From NCBI GenBank assembly GCA_947631975.1, contig CANRNM010000002.1:1-59838 (forward strand): 59,838 nucleotides of DNA, written 5' to 3'. This stretch comes from an uncultured Clostridia bacterium (GTDB taxonomy: Bacteria > Bacillota > Clostridia > Lachnospirales > CAG-274). Shown one piece after another: positions 1 through 59,838 of the stretch. Both the position numbers and the translations under genes were made by a program. The notes beneath the pieces are model-generated. The model ran no database searches, was not told where the DNA came from, and saw only the letters and a list, made by a program, of their open reading frames with translations. Position 1 is the stretch's first letter; each line of letters starts with the position of its first letter.

Positions 1-99
1 TTCAAAAAACCGAGGATAGACAACTATCTCAGAATAACTATAGGAACCGACGAACAGATGAGCGCTTTGCTCGATGCGATAAGGAGATATATGAAATGA
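1..99 (+). CDS. hisC: Histidinol-phosphate aminotransferase, C-terminal end (partial)
   Basis: The first 32 codons are open in frame 1 and stop with TGA at 97-99. The residues include NYLRITIGTDEQM followed by a short amphipathic helix, which matches the usual C-terminus of HisC, the PLP-dependent aminotransferase of histidine biosynthesis. The rest of the gene lies outside the window. The stop overlaps the start of the next gene by four bases (ATGA), so the two are probably co-transcribed and translationally coupled. The call rests on a short tail only; a related class I/II aminotransferase cannot be excluded. Confidence 0.6.
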   Translation, partial: FKKPRIDNYLRITIGTDEQMSALLDAIRRYMK

Positions 100-1385
100 A
101 AAAATTTATAATATTTTTTGCAGCACTTATATTGATGGCAATGCCTGTATACGCCGAGGACATAATAACCTCGGAGGTAGTTACCGGACCGTCTATGCAG
201 GAACTTCACGACCACTTCTACAAAAGCGACATACCTGCCGTTTTTTCAAATATAAGAGCGGCTGCTCCGACATCAAACTTGTTCTACGATCAGCTTACGG
301 ATACAGAAAAGCCCATATATGACGCTTTTGAAGTTCAGATAAATAATACTCTCGACGGAAAATCGCCCGTGACCTGCGACCTTAAATTAACAGTCGAAAA
401 AAATCTTCAAGTAACCAAAGAAAACTTTTTTCCTATAATAGTACCTGCTATTGAAAAAGCATATAATATGAACATGAACACTATCCTTTTTAGAGGAGAG
501 TATGCATTTGTAAACCTGGATCACCCCGAATATTTCTGGATAGACAGCCAAAAATTCGGCGTATCCTACTCCGCAAACTATTACTCTTCATCAGGAGAAG
601 TCAATCTTCATATGGAATATGGCAAACTCGCGGAATCAACAGGAACCACATATTTCCTGGATATATATAACGACAACCCGAAAGCCGTTAAAAAAGACTA
701 TGATGACATGATGGCAAAGGCAAAGGAGATAGTAAGCTCCGTGCCCAAGGGCAGCAGCGACTGGGGAAAAATAAATCACTACATGAACTGGTTCGGAAAT
801 AACTGCACCTATAACGAATATCTTGGCAATGGAGAAACAGCTTATGCTTACATTGCGCCTTCGGCATTGCTCCACGGGGAAGACGGCAAAAACGCTCCCG
901 TGTGCGAGGGCTACAGCGAGGCGTTCAAGGTACTCTGCGATATGTCGGGCATAAAGGCTATGTGCGCAGAATCCGCCGGACACAAGTGGAACTTTGTGTG
1001 CCTTGACGGAAAATACTATCACTGCGACCCCACATGGTTTGATAACTGCAAAGACAGTGATCCCAATGGTATATCGCCATACCAGTTTATGCTCATAGGT
1101 TCCGTTAACATGCAAAACAGGGATCAGCACGACAACCATGTTATATCCTTCCAGAAGCCGTTTCAGCCGCCTGCTATATCAGCAACGGACTATCTCAATG
1201 ATAATGGTATAAACGACTATAATATACTTAATATAAACAACGACAACATAATTAATAAAAATGACTCTATAGATTTGCTTAAAATAATAAGCGGTATGTC
1301 AAATGGTACTGCAAAGGATGTAAACGGCGACGGAAAAACCGACCTGAACGACGTTGTAAAAATGCAAAAGCTTATGTTCGGATAA
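96..1385 (+). CDS. Secreted transglutaminase-like protein with C-terminal dockerin
   Basis: A 429-residue protein with a signal peptide (residues 1-20, cleavage near VYA-ED). A transglutaminase/protease-like core spans roughly residues 200-330. The candidate triad is C270 (in VCEGYSEAF), H296 (in GHKWNFV) and D311 (in CDPTW), the spacing expected for bacterial transglutaminase-core proteins that act as cysteine peptidases or crosslinkers. The C-terminus resembles a type I dockerin: two calcium-loop segments at residues 379-390 (NINNDNIINKND) and 408-419 (DVNGDGKTDLND), each followed by a helix. The first loop has Asn at position 1 instead of Asp, so it may bind calcium weakly. The dockerin implies attachment to a cohesin-bearing scaffold elsewhere. 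The start overlaps the hisC stop by 4 bp, with AGGAG upstream at 81-86. Confidence 0.85.
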   Translation: MKKFIIFFAALILMAMPVYAEDIITSEVVTGPSMQELHDHFYKSDIPAVFSNIRAAAPTSNLFYDQLTDTEKPIYDAFEVQINNTLDGKSPVTCDLKLTVEKNLQVTKENFFPIIVPAIEKAYNMNMNTILFRGEYAFVNLDHPEYFWIDSQKFGVSYSANYYSSSGEVNLHMEYGKLAESTGTTYFLDIYNDNPKAVKKDYDDMMAKAKEIVSSVPKGSSDWGKINHYMNWFGNNCTYNEYLGNGETAYAYIAPSALLHGEDGKNAPVCEGYSEAFKVLCDMSGIKAMCAESAGHKWNFVCLDGKYYHCDPTWFDNCKDSDPNGISPYQFMLIGSVNMQNRDQHDNHVISFQKPFQPPAISATDYLNDNGINDYNILNINNDNIINKNDSIDLLKIISGMSNGTAKDVNGDGKTDLNDVVKMQKLMFG

Positions 1386-1390
1386 TAAAT

Positions 1391-1448
1391 ATCCGCAGTC
1401 GGCAGCCTGCCCCAAAATAGAGACAGAAGCCAAACTGCGGATTTTTTT
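1391..1448 (+). terminator. Intrinsic terminator after the transglutaminase gene
   Basis: Arms ATCCGCAGT (1391-1399) and ACTGCGGAT (1434-1442) pair perfectly and are followed by a run of T. The loop is long (34 bases), so it may be a weaker terminator. Confidence 0.6.
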
Positions 1449-1481
1449 ATGCATAAAAACGCTTTGTTATCATGTATGTAA

Positions 1482-2654
1482 TTATATCCTCGCCACGCCC
1501 GTTCTCTTTGCCGCCTCGGATACAGCTCTGGCTATGTCCTTTGAGACGGATTTGTTGAGAGCGGAGGGAATGATAATGCCCTTTTCTCTGTCCTCTGCCG
1601 TTACAAGCCTTGATATGGCGTCTGAGGCGGCAAGCATCATTTCTTCGTTTATGTCGCTCGCTCTCACATCCAGAGCGCCTCTGAATATGCCCGGAAACGC
1701 AAGCACGTTGTTTATCTGATTGGGATAGTCCGAACGACCCGTAGCAACTACCCTTGCGCCTGCTTTGAGCGCCTCCTCGGGGAGTATCTCGGGGTTGGGG
1801 TTTGCCATGGCGAAAATAATGGCGTCCTTATTCATTGTGCGCACCATATCGCCCGTGAGTATATTGGGTGCCGAAACGCCTATGAATATATCCGCTCCCT
1901 TTATGATATCCGCAAGCTCGCCGTCCTCCCTGTTGGGATTTGTTATGCTTGCAAGCTCTGCAAGGGACTTGTCCTTATACTGCTTGTCGGCTGTTATAAC
2001 GCCGTCGATATTGCGCATGACTATGTTTTTGAAGCCTGCCTTCAAAAGAAGCTTAGCTATGGCAGTGCCCGCCGCGCCCGCTCCGCTCATGACTACCTTG
2101 CAGTCCTCGGCATATTTGCCCGTGAGCTTGAGCGCATTTCTTATGCCCGAAAGCACAACTACAGCCGTTCCGTGCTGGTCGTCATGAAAAACGGGGATAT
2201 TGCAGAGCTTTTTAAGCCTCTCCTCTATCTCAAAACAACGGGGAGCGCCAATGTCCTCCAGATTTATGCCTCCGAAGCTGTCGGATATCCTATAAATGGT
2301 CTCCACCACTTCGTCCGTATTCTGCGTGTTAAGGCAGAGAGGAAAGGCGTCCACATCGGCAAATTCCTTAAAAAGCACACACTTGCCTTCCATAACGGGC
2401 ATACCCGCAACACCGCCTATATTGCCAAGTCCGAGCACAGCGGAGCCATCCGTTATGACAGCCACCATGTTGTGCTTTCTAGTGAGCTCATACACCCTGT
2501 CGGGGTCCTCCTTTATGGCAAGGCAGGGCTCCGCAACTCCGGGAGTATAGGCAACGGAGAGGTCGTCGGCATTGTTCACCTCTGCCCTTGAAATGACCTC
2601 TATTTTACCCTTCCATTCCGCATGTTTTTCCATAGCTATCTTTTTATAATCCAT
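1482..2654 (-). CDS. NAD(P)-dependent malic enzyme
   Basis: A 390-residue protein of the short bacterial malic enzyme family, which oxidatively decarboxylates malate to pyruvate. Visible hallmarks are VAYTPGVAEPCLAI near residue 40, the malic N-terminal domain, FHDDQHGTA near residue 150 and the Rossmann segment SGAGAAGTAIAKLL near residue 185. An upstream in-frame extension exists, but AAAAGGAGAG lies just before the ATG at 2654, which decides the start. It is the last gene of a minus-strand operon after the PHP gene and smpB, 19 bases downstream of the smpB stop. Cofactor preference (NAD or NADP) cannot be told from reading. Confidence 0.92.
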   Translation of the reverse strand: MDYKKIAMEKHAEWKGKIEVISRAEVNNADDLSVAYTPGVAEPCLAIKEDPDRVYELTRKHNMVAVITDGSAVLGLGNIGGVAGMPVMEGKCVLFKEFADVDAFPLCLNTQNTDEVVETIYRISDSFGGINLEDIGAPRCFEIEERLKKLCNIPVFHDDQHGTAVVVLSGIRNALKLTGKYAEDCKVVMSGAGAAGTAIAKLLLKAGFKNIVMRNIDGVITADKQYKDKSLAELASITNPNREDGELADIIKGADIFIGVSAPNILTGDMVRTMNKDAIIFAMANPNPEILPEEALKAGARVVATGRSDYPNQINNVLAFPGIFRGALDVRASDINEEMMLAASDAISRLVTAEDREKGIIIPSALNKSVSKDIARAVSEAAKRTGVARI

Positions 2655-2673
2655 TTTTATCTCTCCTTTTTGT

Positions 2674-3147
2674 CTAATACTGAAGCTTATGCTTGAAGTC
2701 CTTTTCGGCGCTTCTCTGTTCGTCCTTCTTGGCGATATCCCGCCGCTTGTCATAGAGCTTTTTGCCCTTTGCTATGGCTATATCCAGCTTTACAAGGCTG
2801 CCCTTGAAATACACCCTCAAGGGCACTATCGTATATCCGTCCCTTGTAACCGCTCCTATGAGCTTGTTTATTTCATATTTATGCAGAAGCAAGCGTCTGT
2901 CGGCAAGGGGATCGTGATTGAAAATATTGCCCTGCTCATACGGGCTTATGTGCATCTGCTTTATTATAGCCTCTCCGTTTTCTATGGAGATATAGCTCTC
3001 CTTGAGATTGCACCTGCCCGCGCGCATGGACTTGACCTCCGTACCCGTGAGCGCAATGCCCGCCTGAAAGGTCTCCAATATGAAATAATCGTGATATGCC
3101 TTTTTATTCTGAGCAATAAGCCTGTTTTCACTTTTATTTTTAGGCAT
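2674..3147 (-). CDS. smpB: SsrA-binding protein SmpB
   Basis: A 157-residue protein that partners with tmRNA in trans-translation, rescuing stalled ribosomes. The N-terminal [19 protein letters not shown] and [18 protein letters not shown] segments are the conserved OB-fold core. The C-terminal [19 protein letters not shown] region is the basic tail that enters the mRNA channel. Length is normal. It sits 6 bases after the PHP gene and upstream of malic enzyme. The tmRNA gene itself is not in the window. Confidence 0.96.
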
Positions 3148-3153
3148 TTAAAA

Positions 3154-4002
3154 TTATCTCTCCTTTTTTAATTCGCTTTTAAGCCCCTCCACAAGGCTAT
3201 AGGGTATCTCCAGCTCTCCGTAGCCCGTGCCGAGCTCAAGCCCCGGCTTATTTTTGCCGTGGAAGTCGCTTCCTCCGCTTATCTTAAGCCCTTTTCTCTC
3301 GGCAAGCCTTTTTATATACTCTGTCTCGGAGGCGCTGTGAGTTGAATAATAAGCTTCTATTGCCGAAAGTCCGCGCTTTTTAAGCTCCGAAACGATGTAT
3401 TCGAGCCTGCGCTCGGAGACCTTGTAAGTAAAGGGATGCGCAAGCACCGAAATGCCTCCGCTCCGAGAAATGAGGCTCAATGTGGTATCATAGTCCATGA
3501 GGCTTCTTTTAACATAGGCGGGCTTGTCCTTGCCTATATAGCGTTCAAACGCCTCATTGTTGGAGGAGGCATAGCCCCTTTTAACTATCTCGCGAGCGAT
3601 ATGCGCCCTTGTTATAACGCTGCCGCCCGCCGAGGCTGCAACATCGTCATAGCTTATATTCACGCCTATGGAGCTGAGCTTTTCAATCATGAGCATATTT
3701 CTCTCGGCACGGCTTTTTTTGAGCTTACAAAGAGCGGAAATAAGCTCTTCGCCGCTGTCAATGAAAAGCCCCACTATATGAAGCTCGTTGTTGTCAAAGT
3801 CGGTGGATATCTCCACTCCCCTTATGACCTCAACGCCGTATTTGCCGCCCCAATACATAGCCTTGTCCGTGCCGTCGAGAGTGTCGTGGTCGGTAAGGGC
3901 AAGAGCGGAAAGTCCCTTTTTTGCCGCAAGCTCCACTAGCTCTTTGGGCGAAAGAGTACCGTCAGAATATATACTGTGGGTATGCAGATCTGCCGTTTTC
4001 AT
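3154..4002 (-). CDS. PHP-domain phosphoesterase (TrpH/YciV type)
   Basis: A 282-residue metal-dependent phosphoesterase. The N-terminus carries the PHP motifs DLHTHSIYSDG and LTDHDTLDG, followed by RGVEIS, and the C-terminus has SGGSDFHGKNKPG, together forming the metal centre. Stand-alone PHP proteins of this size include 3',5'-nucleotide bisphosphate phosphatases, but the substrate here is not proven. A GTG nine bases upstream is possible, but the sequence AGAGGTGAG ends about 7 bases before the ATG at 4002, favouring the ATG. It is the first gene of the PHP-smpB-malic enzyme operon. Confidence 0.85.
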   Translation of the reverse strand: MKTADLHTHSIYSDGTLSPKELVELAAKKGLSALALTDHDTLDGTDKAMYWGGKYGVEVIRGVEISTDFDNNELHIVGLFIDSGEELISALCKLKKSRAERNMLMIEKLSSIGVNISYDDVAASAGGSVITRAHIAREIVKRGYASSNNEAFERYIGKDKPAYVKRSLMDYDTTLSLISRSGGISVLAHPFTYKVSERRLEYIVSELKKRGLSAIEAYYSTHSASETEYIKRLAERKGLKISGGSDFHGKNKPGLELGTGYGELEIPYSLVEGLKSELKKER

Positions 4003-4101
4003 ATAGCTCACCTCTTAGTTTATTTTATACCGTATTTCCTAAAAATGCAAGGGTGTATTGTGTCCTTTAATGTCTTTTATATAAAAAAACTGTATTTTTG
4101 G

Positions 4102-4107
4102 TATAAT
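4102..4107 (+). promoter_or_regulatory. Possible extended -10 element for the MATE gene
   Basis: TGGTATAAT is an extended -10 box (TGn followed by TATAAT) about 76 bases before the MATE start. No convincing -35 box is visible 17 bases upstream. A second TATAAT lies at 4145-4150. Either could drive the MATE-recX-S66 run. Confidence 0.35.
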
Positions 4108-4183
4108 TAAGAATAACTTAGTGGTATTTATGGTTTTTTTGCTGTATAATTGACTGGAAAGTTGTATATGAAAAGAGGTCTTT

Positions 4184-5566
4184 ATGATGTCAAAGGCAGT
4201 CAGAAACACGGAGGAAATACTCTCGGGAAATATGGTGAGAGCCATACTTACTCTTGCCGTACCCATATTTATAAACAACTTCATACAGACGCTTTACAAT
4301 CTGACCGATACATACTGGCTGGGAAAGCTCGGCACGAATGAAATGGCTGCCATATCTCTTGTGAGCCCTATACAGAGCATTATAATACAGTTCGGCACGG
4401 GACTTACGGTCGCGGGCTCCATACTCATAGCTCAATATGTGGGCGCAAGAGACGGTGAAAAGGCGCGTTCCATGGCAAACCACATTTTTGTCTGCTCCAT
4501 GATATTCGCGCTTGTGTGCGGTGTGCTCTGCTTTATGACTACGCCGTCCGTCGTAAAATGGCTGGGCGCAGAAGGAAGCATACTCACAATGGGCATAACA
4601 TATATAAGGATAGTTATAACCGACCTGCCCTTTTTGTTTATGATAAACATTTTCTCGGCAGTCAATCAGGCTCAGGGCGACACGGTGAGACCCATGCAGC
4701 TGAATCTTCTGGGCATAGTCATAAATATGGTGCTCGACCCGCTTTTCATAATGGGCTTCAAATGGGGCATAGCCGGAGCGGCGCTTGCCACCATGCTTGC
4801 AAAGGTGCCCTGCGCTCTCATAGCGAGCATAAGCCTTTTCAATCAAAAAAACGCCATACCCATAAATTTAAGAGGCTTCAGATTTGACGGCACTCTTTTC
4901 GGCAGGATAGTTTCCGTGGGTCTGCCCACCGCTCTGGGCAATTCCACAATGCAGTTCGGCTTTCTGCTTATGACAAAGAATGTGCTCGTTTTCGGCAGCG
5001 GAGCTATGGCGGCATACGGCATAGGCAACAGAATAAACGGCATGATAACCATGCCCGCAAACGCTCTGGGCGACGCCGCCTCCACCATCGTGGGGCAGAA
5101 TGTGGGCGCAAAGCAATTAAGCCGAGCCGTGGATTCCTACAAAAAATCAAGGCTCATAGCGGCAGGCTTTCTGCTTGTGGCGGGCTTCATACTTTCCAGA
5201 AGCATAATTTCAACATCTATAGTAAGCATATTTTCGACGGATGCCAAGGTCATAGCCATGGCTTCGAAATTCCTGTCCATAATGGCGTTCTGGTGCTGGA
5301 CAAACGGCATATACACCACCACGAAGGGCATATTCAACGGAGCGGGAAACACAGTCGTTACAATGGCTGTGGAGGCTTCAAGGCTTTGGGTGTTCCGCTT
5401 TGCAACGCTCTTTATATTCAGCAGATTTTTCCACATGGCAGAACAGAGCGTGTGGTACTCCGTTGTGGCAAGCAACGGCATAGCTGCGTTTATACTGCTC
5501 GTATTCTACTACATGGGCTGGTGGAGACAAAGACTTTCTCCCGAGCTTAAGGCACAGACCGTATGA
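4184..5566 (+). CDS. MATE family efflux transporter
   Basis: A 460-residue, very hydrophobic protein with about 12 predicted membrane helices in two homologous halves, the size and pattern of the MATE (multidrug and toxin extrusion) family. Typical segments are LAVPIFINNFIQTLYNLTDT near the N-terminus, GAEGSILTMGITYIRI, and the second-half repeat GLPTALGNSTMQFGFLLM. These pumps export cationic drugs or metabolites using Na+ or H+ gradients; the substrate is unknown. AGAGGT lies before the ATG at 4184, with a second in-frame ATG next to it. Its stop overlaps the ribosome binding site of recX. Confidence 0.92.
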   Translation: MMSKAVRNTEEILSGNMVRAILTLAVPIFINNFIQTLYNLTDTYWLGKLGTNEMAAISLVSPIQSIIIQFGTGLTVAGSILIAQYVGARDGEKARSMANHIFVCSMIFALVCGVLCFMTTPSVVKWLGAEGSILTMGITYIRIVITDLPFLFMINIFSAVNQAQGDTVRPMQLNLLGIVINMVLDPLFIMGFKWGIAGAALATMLAKVPCALIASISLFNQKNAIPINLRGFRFDGTLFGRIVSVGLPTALGNSTMQFGFLLMTKNVLVFGSGAMAAYGIGNRINGMITMPANALGDAASTIVGQNVGAKQLSRAVDSYKKSRLIAAGFLLVAGFILSRSIISTSIVSIFSTDAKVIAMASKFLSIMAFWCWTNGIYTTTKGIFNGAGNTVVTMAVEASRLWVFRFATLFIFSRFFHMAEQSVWYSVVASNGIAAFILLVFYYMGWWRQRLSPELKAQTV

Positions 5567-5577
5567 GAGGTAAATAT

Positions 5578-6198
5578 ATGAAAATAACCGACATTAAACC
5601 GCAGGCAAAAAATGAAAACAGGGTGTCAATATTCATAGACGGCAGTTTTGCCTTCGGCATGGACAAAAACGACTGCGCCTTTATGGGGCTTAAGGCGGGC
5701 GACGAAATAACGAGGGAAAAATACGACTATATCGCCGACAATGTGCTCTATACAAGCGCATACAAAAAAGCCGACAGATACATAGGCTTCAAGATGCGCA
5801 CCGAAAAAGAGGTGCGCCGAAAGCTAAGAGAGGAGGACTTCGGCGAGGATATAATAGAAAGAGTTATCGCCTCCATGCTCAAATACAAATATATAGACGA
5901 TGAAAGCTATGCCGTAATGTACGCAAAGGACTGCGCAAGGCTCAAAAAATGGGGAAGCGAAAGAATAAAAGCGGAGCTTATGAAAAAGGGCGTAGGAGAA
6001 GCCGTTATAGAAAGAGCGCTTGAAGGATCGGACATAGAGGATACGGAGGAAGTAATAACTAGGCTTATCGAAAAGCGCATAAAGACCACTCCCATAGACA
6101 TAAAGGAAAAGCAGAGGCATTTTAATTTCCTTTTGAGGCGGGGCTTTAAGAGCGAGGACATAAAAAAAGTGCTTTCAAAATACGAACAGGAGAATTAA
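5578..6198 (+). CDS. recX: Regulatory protein RecX
   Basis: A 206-residue protein of the RecX family, which modulates RecA filament growth. It has tandem three-helix RecX repeats: YKKADRYIGFKMRTEKEVRRKL, then LREEDFGEDIIERVI, KKWGSERIKAELMKKGV, and RHFNFLLRRGFKSEDIKKVL. A start 15 bases upstream is possible, but GAGAGG lies just before the ATG at 5578. It follows MATE and precedes an S66 peptidase with a 2-base gap, so all three are likely one transcript. recA is not in the window. Confidence 0.85.
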   Translation: MKITDIKPQAKNENRVSIFIDGSFAFGMDKNDCAFMGLKAGDEITREKYDYIADNVLYTSAYKKADRYIGFKMRTEKEVRRKLREEDFGEDIIERVIASMLKYKYIDDESYAVMYAKDCARLKKWGSERIKAELMKKGVGEAVIERALEGSDIEDTEEVITRLIEKRIKTTPIDIKEKQRHFNFLLRRGFKSEDIKKVLSKYEQEN

Positions 6199-6200
6199 AA

Positions 6201-7049
6201 ATGGAAAATAATTTCAAAGCGGGCATAGTGTGCTGTTCGGACGGACAGCCCTTAGCAAACGAAAAGGACATAATAAGGCTTGAGAGCACTCTCAAAAATA
6301 TAGGCATAACTCCCGTTCTCAGCCCCTATATATACGAGGACTACAATGTTTTCAGCGCATGCGCGGAGAAAAGAGCGGAAGCCCTCATGGACTTTTACAA
6401 TAACGACGAAATAAAAGCCATATTCGACATATCGGGCGGAGACATAGCAAATGAGGTTTTGGGCTTTTTGGACTTTGAAAAAATAGCAAAGAGCAATAAA
6501 CGATTCTGGGGCTATTCCGACCTAAGCACGGTGATAAACGCAATATACAGCAAAACGGGCAAAAGCTCCGTTTTGTATCAGATAAGAAACCTTGTGTACG
6601 ACCACGGCGAGGAACAGACAAGGAGATTTAAAAGCGCCGTGTTTGAAAACGGCAGAGAGCTTTTTGACATAAAATATCGCTTTATACAGGGCGAAAGCAT
6701 GGAGGGCGTTGTAGTAGGCGGAAACATACGCTGTCTTTTAAAGCTTGCGGGCACGGAATATTTCCCCGACACAAGGGACAAAATACTGCTTCTGGAAGCA
6801 TGGCACGGAAAGCCCGCCCAGATGACGGCATACCTCAATCAGCTTAAATATATGGGCGTTTTTGAAAATGTGAAAGGAATACTTCTGGGCACATTCATGG
6901 TGATGGAAGCCGAAAACATCAAGCCCGACATCATAGAGCTTGTAAAAAAATGCGCAGGCGAAAACATACCCATAGCCAAGACCCGTGAAATAGGCCACGC
7001 CACGGACTCAAAGGCGATAGTTATAGGGGAATATATGCGGTTTTATTAA
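6201..7049 (+). CDS. S66 family peptidase (LD-carboxypeptidase/MccF-like)
   Basis: A 282-residue protein of the peptidase S66 family, serine enzymes that either trim muropeptide tetrapeptides (LdcA) or cleave microcin C-type toxins (MccF). The Ser-Glu-His triad is visible: Ser in FWGYSDLS (near residue 114), Glu in LLLEAW (near residue 198) and His in GHATDSKAI (near residue 269). The last gene of the MATE-recX-S66 run. Peptidoglycan recycling is the default guess; the family cannot be subdivided by eye. Confidence 0.87.
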   Translation: MENNFKAGIVCCSDGQPLANEKDIIRLESTLKNIGITPVLSPYIYEDYNVFSACAEKRAEALMDFYNNDEIKAIFDISGGDIANEVLGFLDFEKIAKSNKRFWGYSDLSTVINAIYSKTGKSSVLYQIRNLVYDHGEEQTRRFKSAVFENGRELFDIKYRFIQGESMEGVVVGGNIRCLLKLAGTEYFPDTRDKILLLEAWHGKPAQMTAYLNQLKYMGVFENVKGILLGTFMVMEAENIKPDIIELVKKCAGENIPIAKTREIGHATDSKAIVIGEYMRFY

Positions 7050-7056
7050 ACACGAG

Positions 7057-7665
7057 CTAAAATGCTTCCGCCAACATCCTATCCCATTCGGCTTTCATTC
7101 TGCGGTATGTCTTTTCGCTCACGCCCATTATGGCTATGGCGTCCTTTGTCATTATTTCGCCCCGTTTCACTCTCTTGTATATATGTATATAGTCGGCAGG
7201 GTCGTATATCCTTCTTCTGCCGAATTTTATGCCTCTTGCCATGGCGGCGGCTATGCCCTCTGCCTGCCTCTGTCTTATGTTCGTGCGCTCCGTTTCCGAC
7301 ACAAACGAAAGCACCTGGAGTACCAGATCCGCCACAAATGTACCCATGAGGTCCTTATTCCTCGTGGTGTCAAGAAGGGGCATATCTATAACAATTATAT
7401 CCGCCTTTTTCTCCTGCGTTATCTTGCGCCACTGCTCTATTATTTCCTTATAATTCCTGCCTAGCCTGTCAATGCTCTTTATGACTATGACATCGTTCTT
7501 TTTCACCTTTTTTACAAGCCTTTTATAATTTTCTCTCTCAAAATCCTTGCCGCTCTGCTTATCCGTATATATATTCTGCGGAGAAACACCGTATTCCCGC
7601 ATCGCTATGAGCTGTCTGTCCTCGTTCTGCTCCTTTGTGGACACTCTCACATAACCGTATTTCAT
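7057..7665 (-). CDS. Serine recombinase (resolvase/invertase family)
   Basis: A 202-residue site-specific recombinase. The N-terminal catalytic domain has MKYGYVRVSTKEQNEDRQ with the nucleophile Ser9, the Arg-bearing SIDRLGRNYKEI, and the ERTNIRQRQAEGI helix E segment; the C-terminus is a short helix-turn-helix (SEKTYRRMKAEW). Length and order match Hin/Gin-type invertases and Tn3-type resolvases. GGAGGTGATAG just before the ATG at 7665 decides the start over an unsupported 70-residue extension. It is not next to a transposase or an obvious invertible segment, so its recombination site is unknown. It points away from the TSCPD gene. Confidence 0.9.
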   Translation of the reverse strand: MKYGYVRVSTKEQNEDRQLIAMREYGVSPQNIYTDKQSGKDFERENYKRLVKKVKKNDVIVIKSIDRLGRNYKEIIEQWRKITQEKKADIIVIDMPLLDTTRNKDLMGTFVADLVLQVLSFVSETERTNIRQRQAEGIAAAMARGIKFGRRRIYDPADYIHIYKRVKRGEIMTKDAIAIMGVSEKTYRRMKAEWDRMLAEAF

Positions 7666-7814
7666 TCTATCACCTCCGCCTAAGTATATAATACAACATA
7701 AGCAACAAAATGTACCGATATCAAATAAATAAAAGCAAAAAAATAACGCGTCCGCCGCGCTTTGATATATGCGAAAGCCTGACCCGCCGAGGCATATTTT
7801 TTTGAATACGGCTA

Positions 7815-7843
7815 TTGACAGGGCGAATTGAAATGTATAAAAT
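7815..7843 (+). promoter_or_regulatory. SigA-type promoter of the TSCPD gene
   Basis: TTGACA (7815-7820) and TAAAAT (7838-7843) are separated by 17 bases, a near-consensus vegetative promoter. Transcription would begin about 30 bases before the start at 7880. Confidence 0.7.
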
Positions 7844-7879
7844 AAAAATATAACGCTAAAAGAAAAAGGAGGCATAAAT

Positions 7880-8161
7880 ATGCGCTATGACTACATAACA
7901 AAGGGCACCTGCGCCCAAAAGATAAGCTTTGACATTAACGGAGATATAATAACAAATGTGGCGTTCACGGGAGGCTGCAACGGCAATCTAAAGGCTATTT
8001 CAAAGCTTGTGGACGGCATGAGCGTTGAGCAGATAGCGGGTACGCTTGAGGGCAACACCTGCGGTATGAAGGGTACATCCTGCGCAGACCAGCTTGCAAA
8101 GGCTGTGAAGAAGGCGTACGCCGAGCAAGGAGATGTGAAGCTTAAGGCAGCGGAGGTGTAA
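7880..8161 (+). CDS. TSCPD domain protein (TIGR03905 family)
   Basis: A 93-residue protein with the conserved cysteine pattern of the TSCPD family: TKGTCAQKISFDI, TGGCNGNLKAISKLVDGM, GNTCGMKGTSCADQLAKA. The same domain is found at the C-terminus of some ribonucleotide reductases; stand-alone copies are common in Clostridia and their role is unknown. The four cysteines suggest metal binding (inference). It is preceded by AAAAGGAGG and its own promoter, so it is probably monocistronic. A hairpin repeat lies just after the stop. Confidence 0.85.
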   Translation: MRYDYITKGTCAQKISFDINGDIITNVAFTGGCNGNLKAISKLVDGMSVEQIAGTLEGNTCGMKGTSCADQLAKAVKKAYAEQGDVKLKAAEV

Positions 8162-8166
8162 GATAT

Positions 8167-8190
8167 CGGGCGAGCAATGCTCGCCCCTAC
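8167..8190. repeat. Solo palindrome of the GGGCGnGCA family
   Basis: GGGCGAGCA (8168-8176) pairs with TGCTCGCCC (8178-8186), followed by CTAC. The same palindrome with CTAC forms the left end of the larger elements at 50197-50220 and 52381-52404. Here it stands alone between two convergent genes. Confidence 0.8.
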
Positions 8191-8253
8191 AGGCAAGGGT
8201 GTATAAAATTTACAGTCTATGCCCAAAATACAATATAACTCCGTGGGAGAGGT

Positions 8254-9153
8254 TCACTCTCCTATTTTTATGCCCTGTTTTTCAAAAAATGCGAACATAT
8301 TATAATAAAAAACATCCTCCGCGAAGGCTCTGCCCCATTCCGCCTCTATGCGTTCATAGAGCTTATGTATACCGCTTATATCCTCTATTCCCTCGGGGCA
8401 GACTGCTATTCCGTCGAAGTCGCAGCCAAGCCCTATATTTTTTTCGCCTATTATCCCTGCCATATGGTCTATATGTCTAATGATATTGTCAAGGCTCCCG
8501 TTTTTGCCGTCCACAAAAGGCGGATAAATATTTATGCCCACCGCGCAGTCCATATCGCGCATAATTTTTAGCTGTTCATCATCCAGATTTCTGGGGTGCG
8601 CACACACGGCAAAGCTGTTTGAATGTGTTGCCATAAACGGCTTATCGCTGAGCTTCGCAACATCGTAAAAGCCCTTTTTGTTAAGGTGCGACACATCTAT
8701 TATCATACCCAGAGCGTTCATTTTTGCCACAACGCTTTTGCCGAAGGCGCTAAGTCCCTCGTCAAAGCCCGAAAGCGCCCCGCAGCCTATTTCATTTTTA
8801 TGATTCCATGTGAGCGTCATAAGCTTGACGCCCTTTTCATGAAGAATACAGAGCTTTTCAATACTGCCCTCCGTGGCTTCTCCTCCCTCCACGGAAAGAA
8901 AAGAGCTGAAATTTTCGGAAATTTCCGTATTATATTTTTCCATCTGCTCATTATAAAAATCTATGGCTTTAAGCGTATTTTCAAAGGCATTTTCAAGAAA
9001 CGGCTCGTCAAGCCATATTGCAAAGTTCTGCACGGCTTTTTCAAAGGCGCAGAGGCGCTTGATATCAACATGCAGAGAATTACTGTATAAATTGGTATTT
9101 TCCGTCATTGCCTTTGTGAGCGTGTCGCAATGGCAGTCAAAAATTTTGAACAT
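8254..9153 (-). CDS. Membrane dipeptidase, peptidase M19 family
   Basis: A 299-residue zinc dipeptidase of the renal dipeptidase family. Metal and substrate motifs are in order: DCHCDT near residue 6, SVEGGEA near residue 98 (the bridging Glu), IIDVSHLNKKGF near residue 170, ATHSNSFAVCAHPRNL near residue 190 and GLGCDFDGI near residue 255. No signal peptide is seen, so it is probably cytosolic and hydrolyses dipeptides. GGGAGATG six bases before the ATG at 9153 decides the start; upstream in-frame ATGs overlap or precede this site. No good terminator follows it. Confidence 0.9.
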   Translation of the reverse strand: MFKIFDCHCDTLTKAMTENTNLYSNSLHVDIKRLCAFEKAVQNFAIWLDEPFLENAFENTLKAIDFYNEQMEKYNTEISENFSSFLSVEGGEATEGSIEKLCILHEKGVKLMTLTWNHKNEIGCGALSGFDEGLSAFGKSVVAKMNALGMIIDVSHLNKKGFYDVAKLSDKPFMATHSNSFAVCAHPRNLDDEQLKIMRDMDCAVGINIYPPFVDGKNGSLDNIIRHIDHMAGIIGEKNIGLGCDFDGIAVCPEGIEDISGIHKLYERIEAEWGRAFAEDVFYYNMFAFFEKQGIKIGE

Positions 9154-9218
9154 AAAAAACATCTCCCAAAGAATAAATATATGCTTCACGGGACAAAATA
9201 ATATCGGAGGTGATCAAC

Positions 9219-9377
9219 ATGGCTGTAAACAGCTCGATCAAATGCAGAGTAGATTCATGCAAGTATCATGACAAAACCGCAGAATACTGCACACTTTCGG
9301 ATATCGTAGTCGGCAAGGACTGCAACTGCGCAAAGGATTGCTGCGAAACGGAGTGCTTATCCTTTGAGTTCAAGTAA
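9219..9377 (+). CDS. Small cysteine-rich DUF1540 protein
   Basis: A 52-residue ORF with a strong TCGGAGGTGATC ribosome binding site, starting MAVNSSIKCRVDSCKYHD. It has eight cysteines in the pattern CxxxxC, C, CxCxxxCCxxxC, matching the DUF1540 family of small, probably metal-binding proteins that are widespread in spore-forming Firmicutes. The function is unknown. It is transcribed alone, divergent from the dipeptidase and ending at a strong terminator, so it is a self-contained small gene. Confidence 0.88.
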   Translation: MAVNSSIKCRVDSCKYHDKTAEYCTLSDIVVGKDCNCAKDCCETECLSFEFK

Positions 9378-9395
9378 AAAATAAAACTATTTTTT

Positions 9396-9424
9396 AAGGG
9401 AGGTCCAAGCCTCCCTTATTTTTT
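9396..9424 (+). terminator. Terminator of the DUF1540 gene
   Basis: AAGGGAGG (9396-9403), a 6-base loop, CCTCCCTT (9410-9417), then ATTTTTTAT. Confidence 0.9.
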
Positions 9425-9434
9425 ATATTTTATT

Positions 9435-11570
9435 TCAAATCTTCATTGTAAGCGATATCCTGCCCTTTTTGGCGTCCACGCCAAGCACCCTGACATCGAC
9501 TATATCGCCCACGCTCACAGCCTCGAGCGGATGCTTGATATAGCGGTCGCATATCTGTGAAATATGCACAAGTCCGTCCTGATGCACGCCTATATCCACA
9601 AACACGCCGAAGTCAATGACATTTCTGACAGTGCCCTTCAGAAGCATACCTTCCTTTAAGTCCTCCATTGTGAGCACATCGGTCTTGAGCACGGGCTGAG
9701 GCATCTCATCACGGGGATCGCGTCCGGGCTTTTCAAGCTCCTTCACTATGTCCTGCAATGTAGGCACGCCCACCTTGAGCTCCTTAGCCATTTTTTCCAT
9801 ATTGCCCACAGCCTTGCCAATGCCCTTTATGCCGCCCTTTTGTATATCCTCGGCAGTGAAACCGCATCTTTTGATAAGCTCCTGCGCCACAGCGTAGCTT
9901 TCGGGGTGAACGCCCGTGCTGTCGAGAGGCTCGCCGTCCGTTATGCGCAGAAAGCCCGCGCACTGTTCGAAGGCCTTAGGACCGAGCTTTGCGACCTTCA
10001 AAAGCTCTTTTCTGGACTTGAATTTGCCCTTTTCCTCTCTGTAAGCAAGTATATTTTTGGCAATAGTGCCGTTTATGCCCGACACATATGAAAGCAAAGA
10101 GGGCGACGCCGTATTGAGGTCTACGCCTACATTGTTCACACAGCTTTCCACCACTCCGCCCAGAACCTCGCTAAGACGCTTTTGGTTCATATCGTGCTGA
10201 TACTGCCCCACGCCTATGCTCTTGGGATCTATCTTTACAAGCTCCGCAAGCGGATCCTGAAGTCTTCTGCCTAGGCTGACCGCGCTTCTTAACGCCACAT
10301 CGAAGTCGGGAAATTCCTGCGAGCCGAGCTTTGAAGCCGAATAAACAGAGGCTCCCGCCTCGTTCACTATCACATAGAAGAGCTCCCTGTCAAGCTTTTT
10401 CATAAGATTTACGGCGAACATCTCTGTTTCCCTCGATGCCGTGCCGTTGCCTATGGCTATAATGTTCACATTGTGCTTTTTTATCATATGGGTGAGCAGC
10501 TTTTCTGCCTGCTCCACCCTGTTGTGTGGCGGAACGGGATAAATAACGCCCGTGTCCAGCACCTTGCCCGTGCCGTCCACAACGGCGACCTTACAACCCG
10601 TCCTATAGCCTGGATCGAGCGCAAGCACGGTCTTGTCCTTTATGGGCGGCTGCAAAAGAAGCTGTCTTAGGTTCTCGCCGAACACCTTAAGGGCGCTTTC
10701 CTCCGCCTTTTCCGTCAAGTCGTTTCTTATCTCCCTTTCAACGGCGGGCGCAATAAGGCGCTTATAGCTGTCCTCAATGACCGCCTTCAAAATATCTGCC
10801 GTGTATTCGTTTTTCCTTATTATCTTGTTTTCAAGCCTTGAAAGTATGGTATCTACGGGCGCTTCAAGCTTGACATTCAATATTTTTTCCTTCTCGCCCC
10901 TGTTTATGGCAAGCACCCTATGTCCTGCCATTTTTCTGACAGGCTCCGAAAAGTCGTAGTACATTTCATAAACGCTTTCGGCGGTCTCGTCGCTTGCCTT
11001 CGTGGCAATAATGCCCTCCTTGTAGGTAAGCCGTCTTATGAGCGCTCTGTAATCCGCGTCGTCCGATATCATCTCGGCGATGATATCCTTTGCGCCCTCT
11101 ATGGCTTCTTCTGCGGTGTTGACCTCCTTTTCGGCGTTTATATACTTCTTGGCTTCGTTTTCCACGGGCTCGGAGGCAAGCTGAAGCATAATGAACGAGG
11201 CAAGGTTTTCAAGTCCCTTTTCCTTGGCAATAGTCGCCCTCGTCCTCCTCTTGGGTCTGTAGGGTCTGTAAATATCCTCTATCTCGGTTAAGGTCTCCGC
11301 CTTGTCAAGGGCGGCGTTTATATCATCTGTGAGCTTTTCCTGCTCGTCTATGAGCGCTCTGACCTGCTCCCTTTTTTCATCCAGATTCCTGAGATAAGAA
11401 AGCCTGTCGAAAAGCTCCCTCAGCACAACATCGTCAAGCGAGCCCGTCATTTCCTTTCTGTATCTCGCTATGAAGGGAATAGTACAGCCCTCATCTATGA
11501 GCTTAACGGTGTTTTCAGCCTGCTCCCGTCTTATTTTAAATTCGTCCGCCAGCCTCTTTATAATGTCCAT
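9435..11570 (-). CDS. tex: Tex-family RNA-binding transcription accessory protein
   Basis: A 711-residue Tex/YhgF protein. Visible order: Tex N-terminal helical region (residues 1-190; IPFIARYRKEMTGSLDD), a YqgF/RNase H-like fold (LALDPGYRTGCKVAVVD near residue 320), tandem helix-hairpin-helix motifs (VGVDLNTASPSLLSYVSGI; YREEKGKFKSRKELL near residue 515) and a C-terminal S1 RNA-binding domain (GTVRNVIDFGVFVDIGVHQDGLVHIS near residue 640). Tex binds RNA and influences transcription and toxin expression in some species. GGAGCAG precedes the ATG. It is followed, in the same direction upstream, by the phosphoesterase-rdgB pair with a 13-base gap. Confidence 0.95.
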   Translation of the reverse strand: MDIIKRLADEFKIRREQAENTVKLIDEGCTIPFIARYRKEMTGSLDDVVLRELFDRLSYLRNLDEKREQVRALIDEQEKLTDDINAALDKAETLTEIEDIYRPYRPKRRTRATIAKEKGLENLASFIMLQLASEPVENEAKKYINAEKEVNTAEEAIEGAKDIIAEMISDDADYRALIRRLTYKEGIIATKASDETAESVYEMYYDFSEPVRKMAGHRVLAINRGEKEKILNVKLEAPVDTILSRLENKIIRKNEYTADILKAVIEDSYKRLIAPAVEREIRNDLTEKAEESALKVFGENLRQLLLQPPIKDKTVLALDPGYRTGCKVAVVDGTGKVLDTGVIYPVPPHNRVEQAEKLLTHMIKKHNVNIIAIGNGTASRETEMFAVNLMKKLDRELFYVIVNEAGASVYSASKLGSQEFPDFDVALRSAVSLGRRLQDPLAELVKIDPKSIGVGQYQHDMNQKRLSEVLGGVVESCVNNVGVDLNTASPSLLSYVSGINGTIAKNILAYREEKGKFKSRKELLKVAKLGPKAFEQCAGFLRITDGEPLDSTGVHPESYAVAQELIKRCGFTAEDIQKGGIKGIGKAVGNMEKMAKELKVGVPTLQDIVKELEKPGRDPRDEMPQPVLKTDVLTMEDLKEGMLLKGTVRNVIDFGVFVDIGVHQDGLVHISQICDRYIKHPLEAVSVGDIVDVRVLGVDAKKGRISLTMKI

Positions 11571-11583
11571 TGTGTCTGCTCCT

Positions 11584-12063
11584 TTACATTTCCACTATCG
11601 AGGGCGTGAGAAGTCCGTCCTCTATCTTAACGATGCCGTAGGTACAGCCTGCGCTGCCTCGCGGTCGGGATATACTGCCGGGATTCATTATATACATTCC
11701 CCTGTAGTTTTCAATAAGGGGAATATGGGTATGCCCGAATATGCATATATCCGCTCCCAGCTCCGAGCCCTTGTAGCTTATTCTGTCCGTATTCCAATGC
11801 ACGGAATATTTGTCGCCGTGGGTAATAAAAAACCTCTTGCCTCCCAGAACGAAGGTCTCATCGGCAGGCTCGCTCGAGCCGTAGTCGCAGTTGCCCTTGA
11901 CATAATAATATCTGAAATCGGGATATTTATTTTTGAGAGTATACACATCCTCCACATAGTCCCCGCAGTGTATAACGGCGTCAAGCATAGAGCCAACGGA
12001 GTTGAGAACGGAATACACCCTGCTCAGGTTTCCGTGCGTATCGCTTAAAACAAGTATTTTCAT
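11584..12063 (-). CDS. YfcE/MJ0936-type metallophosphoesterase
   Basis: A 159-residue calcineurin-like phosphodiesterase. Metal-binding motifs: LVLSDTHGN (residues 4-12), VIHCGDYVED, VKGNCDYG, ITHGDKYSV and IFGHTHIP. Members hydrolyse phosphodiester bonds in vitro; the physiological substrate is unknown. The ATG overlaps the rdgB stop by 4 bases (ATGA), the same coupling seen in many Firmicutes, suggesting joint expression with the nucleotide-sanitising enzyme. Confidence 0.9.
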   Translation of the reverse strand: MKILVLSDTHGNLSRVYSVLNSVGSMLDAVIHCGDYVEDVYTLKNKYPDFRYYYVKGNCDYGSSEPADETFVLGGKRFFITHGDKYSVHWNTDRISYKGSELGADICIFGHTHIPLIENYRGMYIMNPGSISRPRGSAGCTYGIVKIEDGLLTPSIVEM

Positions 12064-12647
12064 TGCATTTCCTCTAATATCGTCTTTATTTTTTCAAGCG
12101 CCTTTCCTCTGTGGCTTATTTTGTTTTTTTCCTCCAGAGAAAGCTCGGCTGTTGTCTTTTCAAGCTCGGGCACATAAAATATGGGATCGTAGCCGAAGCC
12201 GTTGTTCCCCGATATTTTGTGCGCTATGATGCCCTCTATAGTGCCTCTCACGGTAACTGTATCCCTGCCCGGAAAAGCCACAGCCATGGCGCACACAAAG
12301 CGCGCGGTCCTCTTTTTATCGGGCACGCCCTCCAGCTGTTCCAATATCTTGGCGTTCTTATAGTCATAAGAGGTGTCATGTCCCAGATACCTTGCGGACA
12401 TAACGCCCGGCGCCTTATCAAGATAGTCTATCTCAAGCCCCGAATCATCTGCGACCACCGTAGTATTGCAGATCTTCATTATTGTTTCGGCTTTTATGGC
12501 TGCATTTTCCTCAAATGTCGCGCCTGTTTCGTCTATGTCGATGTCAATACCCGCCTCCGCCATGCTCTTGAAATCGTATTCGGGGAGCTTGGAGCGTATC
12601 TCGCGCATTTTATCGGCATTTGTTGTAGCAAAAATTATAGTTTTCAT
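12060..12647 (-). CDS. rdgB: XTP/dITP diphosphatase (RdgB/HAM1)
   Basis: A 195-residue house-cleaning enzyme that hydrolyses ITP, dITP and XTP to monophosphates. Family motifs: FATTNADKMREI at the N-terminus, VADDSGLEIDYLDKAPGV near residue 68, and GNNGFGYDPIFY near residue 150. A GTG directly before the ATG is possible, but GAGGT at a 7-base distance favours the ATG at 12647. It overlaps the downstream phosphoesterase by 4 bases. Confidence 0.95.
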   Translation of the reverse strand: MKTIIFATTNADKMREIRSKLPEYDFKSMAEAGIDIDIDETGATFEENAAIKAETIMKICNTTVVADDSGLEIDYLDKAPGVMSARYLGHDTSYDYKNAKILEQLEGVPDKKRTARFVCAMAVAFPGRDTVTVRGTIEGIIAHKISGNNGFGYDPIFYVPELEKTTAELSLEEKNKISHRGKALEKIKTILEEMQ

Positions 12648-12679
12648 CACTCTGACCTCGCATTATATTAAAATGCCCC

Positions 12680-13690
12680 TCAATATTTATAAGCCATCTG
12701 CGCCAGCTTAAGGGCGTTTATGCCGTCCACGCCCCTGCATATGGGCGCTGCGCTGCCCTCCACATAGTCCGCAAAATTTTGGAGCATGGGCGTATAGGGA
12801 TCCTGTAAGGGCGCAAAATAGAGCTTTTCGACGCTGCCCTTTATGGCGCTGTCGTTTGTTACCCTAGCTTTATTTATATAGTCGTACACATTTTCATATG
12901 TCCAGAGGCTCACATCGTTGTCCTCGACAAGTATTCTGCCTTCCGTGCCGACTATCTCTATAACATCCTTGCTCATGGGCTCGCCCGTGGAGATGATGAA
13001 AACGCCCGACATATCCTTGTATTTCATAAGTAGGGTCGCCTCGTCGTCCACATCGAAGGGATTATATTTGCCGTAGCCCATGTTGGCTATCACCTTGTCG
13101 GGCATACCGAAAAACCACTGCCAAAGGTCGAGAGGATGCTGTCCCTGATTAATAAGAGCGCCGCCGCCCTCGCCCTCCCATGTGCTTCTCCAGCCCGAGG
13201 AGTTGTGATAGAACTGTGTTCTGAAAAACTTGGTGCACTTGAAATAAGCCCGCCTTATCTCGCCTACGGTGCCGTTTGATATGGTGTCCATTATCCACTT
13301 GTAAAGAGGCTGTATCCTGTTGTTGAACATCATGGCGAAGGGTATGCCCTTCGAGAGCTTGTTCATCTTTTCCACCTCTTTTATGTTCACGCCCGAGGGC
13401 TTTTCACAGAGCACAGCCTTGTTCTTGTCAAAGGCAAGCATGGCTATCTCGGGGTGGAGCTTATGGGGCGTAGTGATTATAACGGCGTCAAACTCCACAT
13501 AGTTTTCAAAAAGGGAGTCATAGTCGGGATATATCTTTACGCCCTTTATGTTTTCCTCCGCCCACTTCACGCTCTCCTCCGAACGCGCCGTTACGGACAC
13601 AAGGCTCAAATTGGGCACTGCGCCCGAATATATTATTTGGGCATATTTTCTGCCCTGTACGCCCAGACCTATTATTGCCGCTCTTACCAT
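12680..13690 (-). CDS. Gfo/Idh/MocA family oxidoreductase
   Basis: A 336-residue NAD(P)-dependent oxidoreductase. The N-terminal Rossmann fold begins VRAAIIGLGVQGRKYAQ, followed by DAVIITTPHKLHP and the family signature CEKPSG near residue 98. The C-terminal half contains the active-site segment GGALINQGQHPLDLWQW, with the conserved His of the family. Members act on sugars, inositols or cyclitols; the substrate cannot be read from sequence. GAGGAGG lies 8 bases before the ATG. It is between a surface-type protein and rdgB in the same direction. Confidence 0.88.
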   Translation of the reverse strand: MVRAAIIGLGVQGRKYAQIIYSGAVPNLSLVSVTARSEESVKWAEENIKGVKIYPDYDSLFENYVEFDAVIITTPHKLHPEIAMLAFDKNKAVLCEKPSGVNIKEVEKMNKLSKGIPFAMMFNNRIQPLYKWIMDTISNGTVGEIRRAYFKCTKFFRTQFYHNSSGWRSTWEGEGGGALINQGQHPLDLWQWFFGMPDKVIANMGYGKYNPFDVDDEATLLMKYKDMSGVFIISTGEPMSKDVIEIVGTEGRILVEDNDVSLWTYENVYDYINKARVTNDSAIKGSVEKLYFAPLQDPYTPMLQNFADYVEGSAAPICRGVDGINALKLAQMAYKY

Positions 13691-13709
13691 AATATACCTC
13701 CTCTTGTCA

Positions 13710-15068
13710 TCAAACCTTTTCTATATTGTCGAGTATGTCTTCTTCAATTTCAATATCGGAGCCGTCAAGTATAGACTTGTAGTCATCCACAAAAACACCG
13801 TATAAAGAAAAGTCGGCAAATATTATCGAATAGGCAAGCTTAATACTTTCGGCTTCATATGCATCCTGTGAAACGGCGCCTGCCTTAACAGCCTCCGAAG
13901 CGTCCTCAAGACAATCGCATGCAATAAGTATAGCCTCCCTGTCAGCAGTACAGAATACGGGAGCTTCTAAGGAATCGACCTTTGCCCTTATGGTATCGGC
14001 AGCCTTTTTATACTGCGCATAGTCCTCGGACATTTCGTCCGAATCGGCTATGAACTTAAGAGAATCATTCACCGCAGGCAAAATGGCATTTAAGTATTTT
14101 TCCTTTTCAGCCTTCTTCTCCGGTGTGAGCTTGCTGTCCGTGGGGTCGTCATTATAGCGCTCATCGTTGAGCACATCTATGTAGTTGTCCTCTATTTTCT
14201 GCGCTTCCTCTAAGAAGCTTTCCTGCATTTCCGTTGCCTTTTTCATTTGCTCCGAGCTCATTTTGGCTTGTTCATCGCTGTCCAGAACTTCGAGCCCATC
14301 CTTTTCTATTGCTTTCTGCACAACATCGCTGTATTTCAAATCGTCATCCAGAATTTCCAACATTTTATCCTTTAAAACCTTACATTCTTCACCGCACTCC
14401 AGCGACTGAACTATGTTCTTATACTTTTTGTCGATCTCTATAGCCGAAGCAAAGAGTTTTTTAAATTCATCCTCGGAGTGTGAAAACGCCATTATTCCCA
14501 TCAGCTGATATACACTGTAGGCTAATTCATCTTTATAGCAGGATAAAATATAATTTATTGCAAAGTCATCATACTGCGTCTTTACGGCTGACTTTATTTT
14601 TTTAGAGTCTTCTTCCGGTACGGTGTTCACGGGCGCGGCGCTCTGCTCCTTTTCTCCCGTGGAAATACTCACAGTCTTTGTAACGCTGTCCCAATTCACT
14701 TCAAGTCCGCTTGCCTCGCCTATGGCTCTTAAGGGAAGCATCATGGAGCCGTTTATTATCTGCGCGGGAACATCGAGAGTGAATACCTCGTCCTTGTCTA
14801 CGAGCATGGTGTCCGCTCCCGCGGTTACCTCAACAGAGCCGTTGCCCTTTGAGAGAACGGCGGTCTTGGTATCCGCCTTCCACTCCACGCCATAGCCGAG
14901 CTTTTCAAAAACTCCCCTAAGCGGTATGAGCGTTCTGCCGTCCTGTATGATGGGCTGCTGTGCGGAAAACTCCACCGTCTCGCCGTCAAGCTCTACGCTC
15001 ACGGCAGCCGCCATGACCTGCGCAGTCATCATTATTGTTGCCACAAAAAGCGCAATAAATCTTTTCAT
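13710..15068 (-). CDS. Secreted protein with copper amine oxidase-like N-terminal (stalk) domain
   Basis: A 452-residue protein with a signal peptide (1-20, VMA-AAVSV). Residues ~22-130 form a Cu_amine_oxidN1-type domain: two copies of the GRTLIPLRGVFEKLGYGVEW and LPLRAIGEASGLEVNWD pattern followed by AVLS/TVSIST strands. The domain is common in cell-wall proteins of Clostridia and is not itself an enzyme. Residues ~150-452 are acidic and mostly helical, with no family I recognise. A smaller protein with the same N-terminal domain is encoded at 40744-41214. Confidence 0.85.
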   Translation of the reverse strand: MKRFIALFVATIMMTAQVMAAAVSVELDGETVEFSAQQPIIQDGRTLIPLRGVFEKLGYGVEWKADTKTAVLSKGNGSVEVTAGADTMLVDKDEVFTLDVPAQIINGSMMLPLRAIGEASGLEVNWDSVTKTVSISTGEKEQSAAPVNTVPEEDSKKIKSAVKTQYDDFAINYILSCYKDELAYSVYQLMGIMAFSHSEDEFKKLFASAIEIDKKYKNIVQSLECGEECKVLKDKMLEILDDDLKYSDVVQKAIEKDGLEVLDSDEQAKMSSEQMKKATEMQESFLEEAQKIEDNYIDVLNDERYNDDPTDSKLTPEKKAEKEKYLNAILPAVNDSLKFIADSDEMSEDYAQYKKAADTIRAKVDSLEAPVFCTADREAILIACDCLEDASEAVKAGAVSQDAYEAESIKLAYSIIFADFSLYGVFVDDYKSILDGSDIEIEEDILDNIEKV

Positions 15069-15090
15069 AAAAATATCCTCCGTAATATAT

Positions 15091-18000
15091 TTATTTTACA
15101 ACCACATTTTCACCGCCCAGAGCCTCTCTGAGCTTTATTATAAGTACATCGTCTATCCTCACGCAGTCCTCGGAGGAGCTGACAAGCCTTCTGCCCGTCT
15201 TTTCGTCGACTATCCTCACTCTTGTTTTGCCCTTGAAGGCGTTTAAAAGCGTCTTAAGGCTTTCGGGAGTTTGGTCGGAGTCTGCGGGTATCCTTATCCA
15301 GAGATCCTCGACCGTGCGTATTTCCTCCGCTATTATCTTGGGAGGCTGGTCGAAGTCTATGCCCGCTCTGCCCTTTAGTATAATTATATTTTCCTCCTCC
15401 AGAAGATAGGCTGCGTCCGTATATCCCTGCGGGAACACCACCACATCCACTGCGCCCGTTATGTCCTCAAGCGTGAGGAAAGCCATGACCTTGTTGGACT
15501 TGGTGTAGTGTACGTTCACCTCGGATATAAAGCCCGCAACGGTTACTAGCTCCCTGTCCTTCACCTTGGTGGGATCGCTGAAGTCCTCCTTCTCGACGGG
15601 GAACTCCTGGAGCGTCCTTGTTATAAGCTTTTTGAGCCTGTCCCAGTATTTGTCAAGGGGATTTCCGCTTACATACATACCGAGTATTTTTCTCTCCGTG
15701 GCAAGCTTATAGCTGTCGGGAAATTCGTCTATATCGGGAAGAACATCCCTGCTGCTCACCTCCGACGGCGTGTCGTTATCCAAGCCGAAAAGGTCTATCT
15801 GTCCCGCAATGTTGTTCTTGGCGTTATTCCTTGCGCCCTCGTAGAGCATGGTATACACATTCATATACTGCGATCTTTTGCCGCCGAGGCAGTCAAAGGC
15901 GCCTGCCATTATGAGGTTTTCTATCACCTTTGTGTTTACCTTTTCATGCATTCTGTTTATAAAGTCCGTAAGAGAAACAAATTTGCCGTTTTTCTCCCTC
16001 TCTATCACTATGTCCTCTATAGCCTGCTTGCCTATGGACTTTATGGCGGACAGGCAGTACAATATGCCCTCGTCGCAGGTGGAGAAATGCCCGTAGCACC
16101 TGTTTATATCGGGCGGGAGCACCGCTATGCCCATCTGACGGCAGTTGCCTATATAGTCTATCACCTTTCTGGTGTTGCCCGCAACGCTTGTGAGAAGCGC
16201 AGCCATAAATTCCAGAGGATAATGGCACTTGAGCCAAGCCGTCTGATATGCCACAACAGCGTATGCGGCGGCATGGGATTTATTGAAGGCGTACTTTGCA
16301 AAGTCCGTCATCTCGTCGAATATCTCATTTGCAAGCTCAGGAGATATGCCCTTTGAAACACAGCCGGGAATACCCTCCTCTGCGCTGCCGTTTACAAACT
16401 TCACTCTTTCCTTAGCCATTACGTCGGCTTTTTTCTTGGACATGGCTCGGCGCACCTGGTCGCTTCCGCCCATGGAATAGCCCGCAAGCTCGCGCACTAT
16501 CTGCATTACCTGCTCCTGATAGACTATACAGCCGTAGGTCTCCTTCAATATGGGCTCCAGAAGCGGATGCTTGTAGGTAACATTGTGTCTGTCGTTCTTG
16601 CCCTTCACATACTGCGGTATGAAGTCCATGGGACCGGGTCTGTAAAGCGATATGCCCGCTATTATGTCCTCCAGGCTGTCGGGCTTGAGCTCCTTCATGA
16701 AGGATATCATGCCCGCGCTCTCAAGCTGAAAAAGTCCGCTCGTCCTGCCCGAGGCTATGAGGGCGTAGACCTCCTTGTCGTTATAGTCTATATTGTCGCC
16801 GTTATAAGACGTGCCGTATTTTTTGTTCACCTCGTCAAAGGCGTTCTGTATGACCGTGAGGGTTCGAAGCCCCAGAAAGTCCATTTTGAGAAGTCCCAGC
16901 TCCTCGCAGGTGGTCATGACATACTGCGTTGTTATGGAACCGTCGCGCACGTTAAGGTTGAGCGGCACATATTCCACAACGGGCTTATCCGATATTATTA
17001 CGCCTGCGGCGTGGGTGGAGGTGTGGCGGGGAAGCCCCTCCAGCTTCATGCTCATGTCTATTATTCTCTTTACCTGCGGTTCGCCCTCATAGGCTGCCTT
17101 AAGCACGGGATTACGCACGAGAGCATCCTCTATTGTTATGTGCAGGTCGTCGGGTATCATCTTGGCTATTCTGTCGCCCTCCGAATACGGAAGATCCAGC
17201 ACCCTCGTAACATCTCTTATGGCGTTTCTTGCCGCTAAGGTACCGAAGGTGATTATCTGCGACACCTGTTCCGAGCCGTATTTTTCAATAACATAGTCTA
17301 TTACCTCCTGCCGTCTTTCATAGCAGAAGTCTATATCTATATCGGGCATTGTAACTCTCTCGGGGTTCAAAAATCTTTCAAAGAACAAATTGAACCTCAA
17401 TGGGTCTATATCCGTTATCCTCAGACTGTACGAAACTATGGAGCCTGCCGCCGAGCCTCTGCCGGGACCTACCGCAATGCCGTGGTCCTTGGCGTATTTT
17501 ATGAAGTCCCACACGATGAGGAAGTAATCCACAAAGCCCATTGAGCGTATGGTGTCAAGCTCATAGTCGAGCCTTTCCTTAAGCTCGGGCGTCATACTGC
17601 CGTAGCGCTCTTTAACTCCGTTTTCGCAGAGCTCTTTAAGATATTCGTATGCCGTGTAACCCTCGGGCACATCAAAGCGCGGGAGCTTATATTTGTTAAA
17701 TTCAATGCTTACATTGCATTTCTCTGCAATAAGGGCGGTATTCTCACATGCCTCGCGGGCATAGGGGAAAAGCGAATACATCTCCTCGGGCGACTTAAGA
17801 TAGAACTGTCCGCCCTCGTAGCGCATCCTGTTTGTGGTGTTCACCGTTGCGCCCGTCTGTATGCACAAAAGAAGGTCGTGCGCCTCCGCGTCCTCCGCAT
17901 TTATATAGTGCGAATCGTTTGTTACAACAAGGGGTATGCCCGTTTCGCCGTGTATTCGCATTATGGCTTGGTTGACCTGCTTCTGCTCCGCCATGCCGTG

Positions 18001-18558
18001 GTCCTGAAGCTCCAGATAGAAGTCCTCGCCGAAAAGCTCCTTATATTGCAAAGCGACTTCCTTCGCTCTGTCATAGCCCACCCGCAGTATATTTCTCGCA
18101 ACGGGACCCGCAAGGCAGGCGCTTAAGGCTATAAGCCCCTTGTGATATTTCTTGAGAAGCTCGAAGTCTATTCTCGGCTTTTTGTAAAAGCCCTCCGTAA
18201 AGCCGTATGAGACCAGCTTTGTAAGGTTCGAAAAGCCCTCGTTGTCCTTTGCCAGAAGCACAAGGTGGTAATAGAAATTGTCATCGTTTACTTCCTTTAC
18301 AAAGCGCGAGCCGTTGGCAATATACACCTCGCAGCCCAGAACGGGCTTTATGCCCTGTTCCCTGCAAGCCTTGTAAAAATCTATACAGCCGTACATAACG
18401 CCGTGGTCGGTTATGGCAAGAGAATCCATGCCGAGCTCCGCGCACCTTTTGACAAGCTCCTTTATCTTGGCAGAGCCGTCCAGAAGGCTGTATTCCGTAT
18501 GCACGTGCAGATGAGTGAATTTTAAGTTTTTATTTTCGCCCGTTGTATTATTTTCCAT
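15091..18558 (-). CDS. dnaE: DNA polymerase III alpha subunit
   Basis: A 1155-residue replicative polymerase of the DnaE type. N-terminal PHP domain (FTHLHVHTEYSLLDGSAK and LAITDHGVMYG), palm with the catalytic acidic motif MPDIDIDF near residue 405 and GPGRGSAAGS shortly before it, fingers (YQEQVMQI near residue 665), HhH region and a C-terminal OB fold with the tau-binding tail. The upstream GTG at 18579 is less likely than the ATG at 18558, which has AAAGGAAA at good distance. Clostridia usually also carry PolC, which is not in this window, so DnaE may be the second polymerase. Confidence 0.96.
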   Translation of the reverse strand: MENNTTGENKNLKFTHLHVHTEYSLLDGSAKIKELVKRCAELGMDSLAITDHGVMYGCIDFYKACREQGIKPVLGCEVYIANGSRFVKEVNDDNFYYHLVLLAKDNEGFSNLTKLVSYGFTEGFYKKPRIDFELLKKYHKGLIALSACLAGPVARNILRVGYDRAKEVALQYKELFGEDFYLELQDHGMAEQKQVNQAIMRIHGETGIPLVVTNDSHYINAEDAEAHDLLLCIQTGATVNTTNRMRYEGGQFYLKSPEEMYSLFPYAREACENTALIAEKCNVSIEFNKYKLPRFDVPEGYTAYEYLKELCENGVKERYGSMTPELKERLDYELDTIRSMGFVDYFLIVWDFIKYAKDHGIAVGPGRGSAAGSIVSYSLRITDIDPLRFNLFFERFLNPERVTMPDIDIDFCYERRQEVIDYVIEKYGSEQVSQIITFGTLAARNAIRDVTRVLDLPYSEGDRIAKMIPDDLHITIEDALVRNPVLKAAYEGEPQVKRIIDMSMKLEGLPRHTSTHAAGVIISDKPVVEYVPLNLNVRDGSITTQYVMTTCEELGLLKMDFLGLRTLTVIQNAFDEVNKKYGTSYNGDNIDYNDKEVYALIASGRTSGLFQLESAGMISFMKELKPDSLEDIIAGISLYRPGPMDFIPQYVKGKNDRHNVTYKHPLLEPILKETYGCIVYQEQVMQIVRELAGYSMGGSDQVRRAMSKKKADVMAKERVKFVNGSAEEGIPGCVSKGISPELANEIFDEMTDFAKYAFNKSHAAAYAVVAYQTAWLKCHYPLEFMAALLTSVAGNTRKVIDYIGNCRQMGIAVLPPDINRCYGHFSTCDEGILYCLSAIKSIGKQAIEDIVIEREKNGKFVSLTDFINRMHEKVNTKVIENLIMAGAFDCLGGKRSQYMNVYTMLYEGARNNAKNNIAGQIDLFGLDNDTPSEVSSRDVLPDIDEFPDSYKLATERKILGMYVSGNPLDKYWDRLKKLITRTLQEFPVEKEDFSDPTKVKDRELVTVAGFISEVNVHYTKSNKVMAFLTLEDITGAVDVVVFPQGYTDAAYLLEEENIIILKGRAGIDFDQPPKIIAEEIRTVEDLWIRIPADSDQTPESLKTLLNAFKGKTRVRIVDEKTGRRLVSSSEDCVRIDDVLIIKLREALGGENVVVK

Positions 18559-18596
18559 ATTATTCGTTTCCTTTTTCACTAAACACTCTTTATTTC

Positions 18597-18625
18597 ATTA
18601 TACTTCACAATGACTCTTTTAGCAA
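18597..18625 (-). promoter_or_regulatory. SigA-type promoter of dnaE
   Basis: On the minus strand, TTGCTA (18625-18620), 17 bases, TATAAT (18602-18597). Leader of about 30 bases before the ATG at 18558. Confidence 0.65.
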
Positions 18626-18653
18626 GAAAAATGTTGAAAACAAAGAGAGCCGT

Positions 18654-18682
18654 TTGTCATTTGCTAAACATATTTTTATAAA
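18654..18682 (+). promoter_or_regulatory. SigA-type promoter of the DUF4358 lipoprotein
   Basis: TTGTCA (18654-18659), 17-base spacer, TATAAA (18677-18682), with the GTG start at 18715. It is divergent from the dnaE promoter. Confidence 0.6.
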
Positions 18683-18714
18683 TCGGGGAAAAGCTAAAAA
18701 AGAGGTGAAAAAAA

Positions 18715-19188
18715 GTGAAAAAGATATGTTTTATATTATTGGCGCTCGGTATGCTCACAGGCTGCGGCAAACCCGAAGCAAAGGACATACCCTTAAGCGA
18801 TATAACGGAACAGATAAAGGTGATAGCGGACTTTGAAAACGCTGCCACGGCAGACCTTACCGACCGCAAGACCGCCGCGCAGTACGGCATAGACCCCACG
18901 GCTATAAAGGAGGGCTATGTATATTTTTCTCAAAGCGAGGACAAGGCGGACGAGGTGATAATTGCAAGGGCGTCGGAGCAAAGCGATGTGGAAAGCATTG
19001 AAAAGGCGATATCGAACGAACTGAATGCAAGGACGGAGGCGTGGAAGGATAACGAAAACGAAGCCGAAAAGATAAAAAACCACATAATGCGCACAATAGA
19101 CGACTGCGTGCTGCTCGTGATAGGCGACGAAGCCGAAGCCATAGACCAGGTCTTCTGCCAGCTGAACGAGAGGAATAATATAGGGTGA
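18715..19188 (+). CDS. DUF4358 lipoprotein
   Basis: A 157-residue lipoprotein starting at GTG after AGAGGTGAAA. The signal peptide ends in the lipobox LTGC (Cys17), so it should be anchored to the outer face of the membrane. The body (IADFENAATADLTDRKTAAQYGI; YVYFSQSEDKADEVIIARA; a final helix) matches the DUF4358 family of Clostridia, whose function is unknown. It has its own promoter and stands alone between divergent dnaE and convergent rpmE. Confidence 0.8.
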   Translation: MKKICFILLALGMLTGCGKPEAKDIPLSDITEQIKVIADFENAATADLTDRKTAAQYGIDPTAIKEGYVYFSQSEDKADEVIIARASEQSDVESIEKAISNELNARTEAWKDNENEAEKIKNHIMRTIDDCVLLVIGDEAEAIDQVFCQLNERNNIG

Positions 19189-19202
19189 GGCAGCGTGCCA
19201 CG

Positions 19203-19227
19203 CAAAAAGCCCCGTTTTACGGGGCTT
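19203..19227 (-). terminator. Terminator of rpmE
   Basis: AAGCCCC (19207-19213), 7-base loop, GGGGCTT (19221-19227). On the minus strand the stem is followed by T residues (TTTTTGCG). It may also stop the plus-strand lipoprotein transcript. Confidence 0.8.
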
Positions 19228-19231
19228 AAAA

Positions 19232-19435
19232 TTACTTTCTGTTATATTTCTTATTGAACTTATCAACTCTGCCGCCTGCATCAAGAAGCATCTTCTGGCT
19301 TCCTGTGTAGAAGGGATGACACTTGGAGCAAACCTCCACTCTTATCTCCTTCTTTGTAGAGCCGACAACAAACTCATTACCGCAGTTGCACTTTACAGTG
19401 GCCTGGTAATATTCGGGATGTATACCGTCCTTCAT
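19232..19435 (-). CDS. rpmE: 50S ribosomal protein L31
   Basis: A 67-residue zinc-binding L31. [20 protein letters not shown] and [20 protein letters not shown] contain both CxC/CxxC zinc ligand pairs, so this is the zinc-containing (C+) form. The ATG at 19435 follows GAGGTG; an upstream extension has no support. It is monocistronic with a strong terminator. Confidence 0.97.
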
Positions 19436-19544
19436 TATTAACACCTCTTTCTCTGTATTGGGATACATTTTGGCATCCCTGCGTCACATAACAAGCAAAT
19501 TATATCACAGCCGAAAACAAATTTCAAGTGTTTTTTTTATTTTT

Positions 19545-19898
19545 TTATAATTTAGGCTTATTGTACTGTGCTATCTTGAAATTGAGTCTGTCGAGCGTAT
19601 CGTTAAGCTCGGATATACGCTTTTCAAGCTTTTCCTTCTCGTCAATGAGTATGAGCTTTCTTTCCTCGGCAGTTTCCTCGCCCTGCTGGAAAAGCGCTAT
19701 GTACCTTGTAAGCGCTTCTATGGGAAGTCCCGCGCCCCTCATGCACCTTATGAACTCTATCCAGTGGCAGTCCTCCTCGGTGTAATTCCTTATACCGCTC
19801 TTGTTCCTGCCGATATGGGGAATAAGCCCTATCTTCTCATAGTATCTCAAGGTATCGGCTGAAATGCCGTATCTCTTTGCTACCTCCGCTATTGTCAT
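19545..19898 (-). CDS. MerR family transcriptional regulator
   Basis: A 117-residue regulator. The winged HTH MTIAEVAKRYGISADTLRYYEKIGLI is canonical MerR, followed by GIRNYTEEDCHWIEFI and a coiled-coil dimerisation helix (ERKLILIDEKEKLEKRISELNDTL). No metal-binding cysteines are present at the C-terminus, so it is not a metal sensor of the MerR/CueR type and is closer to the AdhR/stress-sensing group. The ATG at 19898 is chosen because GGAGGTG precedes it; the ATG at 19913 lies upstream of this site. It appears to control its own promoter (see 19941-19971). It is downstream of the ABC exporter genes on the same strand. Confidence 0.9.
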   Translation of the reverse strand: MTIAEVAKRYGISADTLRYYEKIGLIPHIGRNKSGIRNYTEEDCHWIEFIRCMRGAGLPIEALTRYIALFQQGEETAEERKLILIDEKEKLEKRISELNDTLDRLNFKIAQYNKPKL

Positions 19899-19940
19899 AT
19901 CCCGCACCTCCATAATTGCTATAAATACTTTACTATATTT

Positions 19941-19971
19941 ATAATAATATCTGGAGTAAGCTCTAAGTCAA
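19941..19971 (-). promoter_or_regulatory. MerR-type promoter with 19-base spacer and dyad operator
   Basis: On the minus strand TTGACT (19971-19966) and TATTAT (19946-19941) are separated by 19 bases. The spacer holds a dyad TAGAG-CTTA-CTCCA (one mismatch). An overlong 19-base spacer with a central dyad is the signature of promoters that MerR proteins activate by DNA distortion. It lies 43 bases before the merR start, so merR is probably autoregulated. Confidence 0.75.
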
Positions 19972-19993
19972 GCCAATTTTCATTAGAATTTGA

Positions 19994-21811
19994 TTAAATC
20001 GCATTGCCCTCGAACTGCGTCATGTAAAGCTCGTAATACTTGCCCTTCTTTTTTATGAGCTCCTCGTGGCTGCCCGTTTCGGCTATCCTGCCCTTGTCCA
20101 TAACGACTATGAGGTCGGCATCCTGTATGGTGGAGAGGCGGTGAGCTATTATAAGACTGGTTCTCTCCTTCATGAGGTTCACCATGGCGTTTTGTATATT
20201 CTTTTCGGTACGGGTATCGACGCTCGAAGTAGCCTCGTCGAGTATGAGTATGCTCGGGTCGGCAACAAAGGCTCGGCATATGGACAAAAGCTGTCTTTGT
20301 CCCTGCGAGAGATTTTGTCCCGCGGCGGTGAGCATGGTGTCATACTTCTTGGGAAAACGCCTTATCATATTGAAGCAGTTGCTTAGCCTTGAAGCCTTCA
20401 TTATGTCCTCATCCGTGGCGTTTTCGTTGGAATATCTTAGGTTATTCATTATGGTGTCGGAGAAAAGCACGGTGTCCTGCAAAACTATGGCTGTGCTCCG
20501 TCTAAGCTCGTCAAGCGCTATATCCTTTATGTTAACGCCGTCTATGAGTATTTCTCCGCTGTCTATATCATAAAAGCGCATGAGAAGGTTCACAACGGTG
20601 GTCTTTCCGCTGCCCGTGGCGCCTACAAGGGCTACCTTATGCCCCGCGAACACCTCCAGGTTGAAATCAAAGAGCACCTGCTTGCCCTCATGGTAGGAGA
20701 AATTGACATCCTTAAAGGTTATGACGCCCTTTGTATTCTTCATATCGTGAGTTCCCGATTTGTCCTCGCTCTGCTCGTCCATGAGCGCAAATATTCTCTC
20801 CGCGCCCGCTATGGCTGTCTGTATCTGACCGTATACCTGAGCTATCTCGTTTATGGGTCTGCCGAACTGCTTGGCATATACTATGAACGCCGAAACAACG
20901 CCTATGGAAATAATGCCCTTGAGCGCAAAAAGTCCGCCGAACGCCGCTATAATGACAAAGCCTATGTTATTTATGACATTCATTATGGGACCCATAGAAC
21001 CGCCGAGTGTCTCCGCAGCTATGCCCGTGAATGTGAGCTTATCGGAGCTTTCCTCAAACTGCGCTATGACCTCCTCCTGTCTGTTGTAGGCAACGACCGT
21101 CTTATAGCCCGTAACCTTTTCCTCGACTATGGAGTTGAGCTCTCCCAGAAGTATCTGTCTTTTAAGGAAAAACCTGCGCATTATGCCCGAAAGCACCTTT
21201 GTAACAACCACCGTGAGTATAACGGTGGTGCAGGACAAAAGCGCCAAAGATGGACAGAAGTACACCATCATAAAGACTGTGCCCGCAATGGTGAGCACGC
21301 CCGAAACAAGAGCGCCGAGCGACTGCGAAACGGTGTTTGATATGTTTTCGACATCGTTTGTCATACGGCTCATTATGTCGCCGTGGGGGTGATTGTCTAT
21401 ATATTTTATGGGAAGGTTGACTATTTTTTCAAAAAGGTCGCTCCTAAGCTTGCGCACTATCCTTTGGCTGAGCTCTGCGCTCAGTATATTCTGAAAAAGC
21501 GTAGAAAGGCTTAAAATCACATATATGCCCGCCATAGCTATGAGCACACCGCCTATATCCGAATATCTGCCCGAGGCTATGGTGTCTATAGCCTTGCTCT
21601 GGAGACCCGGAGCGGAAACCGTGCTGAGCACAACTACGACCACCACAAGCAAAAGCAGGAGCACAAGCCTTAATTCGTCCGAAAAATACTTGAGCAGGCT
21701 TTTTACCGTCTTTCCCGCGTCCGCGGGCTTTTCGGTGAGATAGTTGCGGGGTCCGCCTCTCATGCCCGGTATTTTCATATTTACCTTGGGTTTGTTGTCA
21801 ATACCGCTCAT
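19994..21811 (-). CDS. ABC exporter half-transporter, second subunit
   Basis: A 605-residue protein: N-terminal cytosolic segment, six-helix transmembrane domain (residues ~45-330) and ATPase domain (~355-600). Motifs: Walker A GATGSGKTTV, signature LSQGQRQL, Walker B ILILDEATSSVD with catalytic Glu, and switch His in IAHRLSTI. Together with the upstream gene it forms a heterodimeric type IV exporter of the BmrCD/LmrCD/TM287-288 kind, usually for drugs or peptides. The start overlaps the first gene's stop by four bases. Confidence 0.92.
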   Translation of the reverse strand: MSGIDNKPKVNMKIPGMRGGPRNYLTEKPADAGKTVKSLLKYFSDELRLVLLLLLVVVVVVLSTVSAPGLQSKAIDTIASGRYSDIGGVLIAMAGIYVILSLSTLFQNILSAELSQRIVRKLRSDLFEKIVNLPIKYIDNHPHGDIMSRMTNDVENISNTVSQSLGALVSGVLTIAGTVFMMVYFCPSLALLSCTTVILTVVVTKVLSGIMRRFFLKRQILLGELNSIVEEKVTGYKTVVAYNRQEEVIAQFEESSDKLTFTGIAAETLGGSMGPIMNVINNIGFVIIAAFGGLFALKGIISIGVVSAFIVYAKQFGRPINEIAQVYGQIQTAIAGAERIFALMDEQSEDKSGTHDMKNTKGVITFKDVNFSYHEGKQVLFDFNLEVFAGHKVALVGATGSGKTTVVNLLMRFYDIDSGEILIDGVNIKDIALDELRRSTAIVLQDTVLFSDTIMNNLRYSNENATDEDIMKASRLSNCFNMIRRFPKKYDTMLTAAGQNLSQGQRQLLSICRAFVADPSILILDEATSSVDTRTEKNIQNAMVNLMKERTSLIIAHRLSTIQDADLIVVMDKGRIAETGSHEELIKKKGKYYELYMTQFEGNAI

Positions 21812-23547
21812 TGTGCGTCACCTCCGCCCTTAAGCTGGGATTCGTATATATCCCTGTATATATCGCAGCTTTCCATAAGCTTTTCATGGCTGCCGCAGTC
21901 CACAATGCTGCCGTTGTCTATAACGGCTATCCTGTCGGCGCCCTTTACGGAAGCTATACGCTGAGCTATTATTATCTTTGTGGTGCTGTCATACTTTGTG
22001 TTGAGAGCCTTATAGAGTTTTGCCTCGGTCTTGAGGTCGAGGGCGCTCGTGGAGTCGTCAAATATGAGTATCTCGGCATTTTTCAAAAGCGCTCTGGCTA
22101 TAGCCACTCTCTGCTTCTGTCCGCCCGAAAGGCTCATGCCCTTTTCCGCAACGGCAGTATCAAGTCCCTCGGACTTGTCGGCTATGAACTCCATAGCCTG
22201 CGCGTCCTCCGCAGCCGCCGTTATTTCTTCGGCTGAGGCGTTTTCCTTGCCCCACATTATGTTCTCGCCTATTGTGGTATTGAAAAGCTCGCTTTTCTGC
22301 AGGGCGACGGCTATTTTATCCCTTAAGTCCTTAAGGGCGTATTCTCTTACATCAATATTGTCAACGAGCACGCTGCCCTCCGTTGCGTCATAAAAACGGG
22401 GTATGAGGTTTATAAGCGTGGACTTTCCGCTGCCCGTTGCGCCCAGTATGCCGAAGGTCTCGCCCGGCTCTATGGTTATGTTTATATTGTCAAGCACAAG
22501 CTCGCCGTTTCCTCCGGGATAGGCAAAGGACACATTTCTGAACTCTATCCTGCCCTTTACATCGCTTTGAACGGCGGAGCTTCCGTCCTTTATGACGGGA
22601 GCCTCCCTAAGTATTTCGTTAAGTCGTCTGCCCGAGGCGGTACCTCTCGAAACGGTCTGGAATATCATGGCAAGCATGATTACGGAGTGCATTATGCGCG
22701 AAAGATATGTAACGGCAGCCATTATTGCGCCGGGTGTGGCATTGCCCGCCTGAACCTCTATTGCGCCCATTTTTATGATGACGACAAGCGCCATATTCAA
22801 AATGATGTTTGCAAGGGGCGTCATAAAGGCAAAAAGCCTTAACACCCTTAACTGCGTGTTCACAAGCTCATCGTTGGCATTGCCGAAGCGGTTTATTTCA
22901 AAATCCTCCTTTACATATGCCTTAACGACTCTTGCGCCCGCAACATTTTCCTGTACCACATTGTTTACATTGTCGAGCTTTCTCTGGAGGGTGTCAAAGA
23001 ACGGATTAGCCTTTGAAATGAAGAAAAGCACTCCTATTATGACTACGGGAAGAGTGCACAAGAGCACCTCGCCGAAGCGAAGATCGAGCGTCCACACGCA
23101 GAATATACCGCCGAAGAAAAGCATCGTGGTGCGGACAAAGCCTCTCACGCTCTGCGTGGCAAGATTTTGGAGCTGTGTAACATCGTTTGTTATTCTGGTA
23201 ATAAGAGAGCCCGTTGAAAATTTATCCGTCTGCTCGAACGAAAACTCCATAACGCGCCTGAAGCAAGCCTTCCTTATGGCGTTTGCCCAGTTTTGGCTGA
23301 ACATATTGGCAAACACGCCCGAAAGCACTCCCGACAGACCGCCCAGTATGACTACGAATATCATTTTAAGTCCCATGGACATAACAAGCTCCATGTTGCC
23401 CGTGCCGCCGTTATTGAGTCCCAAAACGCCGTCGTCAACTATGACCTGCATCATCTTGGGCTGAACGAGATCCATCGTTACCTCGCCTATCATAAAGAGA
23501 GGAGCAAGAAGCACAAATATCCAATATTTTTTTAACAGTTTAAACAT
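21808..23547 (-). CDS. ABC exporter half-transporter, first subunit (degenerate site)
   Basis: A 579-residue half-transporter with a six-helix membrane domain (residues ~10-310) and ATPase (~335-575). Walker A is GATGSGKSTL and the signature is LSGGQKQR. Walker B reads ILIFDDSTSALD with Asp replacing the catalytic Glu, and the switch region reads IIIAQRIASV with Gln in place of His. This is the usual composition of the catalytically impaired site of heterodimeric exporters. GGAGGAG precedes the ATG. An unusual 357-base hairpin-rich region lies upstream. Confidence 0.92.
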   Translation of the reverse strand: MFKLLKKYWIFVLLAPLFMIGEVTMDLVQPKMMQVIVDDGVLGLNNGGTGNMELVMSMGLKMIFVVILGGLSGVLSGVFANMFSQNWANAIRKACFRRVMEFSFEQTDKFSTGSLITRITNDVTQLQNLATQSVRGFVRTTMLFFGGIFCVWTLDLRFGEVLLCTLPVVIIGVLFFISKANPFFDTLQRKLDNVNNVVQENVAGARVVKAYVKEDFEINRFGNANDELVNTQLRVLRLFAFMTPLANIILNMALVVIIKMGAIEVQAGNATPGAIMAAVTYLSRIMHSVIMLAMIFQTVSRGTASGRRLNEILREAPVIKDGSSAVQSDVKGRIEFRNVSFAYPGGNGELVLDNINITIEPGETFGILGATGSGKSTLINLIPRFYDATEGSVLVDNIDVREYALKDLRDKIAVALQKSELFNTTIGENIMWGKENASAEEITAAAEDAQAMEFIADKSEGLDTAVAEKGMSLSGGQKQRVAIARALLKNAEILIFDDSTSALDLKTEAKLYKALNTKYDSTTKIIIAQRIASVKGADRIAVIDNGSIVDCGSHEKLMESCDIYRDIYESQLKGGGDAQ

Positions 23548-23571
23548 ATACTACTCCTCCGACTTTAAAAA

Positions 23572-23864
23572 TAGGGGATGTCATGATGAACATCCCCATG
23601 AGCGTGTCGATAAAATCGACACGCTTGAAAGAAATGCTTGCATTTCTTTCAGTTAGGCTAATGTAGGAACCAGCCGTGTTTTCCGCAATTTTGGCATAAA
23701 TGCCAAAATTACAGAAAAGTTCCTGTCCTCAGGCGGGCAAAGCTCGCCTTGCGGATTTTAGTCTGCGACGCTTTTTGGGTCGTACTGACTATTCAGTCTT
23801 TCATTTTTTGTGTCAATTTATACTTTTTCGACAGTCTGTAGGGGATGTCATGATGAACATCCCC
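23572..23864. mobile_element. MITE-like hairpin cassette flanked by a 26-bp direct repeat
   Basis: The 357-base gap between glgB and the ABC operon holds this element. A 26-bp sequence (TAGGGGATG...CATCCCC, itself a hairpin) occurs identically at 23572-23597 and 23839-23864. Between the copies is a 241-base unit whose ends contain TGTCGATAAA (23605-23614) and TTTTTCGACA (23824-23833). Inside are perfect 10-bp hairpins at 23602-23624, 23627-23650 and 23687-23710, and an 8-bp one at about 23731-23749. On the minus strand the unit starts CAGACTGTCGAAAAAGT, identical to the first 17 bases of the insertion at 45164, and shares its other end TTTATCGACACGC. No protein is encoded. In the ABC transcript the last hairpin is followed by TATTTTTA. 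Confidence 0.75.
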
Positions 23865-23904
23865 TTTGTTATCACTTATAATTTTTTTTATAAATTATTA
23901 ATTA

Positions 23905-26118
23905 TTATTCATCTATACACTTGAATATAGTAACGGAAAGAGGCGCAAGCCTTAAGCCTATGCTGTTTTCTCTATGGTTGCACTCTATCTTTTCGGACTT
24001 GGCAGGAATGGTATTCACAACGCCGCTGCCGCCGAAGCGTGTATCGTCGCTGTTGAGTATTTCCTTCCATGTGCCCTCGAAGGGTACGGCAACTCTGAAG
24101 CTCTCATCCGCATTGGGAGTGAAGTTGCATATAACGACAAGGGTATCTTCCTTTGTGTTGCCTCTCCTTATGAATGAATAAATGCTCCTGTCCTTATCGT
24201 CGGCGTCTATCCACTCGAAGCCGAAGCCCTCGTAGTCCTTCTCCCAGAGACCGCCGTTTTCAAGATAGAGATGATTAAGCTCCTTAACGAAGTCGAGCAT
24301 CTGCTGATGGTGGTCGTACTCCAGAAGGAACCAGTCGAGAGGTCTCTTTTCGTTCCACTCTATGAACTGACCGAATTCTCCGCCCATGAAAAGAAGCTTC
24401 TTGCCCGGGTGAGTCATGGCAAAGCCGTAAGCCGCCCTTAAATTTGCAAACTTCTGCCAGAGGTCGCCCGGCATCTTGTCAAGCATAGACTTCTTGCCGT
24501 GCACTACCTCGTCGTGGCTCAAAACGAGAACGAATTTCTCGCTGTAAGCGTAGGTGGAGGCAAAGGTCATATTGTAGTGATGATATTTCTTATATATGGG
24601 GTCAAGCTCAACATACTCGAGAAAGTCGTTCATCCAGCCCATATTCCACTTGAGAGTGAAGCCCAGTCCGTCGTCCTGCGCGGGAGTGGTAACTCCGGGC
24701 CAGGATGTGGATTCCTCGGCTATCATATGAACCTTGGGGTGTCTGCCCGTTATGACGGAATTCATATGCTTCATAAATTCCACTGCGGCAAGGTTTTCTC
24801 TTCCGCCGTATTCATTGGGCACCCACTCGCCCTCGTTCTTGCAGTAGTCAAGATAGAGCATAGAAGCAACGGCGTCAACTCTGAGTCCGTCGATATGGAA
24901 ACGCTCTATCCAATAGAGAGCGTTGCCTATGAGGAAGTTCTTTACTTCGTTTCTGCCGTAGTTGAATATAAGCGTGCCCCACTCGGGATGCTCGCCCTGC
25001 TTGGGATCCTCGTGCTCGTAGAGCGCTGTACCGTCAAAGCGCGCAAGTCCGTGGGCGTCCTTCGGGAAGTGAGCGGGGACCCAGTCGAGTATAACGCCTA
25101 TGCCCGCCTGGTGGCACTTGTCCACAAAGTCCATAAATTCGCCCGGATTGCCGTAACGGCTGGTGGGAGCGTAATAGCCCGTTACCTGATAGCCCCAGCT
25201 GCCGTCAAAGGGGTGCTCCTCAATGGGAAGTATCTCAATGTGAGTATAGCCCATTTCCTTTACATAGGGTATGAGCTCCTTCGCAAGCTCGGGATAGCTT
25301 AAAAATCTGTTGTTGTCGCTTTCAACTCTCTTCCATGAGCCGAGATGTACCTCGTAAATATTCATGGGCACATTGTACATATCCGACTTTTCAAGGTGCT
25401 TGTACCACTTGGAGTCCTTCCACTTATGCTTGTTGATATCGTATATAAGCGAGGTGGTGCTGGGTCTTAGCTCAGCAAACTTTGCGTAGGGGTCGGACTT
25501 CTGTATAAGGTCGCCCGTAGACGTCTTTATTTCAAACTTATAGCCGTCGCAGTCCTGCAAGCCGGGAATGAATATCTCCCATATGCCCGAGCCCGCAAGC
25601 AGACGCATGGCGTTCCTTCTGCCGTCCCAGTTGTTGAAGCTTCCTATAACGCTGACTCTCTTGGCATTGGGAGCCCACACTCCGAAAAGCACGCCCTCTA
25701 CGCCGTCCATTACCATGGGATTGGCGCCGAGCTTTTCATATATCTGATAGTGAGTACCCTGGTTGAAAAGGTAGATATCCTGCTCGCCTATGCCGGGAGA
25801 GAATGAATAAGGATCGTATGTCGTCCAGTCGTTGCCCTCGTAGTCCTCAATATGGAGCTGATATCTGAACCATTTTTTCCTTGTCTTTATAACGCACTCA
25901 AAAAAGCCGTCGTCGTGTATCTTTTCCATTTCAAATACCTTGTCGGGCTTTTTGGGGTCTATGACCGTTATAGACTTTGCCTGCGGTATAAATGCCCTCA
26001 CCACAAGGCACGGCTTGTCGTCGAGCGTTACCTCGTGCATACCCAGAACCGTGTGCGGGTCGCCGTGAGACGCGCTTATTATGAGCTGCATTTCCATCAT
26101 ATTAACTGTTGTTAGCAT
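23905..26118 (-). CDS. glgB: 1,4-alpha-glucan branching enzyme
   Basis: A 737-residue GH13 branching enzyme for glycogen. N-terminal CBM48 modules (HTVLGMHEV; VLFGVWAPNAKRVSVIGSFN near residue 145) precede the barrel with its four conserved regions: DWVPAHF, GLRVDAVASMLYLDY (nucleophile Asp near residue 410), MIAEEST (acid/base Glu) and VLSHDEVVHGK. Length is typical for the longer GlgB type. The ATG at 26118 is chosen over a GTG six bases earlier because AAGGGA fits its distance better. No other glycogen genes are adjacent. Confidence 0.95.
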   Translation of the reverse strand: MLTTVNMMEMQLIISASHGDPHTVLGMHEVTLDDKPCLVVRAFIPQAKSITVIDPKKPDKVFEMEKIHDDGFFECVIKTRKKWFRYQLHIEDYEGNDWTTYDPYSFSPGIGEQDIYLFNQGTHYQIYEKLGANPMVMDGVEGVLFGVWAPNAKRVSVIGSFNNWDGRRNAMRLLAGSGIWEIFIPGLQDCDGYKFEIKTSTGDLIQKSDPYAKFAELRPSTTSLIYDINKHKWKDSKWYKHLEKSDMYNVPMNIYEVHLGSWKRVESDNNRFLSYPELAKELIPYVKEMGYTHIEILPIEEHPFDGSWGYQVTGYYAPTSRYGNPGEFMDFVDKCHQAGIGVILDWVPAHFPKDAHGLARFDGTALYEHEDPKQGEHPEWGTLIFNYGRNEVKNFLIGNALYWIERFHIDGLRVDAVASMLYLDYCKNEGEWVPNEYGGRENLAAVEFMKHMNSVITGRHPKVHMIAEESTSWPGVTTPAQDDGLGFTLKWNMGWMNDFLEYVELDPIYKKYHHYNMTFASTYAYSEKFVLVLSHDEVVHGKKSMLDKMPGDLWQKFANLRAAYGFAMTHPGKKLLFMGGEFGQFIEWNEKRPLDWFLLEYDHHQQMLDFVKELNHLYLENGGLWEKDYEGFGFEWIDADDKDRSIYSFIRRGNTKEDTLVVICNFTPNADESFRVAVPFEGTWKEILNSDDTRFGGSGVVNTIPAKSEKIECNHRENSIGLRLAPLSVTIFKCIDE

Positions 26119-26267
26119 ATACACACATCCCTTCTCTTATTTATTATAATATATATACTTACTTTTATTATAAACTATAATTCCAAATAATGCTAGTACA
26201 AAAACATAAATTTTTATATATTTCCAAAATTTATATGAAAACTCGTAAAAAAATTTATTAAAAACTA

Positions 26268-26296
26268 TTGACAAAGTTTGTACCCTGTGGTATATT
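26268..26296 (+). promoter_or_regulatory. SigA promoter of the heat-shock operon
   Basis: Perfect TTGACA (26268-26273), 17 bases, TATATT (26291-26296). The predicted start point near 26303 is directly upstream of the CIRCE operator. Confidence 0.85.
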
Positions 26297-26306
26297 ATAG
26301 TTAAAG

Positions 26307-26333
26307 TTAGCACTCGTTTTGATTGAGTGCTAA
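26307..26333 (+). promoter_or_regulatory. CIRCE operator (HrcA binding site)
   Basis: TTAGCACTC (26307-26315), 9-base spacer, GAGTGCTAA (26325-26333): a perfect match to the CIRCE consensus. HrcA bound here represses the operon it heads; heat releases it. Confidence 0.98.
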
Positions 26334-26343
26334 CAAACAAAGG

Positions 26344-26369
26344 GTCTGCAAAGCCTTAAAATTGCAGAC
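26344..26369 (+). other. 5' UTR hairpin between CIRCE and hrcA
   Basis: GTCTGCAA (26344-26351) and TTGCAGAC (26362-26369) form a perfect 8-bp stem in the leader, followed by A residues, not T, so it is not a terminator. It may stabilise the mRNA. Confidence 0.5.
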
Positions 26370-26392
26370 AAAAAGCGCAAAGAGGTGATAAT

Positions 26393-27460
26393 TTGAAGCT
26401 GAATGAGAGAAAAATAAAGATATTGGAAGCGATTATCACCGATTACATCGCTACGGCGGAACCCGTTGGCTCAAGAACAATAGCCAGAAAGTACGACCTG
26501 GGCATTTCACCCGCTACGATAAGAAACGAAATGAGCGACCTGGAGGAGATGGGCTTTATAGAACAGCCCCACACCTCCGCGGGAAGGATACCCTCGCAGT
26601 CGGGCTATCGAATGTATGTGGACAACATGATGCATAAGAGGATGCTCACCGACGACGAGGCGGAGTTTCTTAAAAACGCAATTTCGTTCAACGTGAACAG
26701 AGTGGAATATCTCATGCAGCAGACCGCAAAGGCGCTGGCTATGCTCACGAACTACACGACGGTGGTCGCGGAGCCAAAGAGCTCGGGAGTGAAGATAAAA
26801 CACATACAGCTCGTGCCCGTGGACAAGAACACGGCGGCGGCAGTGGTCGTAACGGAAAACAACGCCATCAAAAACCACATGATAAAGGCAAAGAATATGC
26901 CGGATGCCGACGGACTTTACAGACTGTCGGGCAAAATAAACTCCGTGCTTGAAAACTATGCTCTCGACGATATAAATTCCGACAAGGTGCAGGAGGCGCT
27001 CAAGGAATTTGCCGACTACGGCGAGCTCATAGTAAACGTGTTCAGGGCGGTCATATCCACCGTAAGGCAGGAGGAGGACATTCACCTGTACACAAGCGGA
27101 GTTAAAAATCTGCTGGGCTTCCCCGAATTCAGCGATGTTAAAAAAGCCAAGAATATATTTCAGGCATTCGAGGAAAAGGATATGCTTATCACACTGCTGG
27201 GCGGGGGAGAGGATACCGCGGCGGACAAAATAGAAATAGTGATAGGCGGAGAGAACAAGATGGAAGAGCTTAAGGATTGCAGTATTGTCAGAGCCAACTA
27301 CAGATACGGCAAGAACTCGGTGGGCAGGATAGGAATAATAGGCCCCACAAGAATGAATTATTCGCAGACCGTATCGGTGCTTGACGAGATAATACGAAAG
27401 CTCGACACTATTATCGACGCCATGCTTGGCGGAGGAGAGGACGGAGATTATGACGGATAG
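26393..27460 (+). CDS. hrcA: Heat-inducible transcription repressor HrcA
   Basis: A 355-residue repressor starting at TTG after AGAGGTGAT. The N-terminal winged helix reads LNERKIKILEAIITDYIATAEPVGSRTIARKYDLGISPATIRNEM in pieces typical of HrcA, followed by GFIEQPHTSAGRIPSQSGYR. The C-terminal GAF-like domain ends SVGRIGIIGPTRMNYSQTV. It heads its own operon under CIRCE control and overlaps grpE by 11 bases. The rare TTG start may keep repressor levels low. Confidence 0.97.
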   Translation: MKLNERKIKILEAIITDYIATAEPVGSRTIARKYDLGISPATIRNEMSDLEEMGFIEQPHTSAGRIPSQSGYRMYVDNMMHKRMLTDDEAEFLKNAISFNVNRVEYLMQQTAKALAMLTNYTTVVAEPKSSGVKIKHIQLVPVDKNTAAAVVVTENNAIKNHMIKAKNMPDADGLYRLSGKINSVLENYALDDINSDKVQEALKEFADYGELIVNVFRAVISTVRQEEDIHLYTSGVKNLLGFPEFSDVKKAKNIFQAFEEKDMLITLLGGGEDTAADKIEIVIGGENKMEELKDCSIVRANYRYGKNSVGRIGIIGPTRMNYSQTVSVLDEIIRKLDTIIDAMLGGGEDGDYDG

Positions 27461-28061
27461 TATGGATAATAAGGAAATGACGAACGAAACGGCAGAGGAA
27501 AAAGAGCCCGTGGAAAAAGATGCCGAAGGCACCGAAAACAAAAACACGGCGGAGGAAGCTGCCGAGGCTGAGGAGAACGGAGACGGCAAAACGGAAGAGC
27601 CCAAGGAGGAAAGCCTTGAAGAAAAGCTCCAAAAAGCCGAGCAGGGACTCAAAGAGGCTCAGGACAAATGGCTTAGACAGCTTGCAGAATTTGAAAACTT
27701 CCGCAAGCGCACTAACCAGGAAAAGCAGAGCATGTACAACAACGGCATAAGGGCGGCGGTCGAAAGCTTCCTGCCCGTTGTGGACAACTTTGAAAGAGCC
27801 GTGGCGGCGGCAGAGGACAAGGAAAGCCCCACCTACAAGGGAATAGAAATGATATTAAAACAGCTCCTTGAGGTGATGTCGGGGCTTGGCGTGGAGGAAA
27901 TACCCGCGCAGGGCGAGCCCTTCGACCCCAATGTGCACTCGGCAGTGATGCACATAGAGGACGAAAGCTGTGATGAAAACGTGGTAGTCGAGGTATTCCA
28001 AAAGGGCTACAGACACGGCGACAAGGTCATAAGACCTTCAATGGTAAAGGTTGCCAACTAA
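27450..28061 (+). CDS. grpE: Co-chaperone GrpE
   Basis: A 203-residue nucleotide exchange factor for DnaK. The first ~60 residues are a very acidic, disordered tail; the long coiled coil follows (EKLQKAEQGLKEAQDKWLRQLAEFENFRKRTNQE) and the beta domain ends FQKGYRHGDKVIRPSMVKVAN, the family signature. ATG at 27450 has AGAGG nine bases upstream and lies inside the end of hrcA; a second ATG at 27462 is possible. Confidence 0.95.
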   Translation: MTDSMDNKEMTNETAEEKEPVEKDAEGTENKNTAEEAAEAEENGDGKTEEPKEESLEEKLQKAEQGLKEAQDKWLRQLAEFENFRKRTNQEKQSMYNNGIRAAVESFLPVVDNFERAVAAAEDKESPTYKGIEMILKQLLEVMSGLGVEEIPAQGEPFDPNVHSAVMHIEDESCDENVVVEVFQKGYRHGDKVIRPSMVKVAN

Positions 28062-28103
28062 GGCACTTTATATAAATACAAAAACAAACAACAATAACAA
28101 TAA

Positions 28104-29951
<1,848 letters not shown>

Positions 29952-29977
29952 TATCAAAATTAAGCTTAATACAACGG

Positions 29978-30005
29978 AGAGTCGGAGCTTTTGGGCTCTG
30001 ACTCT
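29978..30005 (+). other. Hairpin between dnaK and dnaJ
   Basis: An 11-bp stem with one G-T pair: AGAGTCGGAGC (29978-29988), loop of six, GCTCTGACTCT (29995-30005), followed by only a few T. It could attenuate or stabilise the dnaK-dnaJ message; the T run is too short for a firm terminator. Confidence 0.5.
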
Positions 30006-30033
30006 TTGTTGCGGTAAATAAAGAGGTGAAACA

Positions 30034-31167
30034 ATGGCGGATAAAAGGGATTATTACGAGGTGCTCGGCATAGACAAGAACGCAAGCGCCGATGAAATAA
30101 AAAAAGCATACCGCAAGATGGCAAGGAAGTATCATCCCGACATCAACAAGGCGCCCGACGCCGAGGAAAAGATGAAGGAGATAAACGAGGCCTATGAAAT
30201 ATTGAGCGACACACAGAAAAAAGCGGCTTACGACCAGTACGGTCATGCGGCATTCGAGCAGGGCGGAATGGGCGCAGGCGCAGGCGGCTTCGGAGGCTTC
30301 GGCGGAATGGATATGGGCGATATCTTCGGCGATATCTTCGGCGGAGGCTTCAGCGGCTTCAGCGATATCTTCGGCGGAGGCTCGTCAAGGCGCAGGGGGC
30401 CGCAGAAGGGCAGCGACCTACAATACAACCTTACCATTTCGTTTGAGGAGAGTATGTTTGGCTGTACCAAGAACATAACCGTGCCCGTAAGCGAAAAATG
30501 TACGGAGTGCGGCGGCACGGGAGCAAAGGCGGGAACACAGCCCGAGACCTGTCCGCGCTGCCACGGCACGGGACAGGAAAAGGTAACCACAAGGACGCCC
30601 TTCGGCATGGCTCAAACGGTGCGCCCCTGCTCGCAGTGCGGCGGCGAGGGTAAAATAATAAAGGAAAAATGCCCCAAATGCGGCGGCAAGGGCAACGTTA
30701 CCGAGAGAAAGACCATAAGCGTTGAAATACCCAAGGGCATAGCTCACGGTCAGTCCATAAGGAAGAAGGGTCTCGGCGGAGCAGGCACGCAGGGCGGTGC
30801 AAACGGCGACCTCTTTGTGCAGATACTCGTTACGCCCGGCAGACAGTTCCAAAGGCAGGGCAACGACCTCTACACGGAGGTTTCGATAAACATAGTTCAG
30901 GCGGCGCTCGGCGGAGAGATAAAAATACCCACAATAGACGGCGAGGAAAGCTATACATTAAAGCCCGGAACACAGCCCGAAACAAAGATAACGCTCAGAG
31001 GCAAGGGCGCTTACAATGTGAGAAACGACAAGGCAAGAGGAAACCTTATAGTTACATTGAAGGTGGTAGTGCCTACGGAGCTCAAAAAGGAGCAGAAGGA
31101 GCTTCTGCAGAAGCTCGGCGAAAGCCTCGGCGGAACATCGCATAAGAAAAAGGGACTTTTTAAATAA
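30034..31167 (+). CDS. dnaJ: Chaperone protein DnaJ (Hsp40)
   Basis: A 377-residue type I Hsp40. J domain with the HPD motif (KYHPDINK near residue 33), Gly/Phe-rich linker (residues ~75-125), four CxxCxGxG zinc repeats ([32 protein letters not shown]) and the C-terminal substrate-binding domains. It delivers substrates to DnaK and stimulates its ATPase. Last gene of the HrcA operon, ending at a strong terminator. Confidence 0.98.
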
Positions 31168-31171
31168 AGAA

Positions 31172-31197
31172 AAAAGCATCTTCGGATGCTTTTTTTT
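31172..31197 (+). terminator. Terminator of the heat-shock operon
   Basis: AAGCATC-TTCG-GATGCTT (31174-31191) followed by a run of seven T. The UUCG tetraloop is especially stable. Confidence 0.95.
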
Positions 31198-31230
31198 GTG
31201 TATACAAACTACCTGTTATATAAAATTTTT

Positions 31231-31252
31231 GCGGGCGTGCATTGCACGCCCG
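31231..31252. repeat. Solo palindrome of the GGGCGnGCA family
   Basis: CGGGCGTGCA (31232-31241) pairs with TGCACGCCCG (31243-31252). Read on the minus strand it continues CGCAAAAATTTTAT, similar to the right end tail (CGCAAAATTTCAT) of the elements at 45 and 50 kb. It sits between two convergent genes. Confidence 0.8.
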
Positions 31253-31291
31253 ATAATTTGACTTTTTTATAATTACAATGCCGTTATTCGG

Positions 31292-31750
31292 TCAAAGACT
31301 CAAAGTGTCGGTTGGGAACAGAGGCAGAAATCCCCGTCTTTTTGCCTCGTTTATTAAATATGGCTGGATATCGGGATAAGTCAATTTTTCCGGCAGTTTA
31401 TCAAACAGCGCGATTTCCTCAATTTCACTGTGCAGCTCTTTTTCAAAAGACATGATATCGGCAAAAAACAACATACCGAAAGACTCCTCGCCTTCGGAAT
31501 TATCGTGTGATGTAACAGAATATACACAAACAGGCTTTATTTCAAATTTTATGGCGCCGGTTTCTTCATAGAGCTCCCGCTTAGCCGTATCAATAATATT
31601 TTCTCCCGATTCCCTATGACCTCCGGGGATCTCCCATGTATTTCTGTCTTTATGCCTGCAAAAAACATATTTATCATTTGCTTTGGATATAATGACCGCA
31701 TACTTAAGCAGCTCATCCTCTATGCTTTCATAAAATCTGATCTCTTTCAT
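31292..31750 (-). CDS. NUDIX hydrolase
   Basis: A 152-residue hydrolase with a complete Nudix box: GGHRESGENIIDTAKRELYE plus ETGA near residues 43-66, matching Gx5Ex7REUxEExGU. Such enzymes cleave nucleoside diphosphates linked to another moiety; the substrate is not predictable. GGAGG lies 10 bases before the ATG. It is in the same direction as the pseudouridine synthase upstream (49-base gap). Confidence 0.88.
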   Translation of the reverse strand: MKEIRFYESIEDELLKYAVIISKANDKYVFCRHKDRNTWEIPGGHRESGENIIDTAKRELYEETGAIKFEIKPVCVYSVTSHDNSEGEESFGMLFFADIMSFEKELHSEIEEIALFDKLPEKLTYPDIQPYLINEAKRRGFLPLFPTDTLSL

Positions 31751-31798
31751 ATCGGGTTTTCCTCCAACATCTTATTTCATTTGAACATATTTATAGGA

Positions 31799-32425
31799 TC
31801 ATTTTACCTCCAGTCCGTCATCTATCCGTACTTTGATATGCTCGCCCGTTATGGGGTGTGTAAATTCCAGCAGGCAGGCGCAGAGGGCAAGAGTTACGTT
31901 TGTTTTGTGCCTGAATTTTTCGTTGTACTTCGTGTCGCCGTAAAGCGGAGCGCCTATTGAAGCGAACTGCGCCCTTATCTGATGATGTCTGCCCGTAACG
32001 AGCCTTATCTCCGCTTTATTGGTTTCCTTTCCCCTCTCCAAGAGCTTATAATGTAAAAGCGCATACTTTGCGCCTATATTGCCCTTATTCACCGTCTTTG
32101 ATATATTAAGACGGCTGTTTTTCATTAAATAGCTCTCTATGCTGCCCTCTTCTTTTATATCTCCGCAGACCAGAGCATGATATATCTTTGTTATACCATT
32201 GTTTTCAAGCATGGCTGAAAGCTTTGAAGCCGTGCTTTTATCCTTGGCAAAAAGCACAAGTCCGCTTACGGGTCTGTCAAGTCGGGTTATAATATGCACG
32301 CCTTGTCCCGTGCGCTCCTCTGCCCTTTCCGCAAGGCTCTTTACGCCCGAATTGTCGGGCTGAGACGGCTCTCCCGCCGCCTTTTTGGCTATAAGTATAT
32401 ATTTGTCCTCATATAATATTTCCAT
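31799..32425 (-). CDS. RluA family pseudouridine synthase
   Basis: A 208-residue RNA pseudouridine synthase without an S4 domain. The catalytic Asp lies in ITRLDRPVSGLVLFAKD near residue 58, and the RITGRHHQIRAQFASIGAPL and YGDTKY segments near residue 150 are typical. The target rRNA or tRNA position is not predictable. AAGGTGA before the ATG at 32425 decides the start. Confidence 0.88.
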   Translation of the reverse strand: MEILYEDKYILIAKKAAGEPSQPDNSGVKSLAERAEERTGQGVHIITRLDRPVSGLVLFAKDKSTASKLSAMLENNGITKIYHALVCGDIKEEGSIESYLMKNSRLNISKTVNKGNIGAKYALLHYKLLERGKETNKAEIRLVTGRHHQIRAQFASIGAPLYGDTKYNEKFRHKTNVTLALCACLLEFTHPITGEHIKVRIDDGLEVK

Positions 32426-32504
32426 AAAAATCACCTTTTTTATATTAGCCCAAAGGTAAAAGCTTGTCAATATTTTAAACAAAGTTTTTTGTACAAGCTC
32501 TTAA

Positions 32505-32540
32505 ACTTCGGCAAATTTCATATCGGCTTAACACTATACT
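32505..32540 (+). promoter_or_regulatory. Possible Spo0A-dependent promoter of spoIIE
   Basis: TATACT (32535-32540) is a plausible -10 box. No good -35 box is present; instead TTTGCCGAAG lies on the minus strand at 32514-32505, one mismatch in the TGTCGAA core of a Spo0A box. Spo0A-activated promoters often lack a proper -35. Weak evidence. Confidence 0.3.
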
Positions 32541-32578
32541 TATTTATGGATAAATATATAAAAAGGGAGATTTGACAA

Positions 32579-34426
32579 ATGACAAGCAATACGGGCTTTT
32601 TTAAAAAAATGAGCAAGAGCTATGCGCTCACATACGGCGTTATCGGCTTTATGCTGGGCAGACTGGAGCTTTTCGGAATAGTAAATCCCATAATAATAGG
32701 CTATGTGTCGGTGTTCTGCTTCAAATCGGGATTTTATCCCATACTCATAGCCTCGGCGCTGGGGCTTATAAGCATTGCCGAAAAAATGTACAGCGTGAGA
32801 TATATAATAGCGCTGGGCATAATGTGCGCTATACATATCATAGGGAACGACAGGTACAAGCAAAGCTGTGTGGGCGGACTTTCGGTACTCACGGGCGGAC
32901 TTATATTTGCAATGTACTACGACTTTTCTCTCCTTTTTGCCATGCTTGCGGTAGTCGAGGCTGTGCTCGCGGCGGCGCTCAATGTGATACTGCGCGAAAA
33001 TATAAGCGCTCTGAATGTGATAGATACGGACGCAAGCCGAAGCTCCTGCTATGCAAGAGATATACAGAGGATAACGGGAGAAAGGCTCAAAACTCTGTCC
33101 GCCGCGCTTGAAAGAGCGGCAAAGAGCTGTTCAAAGGCTTATATGTCCGCCGCGGCTGAAAACGCCGAGGAGGACAAGAGGGAAATATTCGACAGAGTAA
33201 CGGAAATAAGCTGCAAGGACTGCGCAAATGTGGAGGACTGCTGGAGCAAAAACTGTGTGCGCACATATAAGGCGGTGTACAACGCCATATCCGAATGGCT
33301 TGACAAAGGAAGGGCGGACAAGGACGCTCTGGGAGGTCTTTTTATGATGAACTGCCCGCGGTATACCGAAATAACGGCGGCTGCGGACGGATATGTAAAA
33401 ATGTACAGGGACAGGAAAATATGGCGCGAAAGAATGAAAAACATAAAATATCTCACCCTAAGACAGCTTGCAAACGCGGGCAGAGTGATAGGCGAGCTTA
33501 AGGAGAGCATGACGGAGAACCTTTTTTCCGACGCGGAGCTGAGCACAAGGATATACAAGGCGCTTACGAGCAATATGGTGAAAAGCGTAGCCGCATTCAG
33601 AATAACGGGCAGGCTTGAAATATTTATAACGCTGGAGGACTGCCACGGCTGCGATGTGTGCAGAAAAAGCATAATACCAAGCCTTAAGGAGCTTCTTGAT
33701 ATGGAATTTATAAGCCTTGACGATGACTGCGTAACGGAGGATAGAAGCTGTGTTCTGCATCTTGCGGAAAAGCCCCTTTTGAGGCTGAATGTATATTCCT
33801 GCGGTGTGCACAAGACGGACAGCGACATATCGGGAGACAGCTACACCAATATGCCCCTTGAAAGCGGAAAGCATCTTATCGCGCTTGCGGACGGCATGGG
33901 AAGCGGAGAGACGGCAAGGGAGGAAAGCGCGGCGTCCATAGAGATGTACGAGGACTTTATGACGGCGGGTTTTGACAGAGAAACCATACTGGAGTCCATA
34001 AATTCCGTACTGCTCATGGACGAGGGAAAGGAGTGCTTTTCAACGCTTGATGTGTGTACATTCGACCTATACACGGGCACGGCTGAATTTATAAAGATAG
34101 GCGCCGTATCTACGCTCATAGCAAGGGGCAGAGAGGTGGAAATATTGAGGGCGTCATCTCTGCCGGTGGGCATACTGGGAGAGGTGGACAGAGAGATATT
34201 CACTAAAAATCTGGCAAAGGGGGATGTGATAGTGATGATGACCGACGGCGTGCTGGATTCGCGGGGAGGCGCATTGAGAAATGAGGACTGGGTGGCGGAT
34301 ATACTTAAAAGACGGAGGAACAATCACCCGGGAAAGATAGCAAGGAGCATACTCGCAAGAGCGGAGGATAACTGCAAGGGATATGTGAAGGACGATATGA
34401 CGGTGCTTGTGGCTGTGGTGTGCTGA
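32579..34426 (+). CDS. spoIIE: Stage II sporulation protein E-like PP2C phosphatase
   Basis: A 615-residue membrane phosphatase. The N-terminus (residues ~15-145) has about five membrane helices; a central region carries a cysteine cluster CKDCANVEDCWSKNC near residue 210; the C-terminal PP2C domain (residues ~415-615) shows LIALADGMGSGETAREES with metal-binding Asp, CFSTLDVCTFDLYTGTAEF, and VMMTDGVLD. SpoIIE dephosphorylates SpoIIAA to activate sigma F in the forespore. Classical SpoIIE is about 800 residues with ten membrane helices, so this is a shortened membrane part. Confidence 0.85.
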   Translation: MTSNTGFFKKMSKSYALTYGVIGFMLGRLELFGIVNPIIIGYVSVFCFKSGFYPILIASALGLISIAEKMYSVRYIIALGIMCAIHIIGNDRYKQSCVGGLSVLTGGLIFAMYYDFSLLFAMLAVVEAVLAAALNVILRENISALNVIDTDASRSSCYARDIQRITGERLKTLSAALERAAKSCSKAYMSAAAENAEEDKREIFDRVTEISCKDCANVEDCWSKNCVRTYKAVYNAISEWLDKGRADKDALGGLFMMNCPRYTEITAAADGYVKMYRDRKIWRERMKNIKYLTLRQLANAGRVIGELKESMTENLFSDAELSTRIYKALTSNMVKSVAAFRITGRLEIFITLEDCHGCDVCRKSIIPSLKELLDMEFISLDDDCVTEDRSCVLHLAEKPLLRLNVYSCGVHKTDSDISGDSYTNMPLESGKHLIALADGMGSGETAREESAASIEMYEDFMTAGFDRETILESINSVLLMDEGKECFSTLDVCTFDLYTGTAEFIKIGAVSTLIARGREVEILRASSLPVGILGEVDREIFTKNLAKGDVIVMMTDGVLDSRGGALRNEDWVADILKRRRNNHPGKIARSILARAEDNCKGYVKDDMTVLVAVVC

Positions 34427-34428
34427 AA

Positions 34429-34457
34429 AAAGGGAGAGCATTTCGCTCTCCCTTTTA
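34429..34457. terminator. Bidirectional terminator between spoIIE and yebC
   Basis: GGGAGAGC (34432-34439), loop ATTTC, GCTCTCCC (34445-34452), with A residues before and TTTTA after, serving both convergent genes. Confidence 0.9.
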
Positions 34458-34466
34458 TATGTTTAT

Positions 34467-35192
34467 TTATTCGTCCCAGTTATGGTATACATTCTTTACA
34501 TCGTCGTCATCGTCGAGCATATCGAGAAGTCTTGTCATCTTCTTTATATCCTCCTCGTCGGTGAGCTCGGTGTAGGTCTGGGGAATCATTGAGACCTCGG
34601 CTTCAGCCATTTCTATGCCTGCGTTTTCAAGCGCCTCTCTCACTGCCGAGAAGTCCTCGGGAGCTGTTATTATCTCGAAGCTGTCCTCCTCCTCGGAGAT
34701 ATCCTCTGCGCCCGCCTCTATAGCGACCATTTCAAGCTCCTCGCCGTCGAGCTCGTCGTCCTTTTCGACTATTATTTGACCCTTTTCGTCAAACATAAAG
34801 CTTACGCAGCCCGTTGTGCCCATGTTGCCGCCGCCCTTTGTGAAGGCGCTTCTGACATTTGCGGCAGAACGGTTCTTGTTGTCCGTAAGCACTTCGACTA
34901 TGACTGCCACGCCCTTGGGACCGTAGCCCTCGTAGGTGATGGACTCATAGTTTACGGCGTCAAGGTTGCCCGCAGCCTTCTTTATGCTTCTGTCTATGGT
35001 GTCGTTTGGCATATTGTTTGCCTTAGCCTTGGCTATGGCGTCCCTAAGCCTTGAATTGCTGTCGGGGTCGGGACCGCCCGCCTTTACTGCAACGGCAAGC
35101 TCCCTGCCTATGACTGTAAATATTTTGCCCTTTGCGGCGTCGTTTTTCTCTTTCTTATGCTTGATATTTGCAAATTTGGAATGTCCGCTCAT
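34467..35192 (-). CDS. YebC/PmpR family DNA-binding protein
   Basis: A 241-residue YebC family protein. The N-terminus [23 protein letters not shown] and [19 protein letters not shown] are diagnostic. Members have been described as transcription regulators and more recently, in some species, as translation factors acting at proline stretches. A strong GGAGG precedes the ATG. A small ORF at 35277-35456 lies 84 bases upstream on the same strand and may share its transcript. Confidence 0.95.
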
Positions 35193-35276
35193 ACTGTATT
35201 AACCTCCGTTTATATATTACTGAAATCACATTACCCTATATTGTATCATTATTTTAAGTAATTTGCAAGGTCAAAA

Positions 35277-35456
35277 TTACAGATAATAATAATCGCCCGC
35301 TTTAAGACATAGTATAAGCCTTGCGCCCTCTCCCGTTTTTATGCTGTAAAGCTTAAGACAGTCTGCGCTTTCCTCTTCTATTCCCACATATTCATAGCCC
35401 TGCCGTTTAAGGCTTTCAAGAGCATTTATAAGCTCGTCGATACTGTACATAGGCAT
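35277..35456 (-). CDS. Small hypothetical protein (59 aa)
   Basis: A 59-residue ORF with an excellent GGGAGGTATTGAT site. It begins MPMYSIDELINALESLKRQG and ends LILCLKAGDYYYL. The content is a predicted helix followed by strands, with no motif I recognise and no signal or membrane segment. Codon use resembles the neighbouring genes, which argues for a real gene. It is upstream of yebC on the same strand. Confidence 0.7.
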   Translation of the reverse strand: MPMYSIDELINALESLKRQGYEYVGIEEESADCLKLYSIKTGEGARLILCLKAGDYYYL

Positions 35457-35578
35457 ATCAATACCTCCCTCGAACTATTGTTTTTTGGTATATTACACAA
35501 ATTTTAGCTCAAAACGCGCTAAAAGTCAATACCGCAAAATGAGGTATGATAACCTTTTTTTAGAGGAGGATTTGGGCT

Positions 35579-35806
35579 ATGATATATGAAAGACTCAGAA
35601 ATTTAAGAGAGGACAACGACCTGACACAGGAATACATCGGAAAGCTGCTGAATGTGAGCCAAAGAACATACTCGGGCTATGAAACGGGAGTGCGGGGCAT
35701 TTCCGTTGAGGCTCTGGGGGTATTGGCGGATTTTTACGGCACAAGCGTGGATTATCTCGTGGGCAGAACGGATATAAAGCTGCCCTACCCTAAACCGAAG
35801 CATTAA
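35579..35806 (+). CDS. XRE-family helix-turn-helix regulator
   Basis: A 75-residue Cro/CI-type HTH protein: LRNLREDNDLTQEYIGKLLN and VSQRTYSGYETG form the HTH, then LGVLADFYGTSVDYLVGRTD is the usual dimer helix. There is no sensor domain, so it is a minimal DNA-binding protein. GAGGAGG before the ATG; ends at a bidirectional terminator. The regulated genes are not evident. Confidence 0.9.
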   Translation: MIYERLRNLREDNDLTQEYIGKLLNVSQRTYSGYETGVRGISVEALGVLADFYGTSVDYLVGRTDIKLPYPKPKH

Positions 35807-35807
35807 A

Positions 35808-35834
35808 AAAAGCGGATAAAAATCCGCTTTTTTA
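35808..35834. terminator. Bidirectional terminator between the HTH gene and ppk
   Basis: AAGCGGAT (35810-35817), loop AAAA, ATCCGCTT (35822-35829), flanked by A and T runs; serves both convergent transcripts. Confidence 0.93.
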
Positions 35835-37940
35835 TTCGCCCGCCTTTACGGGCTTGAATATGTCGTCGTCCTCGGGGCTTTTATAGCTATGGTATCTCTC
35901 GAGCTCCAGCTTATAAAATTCCTCCTGGCTGGATATAAGCTCCCTTGCGCCCCTCTTGTCTATGTGCTTATAGCTTCCGTCCTTCTGCTGTATCCTCGCC
36001 TTTACATTATCCCTGAGAGTGATGTCTATTATCTGCATTACGCGCTTTTTAAGCTCCTCGTCCTCAACGGGAAAGGCTACCTCTACCCTTCTGTCCAGAT
36101 TTCTGTTCATCCAGTCGGCGGAGGAGAGATAGAGCTTTGGAGAACCGCCGTTTTCAAAATAATATATCCTGCTGTGCTCCAAAAATCTGCCCACTATGCT
36201 GCGCACTCTTATATTGTCGCTGACGCCCTCTATGCCTGTTTTAAGACAGCATATTCCTCTGACTATGAGTTCAATTTTGACTCCTGCCATGCTCGCCTTG
36301 TAAAGCGCCTTTATAATGCCTCTGTCCACAAGGGAATTCATCTTGGCTATTATCATGGCGGGCTTGCCCTCCTTGGCGTTTTTCTGCTCGTGCTCTATGT
36401 TTTTTATAAACATTTCTCTAAGGTCGGTGGGCGCCGCAGAGAGCTTGTTCCATGCGGGATATTTTGAATAGCCCGAAAGGCAGTTGAATATAGCGGACAC
36501 ATCGGAGGCTATGGTCTCCTTGCAGGTGAAAAGCCCCATGTCCGTGTAGAGCTTGGCTGTCTTGTCGTTGTAATTGCCCGTGCCGAGGTGGCAGTAGCGC
36601 ACAATGCCCTCCTCCTCGCGCCTTACCACAAGACAGAGCTTGCAGTGAGTCTTAAGACCCACAAGACCGTATATTACATGACAGCCCGCTTTTTCGAGCT
36701 TCTTTGCCCAGTTGATGTTGTTCTCCTCGTCAAAGCGCGCCTTCAATTCCACAAGCACCGTAACCTGCTTGCCGTTTTCGGCAGCCTCCATAAGCGCCGC
36801 TATTATGGGCGAATTGCTCGAAACTCTGTATAGCGTCTGTTTTATGGCAAGCACATTTTTGTCGCGCGCGGCAAGCTTGACAAAGTTTACCACGGGTTCA
36901 AAGGACTGATAGGGATGATGCATGAGCACATCCTTTTCCTTTATGACTTCAAACATATCCCTGTCCTCAAACTCCGCAACGGGAACGGGAGGCATGGGTT
37001 TATTGCAGAGCTCGGGTCTGTCGAGAACCGACGAGAGCGAAAACCACACCGTGAGGTCGGGAACGGAGGGTATCATATAGACCTCGTGCTCCCTTATTTC
37101 AAGCCTTTCGGCAAGGAAATCAAACGAATTTTTGCACATATCCTTTTCGGCTTCGAGCCTTACGGGTGCGCCCCATTTTCTCTGCTTGACGGAATCGGCT
37201 ATCTCCGAAAGCAAATCGTGAGAATCCTCCTCGTCTATTTCAAGGTCGGCGTTTCTGGTAACTCTGAAGCAATAGGCGGAAAGCACCTTATGAGCGTTGA
37301 AAAGCCTGCCTATATATGTCTTTACTATGTCCTCCAGCATTATAAGCTGCGTTTTGTCGTTCTCTGAGGGGAGCTTCACTATTCTGGGCACAACGGAGGG
37401 TATCTGCACAAGGGCGAACATGTCCTCGTTCTGCTCGTTCCTAAGCTCCGCTATTATGTTGAGGCTGTTGTTCGAAAGCAGAGGAAAGGGTCTGGAGGTG
37501 TCCACAGCCATGGGCGTAAGTATGGGGTAAAGCGTAGTGTTGAAATAGGTCTTTACAAAGTCCTTCTGCTTTGCCGAAAGCTCGCCCGGCTTGACAAAGA
37601 CTATGCCCTCCTCCTCGAGCTGAGGCAGAAGCGACCTGTTGAGTATGCTGTACTGCCTGTGCACAAGGCTGTGCGCCTTTTCGGATATATGCTTTATCTG
37701 CTCGCCGGCCGTCATTCCCGCGGGGTCCTTCTTGTGCGAGCCCGAAAACTCCTGCGTTATAAGTCCCGCTACCCTCACCATGAAAAACTCGTCCATATTG
37801 GAGGCGGTGATGGCAAGGAAATTAAAGCGCTCAAAAAGAGGATGGCTCTTTTCCGTTGCCTCCTCGAGCACCCTTGTGTTGAACTCCAGCCAGCTAAGCT
37901 CTCTGTTGTAGTAATATTCCTTATTGTTAAGTTCTGCCAT
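35832..37940 (-). CDS. ppk1: Polyphosphate kinase 1
   Basis: A 702-residue PPK1, which reversibly makes polyphosphate from ATP. The N-terminus NKEYYYNRELSWLEFNTRVLEEA is diagnostic. The phosphorylated His is in YCHLGTGNYNDKTAKLYTD near residue 440, and SADWMNRNLDRRVEVAFPV near residue 580 carries the second conserved region. Its ATG overlaps the stop of ppx by one base (TGATG), so synthesis and degradation enzymes are translationally coupled. Confidence 0.97.
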   Translation of the reverse strand: MAELNNKEYYYNRELSWLEFNTRVLEEATEKSHPLFERFNFLAITASNMDEFFMVRVAGLITQEFSGSHKKDPAGMTAGEQIKHISEKAHSLVHRQYSILNRSLLPQLEEEGIVFVKPGELSAKQKDFVKTYFNTTLYPILTPMAVDTSRPFPLLSNNSLNIIAELRNEQNEDMFALVQIPSVVPRIVKLPSENDKTQLIMLEDIVKTYIGRLFNAHKVLSAYCFRVTRNADLEIDEEDSHDLLSEIADSVKQRKWGAPVRLEAEKDMCKNSFDFLAERLEIREHEVYMIPSVPDLTVWFSLSSVLDRPELCNKPMPPVPVAEFEDRDMFEVIKEKDVLMHHPYQSFEPVVNFVKLAARDKNVLAIKQTLYRVSSNSPIIAALMEAAENGKQVTVLVELKARFDEENNINWAKKLEKAGCHVIYGLVGLKTHCKLCLVVRREEEGIVRYCHLGTGNYNDKTAKLYTDMGLFTCKETIASDVSAIFNCLSGYSKYPAWNKLSAAPTDLREMFIKNIEHEQKNAKEGKPAMIIAKMNSLVDRGIIKALYKASMAGVKIELIVRGICCLKTGIEGVSDNIRVRSIVGRFLEHSRIYYFENGGSPKLYLSSADWMNRNLDRRVEVAFPVEDEELKKRVMQIIDITLRDNVKARIQQKDGSYKHIDKRGARELISSQEEFYKLELERYHSYKSPEDDDIFKPVKAGE

Positions 37941-39463
37941 CACATTACACTCCTTTTGTTAAGCACGGGCGTAAGCCCGTATACATCCTCGAAAAGCTGT
38001 TTGTTCTTGTCAAAGGACCACTTTTCAAGGTCAAGGCTCTTATATGCGGACGCCGTTATTATAAGCCTGCTGTCCTTAAGGCTTATGCTAAGCCCCTCTA
38101 TCTTGCTGTTGTGGCTGCGGTAGAGCGAATTGGCAAGCTTCAAGATCGCGCTTAGCTTGCATACTACCACCCTGTCGCTCTCCGAGAGCTTTTTGTAAAC
38201 TCCGTTGTCCTCATAGGGCATAACATCGCTGTGATAGTATGCCACGGCGGCAATAATGCGCTTTTCTCTCTCGTTTATGCCCACTATGTCGAGCCGTCTT
38301 ATAATATGATAGGAAAGTCTTTCGTGTTCCCTTATATTTACCGCCTTGCCTATCTCCTCCAGCATGGCGGCAAGCCTCAGCATGAGCCTTTCCCTGCCGC
38401 CGAGACCGTGGTGTTTTTTCATCTTGTCAAATACGGCAAGAGCCGCGCACGCCACGGCGTCGCCGTATTCGGGCTTGAAGCCGAACCTTGACATAATATT
38501 CCTTGCGGAGATGACGGAGAACTCGTCATACTTTTCGGAGAGCTTCTTTGCCTCCTCGGGGAAAAGTTCTTCGTAGAGTATGGCGTCGCCCGCCGTGAGT
38601 ATGGGGGAGATTATATATTTCTCGCTCGTGAACTTTATAAGCCTTGAATATATTATGACCGCGGGGAGTATGTCCTCCGCCTTTTCAACGCTCATATCAT
38701 ACCTTTCGGCTATATCCTCGGGCGTCATATTCTTTATTTCCTTGTAGAGCGCCAGAAAATCGTCCCGCGATATTATATTCATGCCGTTTTTATTCTTGGC
38801 ATTGCACATTCTTGAAATGGTGGCTATCTCGTTTCCGCTTATTACAAAATTTTTGAGCTTTTCGGTTATGAAGCTCGATATGGCTTCCTGATACGGATAG
38901 AGATATTCCTTTATGACCTGAACATAGTTCGAGGTGTTTTGGCGGTAATCGTCAAAGAGCTCGGATATGCGCAGAGAGCCTATTTTTATGTTAAGTCCTC
39001 CGTCCACATTGCCGTCTCTTAAGACAAATATGCTTATATTGCCCGAGCCGAGGTGCGCAATGAGCGTAGACTGCATTTCGTCCTTGTCCAGATGCGCGAG
39101 CGTCATTTTGTTTATATATATCTTCTCCTGCGTATCGTCTATCACCTTGAGGTCTATGCCCGTCTTTACCTTGAGCTGGTCGAGTATGAAGTCCCTGTTT
39201 CTGCTCTCTCTAACGGCTGTTGTGGCAAGCGCCGTTATGTTCTTTATGCCGTAGGCAAGCGCCGCCTCCTTGTAGCCCGATATGGTTTCGGCAGTTTTTT
39301 CAAGACTCTCTACGGATATTCTTCCGCTGTGGAAGGTATCCCTGCCGAGCGCAAGCGGATTTGTAACATTTTCCAGTATTTTGACATTTTTCTTGTATCT
39401 TTCGCCTATCTTGAGCCTAAGCTCGTTGGACGCTATCTCTATGACCGCAACGCACTTTTTCAT
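37940..39463 (-). CDS. ppx: Exopolyphosphatase/pppGpp phosphatase (Ppx/GppA)
   Basis: A 507-residue protein. The N-terminal half is the actin-like Ppx/GppA fold (AVIEIASNELRLKIGE; TALATTAVRESRNRDFIL; IAHLGSGNISIFVL in place of the usual DIGGGS-type loop). The C-terminal half has an HD-like helical domain (LAAMLEEIGKAVNIREHERLSYHII). It degrades polyphosphate or pppGpp. The phosphate loop reads HLGSGN instead of DIGGGS, so activity may differ from the textbook enzyme. Operon with ppk1. Confidence 0.87.
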   Translation of the reverse strand: MKKCVAVIEIASNELRLKIGERYKKNVKILENVTNPLALGRDTFHSGRISVESLEKTAETISGYKEAALAYGIKNITALATTAVRESRNRDFILDQLKVKTGIDLKVIDDTQEKIYINKMTLAHLDKDEMQSTLIAHLGSGNISIFVLRDGNVDGGLNIKIGSLRISELFDDYRQNTSNYVQVIKEYLYPYQEAISSFITEKLKNFVISGNEIATISRMCNAKNKNGMNIISRDDFLALYKEIKNMTPEDIAERYDMSVEKAEDILPAVIIYSRLIKFTSEKYIISPILTAGDAILYEELFPEEAKKLSEKYDEFSVISARNIMSRFGFKPEYGDAVACAALAVFDKMKKHHGLGGRERLMLRLAAMLEEIGKAVNIREHERLSYHIIRRLDIVGINEREKRIIAAVAYYHSDVMPYEDNGVYKKLSESDRVVVCKLSAILKLANSLYRSHNSKIEGLSISLKDSRLIITASAYKSLDLEKWSFDKNKQLFEDVYGLTPVLNKRSVM

Positions 39464-39663
39464 GAAGGCACCTCCCTTTGCGAATACTTATATTATCTAT
39501 AAACCGTAAACGGTAAAATTTTGCTCTATAATATAAATATACCACTTTGGGAATTTTAATCAAGAGTAAAATTTCACAATAAGGGCTTTGTATAAAATAT
39601 TATTGCTTTTTTATATAATAAGTTATATAATAAAAAAAGATAACCTTAAATCGGAGGCATAAT

Positions 39664-40725
39664 ATGAAAAAAATAGTTCTTACGGGGGGCGGAACGGCAG
39701 GACATGTTACCCCCAACATAGCTCTTATACCCCACCTCAAAAAAGCGGGCTATGAAATATACTACATAGGCAGCAAGGGCGGAATGGAGGAGGATCTCAT
39801 AAAGAAAACGGGCGTGCCGTATTACGGCATAAGCTCGGGCAAGCTGAGAAGATATCTTGACAAAAAGAATTTCTCCGATATTTTCAGAGTTGTAAAGGGA
39901 ATATTTCAGGCTAAGAGGCTAATAAAGAAAATAAAGCCCGACGTGGTGTTTTCAAAGGGCGGATTTGTGGCGGTACCCGTCGTTATAGGCGCGGCGATGA
40001 ACAAGGTAAGAGTCGTCTGCCACGAGTCGGACATAACTCCCGGACTTGCAAACAAGCTGGCTATGCCGTTTGCCACGGCTGTGTGCACGACCTTCCCGGA
40101 GGCTGTGAAGCACATAAAGGACAACAAGGGAATATACACGGGAACGCCCATAAGGGATATGCTCTTTGAGGGCGAGAAGAAAAAAGGTCTTGAGTTCTGC
40201 TCCTTCAGCGGAAACAAGCCCGTTATACTCATAATGGGCGGTTCGCAGGGCTCTGTGAAGGTGAATACGGCAGTGAGGGAGCTTCTGGACAAACTCCTTC
40301 CCAAGTATGACATAATACATCTCTGCGGAAAGGGCAACATAGACGAGAGCCTCAATGACAAAACGGGCTACAGGCAGTATGAATATATATCGGACGAACT
40401 GCCCGACATATTCGCCTGCTCCGACATGGTGATATCAAGGGCGGGCTCGAACGCCATATGCGAATTTCTGGCGCTTAAAAAGCCCATGCTCCTCATACCT
40501 CTGGGCAAAAACGCCAGCAGAGGCGACCAGATATTGAACGCGCAAAGCTTTAAAAAGCAGGGCTTTGCGGAGGTGCTGGACGAGGAAAAGATGACGAAGG
40601 GCAGTCTTTTTGACACAATAAACAAGGTATATACCGAAAGGGAAAAATATATACAAAGCATGGAAAATTCCCCTGCTTCGCAGGGAATAAACGCGGTCAT
40701 GGAAATAATAAAGGCCGCTTCATAA
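39664..40725 (+). CDS. murG: UDP-GlcNAc:undecaprenyl-PP-MurNAc-pentapeptide transferase MurG
   Basis: A 353-residue GT28 glycosyltransferase that makes lipid II on the inner membrane face. Glycine-rich loop [15 protein letters not shown] at the N-terminus, [16 protein letters not shown] near residue 98, [12 protein letters not shown] near residue 122, GGSQGS near residue 192 and [14 protein letters not shown] near residue 258. It stands outside the usual division-cell wall cluster. A stalk-domain protein follows 18 bases later. Confidence 0.96.
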
Positions 40726-40743
40726 AAAAAGGAGGACAAAATT

Positions 40744-41214
40744 ATGAAAAAACTTATTGCGCTTTTTGCTGCGCTTGTGATGAGCGCTACAGCCGTATTT
40801 GCGGCGGACGGAGTGAATGTAACCGTAAACGATGTGCCTGTGGATGTTCAGGGCATAATAATAGACGGCAGGACAATGGTTCCCGTAAGGGGAGTATTTG
40901 AGGAAATGGGCTATCTTGTGGAATGGGACGCAGATACCAAGACGGCTGCGCTTTCAAGAGGAAGCAAGTCGGTCGCTGTGCAGGCAGACAGCCCCACAAT
41001 GCTGGTAAACGGCGAAACATCGGTAGAGCTTGAAGTTCCCGCGCAGATAGTGGACGGAAGGATGATGCTTCCGTTAAGAGCCGTGAGCGAGGCAGTGAAT
41101 GCAGAGGTTGAGTGGGACGCAGAGACAAAGACCGCAAAGATAAAGATACATGTGGGACTTAAGATAGGCGGAGTACTTAATCTGGATGAGCTCGAAGCGG
41201 CTAATGCGGAGTAA
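40744..41214 (+). CDS. Secreted copper amine oxidase-like N-terminal domain protein
   Basis: A 156-residue secreted protein: signal peptide (1-20, VFA-ADGV), then one complete Cu_amine_oxidN1 (stalk) domain with the repeated pattern IDGRTMVPVRGVFEEMGYLVEW and VDGRMMLPLRAVSEAVNAEVEW. It resembles the N-terminal domain of the 452-residue protein at 13710-15068, with no additional domain. Probably a cell-surface structural module. GGAGG before the ATG; likely co-transcribed with murG. Confidence 0.85.
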   Translation: MKKLIALFAALVMSATAVFAADGVNVTVNDVPVDVQGIIIDGRTMVPVRGVFEEMGYLVEWDADTKTAALSRGSKSVAVQADSPTMLVNGETSVELEVPAQIVDGRMMLPLRAVSEAVNAEVEWDAETKTAKIKIHVGLKIGGVLNLDELEAANAE

Positions 41215-41259
41215 ATATTAGAGAGGCGATTACCGCCTCAAACCGTAAAAAAATATAAT

Positions 41260-41580
41260 TTTTACACATTATTATTTTATCTTCTTTTTGCGCACAAAAA
41301 GAAGCAAAAAGCGTGTTCAGAACTTTTGCTTCGCAAAAGCAAGGCTTCGCCTTGTCGGATACTTCTTCCGATTCAAAGGGCGGTTCCGATTCGCCCATTG
41401 CGCCGCAAAGATAGATGCGGACGCACGAAGTGCGGCTTTTCCGCAGGAAAAGCGCTGATACACCCCTAACGGCTTTTGTGCCCCATAGGTTAGTGGAATT
41501 AATACCGCACAAAAGAGTTGTCAGTGTGCGAGCTTACCGCTCCCTGAGCCGTTGGCTCAGACTAGCGGCTCGCACCGGCT
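41260..41580. repeat. Dense hairpin array in the 435-base gap
   Basis: The gap 41215-41649 encodes no credible protein. It holds many perfect stems: 41281-41304 (10 bp, loop CGCA), 41323-41339 (7 bp), 41341-41353 (5 bp), 41422-41434 (5 bp), 41435-41453 (8 bp), 41473-41515 (9 bp, long loop) and a three-tier structure at 41526-41575 (8, 4 and 7 bp, loop GTT). Several loops are TTC or GAA. It looks like a dispersed structured repeat; copies elsewhere in the genome would be needed to define its ends. Confidence 0.6.
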
Positions 41581-41611
41581 TAAATCATATATAGTTATTG
41601 AAAGTTCGGGG

Positions 41612-41638
41612 CGGGAGAGACCGTCCCGTTATTTTTTG
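41612..41638 (+). terminator. Possible terminator or attenuator before the DMT gene
   Basis: CGGGA (41612-41616) and TCCCG (41624-41628) followed by TTATTTTTT. It lies just upstream of the DMT ribosome binding site, so it would either end upstream transcription or attenuate the transporter. The stem is short. Confidence 0.4.
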
Positions 41639-41649
41639 GAGAGAACAAA

Positions 41650-42513
41650 ATGAACAAGAAACAAAAAGCCATAATTTACATCATAACCTCTGCGTTCTGC
41701 TTTGCGCTCATGAATTGCTTTGTGAGGCTTTCGGGCGACCTGCCGACTGTGCAGAAAAGCTTTTTCAGGAACTTTATAGCAATGCTGGCGGCGGCGGGCA
41801 TATTGATAAAGAGCAAAACGGGCTTCGGCTACAAAAAGGCAGACATTCCCCTGTTATTGATACGCTCCGTTATGGGCACAATAGGTATACTGGGCAATTT
41901 CTACGCAGTTGACAGGCTCAATATTTCCGATGCCTCAATGCTGAACAAGCTTTCGCCCTTTTTTGCCATTATATTTTCAATGCTTTTTTTGAGGGAAAAG
42001 CCCAAGCTTGTGCAGGCGATAGGCGTTATAACGGCGTTTGCCGGCAGTCTTTTCATAATAAAGCCCACGCTTGACTTTGCGGAGGTAATGCCCGCTCTTA
42101 TGGGCACGCTGGGCGGCATAGGCGCAGGCGCGGCATACACGGCGGTGCGCGCTCTGGGACAAAGGGGCGTAAAAGGTCCGCTTATAGTGTTCTTTTTCTC
42201 GGCTTTCAGCTGTATTGCGGTGCTTCCGTTCGTGCTGACGGGCTATAAACCCATGAGCCCCGCGCAGCTCTGCTTTCTGCTCATGGCGGGACTTGCGGCG
42301 GCAGGCGGACAGTTCACCATAACGGCGGCTTATTCAAACGCTCCCGCGAAGGAGATATCCATATTCGACTACACGCAGATAATATTCGCGGCTGCGCTGG
42401 GCTTCTTCCTTTTCGGACAGATACCCGATGTGTACAGCGTGATAGGCTATGTTATAATATGTTCGGCATCGCTTTTCCTTTTTGTGTACAACAATAGGGA
42501 AAGTTCAAACTAA
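41650..42513 (+). CDS. DMT superfamily transporter (EamA domains)
   Basis: A 287-residue membrane protein with ten predicted helices and two EamA repeats; the first begins IIYIITSAFCFALMNCFVRL and the second includes GGIGAGAAYTAVRALGQRG. Family members export amino acids, nucleosides or other metabolites; substrate unknown. TTTGGAGAG lies before the ATG. It is monocistronic as far as visible, followed by 92 bases with a TATAAT at 42563-42568. Confidence 0.9.
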   Translation: MNKKQKAIIYIITSAFCFALMNCFVRLSGDLPTVQKSFFRNFIAMLAAAGILIKSKTGFGYKKADIPLLLIRSVMGTIGILGNFYAVDRLNISDASMLNKLSPFFAIIFSMLFLREKPKLVQAIGVITAFAGSLFIIKPTLDFAEVMPALMGTLGGIGAGAAYTAVRALGQRGVKGPLIVFFFSAFSCIAVLPFVLTGYKPMSPAQLCFLLMAGLAAAGGQFTITAAYSNAPAKEISIFDYTQIIFAAALGFFLFGQIPDVYSVIGYVIICSASLFLFVYNNRESSN

Positions 42514-42605
42514 ATTTAATTAAATTTAATTATATTGTAATGTAATAGGAGGGTTTTTCTGCTATAATGTAGGTTAGGAAAAAATAACAGGAGAGTGAAT
42601 ACAGA

Positions 42606-44387
42606 ATGAAAAGAATCTGTTTAAAAATACTGCTTGCAGCTTCGTCGGCTACATTGCTGTGCACGGCGGCAATGGCGGTAAGCTCCATGGCGGCTACATT
42701 CACCGTAAAGAATTACACGCCGACCACGGAAACGACCACAGCGGAAAGCACTACCGAAATGACTACGACGCAAGCCACAACGCGCAGAGGCGCTACGGGC
42801 GTAAGGGCGAAGTCAAAGGGCGATAAGGCGGCTGCCGAGACCACAATGACAATGACGGAAGCGCAGACGGAAACCACCACGGCGGAGCCCGCTACATTTG
42901 ACAAGGCGAAGTATGAGGCAGGCATTGAGATAACAACTTACGAATTAAGGCAGTACAGCGACAACCCCGTGGATAAAAACGGAAATCCGCTCACGGGCAA
43001 CGCTCTGGAAGCCTATAATATCGTTAAAAACACATTTAAGGACAAATGGAGAGCCGTAACGGCTCCCGAGTACAGGGAAGAGGTCATATATAACGACGCC
43101 AACAGGACGGTGCGCGAAAAGAGCTTTAGATTTGAAAACAACGACATTTTCAGCATGAAAAGATATACCTTCAACTCGTCGGGCGAGGAGAGATACAAGG
43201 AAAGCATAACGCTTCCCGGCTCGCAGTTCGAGATGAGATATGTGGACTCCGACACGGGCGAATGGTATATGTCGCAGAATCCGCTGAATGTTAAAAAACA
43301 GACTCTCTTTATAAATACGGACAAGGGCGCCATAGTGCTGAGCGTGCCCGCAGTATATACAAACAACAAATTCAGCAACAACACGGAGGAATACAATCCT
43401 CAGCTTGAAGAACCCGTAAATATAACGGTCGACCCCAACGAAGATAAGGTTACGATAGAATACAGCTTCCCGCACGATCCAAACTATGTGGGCGAGATAT
43501 GGTATCTGCTCTCGACAGAGCACAGCCTTTCGGACTGGAACAACATAAATCACTTCAATGTGCTCAATCAGGAGCTCACGGTCGACAGGAGATTTTCATG
43601 GGACGGCTATTACTTTGCGGCTCCTTCAAACTATATACCCTACAGCCCCACGATGCTCTACAGACATCCTTCAAACTATGTGGGCGCAAGCTTTTCAAGA
43701 TACGGCGACTTCCTTGCCGCATATGATCTGGGCTATGTGTTCACATACATCTGTATGCAGAATCAAAACGAATTGGGCTACTGGGCAACGGGTCCCAAGT
43801 CAAACTGGCTTGCGGAGGACTTCAATATAGGCGCGGACTTCTATGACACAAGGTTCAACACGGACTTTGCAACAAACCTCATAAACGCCTACAAGAGATA
43901 CAACAACGACGATTTTCTGATGGCGGTGTGCAGATATGCGGAATACTATATAGACCACGCCACGCAAAATCACTATGAAACCAAGAACGGGGGCTGGCTC
44001 GTAGAGGACTACGGCTACGAATACGAACACAACAGAACTCATGTTTCGCTCAATCATCAGCTGGCGGAAATGAATCTGCTCTATACGCTTTATCAAACCA
44101 CAAGAGAGGAGAAGTATAAGGAATATGCCGAAAAGATGCTTCTTGCCATAGAGGACACAAGAGATCAGTGGGTGCTTGCAAGCAACAACCTCAACTACGC
44201 TCTCTACTACATGGCAGGCACAAATCCTATGGTAGATTATCCTTATCTGACCTACAACGACCTTTTTGACGCCCAAGCCATACACAAAGCCATATACGGC
44301 AAGGATAACGACGTTATAGCTTACCTTATGAGCTGCAAAATGGACTGGATGATCAAAAACAATGTTACGGGATATAAGACCGAATAA
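42606..44387 (+). CDS. Secreted protein with Thr-rich linker and helical domain, unknown function
   Basis: A 593-residue exported protein. Signal peptide at residues 1-~29, then a low-complexity Thr/Glu linker (residues ~37-100, clusters such as TTETTTAESTTEMTTT) with a basic patch. Residues ~105-330 look beta-rich. Residues ~350-593 are helical, with repeated aromatic-rich pairs (YNNDDFLMAVCRYAEYYID; LAEMNLLYTLYQTTREEKYKEYAEKML; NLNYALYYMAG) reminiscent of (alpha/alpha) toroid carbohydrate-active folds such as the glucuronyl C5-epimerase C-terminal type; this is a resemblance only. No anchor motif is visible. A RibU-like S component follows 14 bases later, so the two are likely one operon. 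Confidence 0.7.
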   Translation: MKRICLKILLAASSATLLCTAAMAVSSMAATFTVKNYTPTTETTTAESTTEMTTTQATTRRGATGVRAKSKGDKAAAETTMTMTEAQTETTTAEPATFDKAKYEAGIEITTYELRQYSDNPVDKNGNPLTGNALEAYNIVKNTFKDKWRAVTAPEYREEVIYNDANRTVREKSFRFENNDIFSMKRYTFNSSGEERYKESITLPGSQFEMRYVDSDTGEWYMSQNPLNVKKQTLFINTDKGAIVLSVPAVYTNNKFSNNTEEYNPQLEEPVNITVDPNEDKVTIEYSFPHDPNYVGEIWYLLSTEHSLSDWNNINHFNVLNQELTVDRRFSWDGYYFAAPSNYIPYSPTMLYRHPSNYVGASFSRYGDFLAAYDLGYVFTYICMQNQNELGYWATGPKSNWLAEDFNIGADFYDTRFNTDFATNLINAYKRYNNDDFLMAVCRYAEYYIDHATQNHYETKNGGWLVEDYGYEYEHNRTHVSLNHQLAEMNLLYTLYQTTREEKYKEYAEKMLLAIEDTRDQWVLASNNLNYALYYMAGTNPMVDYPYLTYNDLFDAQAIHKAIYGKDNDVIAYLMSCKMDWMIKNNVTGYKTE

Positions 44388-44401
44388 GGAGTGATATTCG
44401 T

Positions 44402-45010
44402 ATGGCTAAGACCAAGAGACATGAGCTTGCAAAGTGGGTGCTGGCGGCAGACTTAGGCGGCATAAGCGCCGTGCTTATGCTTCTGGAGTTTAATGTGCCG
44501 TTTACGCCTTCTTTTCTGAAGCTGGATCTTTCCGACCTTGCAGTCGTGCTGGGAGGACTTATAATAGGACCGCTTCAGGGCGTATTCATAGCGCTTGTGA
44601 AAGTTACGATACATCTTCTTCTGAAAGGCTCCGCAACGGGCGGAGTAGGTGAGCTGGCAAATGTGATAAACAGCCTTTGCTATATGCTCACGACGGTATT
44701 CATATATAAAAAGACGCGCACAAGGCTCGGCGGACACACGGGACTTATAGCCGGCACTGTGGTTACAAGCATTGCAGCCACGGTAGTCAACTATTTTGTC
44801 ATTTTTCCTATATATCAGCTAAGGATGGGATATTCCGCAGAAGCGCTGGTGAGCCTAAGCGCAAGTGTAAATCCTTATATAACAAGCCTCGGCGGTCTGG
44901 CAATAGCCGCCGTGCTGCCGTTTAATATGTTCAAGTATATACTCATATCGTTTATAACGGGACTGCTTTATAGGAGGCTTAATTTGTTTGTGAGGAAGTA
45001 CATATATTGA
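44402..45010 (+). CDS. ECF transporter S component, RibU-like
   Basis: A 202-residue integral membrane protein with about six helices. The segment PSFLKLDLSDLAVVLGGLIIGP matches the substrate-loop region of riboflavin-type S components, followed by LVKVTIHLLLKGSATGGVGELAN. It would bind a vitamin outside the cell and pair with a shared EcfAA'T module encoded elsewhere. No FMN riboswitch is seen upstream; instead it is coupled to a secreted protein. The TGA stop (45008-45010) borrows two bases from the left end of the mobile element starting at 45009, so the C-terminus may have been altered by that insertion. Confidence 0.83.
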   Translation: MAKTKRHELAKWVLAADLGGISAVLMLLEFNVPFTPSFLKLDLSDLAVVLGGLIIGPLQGVFIALVKVTIHLLLKGSATGGVGELANVINSLCYMLTTVFIYKKTRTRLGGHTGLIAGTVVTSIAATVVNYFVIFPIYQLRMGYSAEALVSLSASVNPYITSLGGLAIAAVLPFNMFKYILISFITGLLYRRLNLFVRKYIY

Positions 45011-45392
45011 CCCTTCCACCGTCTAACGACGGTCCCCCTTCCCTTAGCCCTGACGGGCTAAAGGACGGCTTACCTAGCAGTAAAATTATTTTGCCCGGAG
45101 GGCGCAACACTATAAGGCGTCCTTGCGAAGCAGGGAAGCTGTCAGCCATAATAATGGCTGACTCAGACTGTCGAAAAAGTCAAAATATAAAAAATGTTAT
45201 AAAACGGGCGTGCAATGGCTGGTCGCAACACTTCGTGTTGCTGTTCGCCCATGCAACCAAGGCACGCCCCTACAAACCACAATGTGAGCTAGTCACTCGT
45301 AGGGGCGAGCATTGCTCGCCCGCAAAATTTCATACAATAAGGTTGTTTATCGACACGCAATGTCAGCCATAATAATGGCTGACTGAAGGGTA
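45009..45392. mobile_element. MITE-like element (GACCCTTC ends) carrying a nested insertion
   Basis: The 432-base gap 45011-45442 is filled by this element. It starts GACCCTTCC and ends GAAGGGT, as does the element at 48664-48841. Shared internal segments include CTTCCCTTAGCCCT, ATAAGGCGTCCTTGCGAAGC and the hairpin GTCAGCCA...TGGCTGAC. All parts fold into stems and there is no ORF. Compared with the 48.7 kb copy, an extra 221 bases are present near the right end (see 45140-45384). Confidence 0.75.
45140..45384. mobile_element. Nested cassette flanked by a 24-bp direct repeat
   Basis: A 24-bp sequence beginning TGTCAGCCA and ending TGGCTGACT occurs identically at 45140-45163 and 45361-45384. 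Between them, 45164-45360 starts CAGACTGTCGAAAAAGT and ends TTTATCGACACGCAA. These ends are shared with the cassette at 23.6 kb, but the interior differs: here it is a pair of GGGCGnGCA palindromes (45205-45273 and 45299-45322) in inverted orientation around a 25-base centre. The left palindrome itself holds a 48-base loop insertion at 45214-45261. Confidence 0.75.
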
Positions 45393-45413
45393 AAAAATAA
45401 TTTATCAACAAGT

Positions 45414-45441
45414 AAAAAACCGCACAATGTGCGGTTTTTTT
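45414..45441. terminator. Bidirectional terminator of the EAL gene
   Basis: AACCGCAC (45418-45425), loop AAT, GTGCGGTT (45429-45436), with A run before and T run after. Confidence 0.92.
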
Positions 45442-45442
45442 A

Positions 45443-48400
45443 TTATCCTATTCTTTCAAATTCCGTTGTCATAAGGAGATTGATATAATCCTCTACGGGT
45501 ATGGGCTTGCTGAAATAATAGCCCTGAACATACTTACAGCCTACATTTCTAAGGAAATTGACCTGTTCCTCGGTTTCAACGCCCTCTGCAAGCATGGGTA
45601 TTTCAAGCATATTTGCCATATCCACGACAGCCTTTATTATCTTGGCGCCCTTTTCGGTGTATATGGACGAAAGGAACTTCATATCCAGCTTGAGCATATC
45701 TATGTCCATATCCTTAAGAGTGTTGAGCGAGGAATATCCGCTGCCGAAGTCGTCCATTTCTACCCTATAGCCCGTGCCTCTCAGCTCGTCTATGAAGCTT
45801 GCCATTATCTTGGGCTGCTCCACATAGAGCGACTCGGTTATTTCAAGCCTCAAAGCCGACGGCGGGAGCTGATAGCTCTCTCTGGTGTCGTTGAGCCCTA
45901 CAATAAGGTCGGGTCTGTATATATCCGCTCTTGAAAGATTTATGGCTATCGACGGGGGCATATCTCCCGAGAATGTTTCTCTTAAAAGGCTCATTATACG
46001 GCACGCCTCATTCGCTATATAAGCGTCAAGCTGGGGTATAAGTCCGTTCTGCTCCAATACGGGTATAAAATCGGCAGGCGATATTATGCCCTTTTCGGGA
46101 TGTATCCACCTTGCAAGAGCCTCGGCTCCCGCTATCCTGCCCGTGTAGATATTGTACTGGGGCTGGAGATACATCTGGAACTGACCCTCCTTGAGAGCGT
46201 TGTGAAACTCGTTGAGCACTTCCTGCGTCTTTATGAGGTTGGCTCTTATGCCGTCGTCATACATACAGGACGCAACATTGCCCTTTTTAGCCCTGTTGAG
46301 CGCAAGCTCCGCTCTGTCGCACATTGTGGTAACGGGCATATTTCTGTCCGTTATCTTGTATAAGCCTGCGCAGAGTATTATCTTGTAATCGGATGTAAAG
46401 TTCTTTACGCTGGTTTCAACAAAGTCCGTGATCATGTCTATCTGCGAGAGCGTCTTGGGGCTGTAGCATGCCACGAAGTCGTCTGCGCCCAGATAACCGC
46501 ACACTCCGCCAAGCTCATCTATCTTGCCTCTGAAAAGCTGACCTATATACTTGAGAAGCTCGTCGCCCTTGGCTCTGCCGTAAAGCTCGTTGTAAACCTT
46601 GAAGTTGTTTATATCCCTCACAACCAGGTAATAGTCCTTATCGGGATTGTCTTTAAGGAGCTTTTTAACGGCTATGCAAAAACCGTTGAGATTTAAAAGT
46701 CCCGTGCGGTCGTCTATATGCGCCTTTTCGAGAAGCTCCCGCTGAAACTTCTCTCGTCTGTCGATATAGTCCGTTACTATCTTCTTTATCTTGCTGTCGT
46801 CTCCGAGCTTAAGAAGCTCCTCCACGACAACTCTGTCCTTGTTTTCAACTCTCTCGGTTATGTCCTTTTGAGAGTAGAGAATGAGCATTTTATCCTTGTC
46901 AAAATAGGAATATCTGTATTTCTTGTACTTTGTGATGCCTATTACGGTTACCTCTCTGCCCGTAACCTCGTACAAGTCCTTGTCCTCAAGCTCTTTTATA
47001 ATGGTCTTGAGCGAAAGTCTGTCTCTTAGATATTCCCTGTCCTCGTCTATAAGGAGAGTGCCTGTATAGCGAATCACCTCCGCCTCATAGTCGGGACATT
47101 CCAGAACATTGTCCCTGCCGTATGCGGAAGAATCCTTTATTATGGATTTGTTATGCTTTGCGTCTATGCAGGCTATGAAGTCATACTCGTGAGCGATCTC
47201 CTTGGCTATGGCAAGCGAAAGAAGCCTGTCGCTTGTGATATCCTTGAAGTATATGAACGCTTCTATATCCTTTGTGGTGGGGTTCTTTCTGAGGTTAACG
47301 GTTATAAGTCCCCAGAAGCCCGACACGGATTCGTCCATAAACTCGAAGTAGTGCTCCATCTTGAATTTCTTTTCGCCCTTTTTATATTTGCCGAGAAGCA
47401 CCTCTTTATTGAATATGCCTCTTAAAAATCTGCTTGTTTCGGGGCTTAAGTGCCTGTCGAACATGAGCGGAAAGGCGTCGTCAAGGGATATGTTGACGCT
47501 GTCGCCTATGATAGCGTCGCCCTTGTTCCAGCCTACTACCCTGTATTTTGTAACATTGAGCTCGCAGAAGGCAAGCACGCTCTCGGATATTGAATTTCTG
47601 TACTTAAGCTCCTGCTGATAGCGTTCCTCAATGACTGTCTCGGCAAGCTTACGCTCCGTGATGTCAAAGAAGGTGGTGTATATATATTCATTGCCCTCCT
47701 CCACCGAAGCACTTATCTGGTCTATGACATAGACTACCCTGCCGTTCTTGGCTATGATGCAGTATTCGTTCTTAGCCATGGAGCTTGACTGAAGCTGATT
47801 GTCAACGGAACGCATTATCTCTGCCGCCTGACCCGGAGAGAGGAGCAGAGAAAATCTGTTGTGCTTGAGCTCCTTGAATTCCTCGGGAGTGTAGCCTATC
47901 ATATCATAAAAATTGCTGTTAGCCTCCACAACCGTCCAGTATTCGTCTCTTTTGCACTTTATGTAGCCGCAGGTCATCATATCCACGGTGTCGTCGTAGC
48001 GCATTTTAAGAAGCTTATTCTCGGTTATGTCCTTTGCGCAGAGCACAATTATTTTCTTGTCAAAAACGGAAGTTATGCTCTTTTTGACATTGAATATCTT
48101 GTTGCCGAGCTGTTTTTCGTATTCTATGGAGCTGTTTTCACTGCTTTCCACGGATTCGGTGTTGCAGAAATCGCACACATTGTCGCTGCCAAAAAGCACC
48201 TCATAGCATTTGAGTCCCGATACGGGCTTATCCTTAAGTCCAAAATACTCCTTGAAGCTCTTGTTTGCATACACTATTTCCTTGGTGTCATAGTCTACGA
48301 CATACACAAGCTCCTCGACAGTATCCAAAAGCTGTCCGTAGCTTCTTAAAAATTCATTGCTGCCGTTTTCGAGAGATTTCATTATATTCTCTGTGATAAC

Positions 48401-48454
48401 GCTGTAGTATTTTTCCTTCTCGGGAACCTCTCCACTTTCCTTGCTTTTAACCAT
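45443..48454 (-). CDS. PAS-GGDEF-EAL c-di-GMP signalling protein, GGDEF degenerate
   Basis: A 1003-residue, apparently cytosolic protein. At least two PAS domains are visible (residues ~38-145, with VVDYDTKEIVYANKSFKEYF; ~150-270, ending TTFFDITERKLAE), then further PAS-like segments ending FKDITSDR and YSQKDITERVE. The GGDEF domain (~580-725) starts HIDDRTGLLNLNGF but the signature reads LGADDF, so cyclase activity is unlikely. The EAL domain (~745-990) keeps EALARW, EITES, DDFGSGYSSL, KLDMKF, EGVET and QGYYF, so it should hydrolyse c-di-GMP. A CxxC-containing insertion (DNVCDFCNTES) in the first PAS may sense redox or bind metal (inference). GGAGG before the ATG. Confidence 0.9.
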   Translation of the reverse strand: MVKSKESGEVPEKEKYYSVITENIMKSLENGSNEFLRSYGQLLDTVEELVYVVDYDTKEIVYANKSFKEYFGLKDKPVSGLKCYEVLFGSDNVCDFCNTESVESSENSSIEYEKQLGNKIFNVKKSITSVFDKKIIVLCAKDITENKLLKMRYDDTVDMMTCGYIKCKRDEYWTVVEANSNFYDMIGYTPEEFKELKHNRFSLLLSPGQAAEIMRSVDNQLQSSSMAKNEYCIIAKNGRVVYVIDQISASVEEGNEYIYTTFFDITERKLAETVIEERYQQELKYRNSISESVLAFCELNVTKYRVVGWNKGDAIIGDSVNISLDDAFPLMFDRHLSPETSRFLRGIFNKEVLLGKYKKGEKKFKMEHYFEFMDESVSGFWGLITVNLRKNPTTKDIEAFIYFKDITSDRLLSLAIAKEIAHEYDFIACIDAKHNKSIIKDSSAYGRDNVLECPDYEAEVIRYTGTLLIDEDREYLRDRLSLKTIIKELEDKDLYEVTGREVTVIGITKYKKYRYSYFDKDKMLILYSQKDITERVENKDRVVVEELLKLGDDSKIKKIVTDYIDRREKFQRELLEKAHIDDRTGLLNLNGFCIAVKKLLKDNPDKDYYLVVRDINNFKVYNELYGRAKGDELLKYIGQLFRGKIDELGGVCGYLGADDFVACYSPKTLSQIDMITDFVETSVKNFTSDYKIILCAGLYKITDRNMPVTTMCDRAELALNRAKKGNVASCMYDDGIRANLIKTQEVLNEFHNALKEGQFQMYLQPQYNIYTGRIAGAEALARWIHPEKGIISPADFIPVLEQNGLIPQLDAYIANEACRIMSLLRETFSGDMPPSIAINLSRADIYRPDLIVGLNDTRESYQLPPSALRLEITESLYVEQPKIMASFIDELRGTGYRVEMDDFGSGYSSLNTLKDMDIDMLKLDMKFLSSIYTEKGAKIIKAVVDMANMLEIPMLAEGVETEEQVNFLRNVGCKYVQGYYFSKPIPVEDYINLLMTTEFERIG

Positions 48455-48663
48455 ATAAATTCCTCCTTGATCCCTGCCCGGAGACCTCCCAACGCTCCGC
48501 CGCAGTATGGTATAAAAGTATAAAACATTATATTCCCCCTATAATATAATAGTTTTACACATTTTCCGCATATTTACAATAGTTAAAATAACCAATAATA
48601 TAAAAATATTTTGTGTATTTTTCCTATTTTTATTATAGCTTTTGGGTTATATGGCGCAAAAAA

Positions 48664-48841
48664 GACCCTTCCGTCAATCCTTTCGGATTGACACCTTCCC
48701 TTAGCCCTATCGGGCTAAAGGAAGGCTTATAATGTTTAAATTCCAGCCGTTGAACCTCTTCCGCCCATAGGATGTAGCATTATAAGGCGTCCTTGCGAAG
48801 CAGGGAAGCTGTCAGCCATTATTATGGCTGACTGAAGGGTC
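48664..48841. mobile_element. MITE-like element with GACCCTTC terminal inverted repeats
   Basis: The 452-base gap 48455-48906 contains this 178-bp element and otherwise AT-rich leader sequence. Ends are GACCCTTC and GAAGGGTC, perfect over 8 bp and similar over about 16. Internal stems: GTCAATCC/GGATTGAC, a long TTAGCCC/GGGCTAA stem, TCCTTGC/GCAGGGA and GTCAGCCA/TGGCTGAC. A run of six A flanks both sides and might be a target duplication. Non-coding. It represents the form without the cassette found in the copy at 45009. Confidence 0.75.
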
Positions 48842-48862
48842 AAAAAACACTTTATTGACACA

Positions 48863-48892
48863 AAAAATGTGCGCGGGACTGCGCACATTTCA
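48863..48892 (-). terminator. Terminator of the membrane GGDEF gene
   Basis: AAATGTGCGC (48865-48874), six-base loop, GCGCACATTT (48881-48890); on the minus strand it is followed by a T run. Confidence 0.9.
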
Positions 48893-48906
48893 GTATTTTC
48901 TCAAGA

Positions 48907-50025
48907 TCACACATTTCTGCTGTCGCTGTAGACATTGCAGCACTTTCCGCCGACGCTCTTTGAAAGATAGAGCATATCCTCCGCCTCGCGCAGAAGTGCC
49001 GCATAATCCTTTCTTTCCTCGTTTTTAAGGTGTATGGATATTCCCGCGCTGCAGTAGCACATACTGCCCGCGATCTCTGCGGAGCGGTTCTTAAATTCCT
49101 TTTGTATTTTCCGAGCGACGCTCTTTATATTCTCGGGGCTGTAGTCAAATTCCATGACCATACAGAACTTGTCTGCGCCTATTCTGCCCACATAAGCTTT
49201 ATCGTCCTTTTTTGCGTCCATTATACCGCTTAAGAGCACAAGAAGCTCGTCGCCCTTTTTAATGCCCAGAGTGCTGTTGATGGTATTGAAATTGTCAATA
49301 TCAAAAAGCAGAACAGCCGTATTGAGCTTGGATATGGCTATGTATACCCTTGAATATATATCGAAGGCTCGCCTGTTGAGCACATGGCAGAGGGGGTCGA
49401 CTATATTCATGTTCTTATACATGGTGCGGTTTCTGTAGTTGTTAACGCGCAGAGAAAGCACGCTGAAGCTCACCACAACGGCAAGTATACAGCCCGTAAG
49501 GCTTGAAAAAACATCTCTTTTGAACACGGCGTCATTCTTGCATATGTATGAAAGAATAACAAACGCCGCCTCGCCGCCGAATATGAGCACAAGAGATGTC
49601 CTTGCCTTCATAACGAGTATAACGGGTATTATTGTGAAAACAAGCGAAACAAAAACCTGATCCAAATCGGGATAAGGAAAGGCGCATATGGCTATCGCCG
49701 AAGCGAGCATGCCCAAATCGAACATAACGCAGAGAACATCGGAATGTTCCGCAGCCATGACCTTATTCTGCTTAACCATGGTCATTATAAGCCCAAATGC
49801 CGCAAAAAACAGCACCGCGCCCACATGATAGACCGTAATGTCCCAGTCCTCCACAAGCATACCCGTGAGCGCCGAACACACTATGATGGTGATGACGGCT
49901 ATCCACGAGAGCGCGGAGAGATTGGCTATGTTTTTCTGGGCAATGTCGTGCCCTTCTTCTTCAAAATATCTCTTTTCGTCCTTAAGCCAGCCGGATACGA
50001 CCGCCGGAACATTTTTGACAGTCAT
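48907..50025 (-). CDS. Membrane GGDEF-domain protein, signature degenerate
   Basis: A 372-residue protein with about six membrane helices (residues ~35-195) and a C-terminal GGDEF domain (~205-365). The metal site Asp is present in LLFDIDNFNTINSTLG, but the signature reads RIGADKF instead of GG(D/E)EF, so diguanylate cyclase activity is doubtful; it may bind a nucleotide or act as a sensor partner. GAGGAG nine bases before the ATG at 50025 decides the start over a 27-residue extension. It is 450 bases upstream of the PAS-GGDEF-EAL gene on the same strand, with a repeat between. Confidence 0.85.
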   Translation of the reverse strand: MTVKNVPAVVSGWLKDEKRYFEEEGHDIAQKNIANLSALSWIAVITIIVCSALTGMLVEDWDITVYHVGAVLFFAAFGLIMTMVKQNKVMAAEHSDVLCVMFDLGMLASAIAICAFPYPDLDQVFVSLVFTIIPVILVMKARTSLVLIFGGEAAFVILSYICKNDAVFKRDVFSSLTGCILAVVVSFSVLSLRVNNYRNRTMYKNMNIVDPLCHVLNRRAFDIYSRVYIAISKLNTAVLLFDIDNFNTINSTLGIKKGDELLVLLSGIMDAKKDDKAYVGRIGADKFCMVMEFDYSPENIKSVARKIQKEFKNRSAEIAGSMCYCSAGISIHLKNEERKDYAALLREAEDMLYLSKSVGGKCCNVYSDSRNV

Positions 50026-50159
50026 AATTTTCAACTCCTCTTTCAAAAATGCACGCCCTTTTCTTTCTATATATTTCATTATATATAAAAATATACATAA
50101 TGTCAATTATACATAACAGAATATGGAAAAATAATAATTGATAAGCAAGACTTGCACAA

Positions 50160-50394
50160 ACTGTCGAAAAAGTCAAAATATAAAAAATGTTATATACGGG
50201 CGTGCAATGCACGCCCCTACAAACCACAATGTGAGCTAATCACTCGTAGGGGCGTGCCTTGGTTGCATGGGCGAGCAGTAATATTGTACCGAAAGATTTA
50301 TCGGACGTCTGAAAGACGGTTTTCGGCTCCGCCGAAAATACTGAACAAAGCAATACGACCCAGCCATTGCTCGCCCGCAAAATTTCATACAATA
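50160..50394. repeat. Palindrome-bounded element with nested loop insertion
   Basis: The 466-base gap 50026-50491 contains this element and the ddl promoter. It starts ACTGTCGAAAAAGTC like the cassette at 45 kb and ends CGCAAAATTTCATACAATAA. Left palindrome at 50197-50220 is intact, the 25-base centre is 50221-50245, and the right palindrome (50246-50377) is opened by a 111-base insertion (50258-50368) full of smaller stems (CGTCT-GAA-AGACG; TTTTCGGC-TCC-GCCGAAAA). The arms of this palindrome are of two types (GCGTGC and GCTCGC), so it is chimeric. Confidence 0.75.
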
Positions 50395-50429
50395 ATGTGT
50401 ATGTTTTAACGATAATATAAAAATTTATC

Positions 50430-50458
50430 TTGTATAAATCGGCATTTAGGTATATTAT
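50430..50458 (+). promoter_or_regulatory. SigA-type promoter of ddl-murI
   Basis: TTGTAT (50430-50435), 17 bases, TATTAT (50453-50458); ATG at 50492. Confidence 0.6.
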
Positions 50459-50491
50459 TATAGTAAAAGAAAACTGAAAGGAAATAAAGAC

Positions 50492-51556
50492 ATGGCTAAA
50501 AAGGTTATTGCAGTACTTTTCGGCGGACAGTCCTCGGAGCACGAGGTATCCAAGGTGAGCGCCGCCACCGTTATATCAAAGATAAATCAGGACAAATACA
50601 CGGTCATACCCGTATACATCACAAAGGACGGACATTGGCTTTTGTACGACGGTCCCATAGAGAGCATACAGAGCGGCAGCTGGGAGAAATATGCCACTAC
50701 CGCCATATTGAGCCCCGACGCAACGCACAAGGGCTTGTTGAGGATAGTGGGCGACAAGCTCAAGCTCATACCCATAGATCTTGTGTTCCCCGTTCTGCAC
50801 GGAGCAATGGGCGAGGACGGCACTATACAGGGACTTCTGGAGCTTGCAAAAATACCCTATGTGGGCTGCGGCGTGCTTAGCTCGGCTGTGAGCATGAACA
50901 AGGCATACACAAAGATAATAGCGGAGAGCATAGGCATAGAGCAGGCAAAATACACCGTTATATACAGGAGCGAGGTTGAAAACACCATTGAAGAATGTAT
51001 AGACAGAGCCGAGAGCATATGCGGTTATCCCTGCTTTATAAAGCCCGCCTGCGCAGGCTCAAGCGTGGGAATAACAAAGGCGCACAACAGAGACGAGCTT
51101 GTGGACGGTCTGTGGATAGCGGCTAAGGAGGACAGGACGATAGTTGTGGAGCAGAACATAACGGGACTGGAGCTCGAATGCGCCGTGCTCGGAAACGGCG
51201 AAGTAAAGGCGGCTGCCGTGGGACAGGTGCTTGCGGCTGCGGAGTTCTACGACTATGACGCAAAGTACAACAACAAGGAATCCAAAACGGTAATACCCGC
51301 GCCCATACCCGAGGAAAAGGCAGAGGAGATAAGAAGGCAGTCGGTAAGGATATTCAAGGCGCTTGACGGCAAGGGACTTGCAAGAGTGGATTTCTTCCTG
51401 GAGGAAGGCGGAAGGATAATTTTCAATGAAATAAACACTCTCCCGGGCTTTACGCCCATAAGTATGTATCCCATGCTTTTCAACGAGGTGGGACTTGGCA
51501 CGGAGGAGCTTGTAGACAAGCTTATAGAGCTTGGCTTCAGCAGAAATGAGGACTGA
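50492..51556 (+). CDS. ddl: D-alanine--D-alanine ligase
   Basis: A 354-residue ATP-grasp ligase joining two D-Ala for the peptidoglycan stem. Motifs: LFGGQSSEHEVSKVSA at the N-terminus, HGAMGEDGTIQGLLEL near residue 95, KPACAGSSVGI near residue 176, and RVDFFLEEGGRIIFNEINTLPG near residue 295. The omega loop reads EFYDYDAKY, with the Tyr-Lys-Tyr type found in true D-Ala-D-Ala ligases and not the D-lactate type, so a vancomycin-sensitive stem is expected. Followed by murI after 5 bases. Confidence 0.97.
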   Translation: MAKKVIAVLFGGQSSEHEVSKVSAATVISKINQDKYTVIPVYITKDGHWLLYDGPIESIQSGSWEKYATTAILSPDATHKGLLRIVGDKLKLIPIDLVFPVLHGAMGEDGTIQGLLELAKIPYVGCGVLSSAVSMNKAYTKIIAESIGIEQAKYTVIYRSEVENTIEECIDRAESICGYPCFIKPACAGSSVGITKAHNRDELVDGLWIAAKEDRTIVVEQNITGLELECAVLGNGEVKAAAVGQVLAAAEFYDYDAKYNNKESKTVIPAPIPEEKAEEIRRQSVRIFKALDGKGLARVDFFLEEGGRIIFNEINTLPGFTPISMYPMLFNEVGLGTEELVDKLIELGFSRNED

Positions 51557-51561
51557 AAAAA

Positions 51562-52368
51562 ATGGACAAACGACCAATAGGCATATTTGACTCGGGCGTA
51601 GGCGGGCTGACCGTTGTGAAGCAGATAATAAAGATGCTCCCCGAGGAGGATATTATATATTTCGGAGATACGGCGCGCGTGCCCTACGGCGCAAAGAGCA
51701 AGGCTACCGTTACAAAATTCTCCGAACAGATAATAAGATTTTTAAAGACCAAGAATGTGAAGGCTATAGTGATAGCCTGCAACACGGTAAGCTCCAACTG
51801 CTACGAAAGCCTTTCGGAGACCTTCCCCGAGCTGCCCATAATAGAGGTGGTAACATCGGGCGTTGAGACCTGCATAAGCGTTACCAAAAACAAGAAGGTG
51901 GGGCTTATAGGCACGCAGGCGACCGTGAGCTCCGGAGCATACGAGAGAAGGCTCAAAAGAGCCGACAGCGAAATAGAGGTGTACAAAAAAGCCTGTCCGC
52001 TCTTTGTGCCTCTTGCGGAGGAGGGCTGGACAAACAATGAAATAGCCCGCCTAACAGTGAAGGAATATCTCGGCGGGCTCGTGGAAAAGGGCATAGACTC
52101 GCTCATTCTGGGCTGCACCCACTACCCCATATTAAAAAGCTGCATAGGCGAATTTGTGGGCGAAAATGTTACCATTGTCGACCCCGCGAAGGTTACGGCG
52201 CAGAAGCTCAAGGAATTTCTTGCCGAGCACGATATGCTCTCGGGCAATACTTCGGAAGGCAAGAGAGAATTTTATGTGAGCGACGATTACGCAAACTTTG
52301 ACACGATGTGTTTGATAGTGCTTTCATCGCCGTGTAAGGCGGAGAAGGTGGATATTGAGAAGTATTAA
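51562..52368 (+). CDS. murI: Glutamate racemase
   Basis: A 268-residue cofactor-independent racemase supplying D-Glu for peptidoglycan. IGIFDSGVGGLTVVKQI at the N-terminus, the catalytic cysteines in IACNTVSS (near residue 74) and LGCTHYPIL (near residue 185), and YFGDTARVPYG near residue 35. Its ribosome binding site lies inside the end of ddl, so the two cell-wall genes are coupled. A hairpin repeat begins four bases after the stop. Confidence 0.97.
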   Translation: MDKRPIGIFDSGVGGLTVVKQIIKMLPEEDIIYFGDTARVPYGAKSKATVTKFSEQIIRFLKTKNVKAIVIACNTVSSNCYESLSETFPELPIIEVVTSGVETCISVTKNKKVGLIGTQATVSSGAYERRLKRADSEIEVYKKACPLFVPLAEEGWTNNEIARLTVKEYLGGLVEKGIDSLILGCTHYPILKSCIGEFVGENVTIVDPAKVTAQKLKEFLAEHDMLSGNTSEGKREFYVSDDYANFDTMCLIVLSSPCKAEKVDIEKY

Positions 52369-52371
52369 AAA

Positions 52372-52470
52372 TGTCGAAAACGGGCGTGCAATGCACGCCC
52401 CTACGAGTGATAAGTTCAAATAGGGGCTTGTAGGGGCGGGCATTGCCCGCCCGCAAAAATTTCATACAAA
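52372..52470. repeat. Palindrome-bounded element with inverted centre
   Basis: TGTCGAAAA (52372-52380) abuts the palindrome 52381-52404; the 25-base centre is 52405-52429; the second palindrome is 52430-52453 (GGGCGGGCA type); the tail is CAAAAATTTCATACAA. Same order as the elements at 45 and 50 kb but shorter on the left. The centre reads as the reverse complement of the centre in the other two (19 of 25 bases match). It sits between convergent genes. Confidence 0.75.
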
Positions 52471-52495
52471 ACAAACTTTCACCGGCAGGCATGGC

Positions 52496-53245
52496 TTAAT
52501 ATATCCATACTGCCGTATTTCTTTCTATATTGTCATAAAACCACTTAGCGTCCTCAACGCTCATGCGGACGCATCCGCTGGAGCTTTTTCTGCCGAGGGT
52601 GGGGTCGGTTATATTGCCCTCTCTGTCCATGGCTACGGAGTGGAAAAGATAGCTCCCGTTAAATCTCATCCAATATCTTGCCCCGCTTTTAAGCCTTTCG
52701 GAATAAAATCTCTCGCCCTTATCCCCCGTTTCAAAGCTTCCCCGTGTGGTGGGCGTTTTGTTCCTGCCCGTGGAGCAGTCTATTCTTCTTTCTATCTCCC
52801 TTTTACCGTTCTCGCCCTTCAGCACATACACACGTTGTCTGTCTATATCCACCCACACGACATGGGGCGTCTTGCTCTCAAGAGCGGAATTGGCGTAGTC
52901 CGTTATGACCTCGTCGCTGAGCTGCGCCGTATTCGTGGGTCTGTCGGGCGGGATATCTAGGCAGACACCCTTCACCCAGCCCATACTGTTTTTATGGCGT
53001 ATATAGTACCACCTTGCGCCTATATCCCGCAGTATCTCGACCCTTGAGCCCGAAATAATGAGATCCGTAGCCTTGCCGTCCACGGATTCGTACATCACCG
53101 CGCCCTTGGGTACATTCGCCATAACGGCCGAGGGGCGGAAAATATCGGGCACAGTGCCCGCCCGCGCATAGGTATTGCGCAGTATGACAAGCGCAAGACT
53201 TACGGCAATTATGCCCGCGCCCGCAAAAATATAGCCTTTTTTCAT
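52496..53245 (-). CDS. L,D-transpeptidase (YkuD) with SH3-like domain
   Basis: A 249-residue envelope enzyme: one N-terminal membrane helix (residues ~5-24), an SH3b-like domain (~40-95, GARWYYIRHKNSMGWVKG) and a YkuD catalytic domain (~125-249). The active site is complete: FHSVAMDREGNITD with the His, and SSSGCVRMS with Cys and Arg. It makes 3-3 crosslinks in peptidoglycan or anchors proteins. GAGGTGAT before the ATG. The neighbouring ddl-murI genes fit a cell-wall theme. Confidence 0.93.
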   Translation of the reverse strand: MKKGYIFAGAGIIAVSLALVILRNTYARAGTVPDIFRPSAVMANVPKGAVMYESVDGKATDLIISGSRVEILRDIGARWYYIRHKNSMGWVKGVCLDIPPDRPTNTAQLSDEVITDYANSALESKTPHVVWVDIDRQRVYVLKGENGKREIERRIDCSTGRNKTPTTRGSFETGDKGERFYSERLKSGARYWMRFNGSYLFHSVAMDREGNITDPTLGRKSSSGCVRMSVEDAKWFYDNIERNTAVWIY

Positions 53246-53331
53246 ATTATCACCTCTTAATATATTATTTTTGCCAACTGCGGTTTATAAATACCCATAT
53301 ACATTTTTTTGATATATATTTTATATTTTTA

Positions 53332-53359
53332 TTGCAATATTTTAATTTTAGTGTAAAAT
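53332..53359 (+). promoter_or_regulatory. Possible promoter of nadB
   Basis: TTGCAA (53332-53337), 16 bases, TAAAAT (53354-53359), 44 bases before the ATG. Confidence 0.45.
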
Positions 53360-53402
53360 TAGAATATAGAGTTGAAAAACCGTTTACCGAAAGGACAAAA
53401 AT

Positions 53403-54887
53403 ATGAAAAAAATAGCGTATAAAAACTGCGGTATACTTATAATAGGCTCGGGCATAGGCGCGCTTAGCGTTTCATCTGAGCTCTGCAAATTTCACAAGAA
53501 GGTAACAGTCATAACGAAGGGACTCAGAAAAGCCTGCAATTCCTCGCTGGCACAGGGCGGAATATCCGTTGCGCTCTCCGAAAACGACAGCGCCAAGCTG
53601 CACTTTGAGGACACCATGGAGGCGGGCTGCAACCTTAACGACGCGGATGCCGTGATGAAGCTGGTGTCGGAGGCTCCGCAGGTCATACTGGACTTTATAA
53701 AAAGCGGTATGGAGTTTGACAGGGACGAAAACGGCGCTCTTTGCTTCGGCAGAGAGGGCGCGCACAGGATAAACAGGATAGTTCACGCGGGCGGCGACAG
53801 AACGGGACTGAGAGTGGTGGAACAGCTTTTGAGGAACATCACATCTGATGTTACCATAGAGCAGAACGAAATGGCTCTGGAGCTTATAGCAAGGGACGGA
53901 AAATGCGCGGGAGTGCTGGCAAGAAATTCAAAAACGGGCGAAATAACAGCCTACAAGGCGGACTGCACCATATTGGCGACCGGCGGTATAGGTCAGCTGT
54001 ACCCCTCCACATCAAACGACGCCACAATAACGGGCGACGGCATAGCCATGGCATACAGAGCAGGCTGCAGGCTTAAAAATCTGGAATTTATACAGTTCCA
54101 CCCCACAATGCTCACAATAGACGGCAAGGCTTACGGTCTTGTGTCGGAGGCCGTGAGGGGCGCTGGCGGCGTGCTCATAAACGACAGGGGCGATAAAATA
54201 ATGGAAAATGTACACCCCATGAAGGACCTTGCGCCGAGGGATGTTGTGTCAAGAGAGGTGTACGCCCACTATCTCAAGGGCGAGAAAATATATCTGGACA
54301 TATCGGCAATCGAAGATTTCAGCGAGAAATTCCCCACCGTAACGCAGATATGCGAGGAGCACGGCGCGGACATAAAGAGCGGAAAAATACCCGTTGCCCC
54401 GGGCGCTCACTTCCACATGGGCGGAGTTGAGGCGACAACGGAAGGCATAACGAACATAGAGGGACTTTTTGCCGTGGGCGAAACGGCTTGCACGGGCGTT
54501 CACGGAGCAAACAGACTGGCGAGCAATTCGCTTTTGGAGGGGCTTGTTTTCGGCAAGCTTCTGGCTGACTACATAGTGAATAATCCGCAAAAGGGCGCGG
54601 ACATAACGCCCGAGATACCCGAAACAAGGCTCGGCAGGCTCCCCTCAAAGGCGGAGATACAGTCCAAAATGATGGAATTTTTGGGCATTGTGAGACACAG
54701 CGAGGATATGAAGAAGGCTATAGGCTGGTTTGAGCAGTTCTCGCCGGACGGAAAATTCGGCAGGATAGATGTTGTAAATACCGACGACGAGAGCATAGAA
54801 ATATACAATATGCTTACGACGGGCTGGCTAATAGCCAAAGCCGCCGCCGAGAGGAAGGAAAGCGTAGGAGCGCATTATGTGGAGTAA
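53403..54887 (+). CDS. nadB: L-aspartate oxidase
   Basis: A 494-residue FAD enzyme of the succinate dehydrogenase/fumarate reductase flavoprotein family, oxidising aspartate to iminoaspartate for NAD synthesis. FAD loop ILIIGSGIGALSVS near residue 12, SLAQGGISVAL near residue 45, ATGGIGQLYPSTSN near residue 195, FIQFHPT near residue 235 and GVHGANRLASNSLLEGLVFG near residue 370. Its usual partners nadA and nadC are not adjacent; a terminator and then a restriction-modification operon follow. Confidence 0.95.
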   Translation: MKKIAYKNCGILIIGSGIGALSVSSELCKFHKKVTVITKGLRKACNSSLAQGGISVALSENDSAKLHFEDTMEAGCNLNDADAVMKLVSEAPQVILDFIKSGMEFDRDENGALCFGREGAHRINRIVHAGGDRTGLRVVEQLLRNITSDVTIEQNEMALELIARDGKCAGVLARNSKTGEITAYKADCTILATGGIGQLYPSTSNDATITGDGIAMAYRAGCRLKNLEFIQFHPTMLTIDGKAYGLVSEAVRGAGGVLINDRGDKIMENVHPMKDLAPRDVVSREVYAHYLKGEKIYLDISAIEDFSEKFPTVTQICEEHGADIKSGKIPVAPGAHFHMGGVEATTEGITNIEGLFAVGETACTGVHGANRLASNSLLEGLVFGKLLADYIVNNPQKGADITPEIPETRLGRLPSKAEIQSKMMEFLGIVRHSEDMKKAIGWFEQFSPDGKFGRIDVVNTDDESIEIYNMLTTGWLIAKAAAERKESVGAHYVE

Positions 54888-54892
54888 CATAA

Positions 54893-54923
54893 AAAATGAC
54901 CGATGGAATATCGGTCATTTTTT
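54893..54923 (+). terminator. Terminator of nadB
   Basis: AAATGACCGAT (54894-54904), loop GGAAT, ATCGGTCATTT (54910-54920), then TTT. Confidence 0.93.
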
Positions 54924-54993
54924 AGCATAATTATACTGTTTCAGTTTTTAAAACTTTGTAACTTTAACATAGAATATCTACATATATTGGTCT

Positions 54994-56964
54994 TTACAAA
55001 CGACAAGAAATCATTGTTTTATACCATTTATGTGGTTTTGACTCCGACTTGTATGCTTCATCAAATATACTATACAGAGCCTTATACTTTATATTTTTAG
55101 ATATGATTTCTTTTAACTCACTCGTTTGTAACGGTATTATTTTCATACCATCAACATACTTTTCATAATCATTTGGATCATAATAAGGCATATTTTTTCT
55201 GCCTCTGAAGTCTGCAATAACATTTATATTCAAATAGTTTGTTACAAACACACAATATGAGTTCATATTGTGCGTTTTTATCAGATGCTGTCCTAAATGT
55301 CTTGAAACAGGCTCCATCTCCATACGGCGTTGATTTGTACTATCAGCAAGTGTAGCTTCAAGTAATAATGTATGTTTAGGATAATACCTTGTCTCTTCGT
55401 ATTCATAGACAATATCCGCTTCTCCGCCTGCAGCATGTGTTTTGGGCAGCAAATCAGCATCAAGCGAAAGCTTCATATAATCAAGTATCTTACCTTTTCT
55501 TCCGCTTATTTTATACCACAAAATGCCAAGCACATATTCAAAAATTGTCGGCACATCGGCATTATCGGTTACCATGCTATTGATTTCCGCATTTCTCCGT
55601 GTCTCAAATAAGTTTAAAAGAGTTATCAGCTTATCATCGGTAAATTTATTGTCAATAAGGTGTTGCAGTCTTCGATAACGATTTTCTTCCAAAACATTAT
55701 ATGCCTCGGACATTTTTGCAATACTTGTTCCCAATTCCTTATTAATGCCCTCAACAATGACCTTTTCATTAAACACAAGACAGCTGTTTATTTCCTCAAG
55801 CGTATAATTATCACATAATTGCTCTGAAGCTATAAAAGCCTCCTTGTAAAGTTCAGGCATGACAGAATTAAAGAAATGCTTAGGCACAATATCCACTTTA
55901 ACCGTGTCATCTTCAAACAATATAATATCTGTTGTTTTAATATACCTTCTGTTTAAATCCAAGTAATCTGATAAAGTAGCTTTTGCCTTAAATAGGTGCA
56001 TGATCTTATAAAAAGTTTCTTTAAAATCATTTTCTGTTTCAACATCACTGAAGATCGTTTTATTCAAATGTTTTTTAGGATCATTGGCTATACTTCTCTC
56101 CGAAACTGTATTAAATAGATATTTGCGCCAGAACTTACCTATTTTTATTTTCTTTGTTGCCTTAAAAGAACGAATTATTGCACTGTTATTATGTTTCACA
56201 AAGACCTCATATAATTCATTATAGAGAGGGAAATATGGTTTATCATAACTGCGGCTTTTTCTATTCATACCGACTGTACAAATAATATCCTCATCAACTT
56301 TGTTTTTCAGCAACAATTCAAGACCGGTTTTATAGTTATCCATTGTCATCAACCTATCAATAATAATACTATTGACCGAAGTGTCAGAATTGCGCAACTG
56401 TATGATTTTCTCAACAATAAAATCCGTATTTTCTTTATCGGTACATAATGGCAAAAGATATGTAAATTCCTCAAGTGAAAGTTTTTCCAATATTGAAAGA
56501 ACATACAGCAACACGATAAATGGGCGAACACATTTGCCATCAACTTCATTAAAGGTTTTTAATAACTGTTTTAAGTATATATAACTGTCTTTTGGTATCT
56601 GAAGGATGTTATCAGTTGAAAAATCATTTGATTTGCTTATTTCTAGGAGTACACGCCCAACTTCTGTAAGTTTTCTGTCGGCATCAATCAAACCTATATC
56701 CACGAGTCCTGAAGTTTTCTCTCTGGCATCCTTAGGTTTATTTTTAGCATCTCCGACAACAAATTTCTTTTCTTGCATAAAATCATAATATTTTTCTTGC
56801 AAAACATTGTTGCTTGCCCAAGATTTCGCTGTATTCTCCGGTTTTTTCCAGAATTCATCTAAAAGCTCCAACTGTTTTTCGATTGTTTTATTGAAATTTT
56901 TTGTTCTGAAACTGGTTGTTCCCAATCCCCAGCAGAAGCTCTTATATGGTATTCTTGTCGGCAT
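54994..56964 (-). CDS. AlwI-family type IIS restriction endonuclease
   Basis: A 656-residue endonuclease. The opening MPTRIPYKSFCWGLGTTSFR and NFNKTIEKQLELLDEFW is characteristic of the AlwI/PleI/BstNBI group, which bind short asymmetric sites (GGATC or GAGTC types) and cut a few bases away. A PD-(D/E)xK-like core is suggested by D517 in GGEADIVYEY and E536 in LLLEATLAD; the Lys is replaced by Thr, as the family tolerates. The TTG at 56979 is not used; GAGGAGG before the ATG at 56964 sets the start and overlaps the stop of the methylase. AT-rich, unlike the neighbours. Confidence 0.9.
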   Translation of the reverse strand: MPTRIPYKSFCWGLGTTSFRTKNFNKTIEKQLELLDEFWKKPENTAKSWASNNVLQEKYYDFMQEKKFVVGDAKNKPKDAREKTSGLVDIGLIDADRKLTEVGRVLLEISKSNDFSTDNILQIPKDSYIYLKQLLKTFNEVDGKCVRPFIVLLYVLSILEKLSLEEFTYLLPLCTDKENTDFIVEKIIQLRNSDTSVNSIIIDRLMTMDNYKTGLELLLKNKVDEDIICTVGMNRKSRSYDKPYFPLYNELYEVFVKHNNSAIIRSFKATKKIKIGKFWRKYLFNTVSERSIANDPKKHLNKTIFSDVETENDFKETFYKIMHLFKAKATLSDYLDLNRRYIKTTDIILFEDDTVKVDIVPKHFFNSVMPELYKEAFIASEQLCDNYTLEEINSCLVFNEKVIVEGINKELGTSIAKMSEAYNVLEENRYRRLQHLIDNKFTDDKLITLLNLFETRRNAEINSMVTDNADVPTIFEYVLGILWYKISGRKGKILDYMKLSLDADLLPKTHAAGGEADIVYEYEETRYYPKHTLLLEATLADSTNQRRMEMEPVSRHLGQHLIKTHNMNSYCVFVTNYLNINVIADFRGRKNMPYYDPNDYEKYVDGMKIIPLQTSELKEIISKNIKYKALYSIFDEAYKSESKPHKWYKTMISCRL

Positions 56965-56975
56965 TATGTTCCTCC

Positions 56976-57896
56976 TCAATAATTTGTTATCAAAACCTCT
57001 TCACTGCTTGCCGTCTTATCTTTTGTATGATAGTTTGAATTTGAGTAATTATAATTTAAATTTATTGTTTTATATTTTTCTTTATTTTTATTAAGCCAGT
57101 CAATAAGTATTTCATTTTCTTTGCCCTTGCTACGTAAAACATTTGATAAAGCAAATCTTAAATCTTTCTTATTAAGTTTATCCAAAAAAGCAAGTAAATC
57201 CTTTTCGTCGTTTTCGGACCAGCCTCCTTGCTCATTATATGTAGCGCAGGTAATTAAATACGGCGGGTCAACATACACTAAATCATCACTTTTAATAATA
57301 TCAATATCAAAATCACGGAAATCACAACAAGTGAATTTACAATCTTGTTCCTTTATTTTATCAATAAAATCTGATAATTTCTGTTGCATCTTTTTATTAA
57401 AATCTCGCTTACCTACAGGAAGATTAAATTCACCGCTGCCGTTGAATCTTATTTGGTTATTAAACGCATAAACTATAATTACATATAACATCACATAGTA
57501 ATAATAATCATAGTTTTCATTTTTCTTTTTTTGGTTAAAATCTGTCCTCAGCTTTAAGAATTTTTCTTTATTATAGTTTCCCAAGCCCTTACTGCTGTCG
57601 CACCCATAGTAGTCATATCCATTTTTACTCACAAGGGATAATTCATATTTATCAATAATTTCATATATCCACTCAAAAACAGACTGCTTATCCAAGTTTT
57701 TAAAAGTATTATAGAGATATAATAGATTTTCGTCCAAATCATTATATATAACACTTTTACTCTCTACATTTATTCCTACATTACAACCACCGCAAAATAG
57801 GTCAATAAATGTATTGATATTATCAGGAAAAAGAGGCAGTATTTGAGGCAACAGCTTAAATTTGCCACCGGTGTAATTCAACGGGGATTGTATCAT
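56976..57896 (-). CDS. DNA adenine N6-methyltransferase (D12 class), first of pair
   Basis: A 306-residue Dam-like methylase. Motif X: LNYTGGKFKLL (residues 6-16); SAM-binding motif I: IDLFCGGCNVG near residue 31; catalytic motif IV: DLVYVDPPY near residue 212. This order is that of D12 class adenine methylases, which often recognise GATC-related sites. It stands between the second methylase (15-base gap) and the endonuclease (11-base gap). Together the pair would protect both strands of an asymmetric site. Confidence 0.9.
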   Translation of the reverse strand: MIQSPLNYTGGKFKLLPQILPLFPDNINTFIDLFCGGCNVGINVESKSVIYNDLDENLLYLYNTFKNLDKQSVFEWIYEIIDKYELSLVSKNGYDYYGCDSSKGLGNYNKEKFLKLRTDFNQKKKNENYDYYYYVMLYVIIVYAFNNQIRFNGSGEFNLPVGKRDFNKKMQQKLSDFIDKIKEQDCKFTCCDFRDFDIDIIKSDDLVYVDPPYLITCATYNEQGGWSENDEKDLLAFLDKLNKKDLRFALSNVLRSKGKENEILIDWLNKNKEKYKTINLNYNYSNSNYHTKDKTASSEEVLITNY

Positions 57897-57911
57897 TGTT
57901 TCTTTTACTCC

Positions 57912-58991
57912 TTACTTTGTTATCGTACACAAAAATAGGCGTTCTTTATTTTCAGAAATGTCCGATTTTCCGGCAGTAAATGGCTTATAGCTTTCCGAAA
58001 ATACCTTTACAATGCCTTTTTTCCCTAAGATGCGCATTATATCTTCATCTGATATTTTTGCATTTGAACGATCATTTCCCTTTTCAGCCATATTGTTGTA
58101 TGAGAATAATATATATTTAGCTGTGATATTATCAATTAATTCTTCAAATGCTTTTGCTGCACTTTTTGTGCAATATTTACTCTTCAATTTTGTTCTGTCC
58201 ATTTTTTTTGCAACACCAAAAACCTCCGGTTTTTCCCATCTTGCAACATTTTCAAGCAAATGATATGCATCACAATACTGTCTTGAGTTATACGGGGGAT
58301 CTATATAAATCAAATCTGCACTTATTCTTTTAACCAATTCATTTGCATCTTCGTTATAACACTTATTATTTCTGTTATTATGAACCTCAGCTAATGGCAC
58401 CAACAATTCCAGTGTTTTGTCAAATTCTGCACCTTTTATGTATGCATCGTAATGTCCGCATGTATTTGCTATTTTATCCATCGCATATAACAACGAAGTA
58501 ACTAAAATTGCTCTTTCTCTGTCATTTATATTTTTTTTCTTATAATTTTTTTCTATATCTTCTCTTATAAAACCAATCTTAGCGCAATCGTCTCGGCTAA
58601 AATATGTATCCGAAAAATTTTCTGTCATATAATTATCTTGTAAATCGGAAAGTGAATTGTAATATATGATATAATCTATAATCAACTGTTGATCATATGT
58701 TTCACTTCCAAACCAGGCATAATTGCAAATATAACTGCTATACAGCAAATCATTTGTTATTATGACTTTATCCATAAATGCTGAAGACACAGCTCCTGTC
58801 CCTGCAAATATATCGGCAAATGAGCTTATTTCTTTACATTCTTTATCAACCACATCTGTAATAAAAGACAACAATTTGTATTTGTTTCCCAAATATCTGC
58901 GATTATTTATAAAAGATGTCTTATAATCATTTGACTTTATTTTTAACGTACTCAATTCACTTATTCTATTGCCGATTCTTTCAGCGAGCAT
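57912..58991 (-). CDS. DNA adenine N6-methyltransferase, second of pair
   Basis: A 359-residue adenine methylase. Motif X-like NNRRYLGNKYKLLSFI near residue 30, motif I FADIFAGTGAVSSAF near residue 58, motif IV LIYIDPPYNSRQYCDAYHLL near residue 234. It has a helical insert between motifs I and IV. The first gene of the operon, with its own promoter at 59037-59065; GGGGGAT before the ATG at 58991. Expression of both methylases before the endonuclease fits the need to protect the host first. Confidence 0.9.
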   Translation of the reverse strand: MLAERIGNRISELSTLKIKSNDYKTSFINNRRYLGNKYKLLSFITDVVDKECKEISSFADIFAGTGAVSSAFMDKVIITNDLLYSSYICNYAWFGSETYDQQLIIDYIIYYNSLSDLQDNYMTENFSDTYFSRDDCAKIGFIREDIEKNYKKKNINDRERAILVTSLLYAMDKIANTCGHYDAYIKGAEFDKTLELLVPLAEVHNNRNNKCYNEDANELVKRISADLIYIDPPYNSRQYCDAYHLLENVARWEKPEVFGVAKKMDRTKLKSKYCTKSAAKAFEELIDNITAKYILFSYNNMAEKGNDRSNAKISDEDIMRILGKKGIVKVFSESYKPFTAGKSDISENKERLFLCTITK

Positions 58992-59036
58992 TTTAATCCC
59001 CCACTTAATAAAAGCTAACATAATTTATCATTATAA

Positions 59037-59065
59037 ATTATATATTAAAACCATAAATGAGTCAA
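59037..59065 (-). promoter_or_regulatory. SigA promoter of the restriction-modification operon
   Basis: On the minus strand TTGACT (59065-59060), exactly 17 bases, TATAAT (59042-59037). Leader of about 40 bases. A near-consensus promoter, so expression should be strong. Confidence 0.8.
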
Positions 59066-59110
59066 CCATTTTTAAGCAGCATACCATTCTTTGTAAGATT
59101 GGTATGTTGC

Positions 59111-59146
59111 GAATAAAAAAAGAACCTTACGGTTCTTTTTTTATTC
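59111..59146. terminator. Terminator of the infC-rpmI-rplT operon
   Basis: A perfectly symmetric 16-bp stem (59111-59126 and 59131-59146, loop TTAC) with AGAACC/GGTTCT at its core flanked by A and T runs. It works in both directions but no plus-strand gene precedes it. Confidence 0.93.
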
Positions 59147-59152
59147 AAATTC

Positions 59153-59506
59153 TCAAAGTGCAGCCTTTGCCTTATCCACAAGAGCTGTGAATGCGGGCAT
59201 ATCATTGACTGCGAGTTCTGCGAGCATCTTTCTGTTGATGCCTATCTCTGCCTTCTTAAGACCGTTCATAAGTCTGCTGTAAGAGATGTCGTTCATTCTT
59301 GCGGCAGCGTTTATTCTTACTATCCAAAGTCTTCTGTAGGCTCTCTTGGTCTGCTTTCTGCCTGCGAAGCTATGAGCCATAGCCTTCATGACAGACTGCT
59401 TTGCTACTCTGTACTGCTTGCTTCTTGCGCCGTAGTAGCCCTTTGCCATCTTTAATACTTTCTTATGTCTTTTGCGTGCATTGAGCGCACCTTTTACTCT
59501 AGCCAT
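59153..59506 (-). CDS. rplT: 50S ribosomal protein L20
   Basis: A 117-residue L20: [39 protein letters not shown] and [19 protein letters not shown] are diagnostic. It binds 23S rRNA early in assembly and in many bacteria represses its own operon. Last gene of the infC-rpmI-rplT operon. Confidence 0.99.
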
Positions 59507-59520
59507 TTATAGTGTCCTCC

Positions 59521-59718
59521 TTAGATATATGGTAATTCCTTCTTCATGACCTTAACATTGGTGGGGTCTACAAGAGTAGCCTTTCTGAGGTTCCTCTTTC
59601 TCTTTGTGTTCATCTTTGTCAAGATGTGCTGTTTGTTGGCCTTAGTTCTCTTGATCTTACCTGTACCTGTGATAGACACGCGCTTTGCAACGGCCTTTCT
59701 TGTCTTTAATTTAGGCAT
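59521..59718 (-). CDS. rpmI: 50S ribosomal protein L35
   Basis: A 65-residue, very basic L35: [20 protein letters not shown], then [32 protein letters not shown] precedes the ATG. Between infC and rplT, the usual order. Confidence 0.98.
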
Positions 59719-59742
59719 TTTAACATTCCTCCCGAAAAAATT

Positions 59743-59838
59743 TTAATTAGCTTTGGGACCTAAAAACATAGCCATAGTCCTGGCCTCCATTTTAGGCTCC
59801 TTTTCAATTTGACCAAACTCCGAAACCTGTTCGGCAAA
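59743..59838 (-). CDS. infC: Translation initiation factor IF-3, C-terminal end (partial)
   Basis: The last 31 residues, FAEQVSEFGQIEKEPKMEAR followed by TMAMFLGPKAN, match the C-terminus of IF-3 with its conserved EPKMEGR-type motif. The gene continues beyond the window. It lies 24 bases upstream of rpmI. Confidence 0.92.
   Translation of the reverse strand, partial: FAEQVSEFGQIEKEPKMEARTMAMFLGPKAN

What the first reader, a model, noticed from the sequence alone, without database searches (positions are those of the whole stretch)
23572..23864. Second cassette with the same ends, different cargo and a different duplicated hairpin
On the minus strand the unit at 23598-23838 begins CAGACTGTCGAAAAAGT and ends near TTTATCGACACGC, the same ends as the 45 kb cassette. 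Its interior is unrelated: a row of perfect 10-bp hairpins. It is flanked by an exact 26-bp direct repeat (23572-23597, 23839-23864), again a hairpin, but with another sequence. Two independent loci with shared ends, swapped cargo and duplicated hairpin targets suggest a family of non-autonomous mobile cassettes whose passengers are hairpins.
Basis: partly seen in the sequence, partly recalled or inferred. Interest (0 to 1): 0.75.

Follow-up and report, generated by a model that had tools for sequence, protein, structure and literature searches.

The report
Terminator-hunting mini-transposon carrying structured RNA
The sequence is one of about 60 tiny non-coding jumping elements in this bacterium that insert into the hairpins ending genes' transcripts and copy the whole hairpin on both sides; one class carries a conserved folded-RNA-like sequence that matches nothing in the reference RNA library.

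Summary
CAGACTGTCGAAAAAGT occurs about 60 times in this 2.0-Mb genome, with at least four unrelated interiors between shared ends. These are MITE-like elements. Their ends match those of IS1182-family insertion sequences in relatives; no transposase was found in the window's own incomplete assembly.

The "duplicated hairpin" is the target site duplication. Each insertion lands on an intrinsic-terminator-like hairpin and duplicates the whole hairpin. Of 91 duplications, 84 are stem-loops; 75 of those are centred within 1 nt of the dyad; length (18-44 nt) follows hairpin size. Empty sites exist in sister species, including a single-copy hairpin at the 23.6-kb locus. Seven autonomous IS1182-family relatives from other bacteria show the same whole-hairpin duplication.

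The known hairpin-targeting member, IS1272, deletes its target instead. Whole-hairpin duplication has been drawn as a hypothetical pathway (PMC5678879); I found no described case in the papers searched.

The window's element belongs to a class whose ~172-nt interior is found in 36 of 48 genomes of the family. It covaries strongly, prefers G.U over A.C on one strand, and has no Rfam match. It looks like a conserved structured RNA; its function is unknown.

The parts
23839..23864 (-). Target site duplication, copy next to the left end: terminator-like hairpin GGGGATGTTCATCATGACATCCCCTA
   Evidence: exact 26-bp direct repeat; hairpin and terminator scan; single copy in sister species G006
23572..23597 (-). 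Target site duplication, copy next to the right end; keeps the T-tract (TATTTTT), so it is the copy that still looks like a terminator on the minus strand
23598..23838 (-). Non-autonomous element, class A, 241 nt
   Evidence: shared ends in about 60 genomic copies
23822..23838 (-). Left end CAGACTGTCGAAAAAGT (terminal inverted repeat)
23598..23615 (-). Right end TTTTATCGACACGC plus 4 nt (TCAT; usually AG or TG); imperfect inverted repeat of the left end, itself the 3' arm of a terminal hairpin
23602..23773 (-). Structured class-A core (covariance model R1 full-length match, 192 bits)
23788..23816 (-). Promoter-like sequence TTGACA-17-AATAGT upstream of the core; seen in the window's own genus, not general
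45164..45360 (+). Second element in the window, class C, same ends
45140..45163 (+). Target site duplication (left) of the 45-kb element: hairpin TGTCAGCCATAATAATGGCTGACT
45361..45384 (+). Target site duplication (right) of the 45-kb element
45010..45412 (+). Older class-B element remnant into whose internal hairpin the 45-kb element is nested (approximate limits)
   Evidence: class-B sequence on both sides; un-nested class-B copy at the same locus in G005
50157..50400 (+). Decayed class-C copy, right end and duplication lost (approximate right limit)

Best explanation
This is a MITE-like non-autonomous transposable element. It is mobilised in trans by an IS1182-family DDE transposase (partner inferred from shared ends) that recognises its target by hairpin shape rather than by sequence. 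The two element ends are joined at the two feet of the hairpin, one on each strand. Gap repair then copies the whole stem-loop to both sides. Shown: about 60 copies with shared ends, whole-hairpin duplication, empty sites, nested insertions, and autonomous IS1182-family elements with the same kind of ends and duplications. Inferred: cruciform or structure recognition, chemistry at the hairpin feet, and activity in trans. The likely benefit (inference) is a safe landing place, since the insertion is outside genes and each side keeps a complete hairpin. The class-A interior in this copy is under selection for a strand-specific fold, most simply a non-coding RNA; its role is not established.
For: Left end about 60 times, backward control 0-1. 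91 duplications: 84 stem-loops, 75 dyad-centred within 1 nt, 18-44 nt, Spearman 0.66 with stem-loop span, p 1e-11; random windows give 0.4-0.6%. Empty sites in G005 and G006 and three independent insertions at one terminator in three species. Autonomous IS1182-family relatives with 24-34 nt whole-hairpin duplications in seven genomes (family). In G005:C6 the MITE-type left end is followed by a frame whose first 22 residues are 86% identical to the L124 IS1182-family transposase. Only 2 of 80 copies lie between divergent genes. Fold of class A: 36 of 44 pairs with changes on both sides, 98.5% paired against 37-53% when slid; G.U 50 against A.C 4.
Against: No transposase was found in the window's own assembly; it is fragmented at these repeats, so absence is weak evidence. 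The one intact IS1182-family copy found in the window's own family (L127) shows no clear duplication of its own. TSD boundaries can shift by 1-3 nt in A/T tracts. The own-promoter idea for the class-A RNA holds only in the home genus. Hairpin recognition has not been shown biochemically.
Confidence: 0.87

Rival explanations
1. The elements are moved by a transposase with a fixed long stagger (IS1202-type, 16-28 bp duplications) and merely happen to prefer terminators.
For: IS1202-group elements have 16-28 bp duplications (PMC10132070).
Against: Relatives with matching ends encode an IS1182-family transposase far above cut-off, while the ISNCY model scores 82 bits against a 325 cut-off. Duplication length runs from 18 to 44 nt and follows hairpin size.
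Confidence: 0.04
2. IS1182-family mobilisation is right, but the target is the terminator in action (transcription complex or R-loop) rather than an extruded DNA hairpin.
For: Insertions sit at terminator-like sites and almost never between divergent genes.
Against: Internal hairpins of older elements, without a T-tract, are also targets (45-kb copy, L103). Copies are found in both orientations between co-directional genes (26 and 23).
Confidence: 0.15
3. The fixed-leader view: the 23.6-kb unit is a conserved regulatory leader or attenuator of the ABC-transporter gene downstream.
For: It lies between glgB and an ABC transporter gene and is strongly structured.
Against: Absent at the same hairpin in G006, which instead has an insertion in a neighbouring hairpin; the same core sits beside unrelated genes in tens of places.
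Confidence: 0.02
4. The class-A pairing is kept for a DNA-level reason (cruciform or single-stranded DNA, for example transposase binding or decoy targets), not as RNA.
For: Hairpins are targets for further insertions; most insertion sites are hairpins; no general promoter was found.
Against: G.U outnumbers A.C 50 to 4 on one strand, which double-stranded cruciform selection would not give; unpaired linkers are also highly conserved.
Confidence: 0.3

Closest known systems
IS1272 / TnSha1 (IS1182 family)
   Same: Same transposase family; targets hairpins, often terminators, by shape (PMC4923244, PMC5678879).
   Different: IS1272 removes part or all of the stem-loop and makes no duplication; here the complete stem-loop is duplicated, the outcome drawn as hypothetical pathway b in PMC5678879 Fig 13.
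MITEPye1 (IS1182-related MITE, Paracoccus yeei)
   Same: Non-autonomous element with IS1182-type ends, intergenic, folds into long stem-loops (PMC11578231).
   Different: 4-bp duplications, 1-3 copies in a genome; no whole-hairpin duplication in the passages read.
IS1202 family
   Same: Long duplications (16-28 bp).
   Different: Different transposase family; targets of the long-duplication group were not identified (PMC10132070).
CRISPR spacer acquisition by Cas1-Cas2 (own knowledge)
   Same: Insertion at the two edges of a hairpin-forming repeat duplicates the whole repeat.
   Different: Different enzyme, fixed repeat, no element ends; analogy only.

Membership tests
IS1182-family MITE | Terminal inverted repeats shared with an IS1182-family element | tested here: met
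   CAG(A/C)(C/G)TGTCGA(A/T)AAA at both ends; same left end before IS1182-family frames in relatives
IS1182-family MITE | Target site duplication | tested here: met
   91 duplications
IS1182-family MITE | No transposase gene in the element | tested here: met
   241 nt; no ORF of 90 aa or more lies within it
IS1182-family MITE | Transposase present in the same genome | tested here: inconclusive
   none in the fragmented own assembly; IS left ends at contig ends in G005 and G006
IS1182-family MITE | Mobilised in trans by that transposase | not testable with these tools
   needs a transposition assay
IS1272-type stem-loop replacement | Target stem-loop deleted, no duplication | tested here: not met
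   stem-loop present twice at insertions and once at empty sites
IS1202 family | IS1202/ISNCY-type transposase | tested here: not met
   partner transposase is NF033551 IS1182 (400 bits); ISNCY_1 82 bits, cut-off 325
Known Rfam RNA family | Match at gathering score | tested here: not met
   no match for the window or 19 diverse loci; loose search gave only weak matches
CRISPR/casposon integration | Cas1-type integrase | not tested
   no search made

The most novel reading that the evidence does not exclude
Class-A elements are mobile genes for an undescribed structured non-coding RNA, spread through part of a bacterial order by hairpin-directed IS1182-family transposition, with the RNA needed either for the element's movement (for example by interacting with transposase or target) or for a host function.
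Probability: 0.35. Interest if true: 0.85.

Novelty: new variant of a known kind. Interest (0 to 1): 0.66.

Why it matters
DDE elements are usually thought to make a duplication of fixed length. Here its length appears to be set by the target hairpin, which would make hairpin-shaped target recognition directly testable and supply the missing counterpart to IS1272's hairpin deletion. It also explains tens of intergenic repeats in each genome of this family, shows terminators as a shared landing place for selfish DNA, and uncovers a covarying fold absent from Rfam.

Tried and rejected
IS1202 as mobiliser: rejected on transposase family. Class-A orientation: a small sample suggested the RNA strand runs against neighbouring genes (21 to 5); 92 copies show no bias (26 to 23), so it was dropped. 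A general own promoter for the class-A RNA: not above shuffles across genera. Rfam identity: none. Literature searches for terminator or hairpin duplication by insertion sequences gave no described case; this covers only the open library searched.

Full report
Observation. The unit, its 26-bp exact flanking repeat and the ends it shares with the 45-kb unit are all present as described. The repeat is a hairpin with a terminator-like tail on the minus strand. The unit lies between glgB (23905-26124, -) and an ABC transporter gene (21808-23547, -).

Copy number. The left end occurs 62 times in the 2,018,756-base assembly with up to two mismatches, 27 of them exact; the backward control gives 0 and 1. 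A few of the two-mismatch matches are probably not elements (for example L051, L054). Many copies sit at contig ends, as expected for repeats that break an assembly. By interior, the copies fall into class B (31), C (13), A (9), D (5) and others (4). The window element is class A and the 45-kb element is class C.

Target. In resolved copies the sequence before the left end is repeated after the right end. Pooling copies from several genera with seven autonomous elements gives 91 duplications. Of these, 84 contain a stem-loop above the threshold, the dyad lies within 1 nt of the centre of the duplication in 75, lengths run from 18 to 44 nt, and length correlates with stem-loop span (Spearman 0.66). 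Random places give a centred stem-loop in 0.4-0.6%. In a first set of 52, either the A-side or the T-side flank was tract-like in 42. Among 80 class-A copies with both neighbours called, only 2 lie between divergent genes. The gene calls there are simple longest ORFs.

Empty sites. At the L003 site, G005 has a single terminator hairpin and no element. At the L044 site, where the window genome has two elements in opposite orientation, G005 has one hairpin. One terminator (L050) carries separate insertions in three species. At the 23.6-kb locus, G006 has a single copy of GGGGATGTTCATCATGACATCCCC and a different insertion in a neighbouring hairpin. The 45-kb element is nested in a hairpin of an older class-B element, which G005 carries without the nested copy.

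Mobiliser. In G005 the MITE-type left end runs into a promoter-like region and a start codon (L099). Related left ends in other genera precede frames of the IS1182 family. A collection search with the L127 transposase gave 17 loci. Seven (L191, L192, L193, L198, L199, L200, L203) have CAGACTG-type ends and exact 24-34 nt duplications that are whole hairpins. No transposase was found in the window's own assembly. The partner is therefore inferred from shared ends.

Mechanism. The simplest reading is that each 3' end of the element is joined to one foot of the hairpin, on opposite strands, and that repair duplicates the stem-loop. PMC5678879 drew this as hypothetical pathway b while describing IS1272, which instead replaces the stem-loop (also PMC4923244). 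A consequence is that both sides keep a complete hairpin. That termination is preserved is inference.

Class-A interior. The core folds well (z -9.0 for the whole unit). In 15 copies from the genus, 13 of 44 pairs show changes on both sides. The covariance model matches 36 of 48 genomes in the family, up to 56 copies in one genome, and 45 of 246 genomes sampled in the order. On 32 distinct diverse sequences, 36 of 44 pairs have two-sided changes and 98.5% of cells pair, against 80.4% shuffled and 37-53% slid. That alignment is fitted to the model, so the slid control matters most. On the modelled strand G.U pairs outnumber A.C 50 to 4, which points to RNA, or at least to one single strand. No Rfam family matches. 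A promoter-like TTGACA-17-AATAGT precedes the core here, but this does not generalise. Some distant copies (for example L219, L220, L235) lack clear element ends.

Novelty. Hairpin targeting by the IS1182 family and IS1182-linked MITEs are both known (PMC4923244, PMC5678879, PMC11578231). Whole-hairpin duplication of hairpin-set length, the scale of the family, and the covarying interior are the new parts, as far as the open literature searched shows. Hence a new variant of a known kind.

Noticed in passing
L044 (G000:C91:1-1200): Two elements in opposite orientation inserted at the same terminator; the site is empty in G005.
   Followed up: partly
L050, L105, L180: The same terminator carries independent insertions of different classes or orientations in three sister species.
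   Followed up: partly
L129, L139 (G008): IS1182-family copies inserted at the terminal hairpin of class-A elements, so the elements' own hairpins are targets.
   Followed up: no
classes B, C and D in G000 (for example L017, L012, L003): These interiors also fold better than shuffles (z -6.8, -4.7, -4.2, one example each, mononucleotide shuffles); their covariation was not tested.
   Followed up: partly
L241 (G015:C7:25167-27741): Longest duplication seen, 44 nt, again a whole hairpin.
   Followed up: no
L219, L220, L223, L235: Class-A cores in distant genera without recognisable element ends or duplications; they may be decayed or non-mobile copies.
   Followed up: no
L029 (G000:C10:30150): Left end followed within about 60 nt by unrelated sequence with a short reading frame; a chimeric or interrupted copy.
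   Followed up: no
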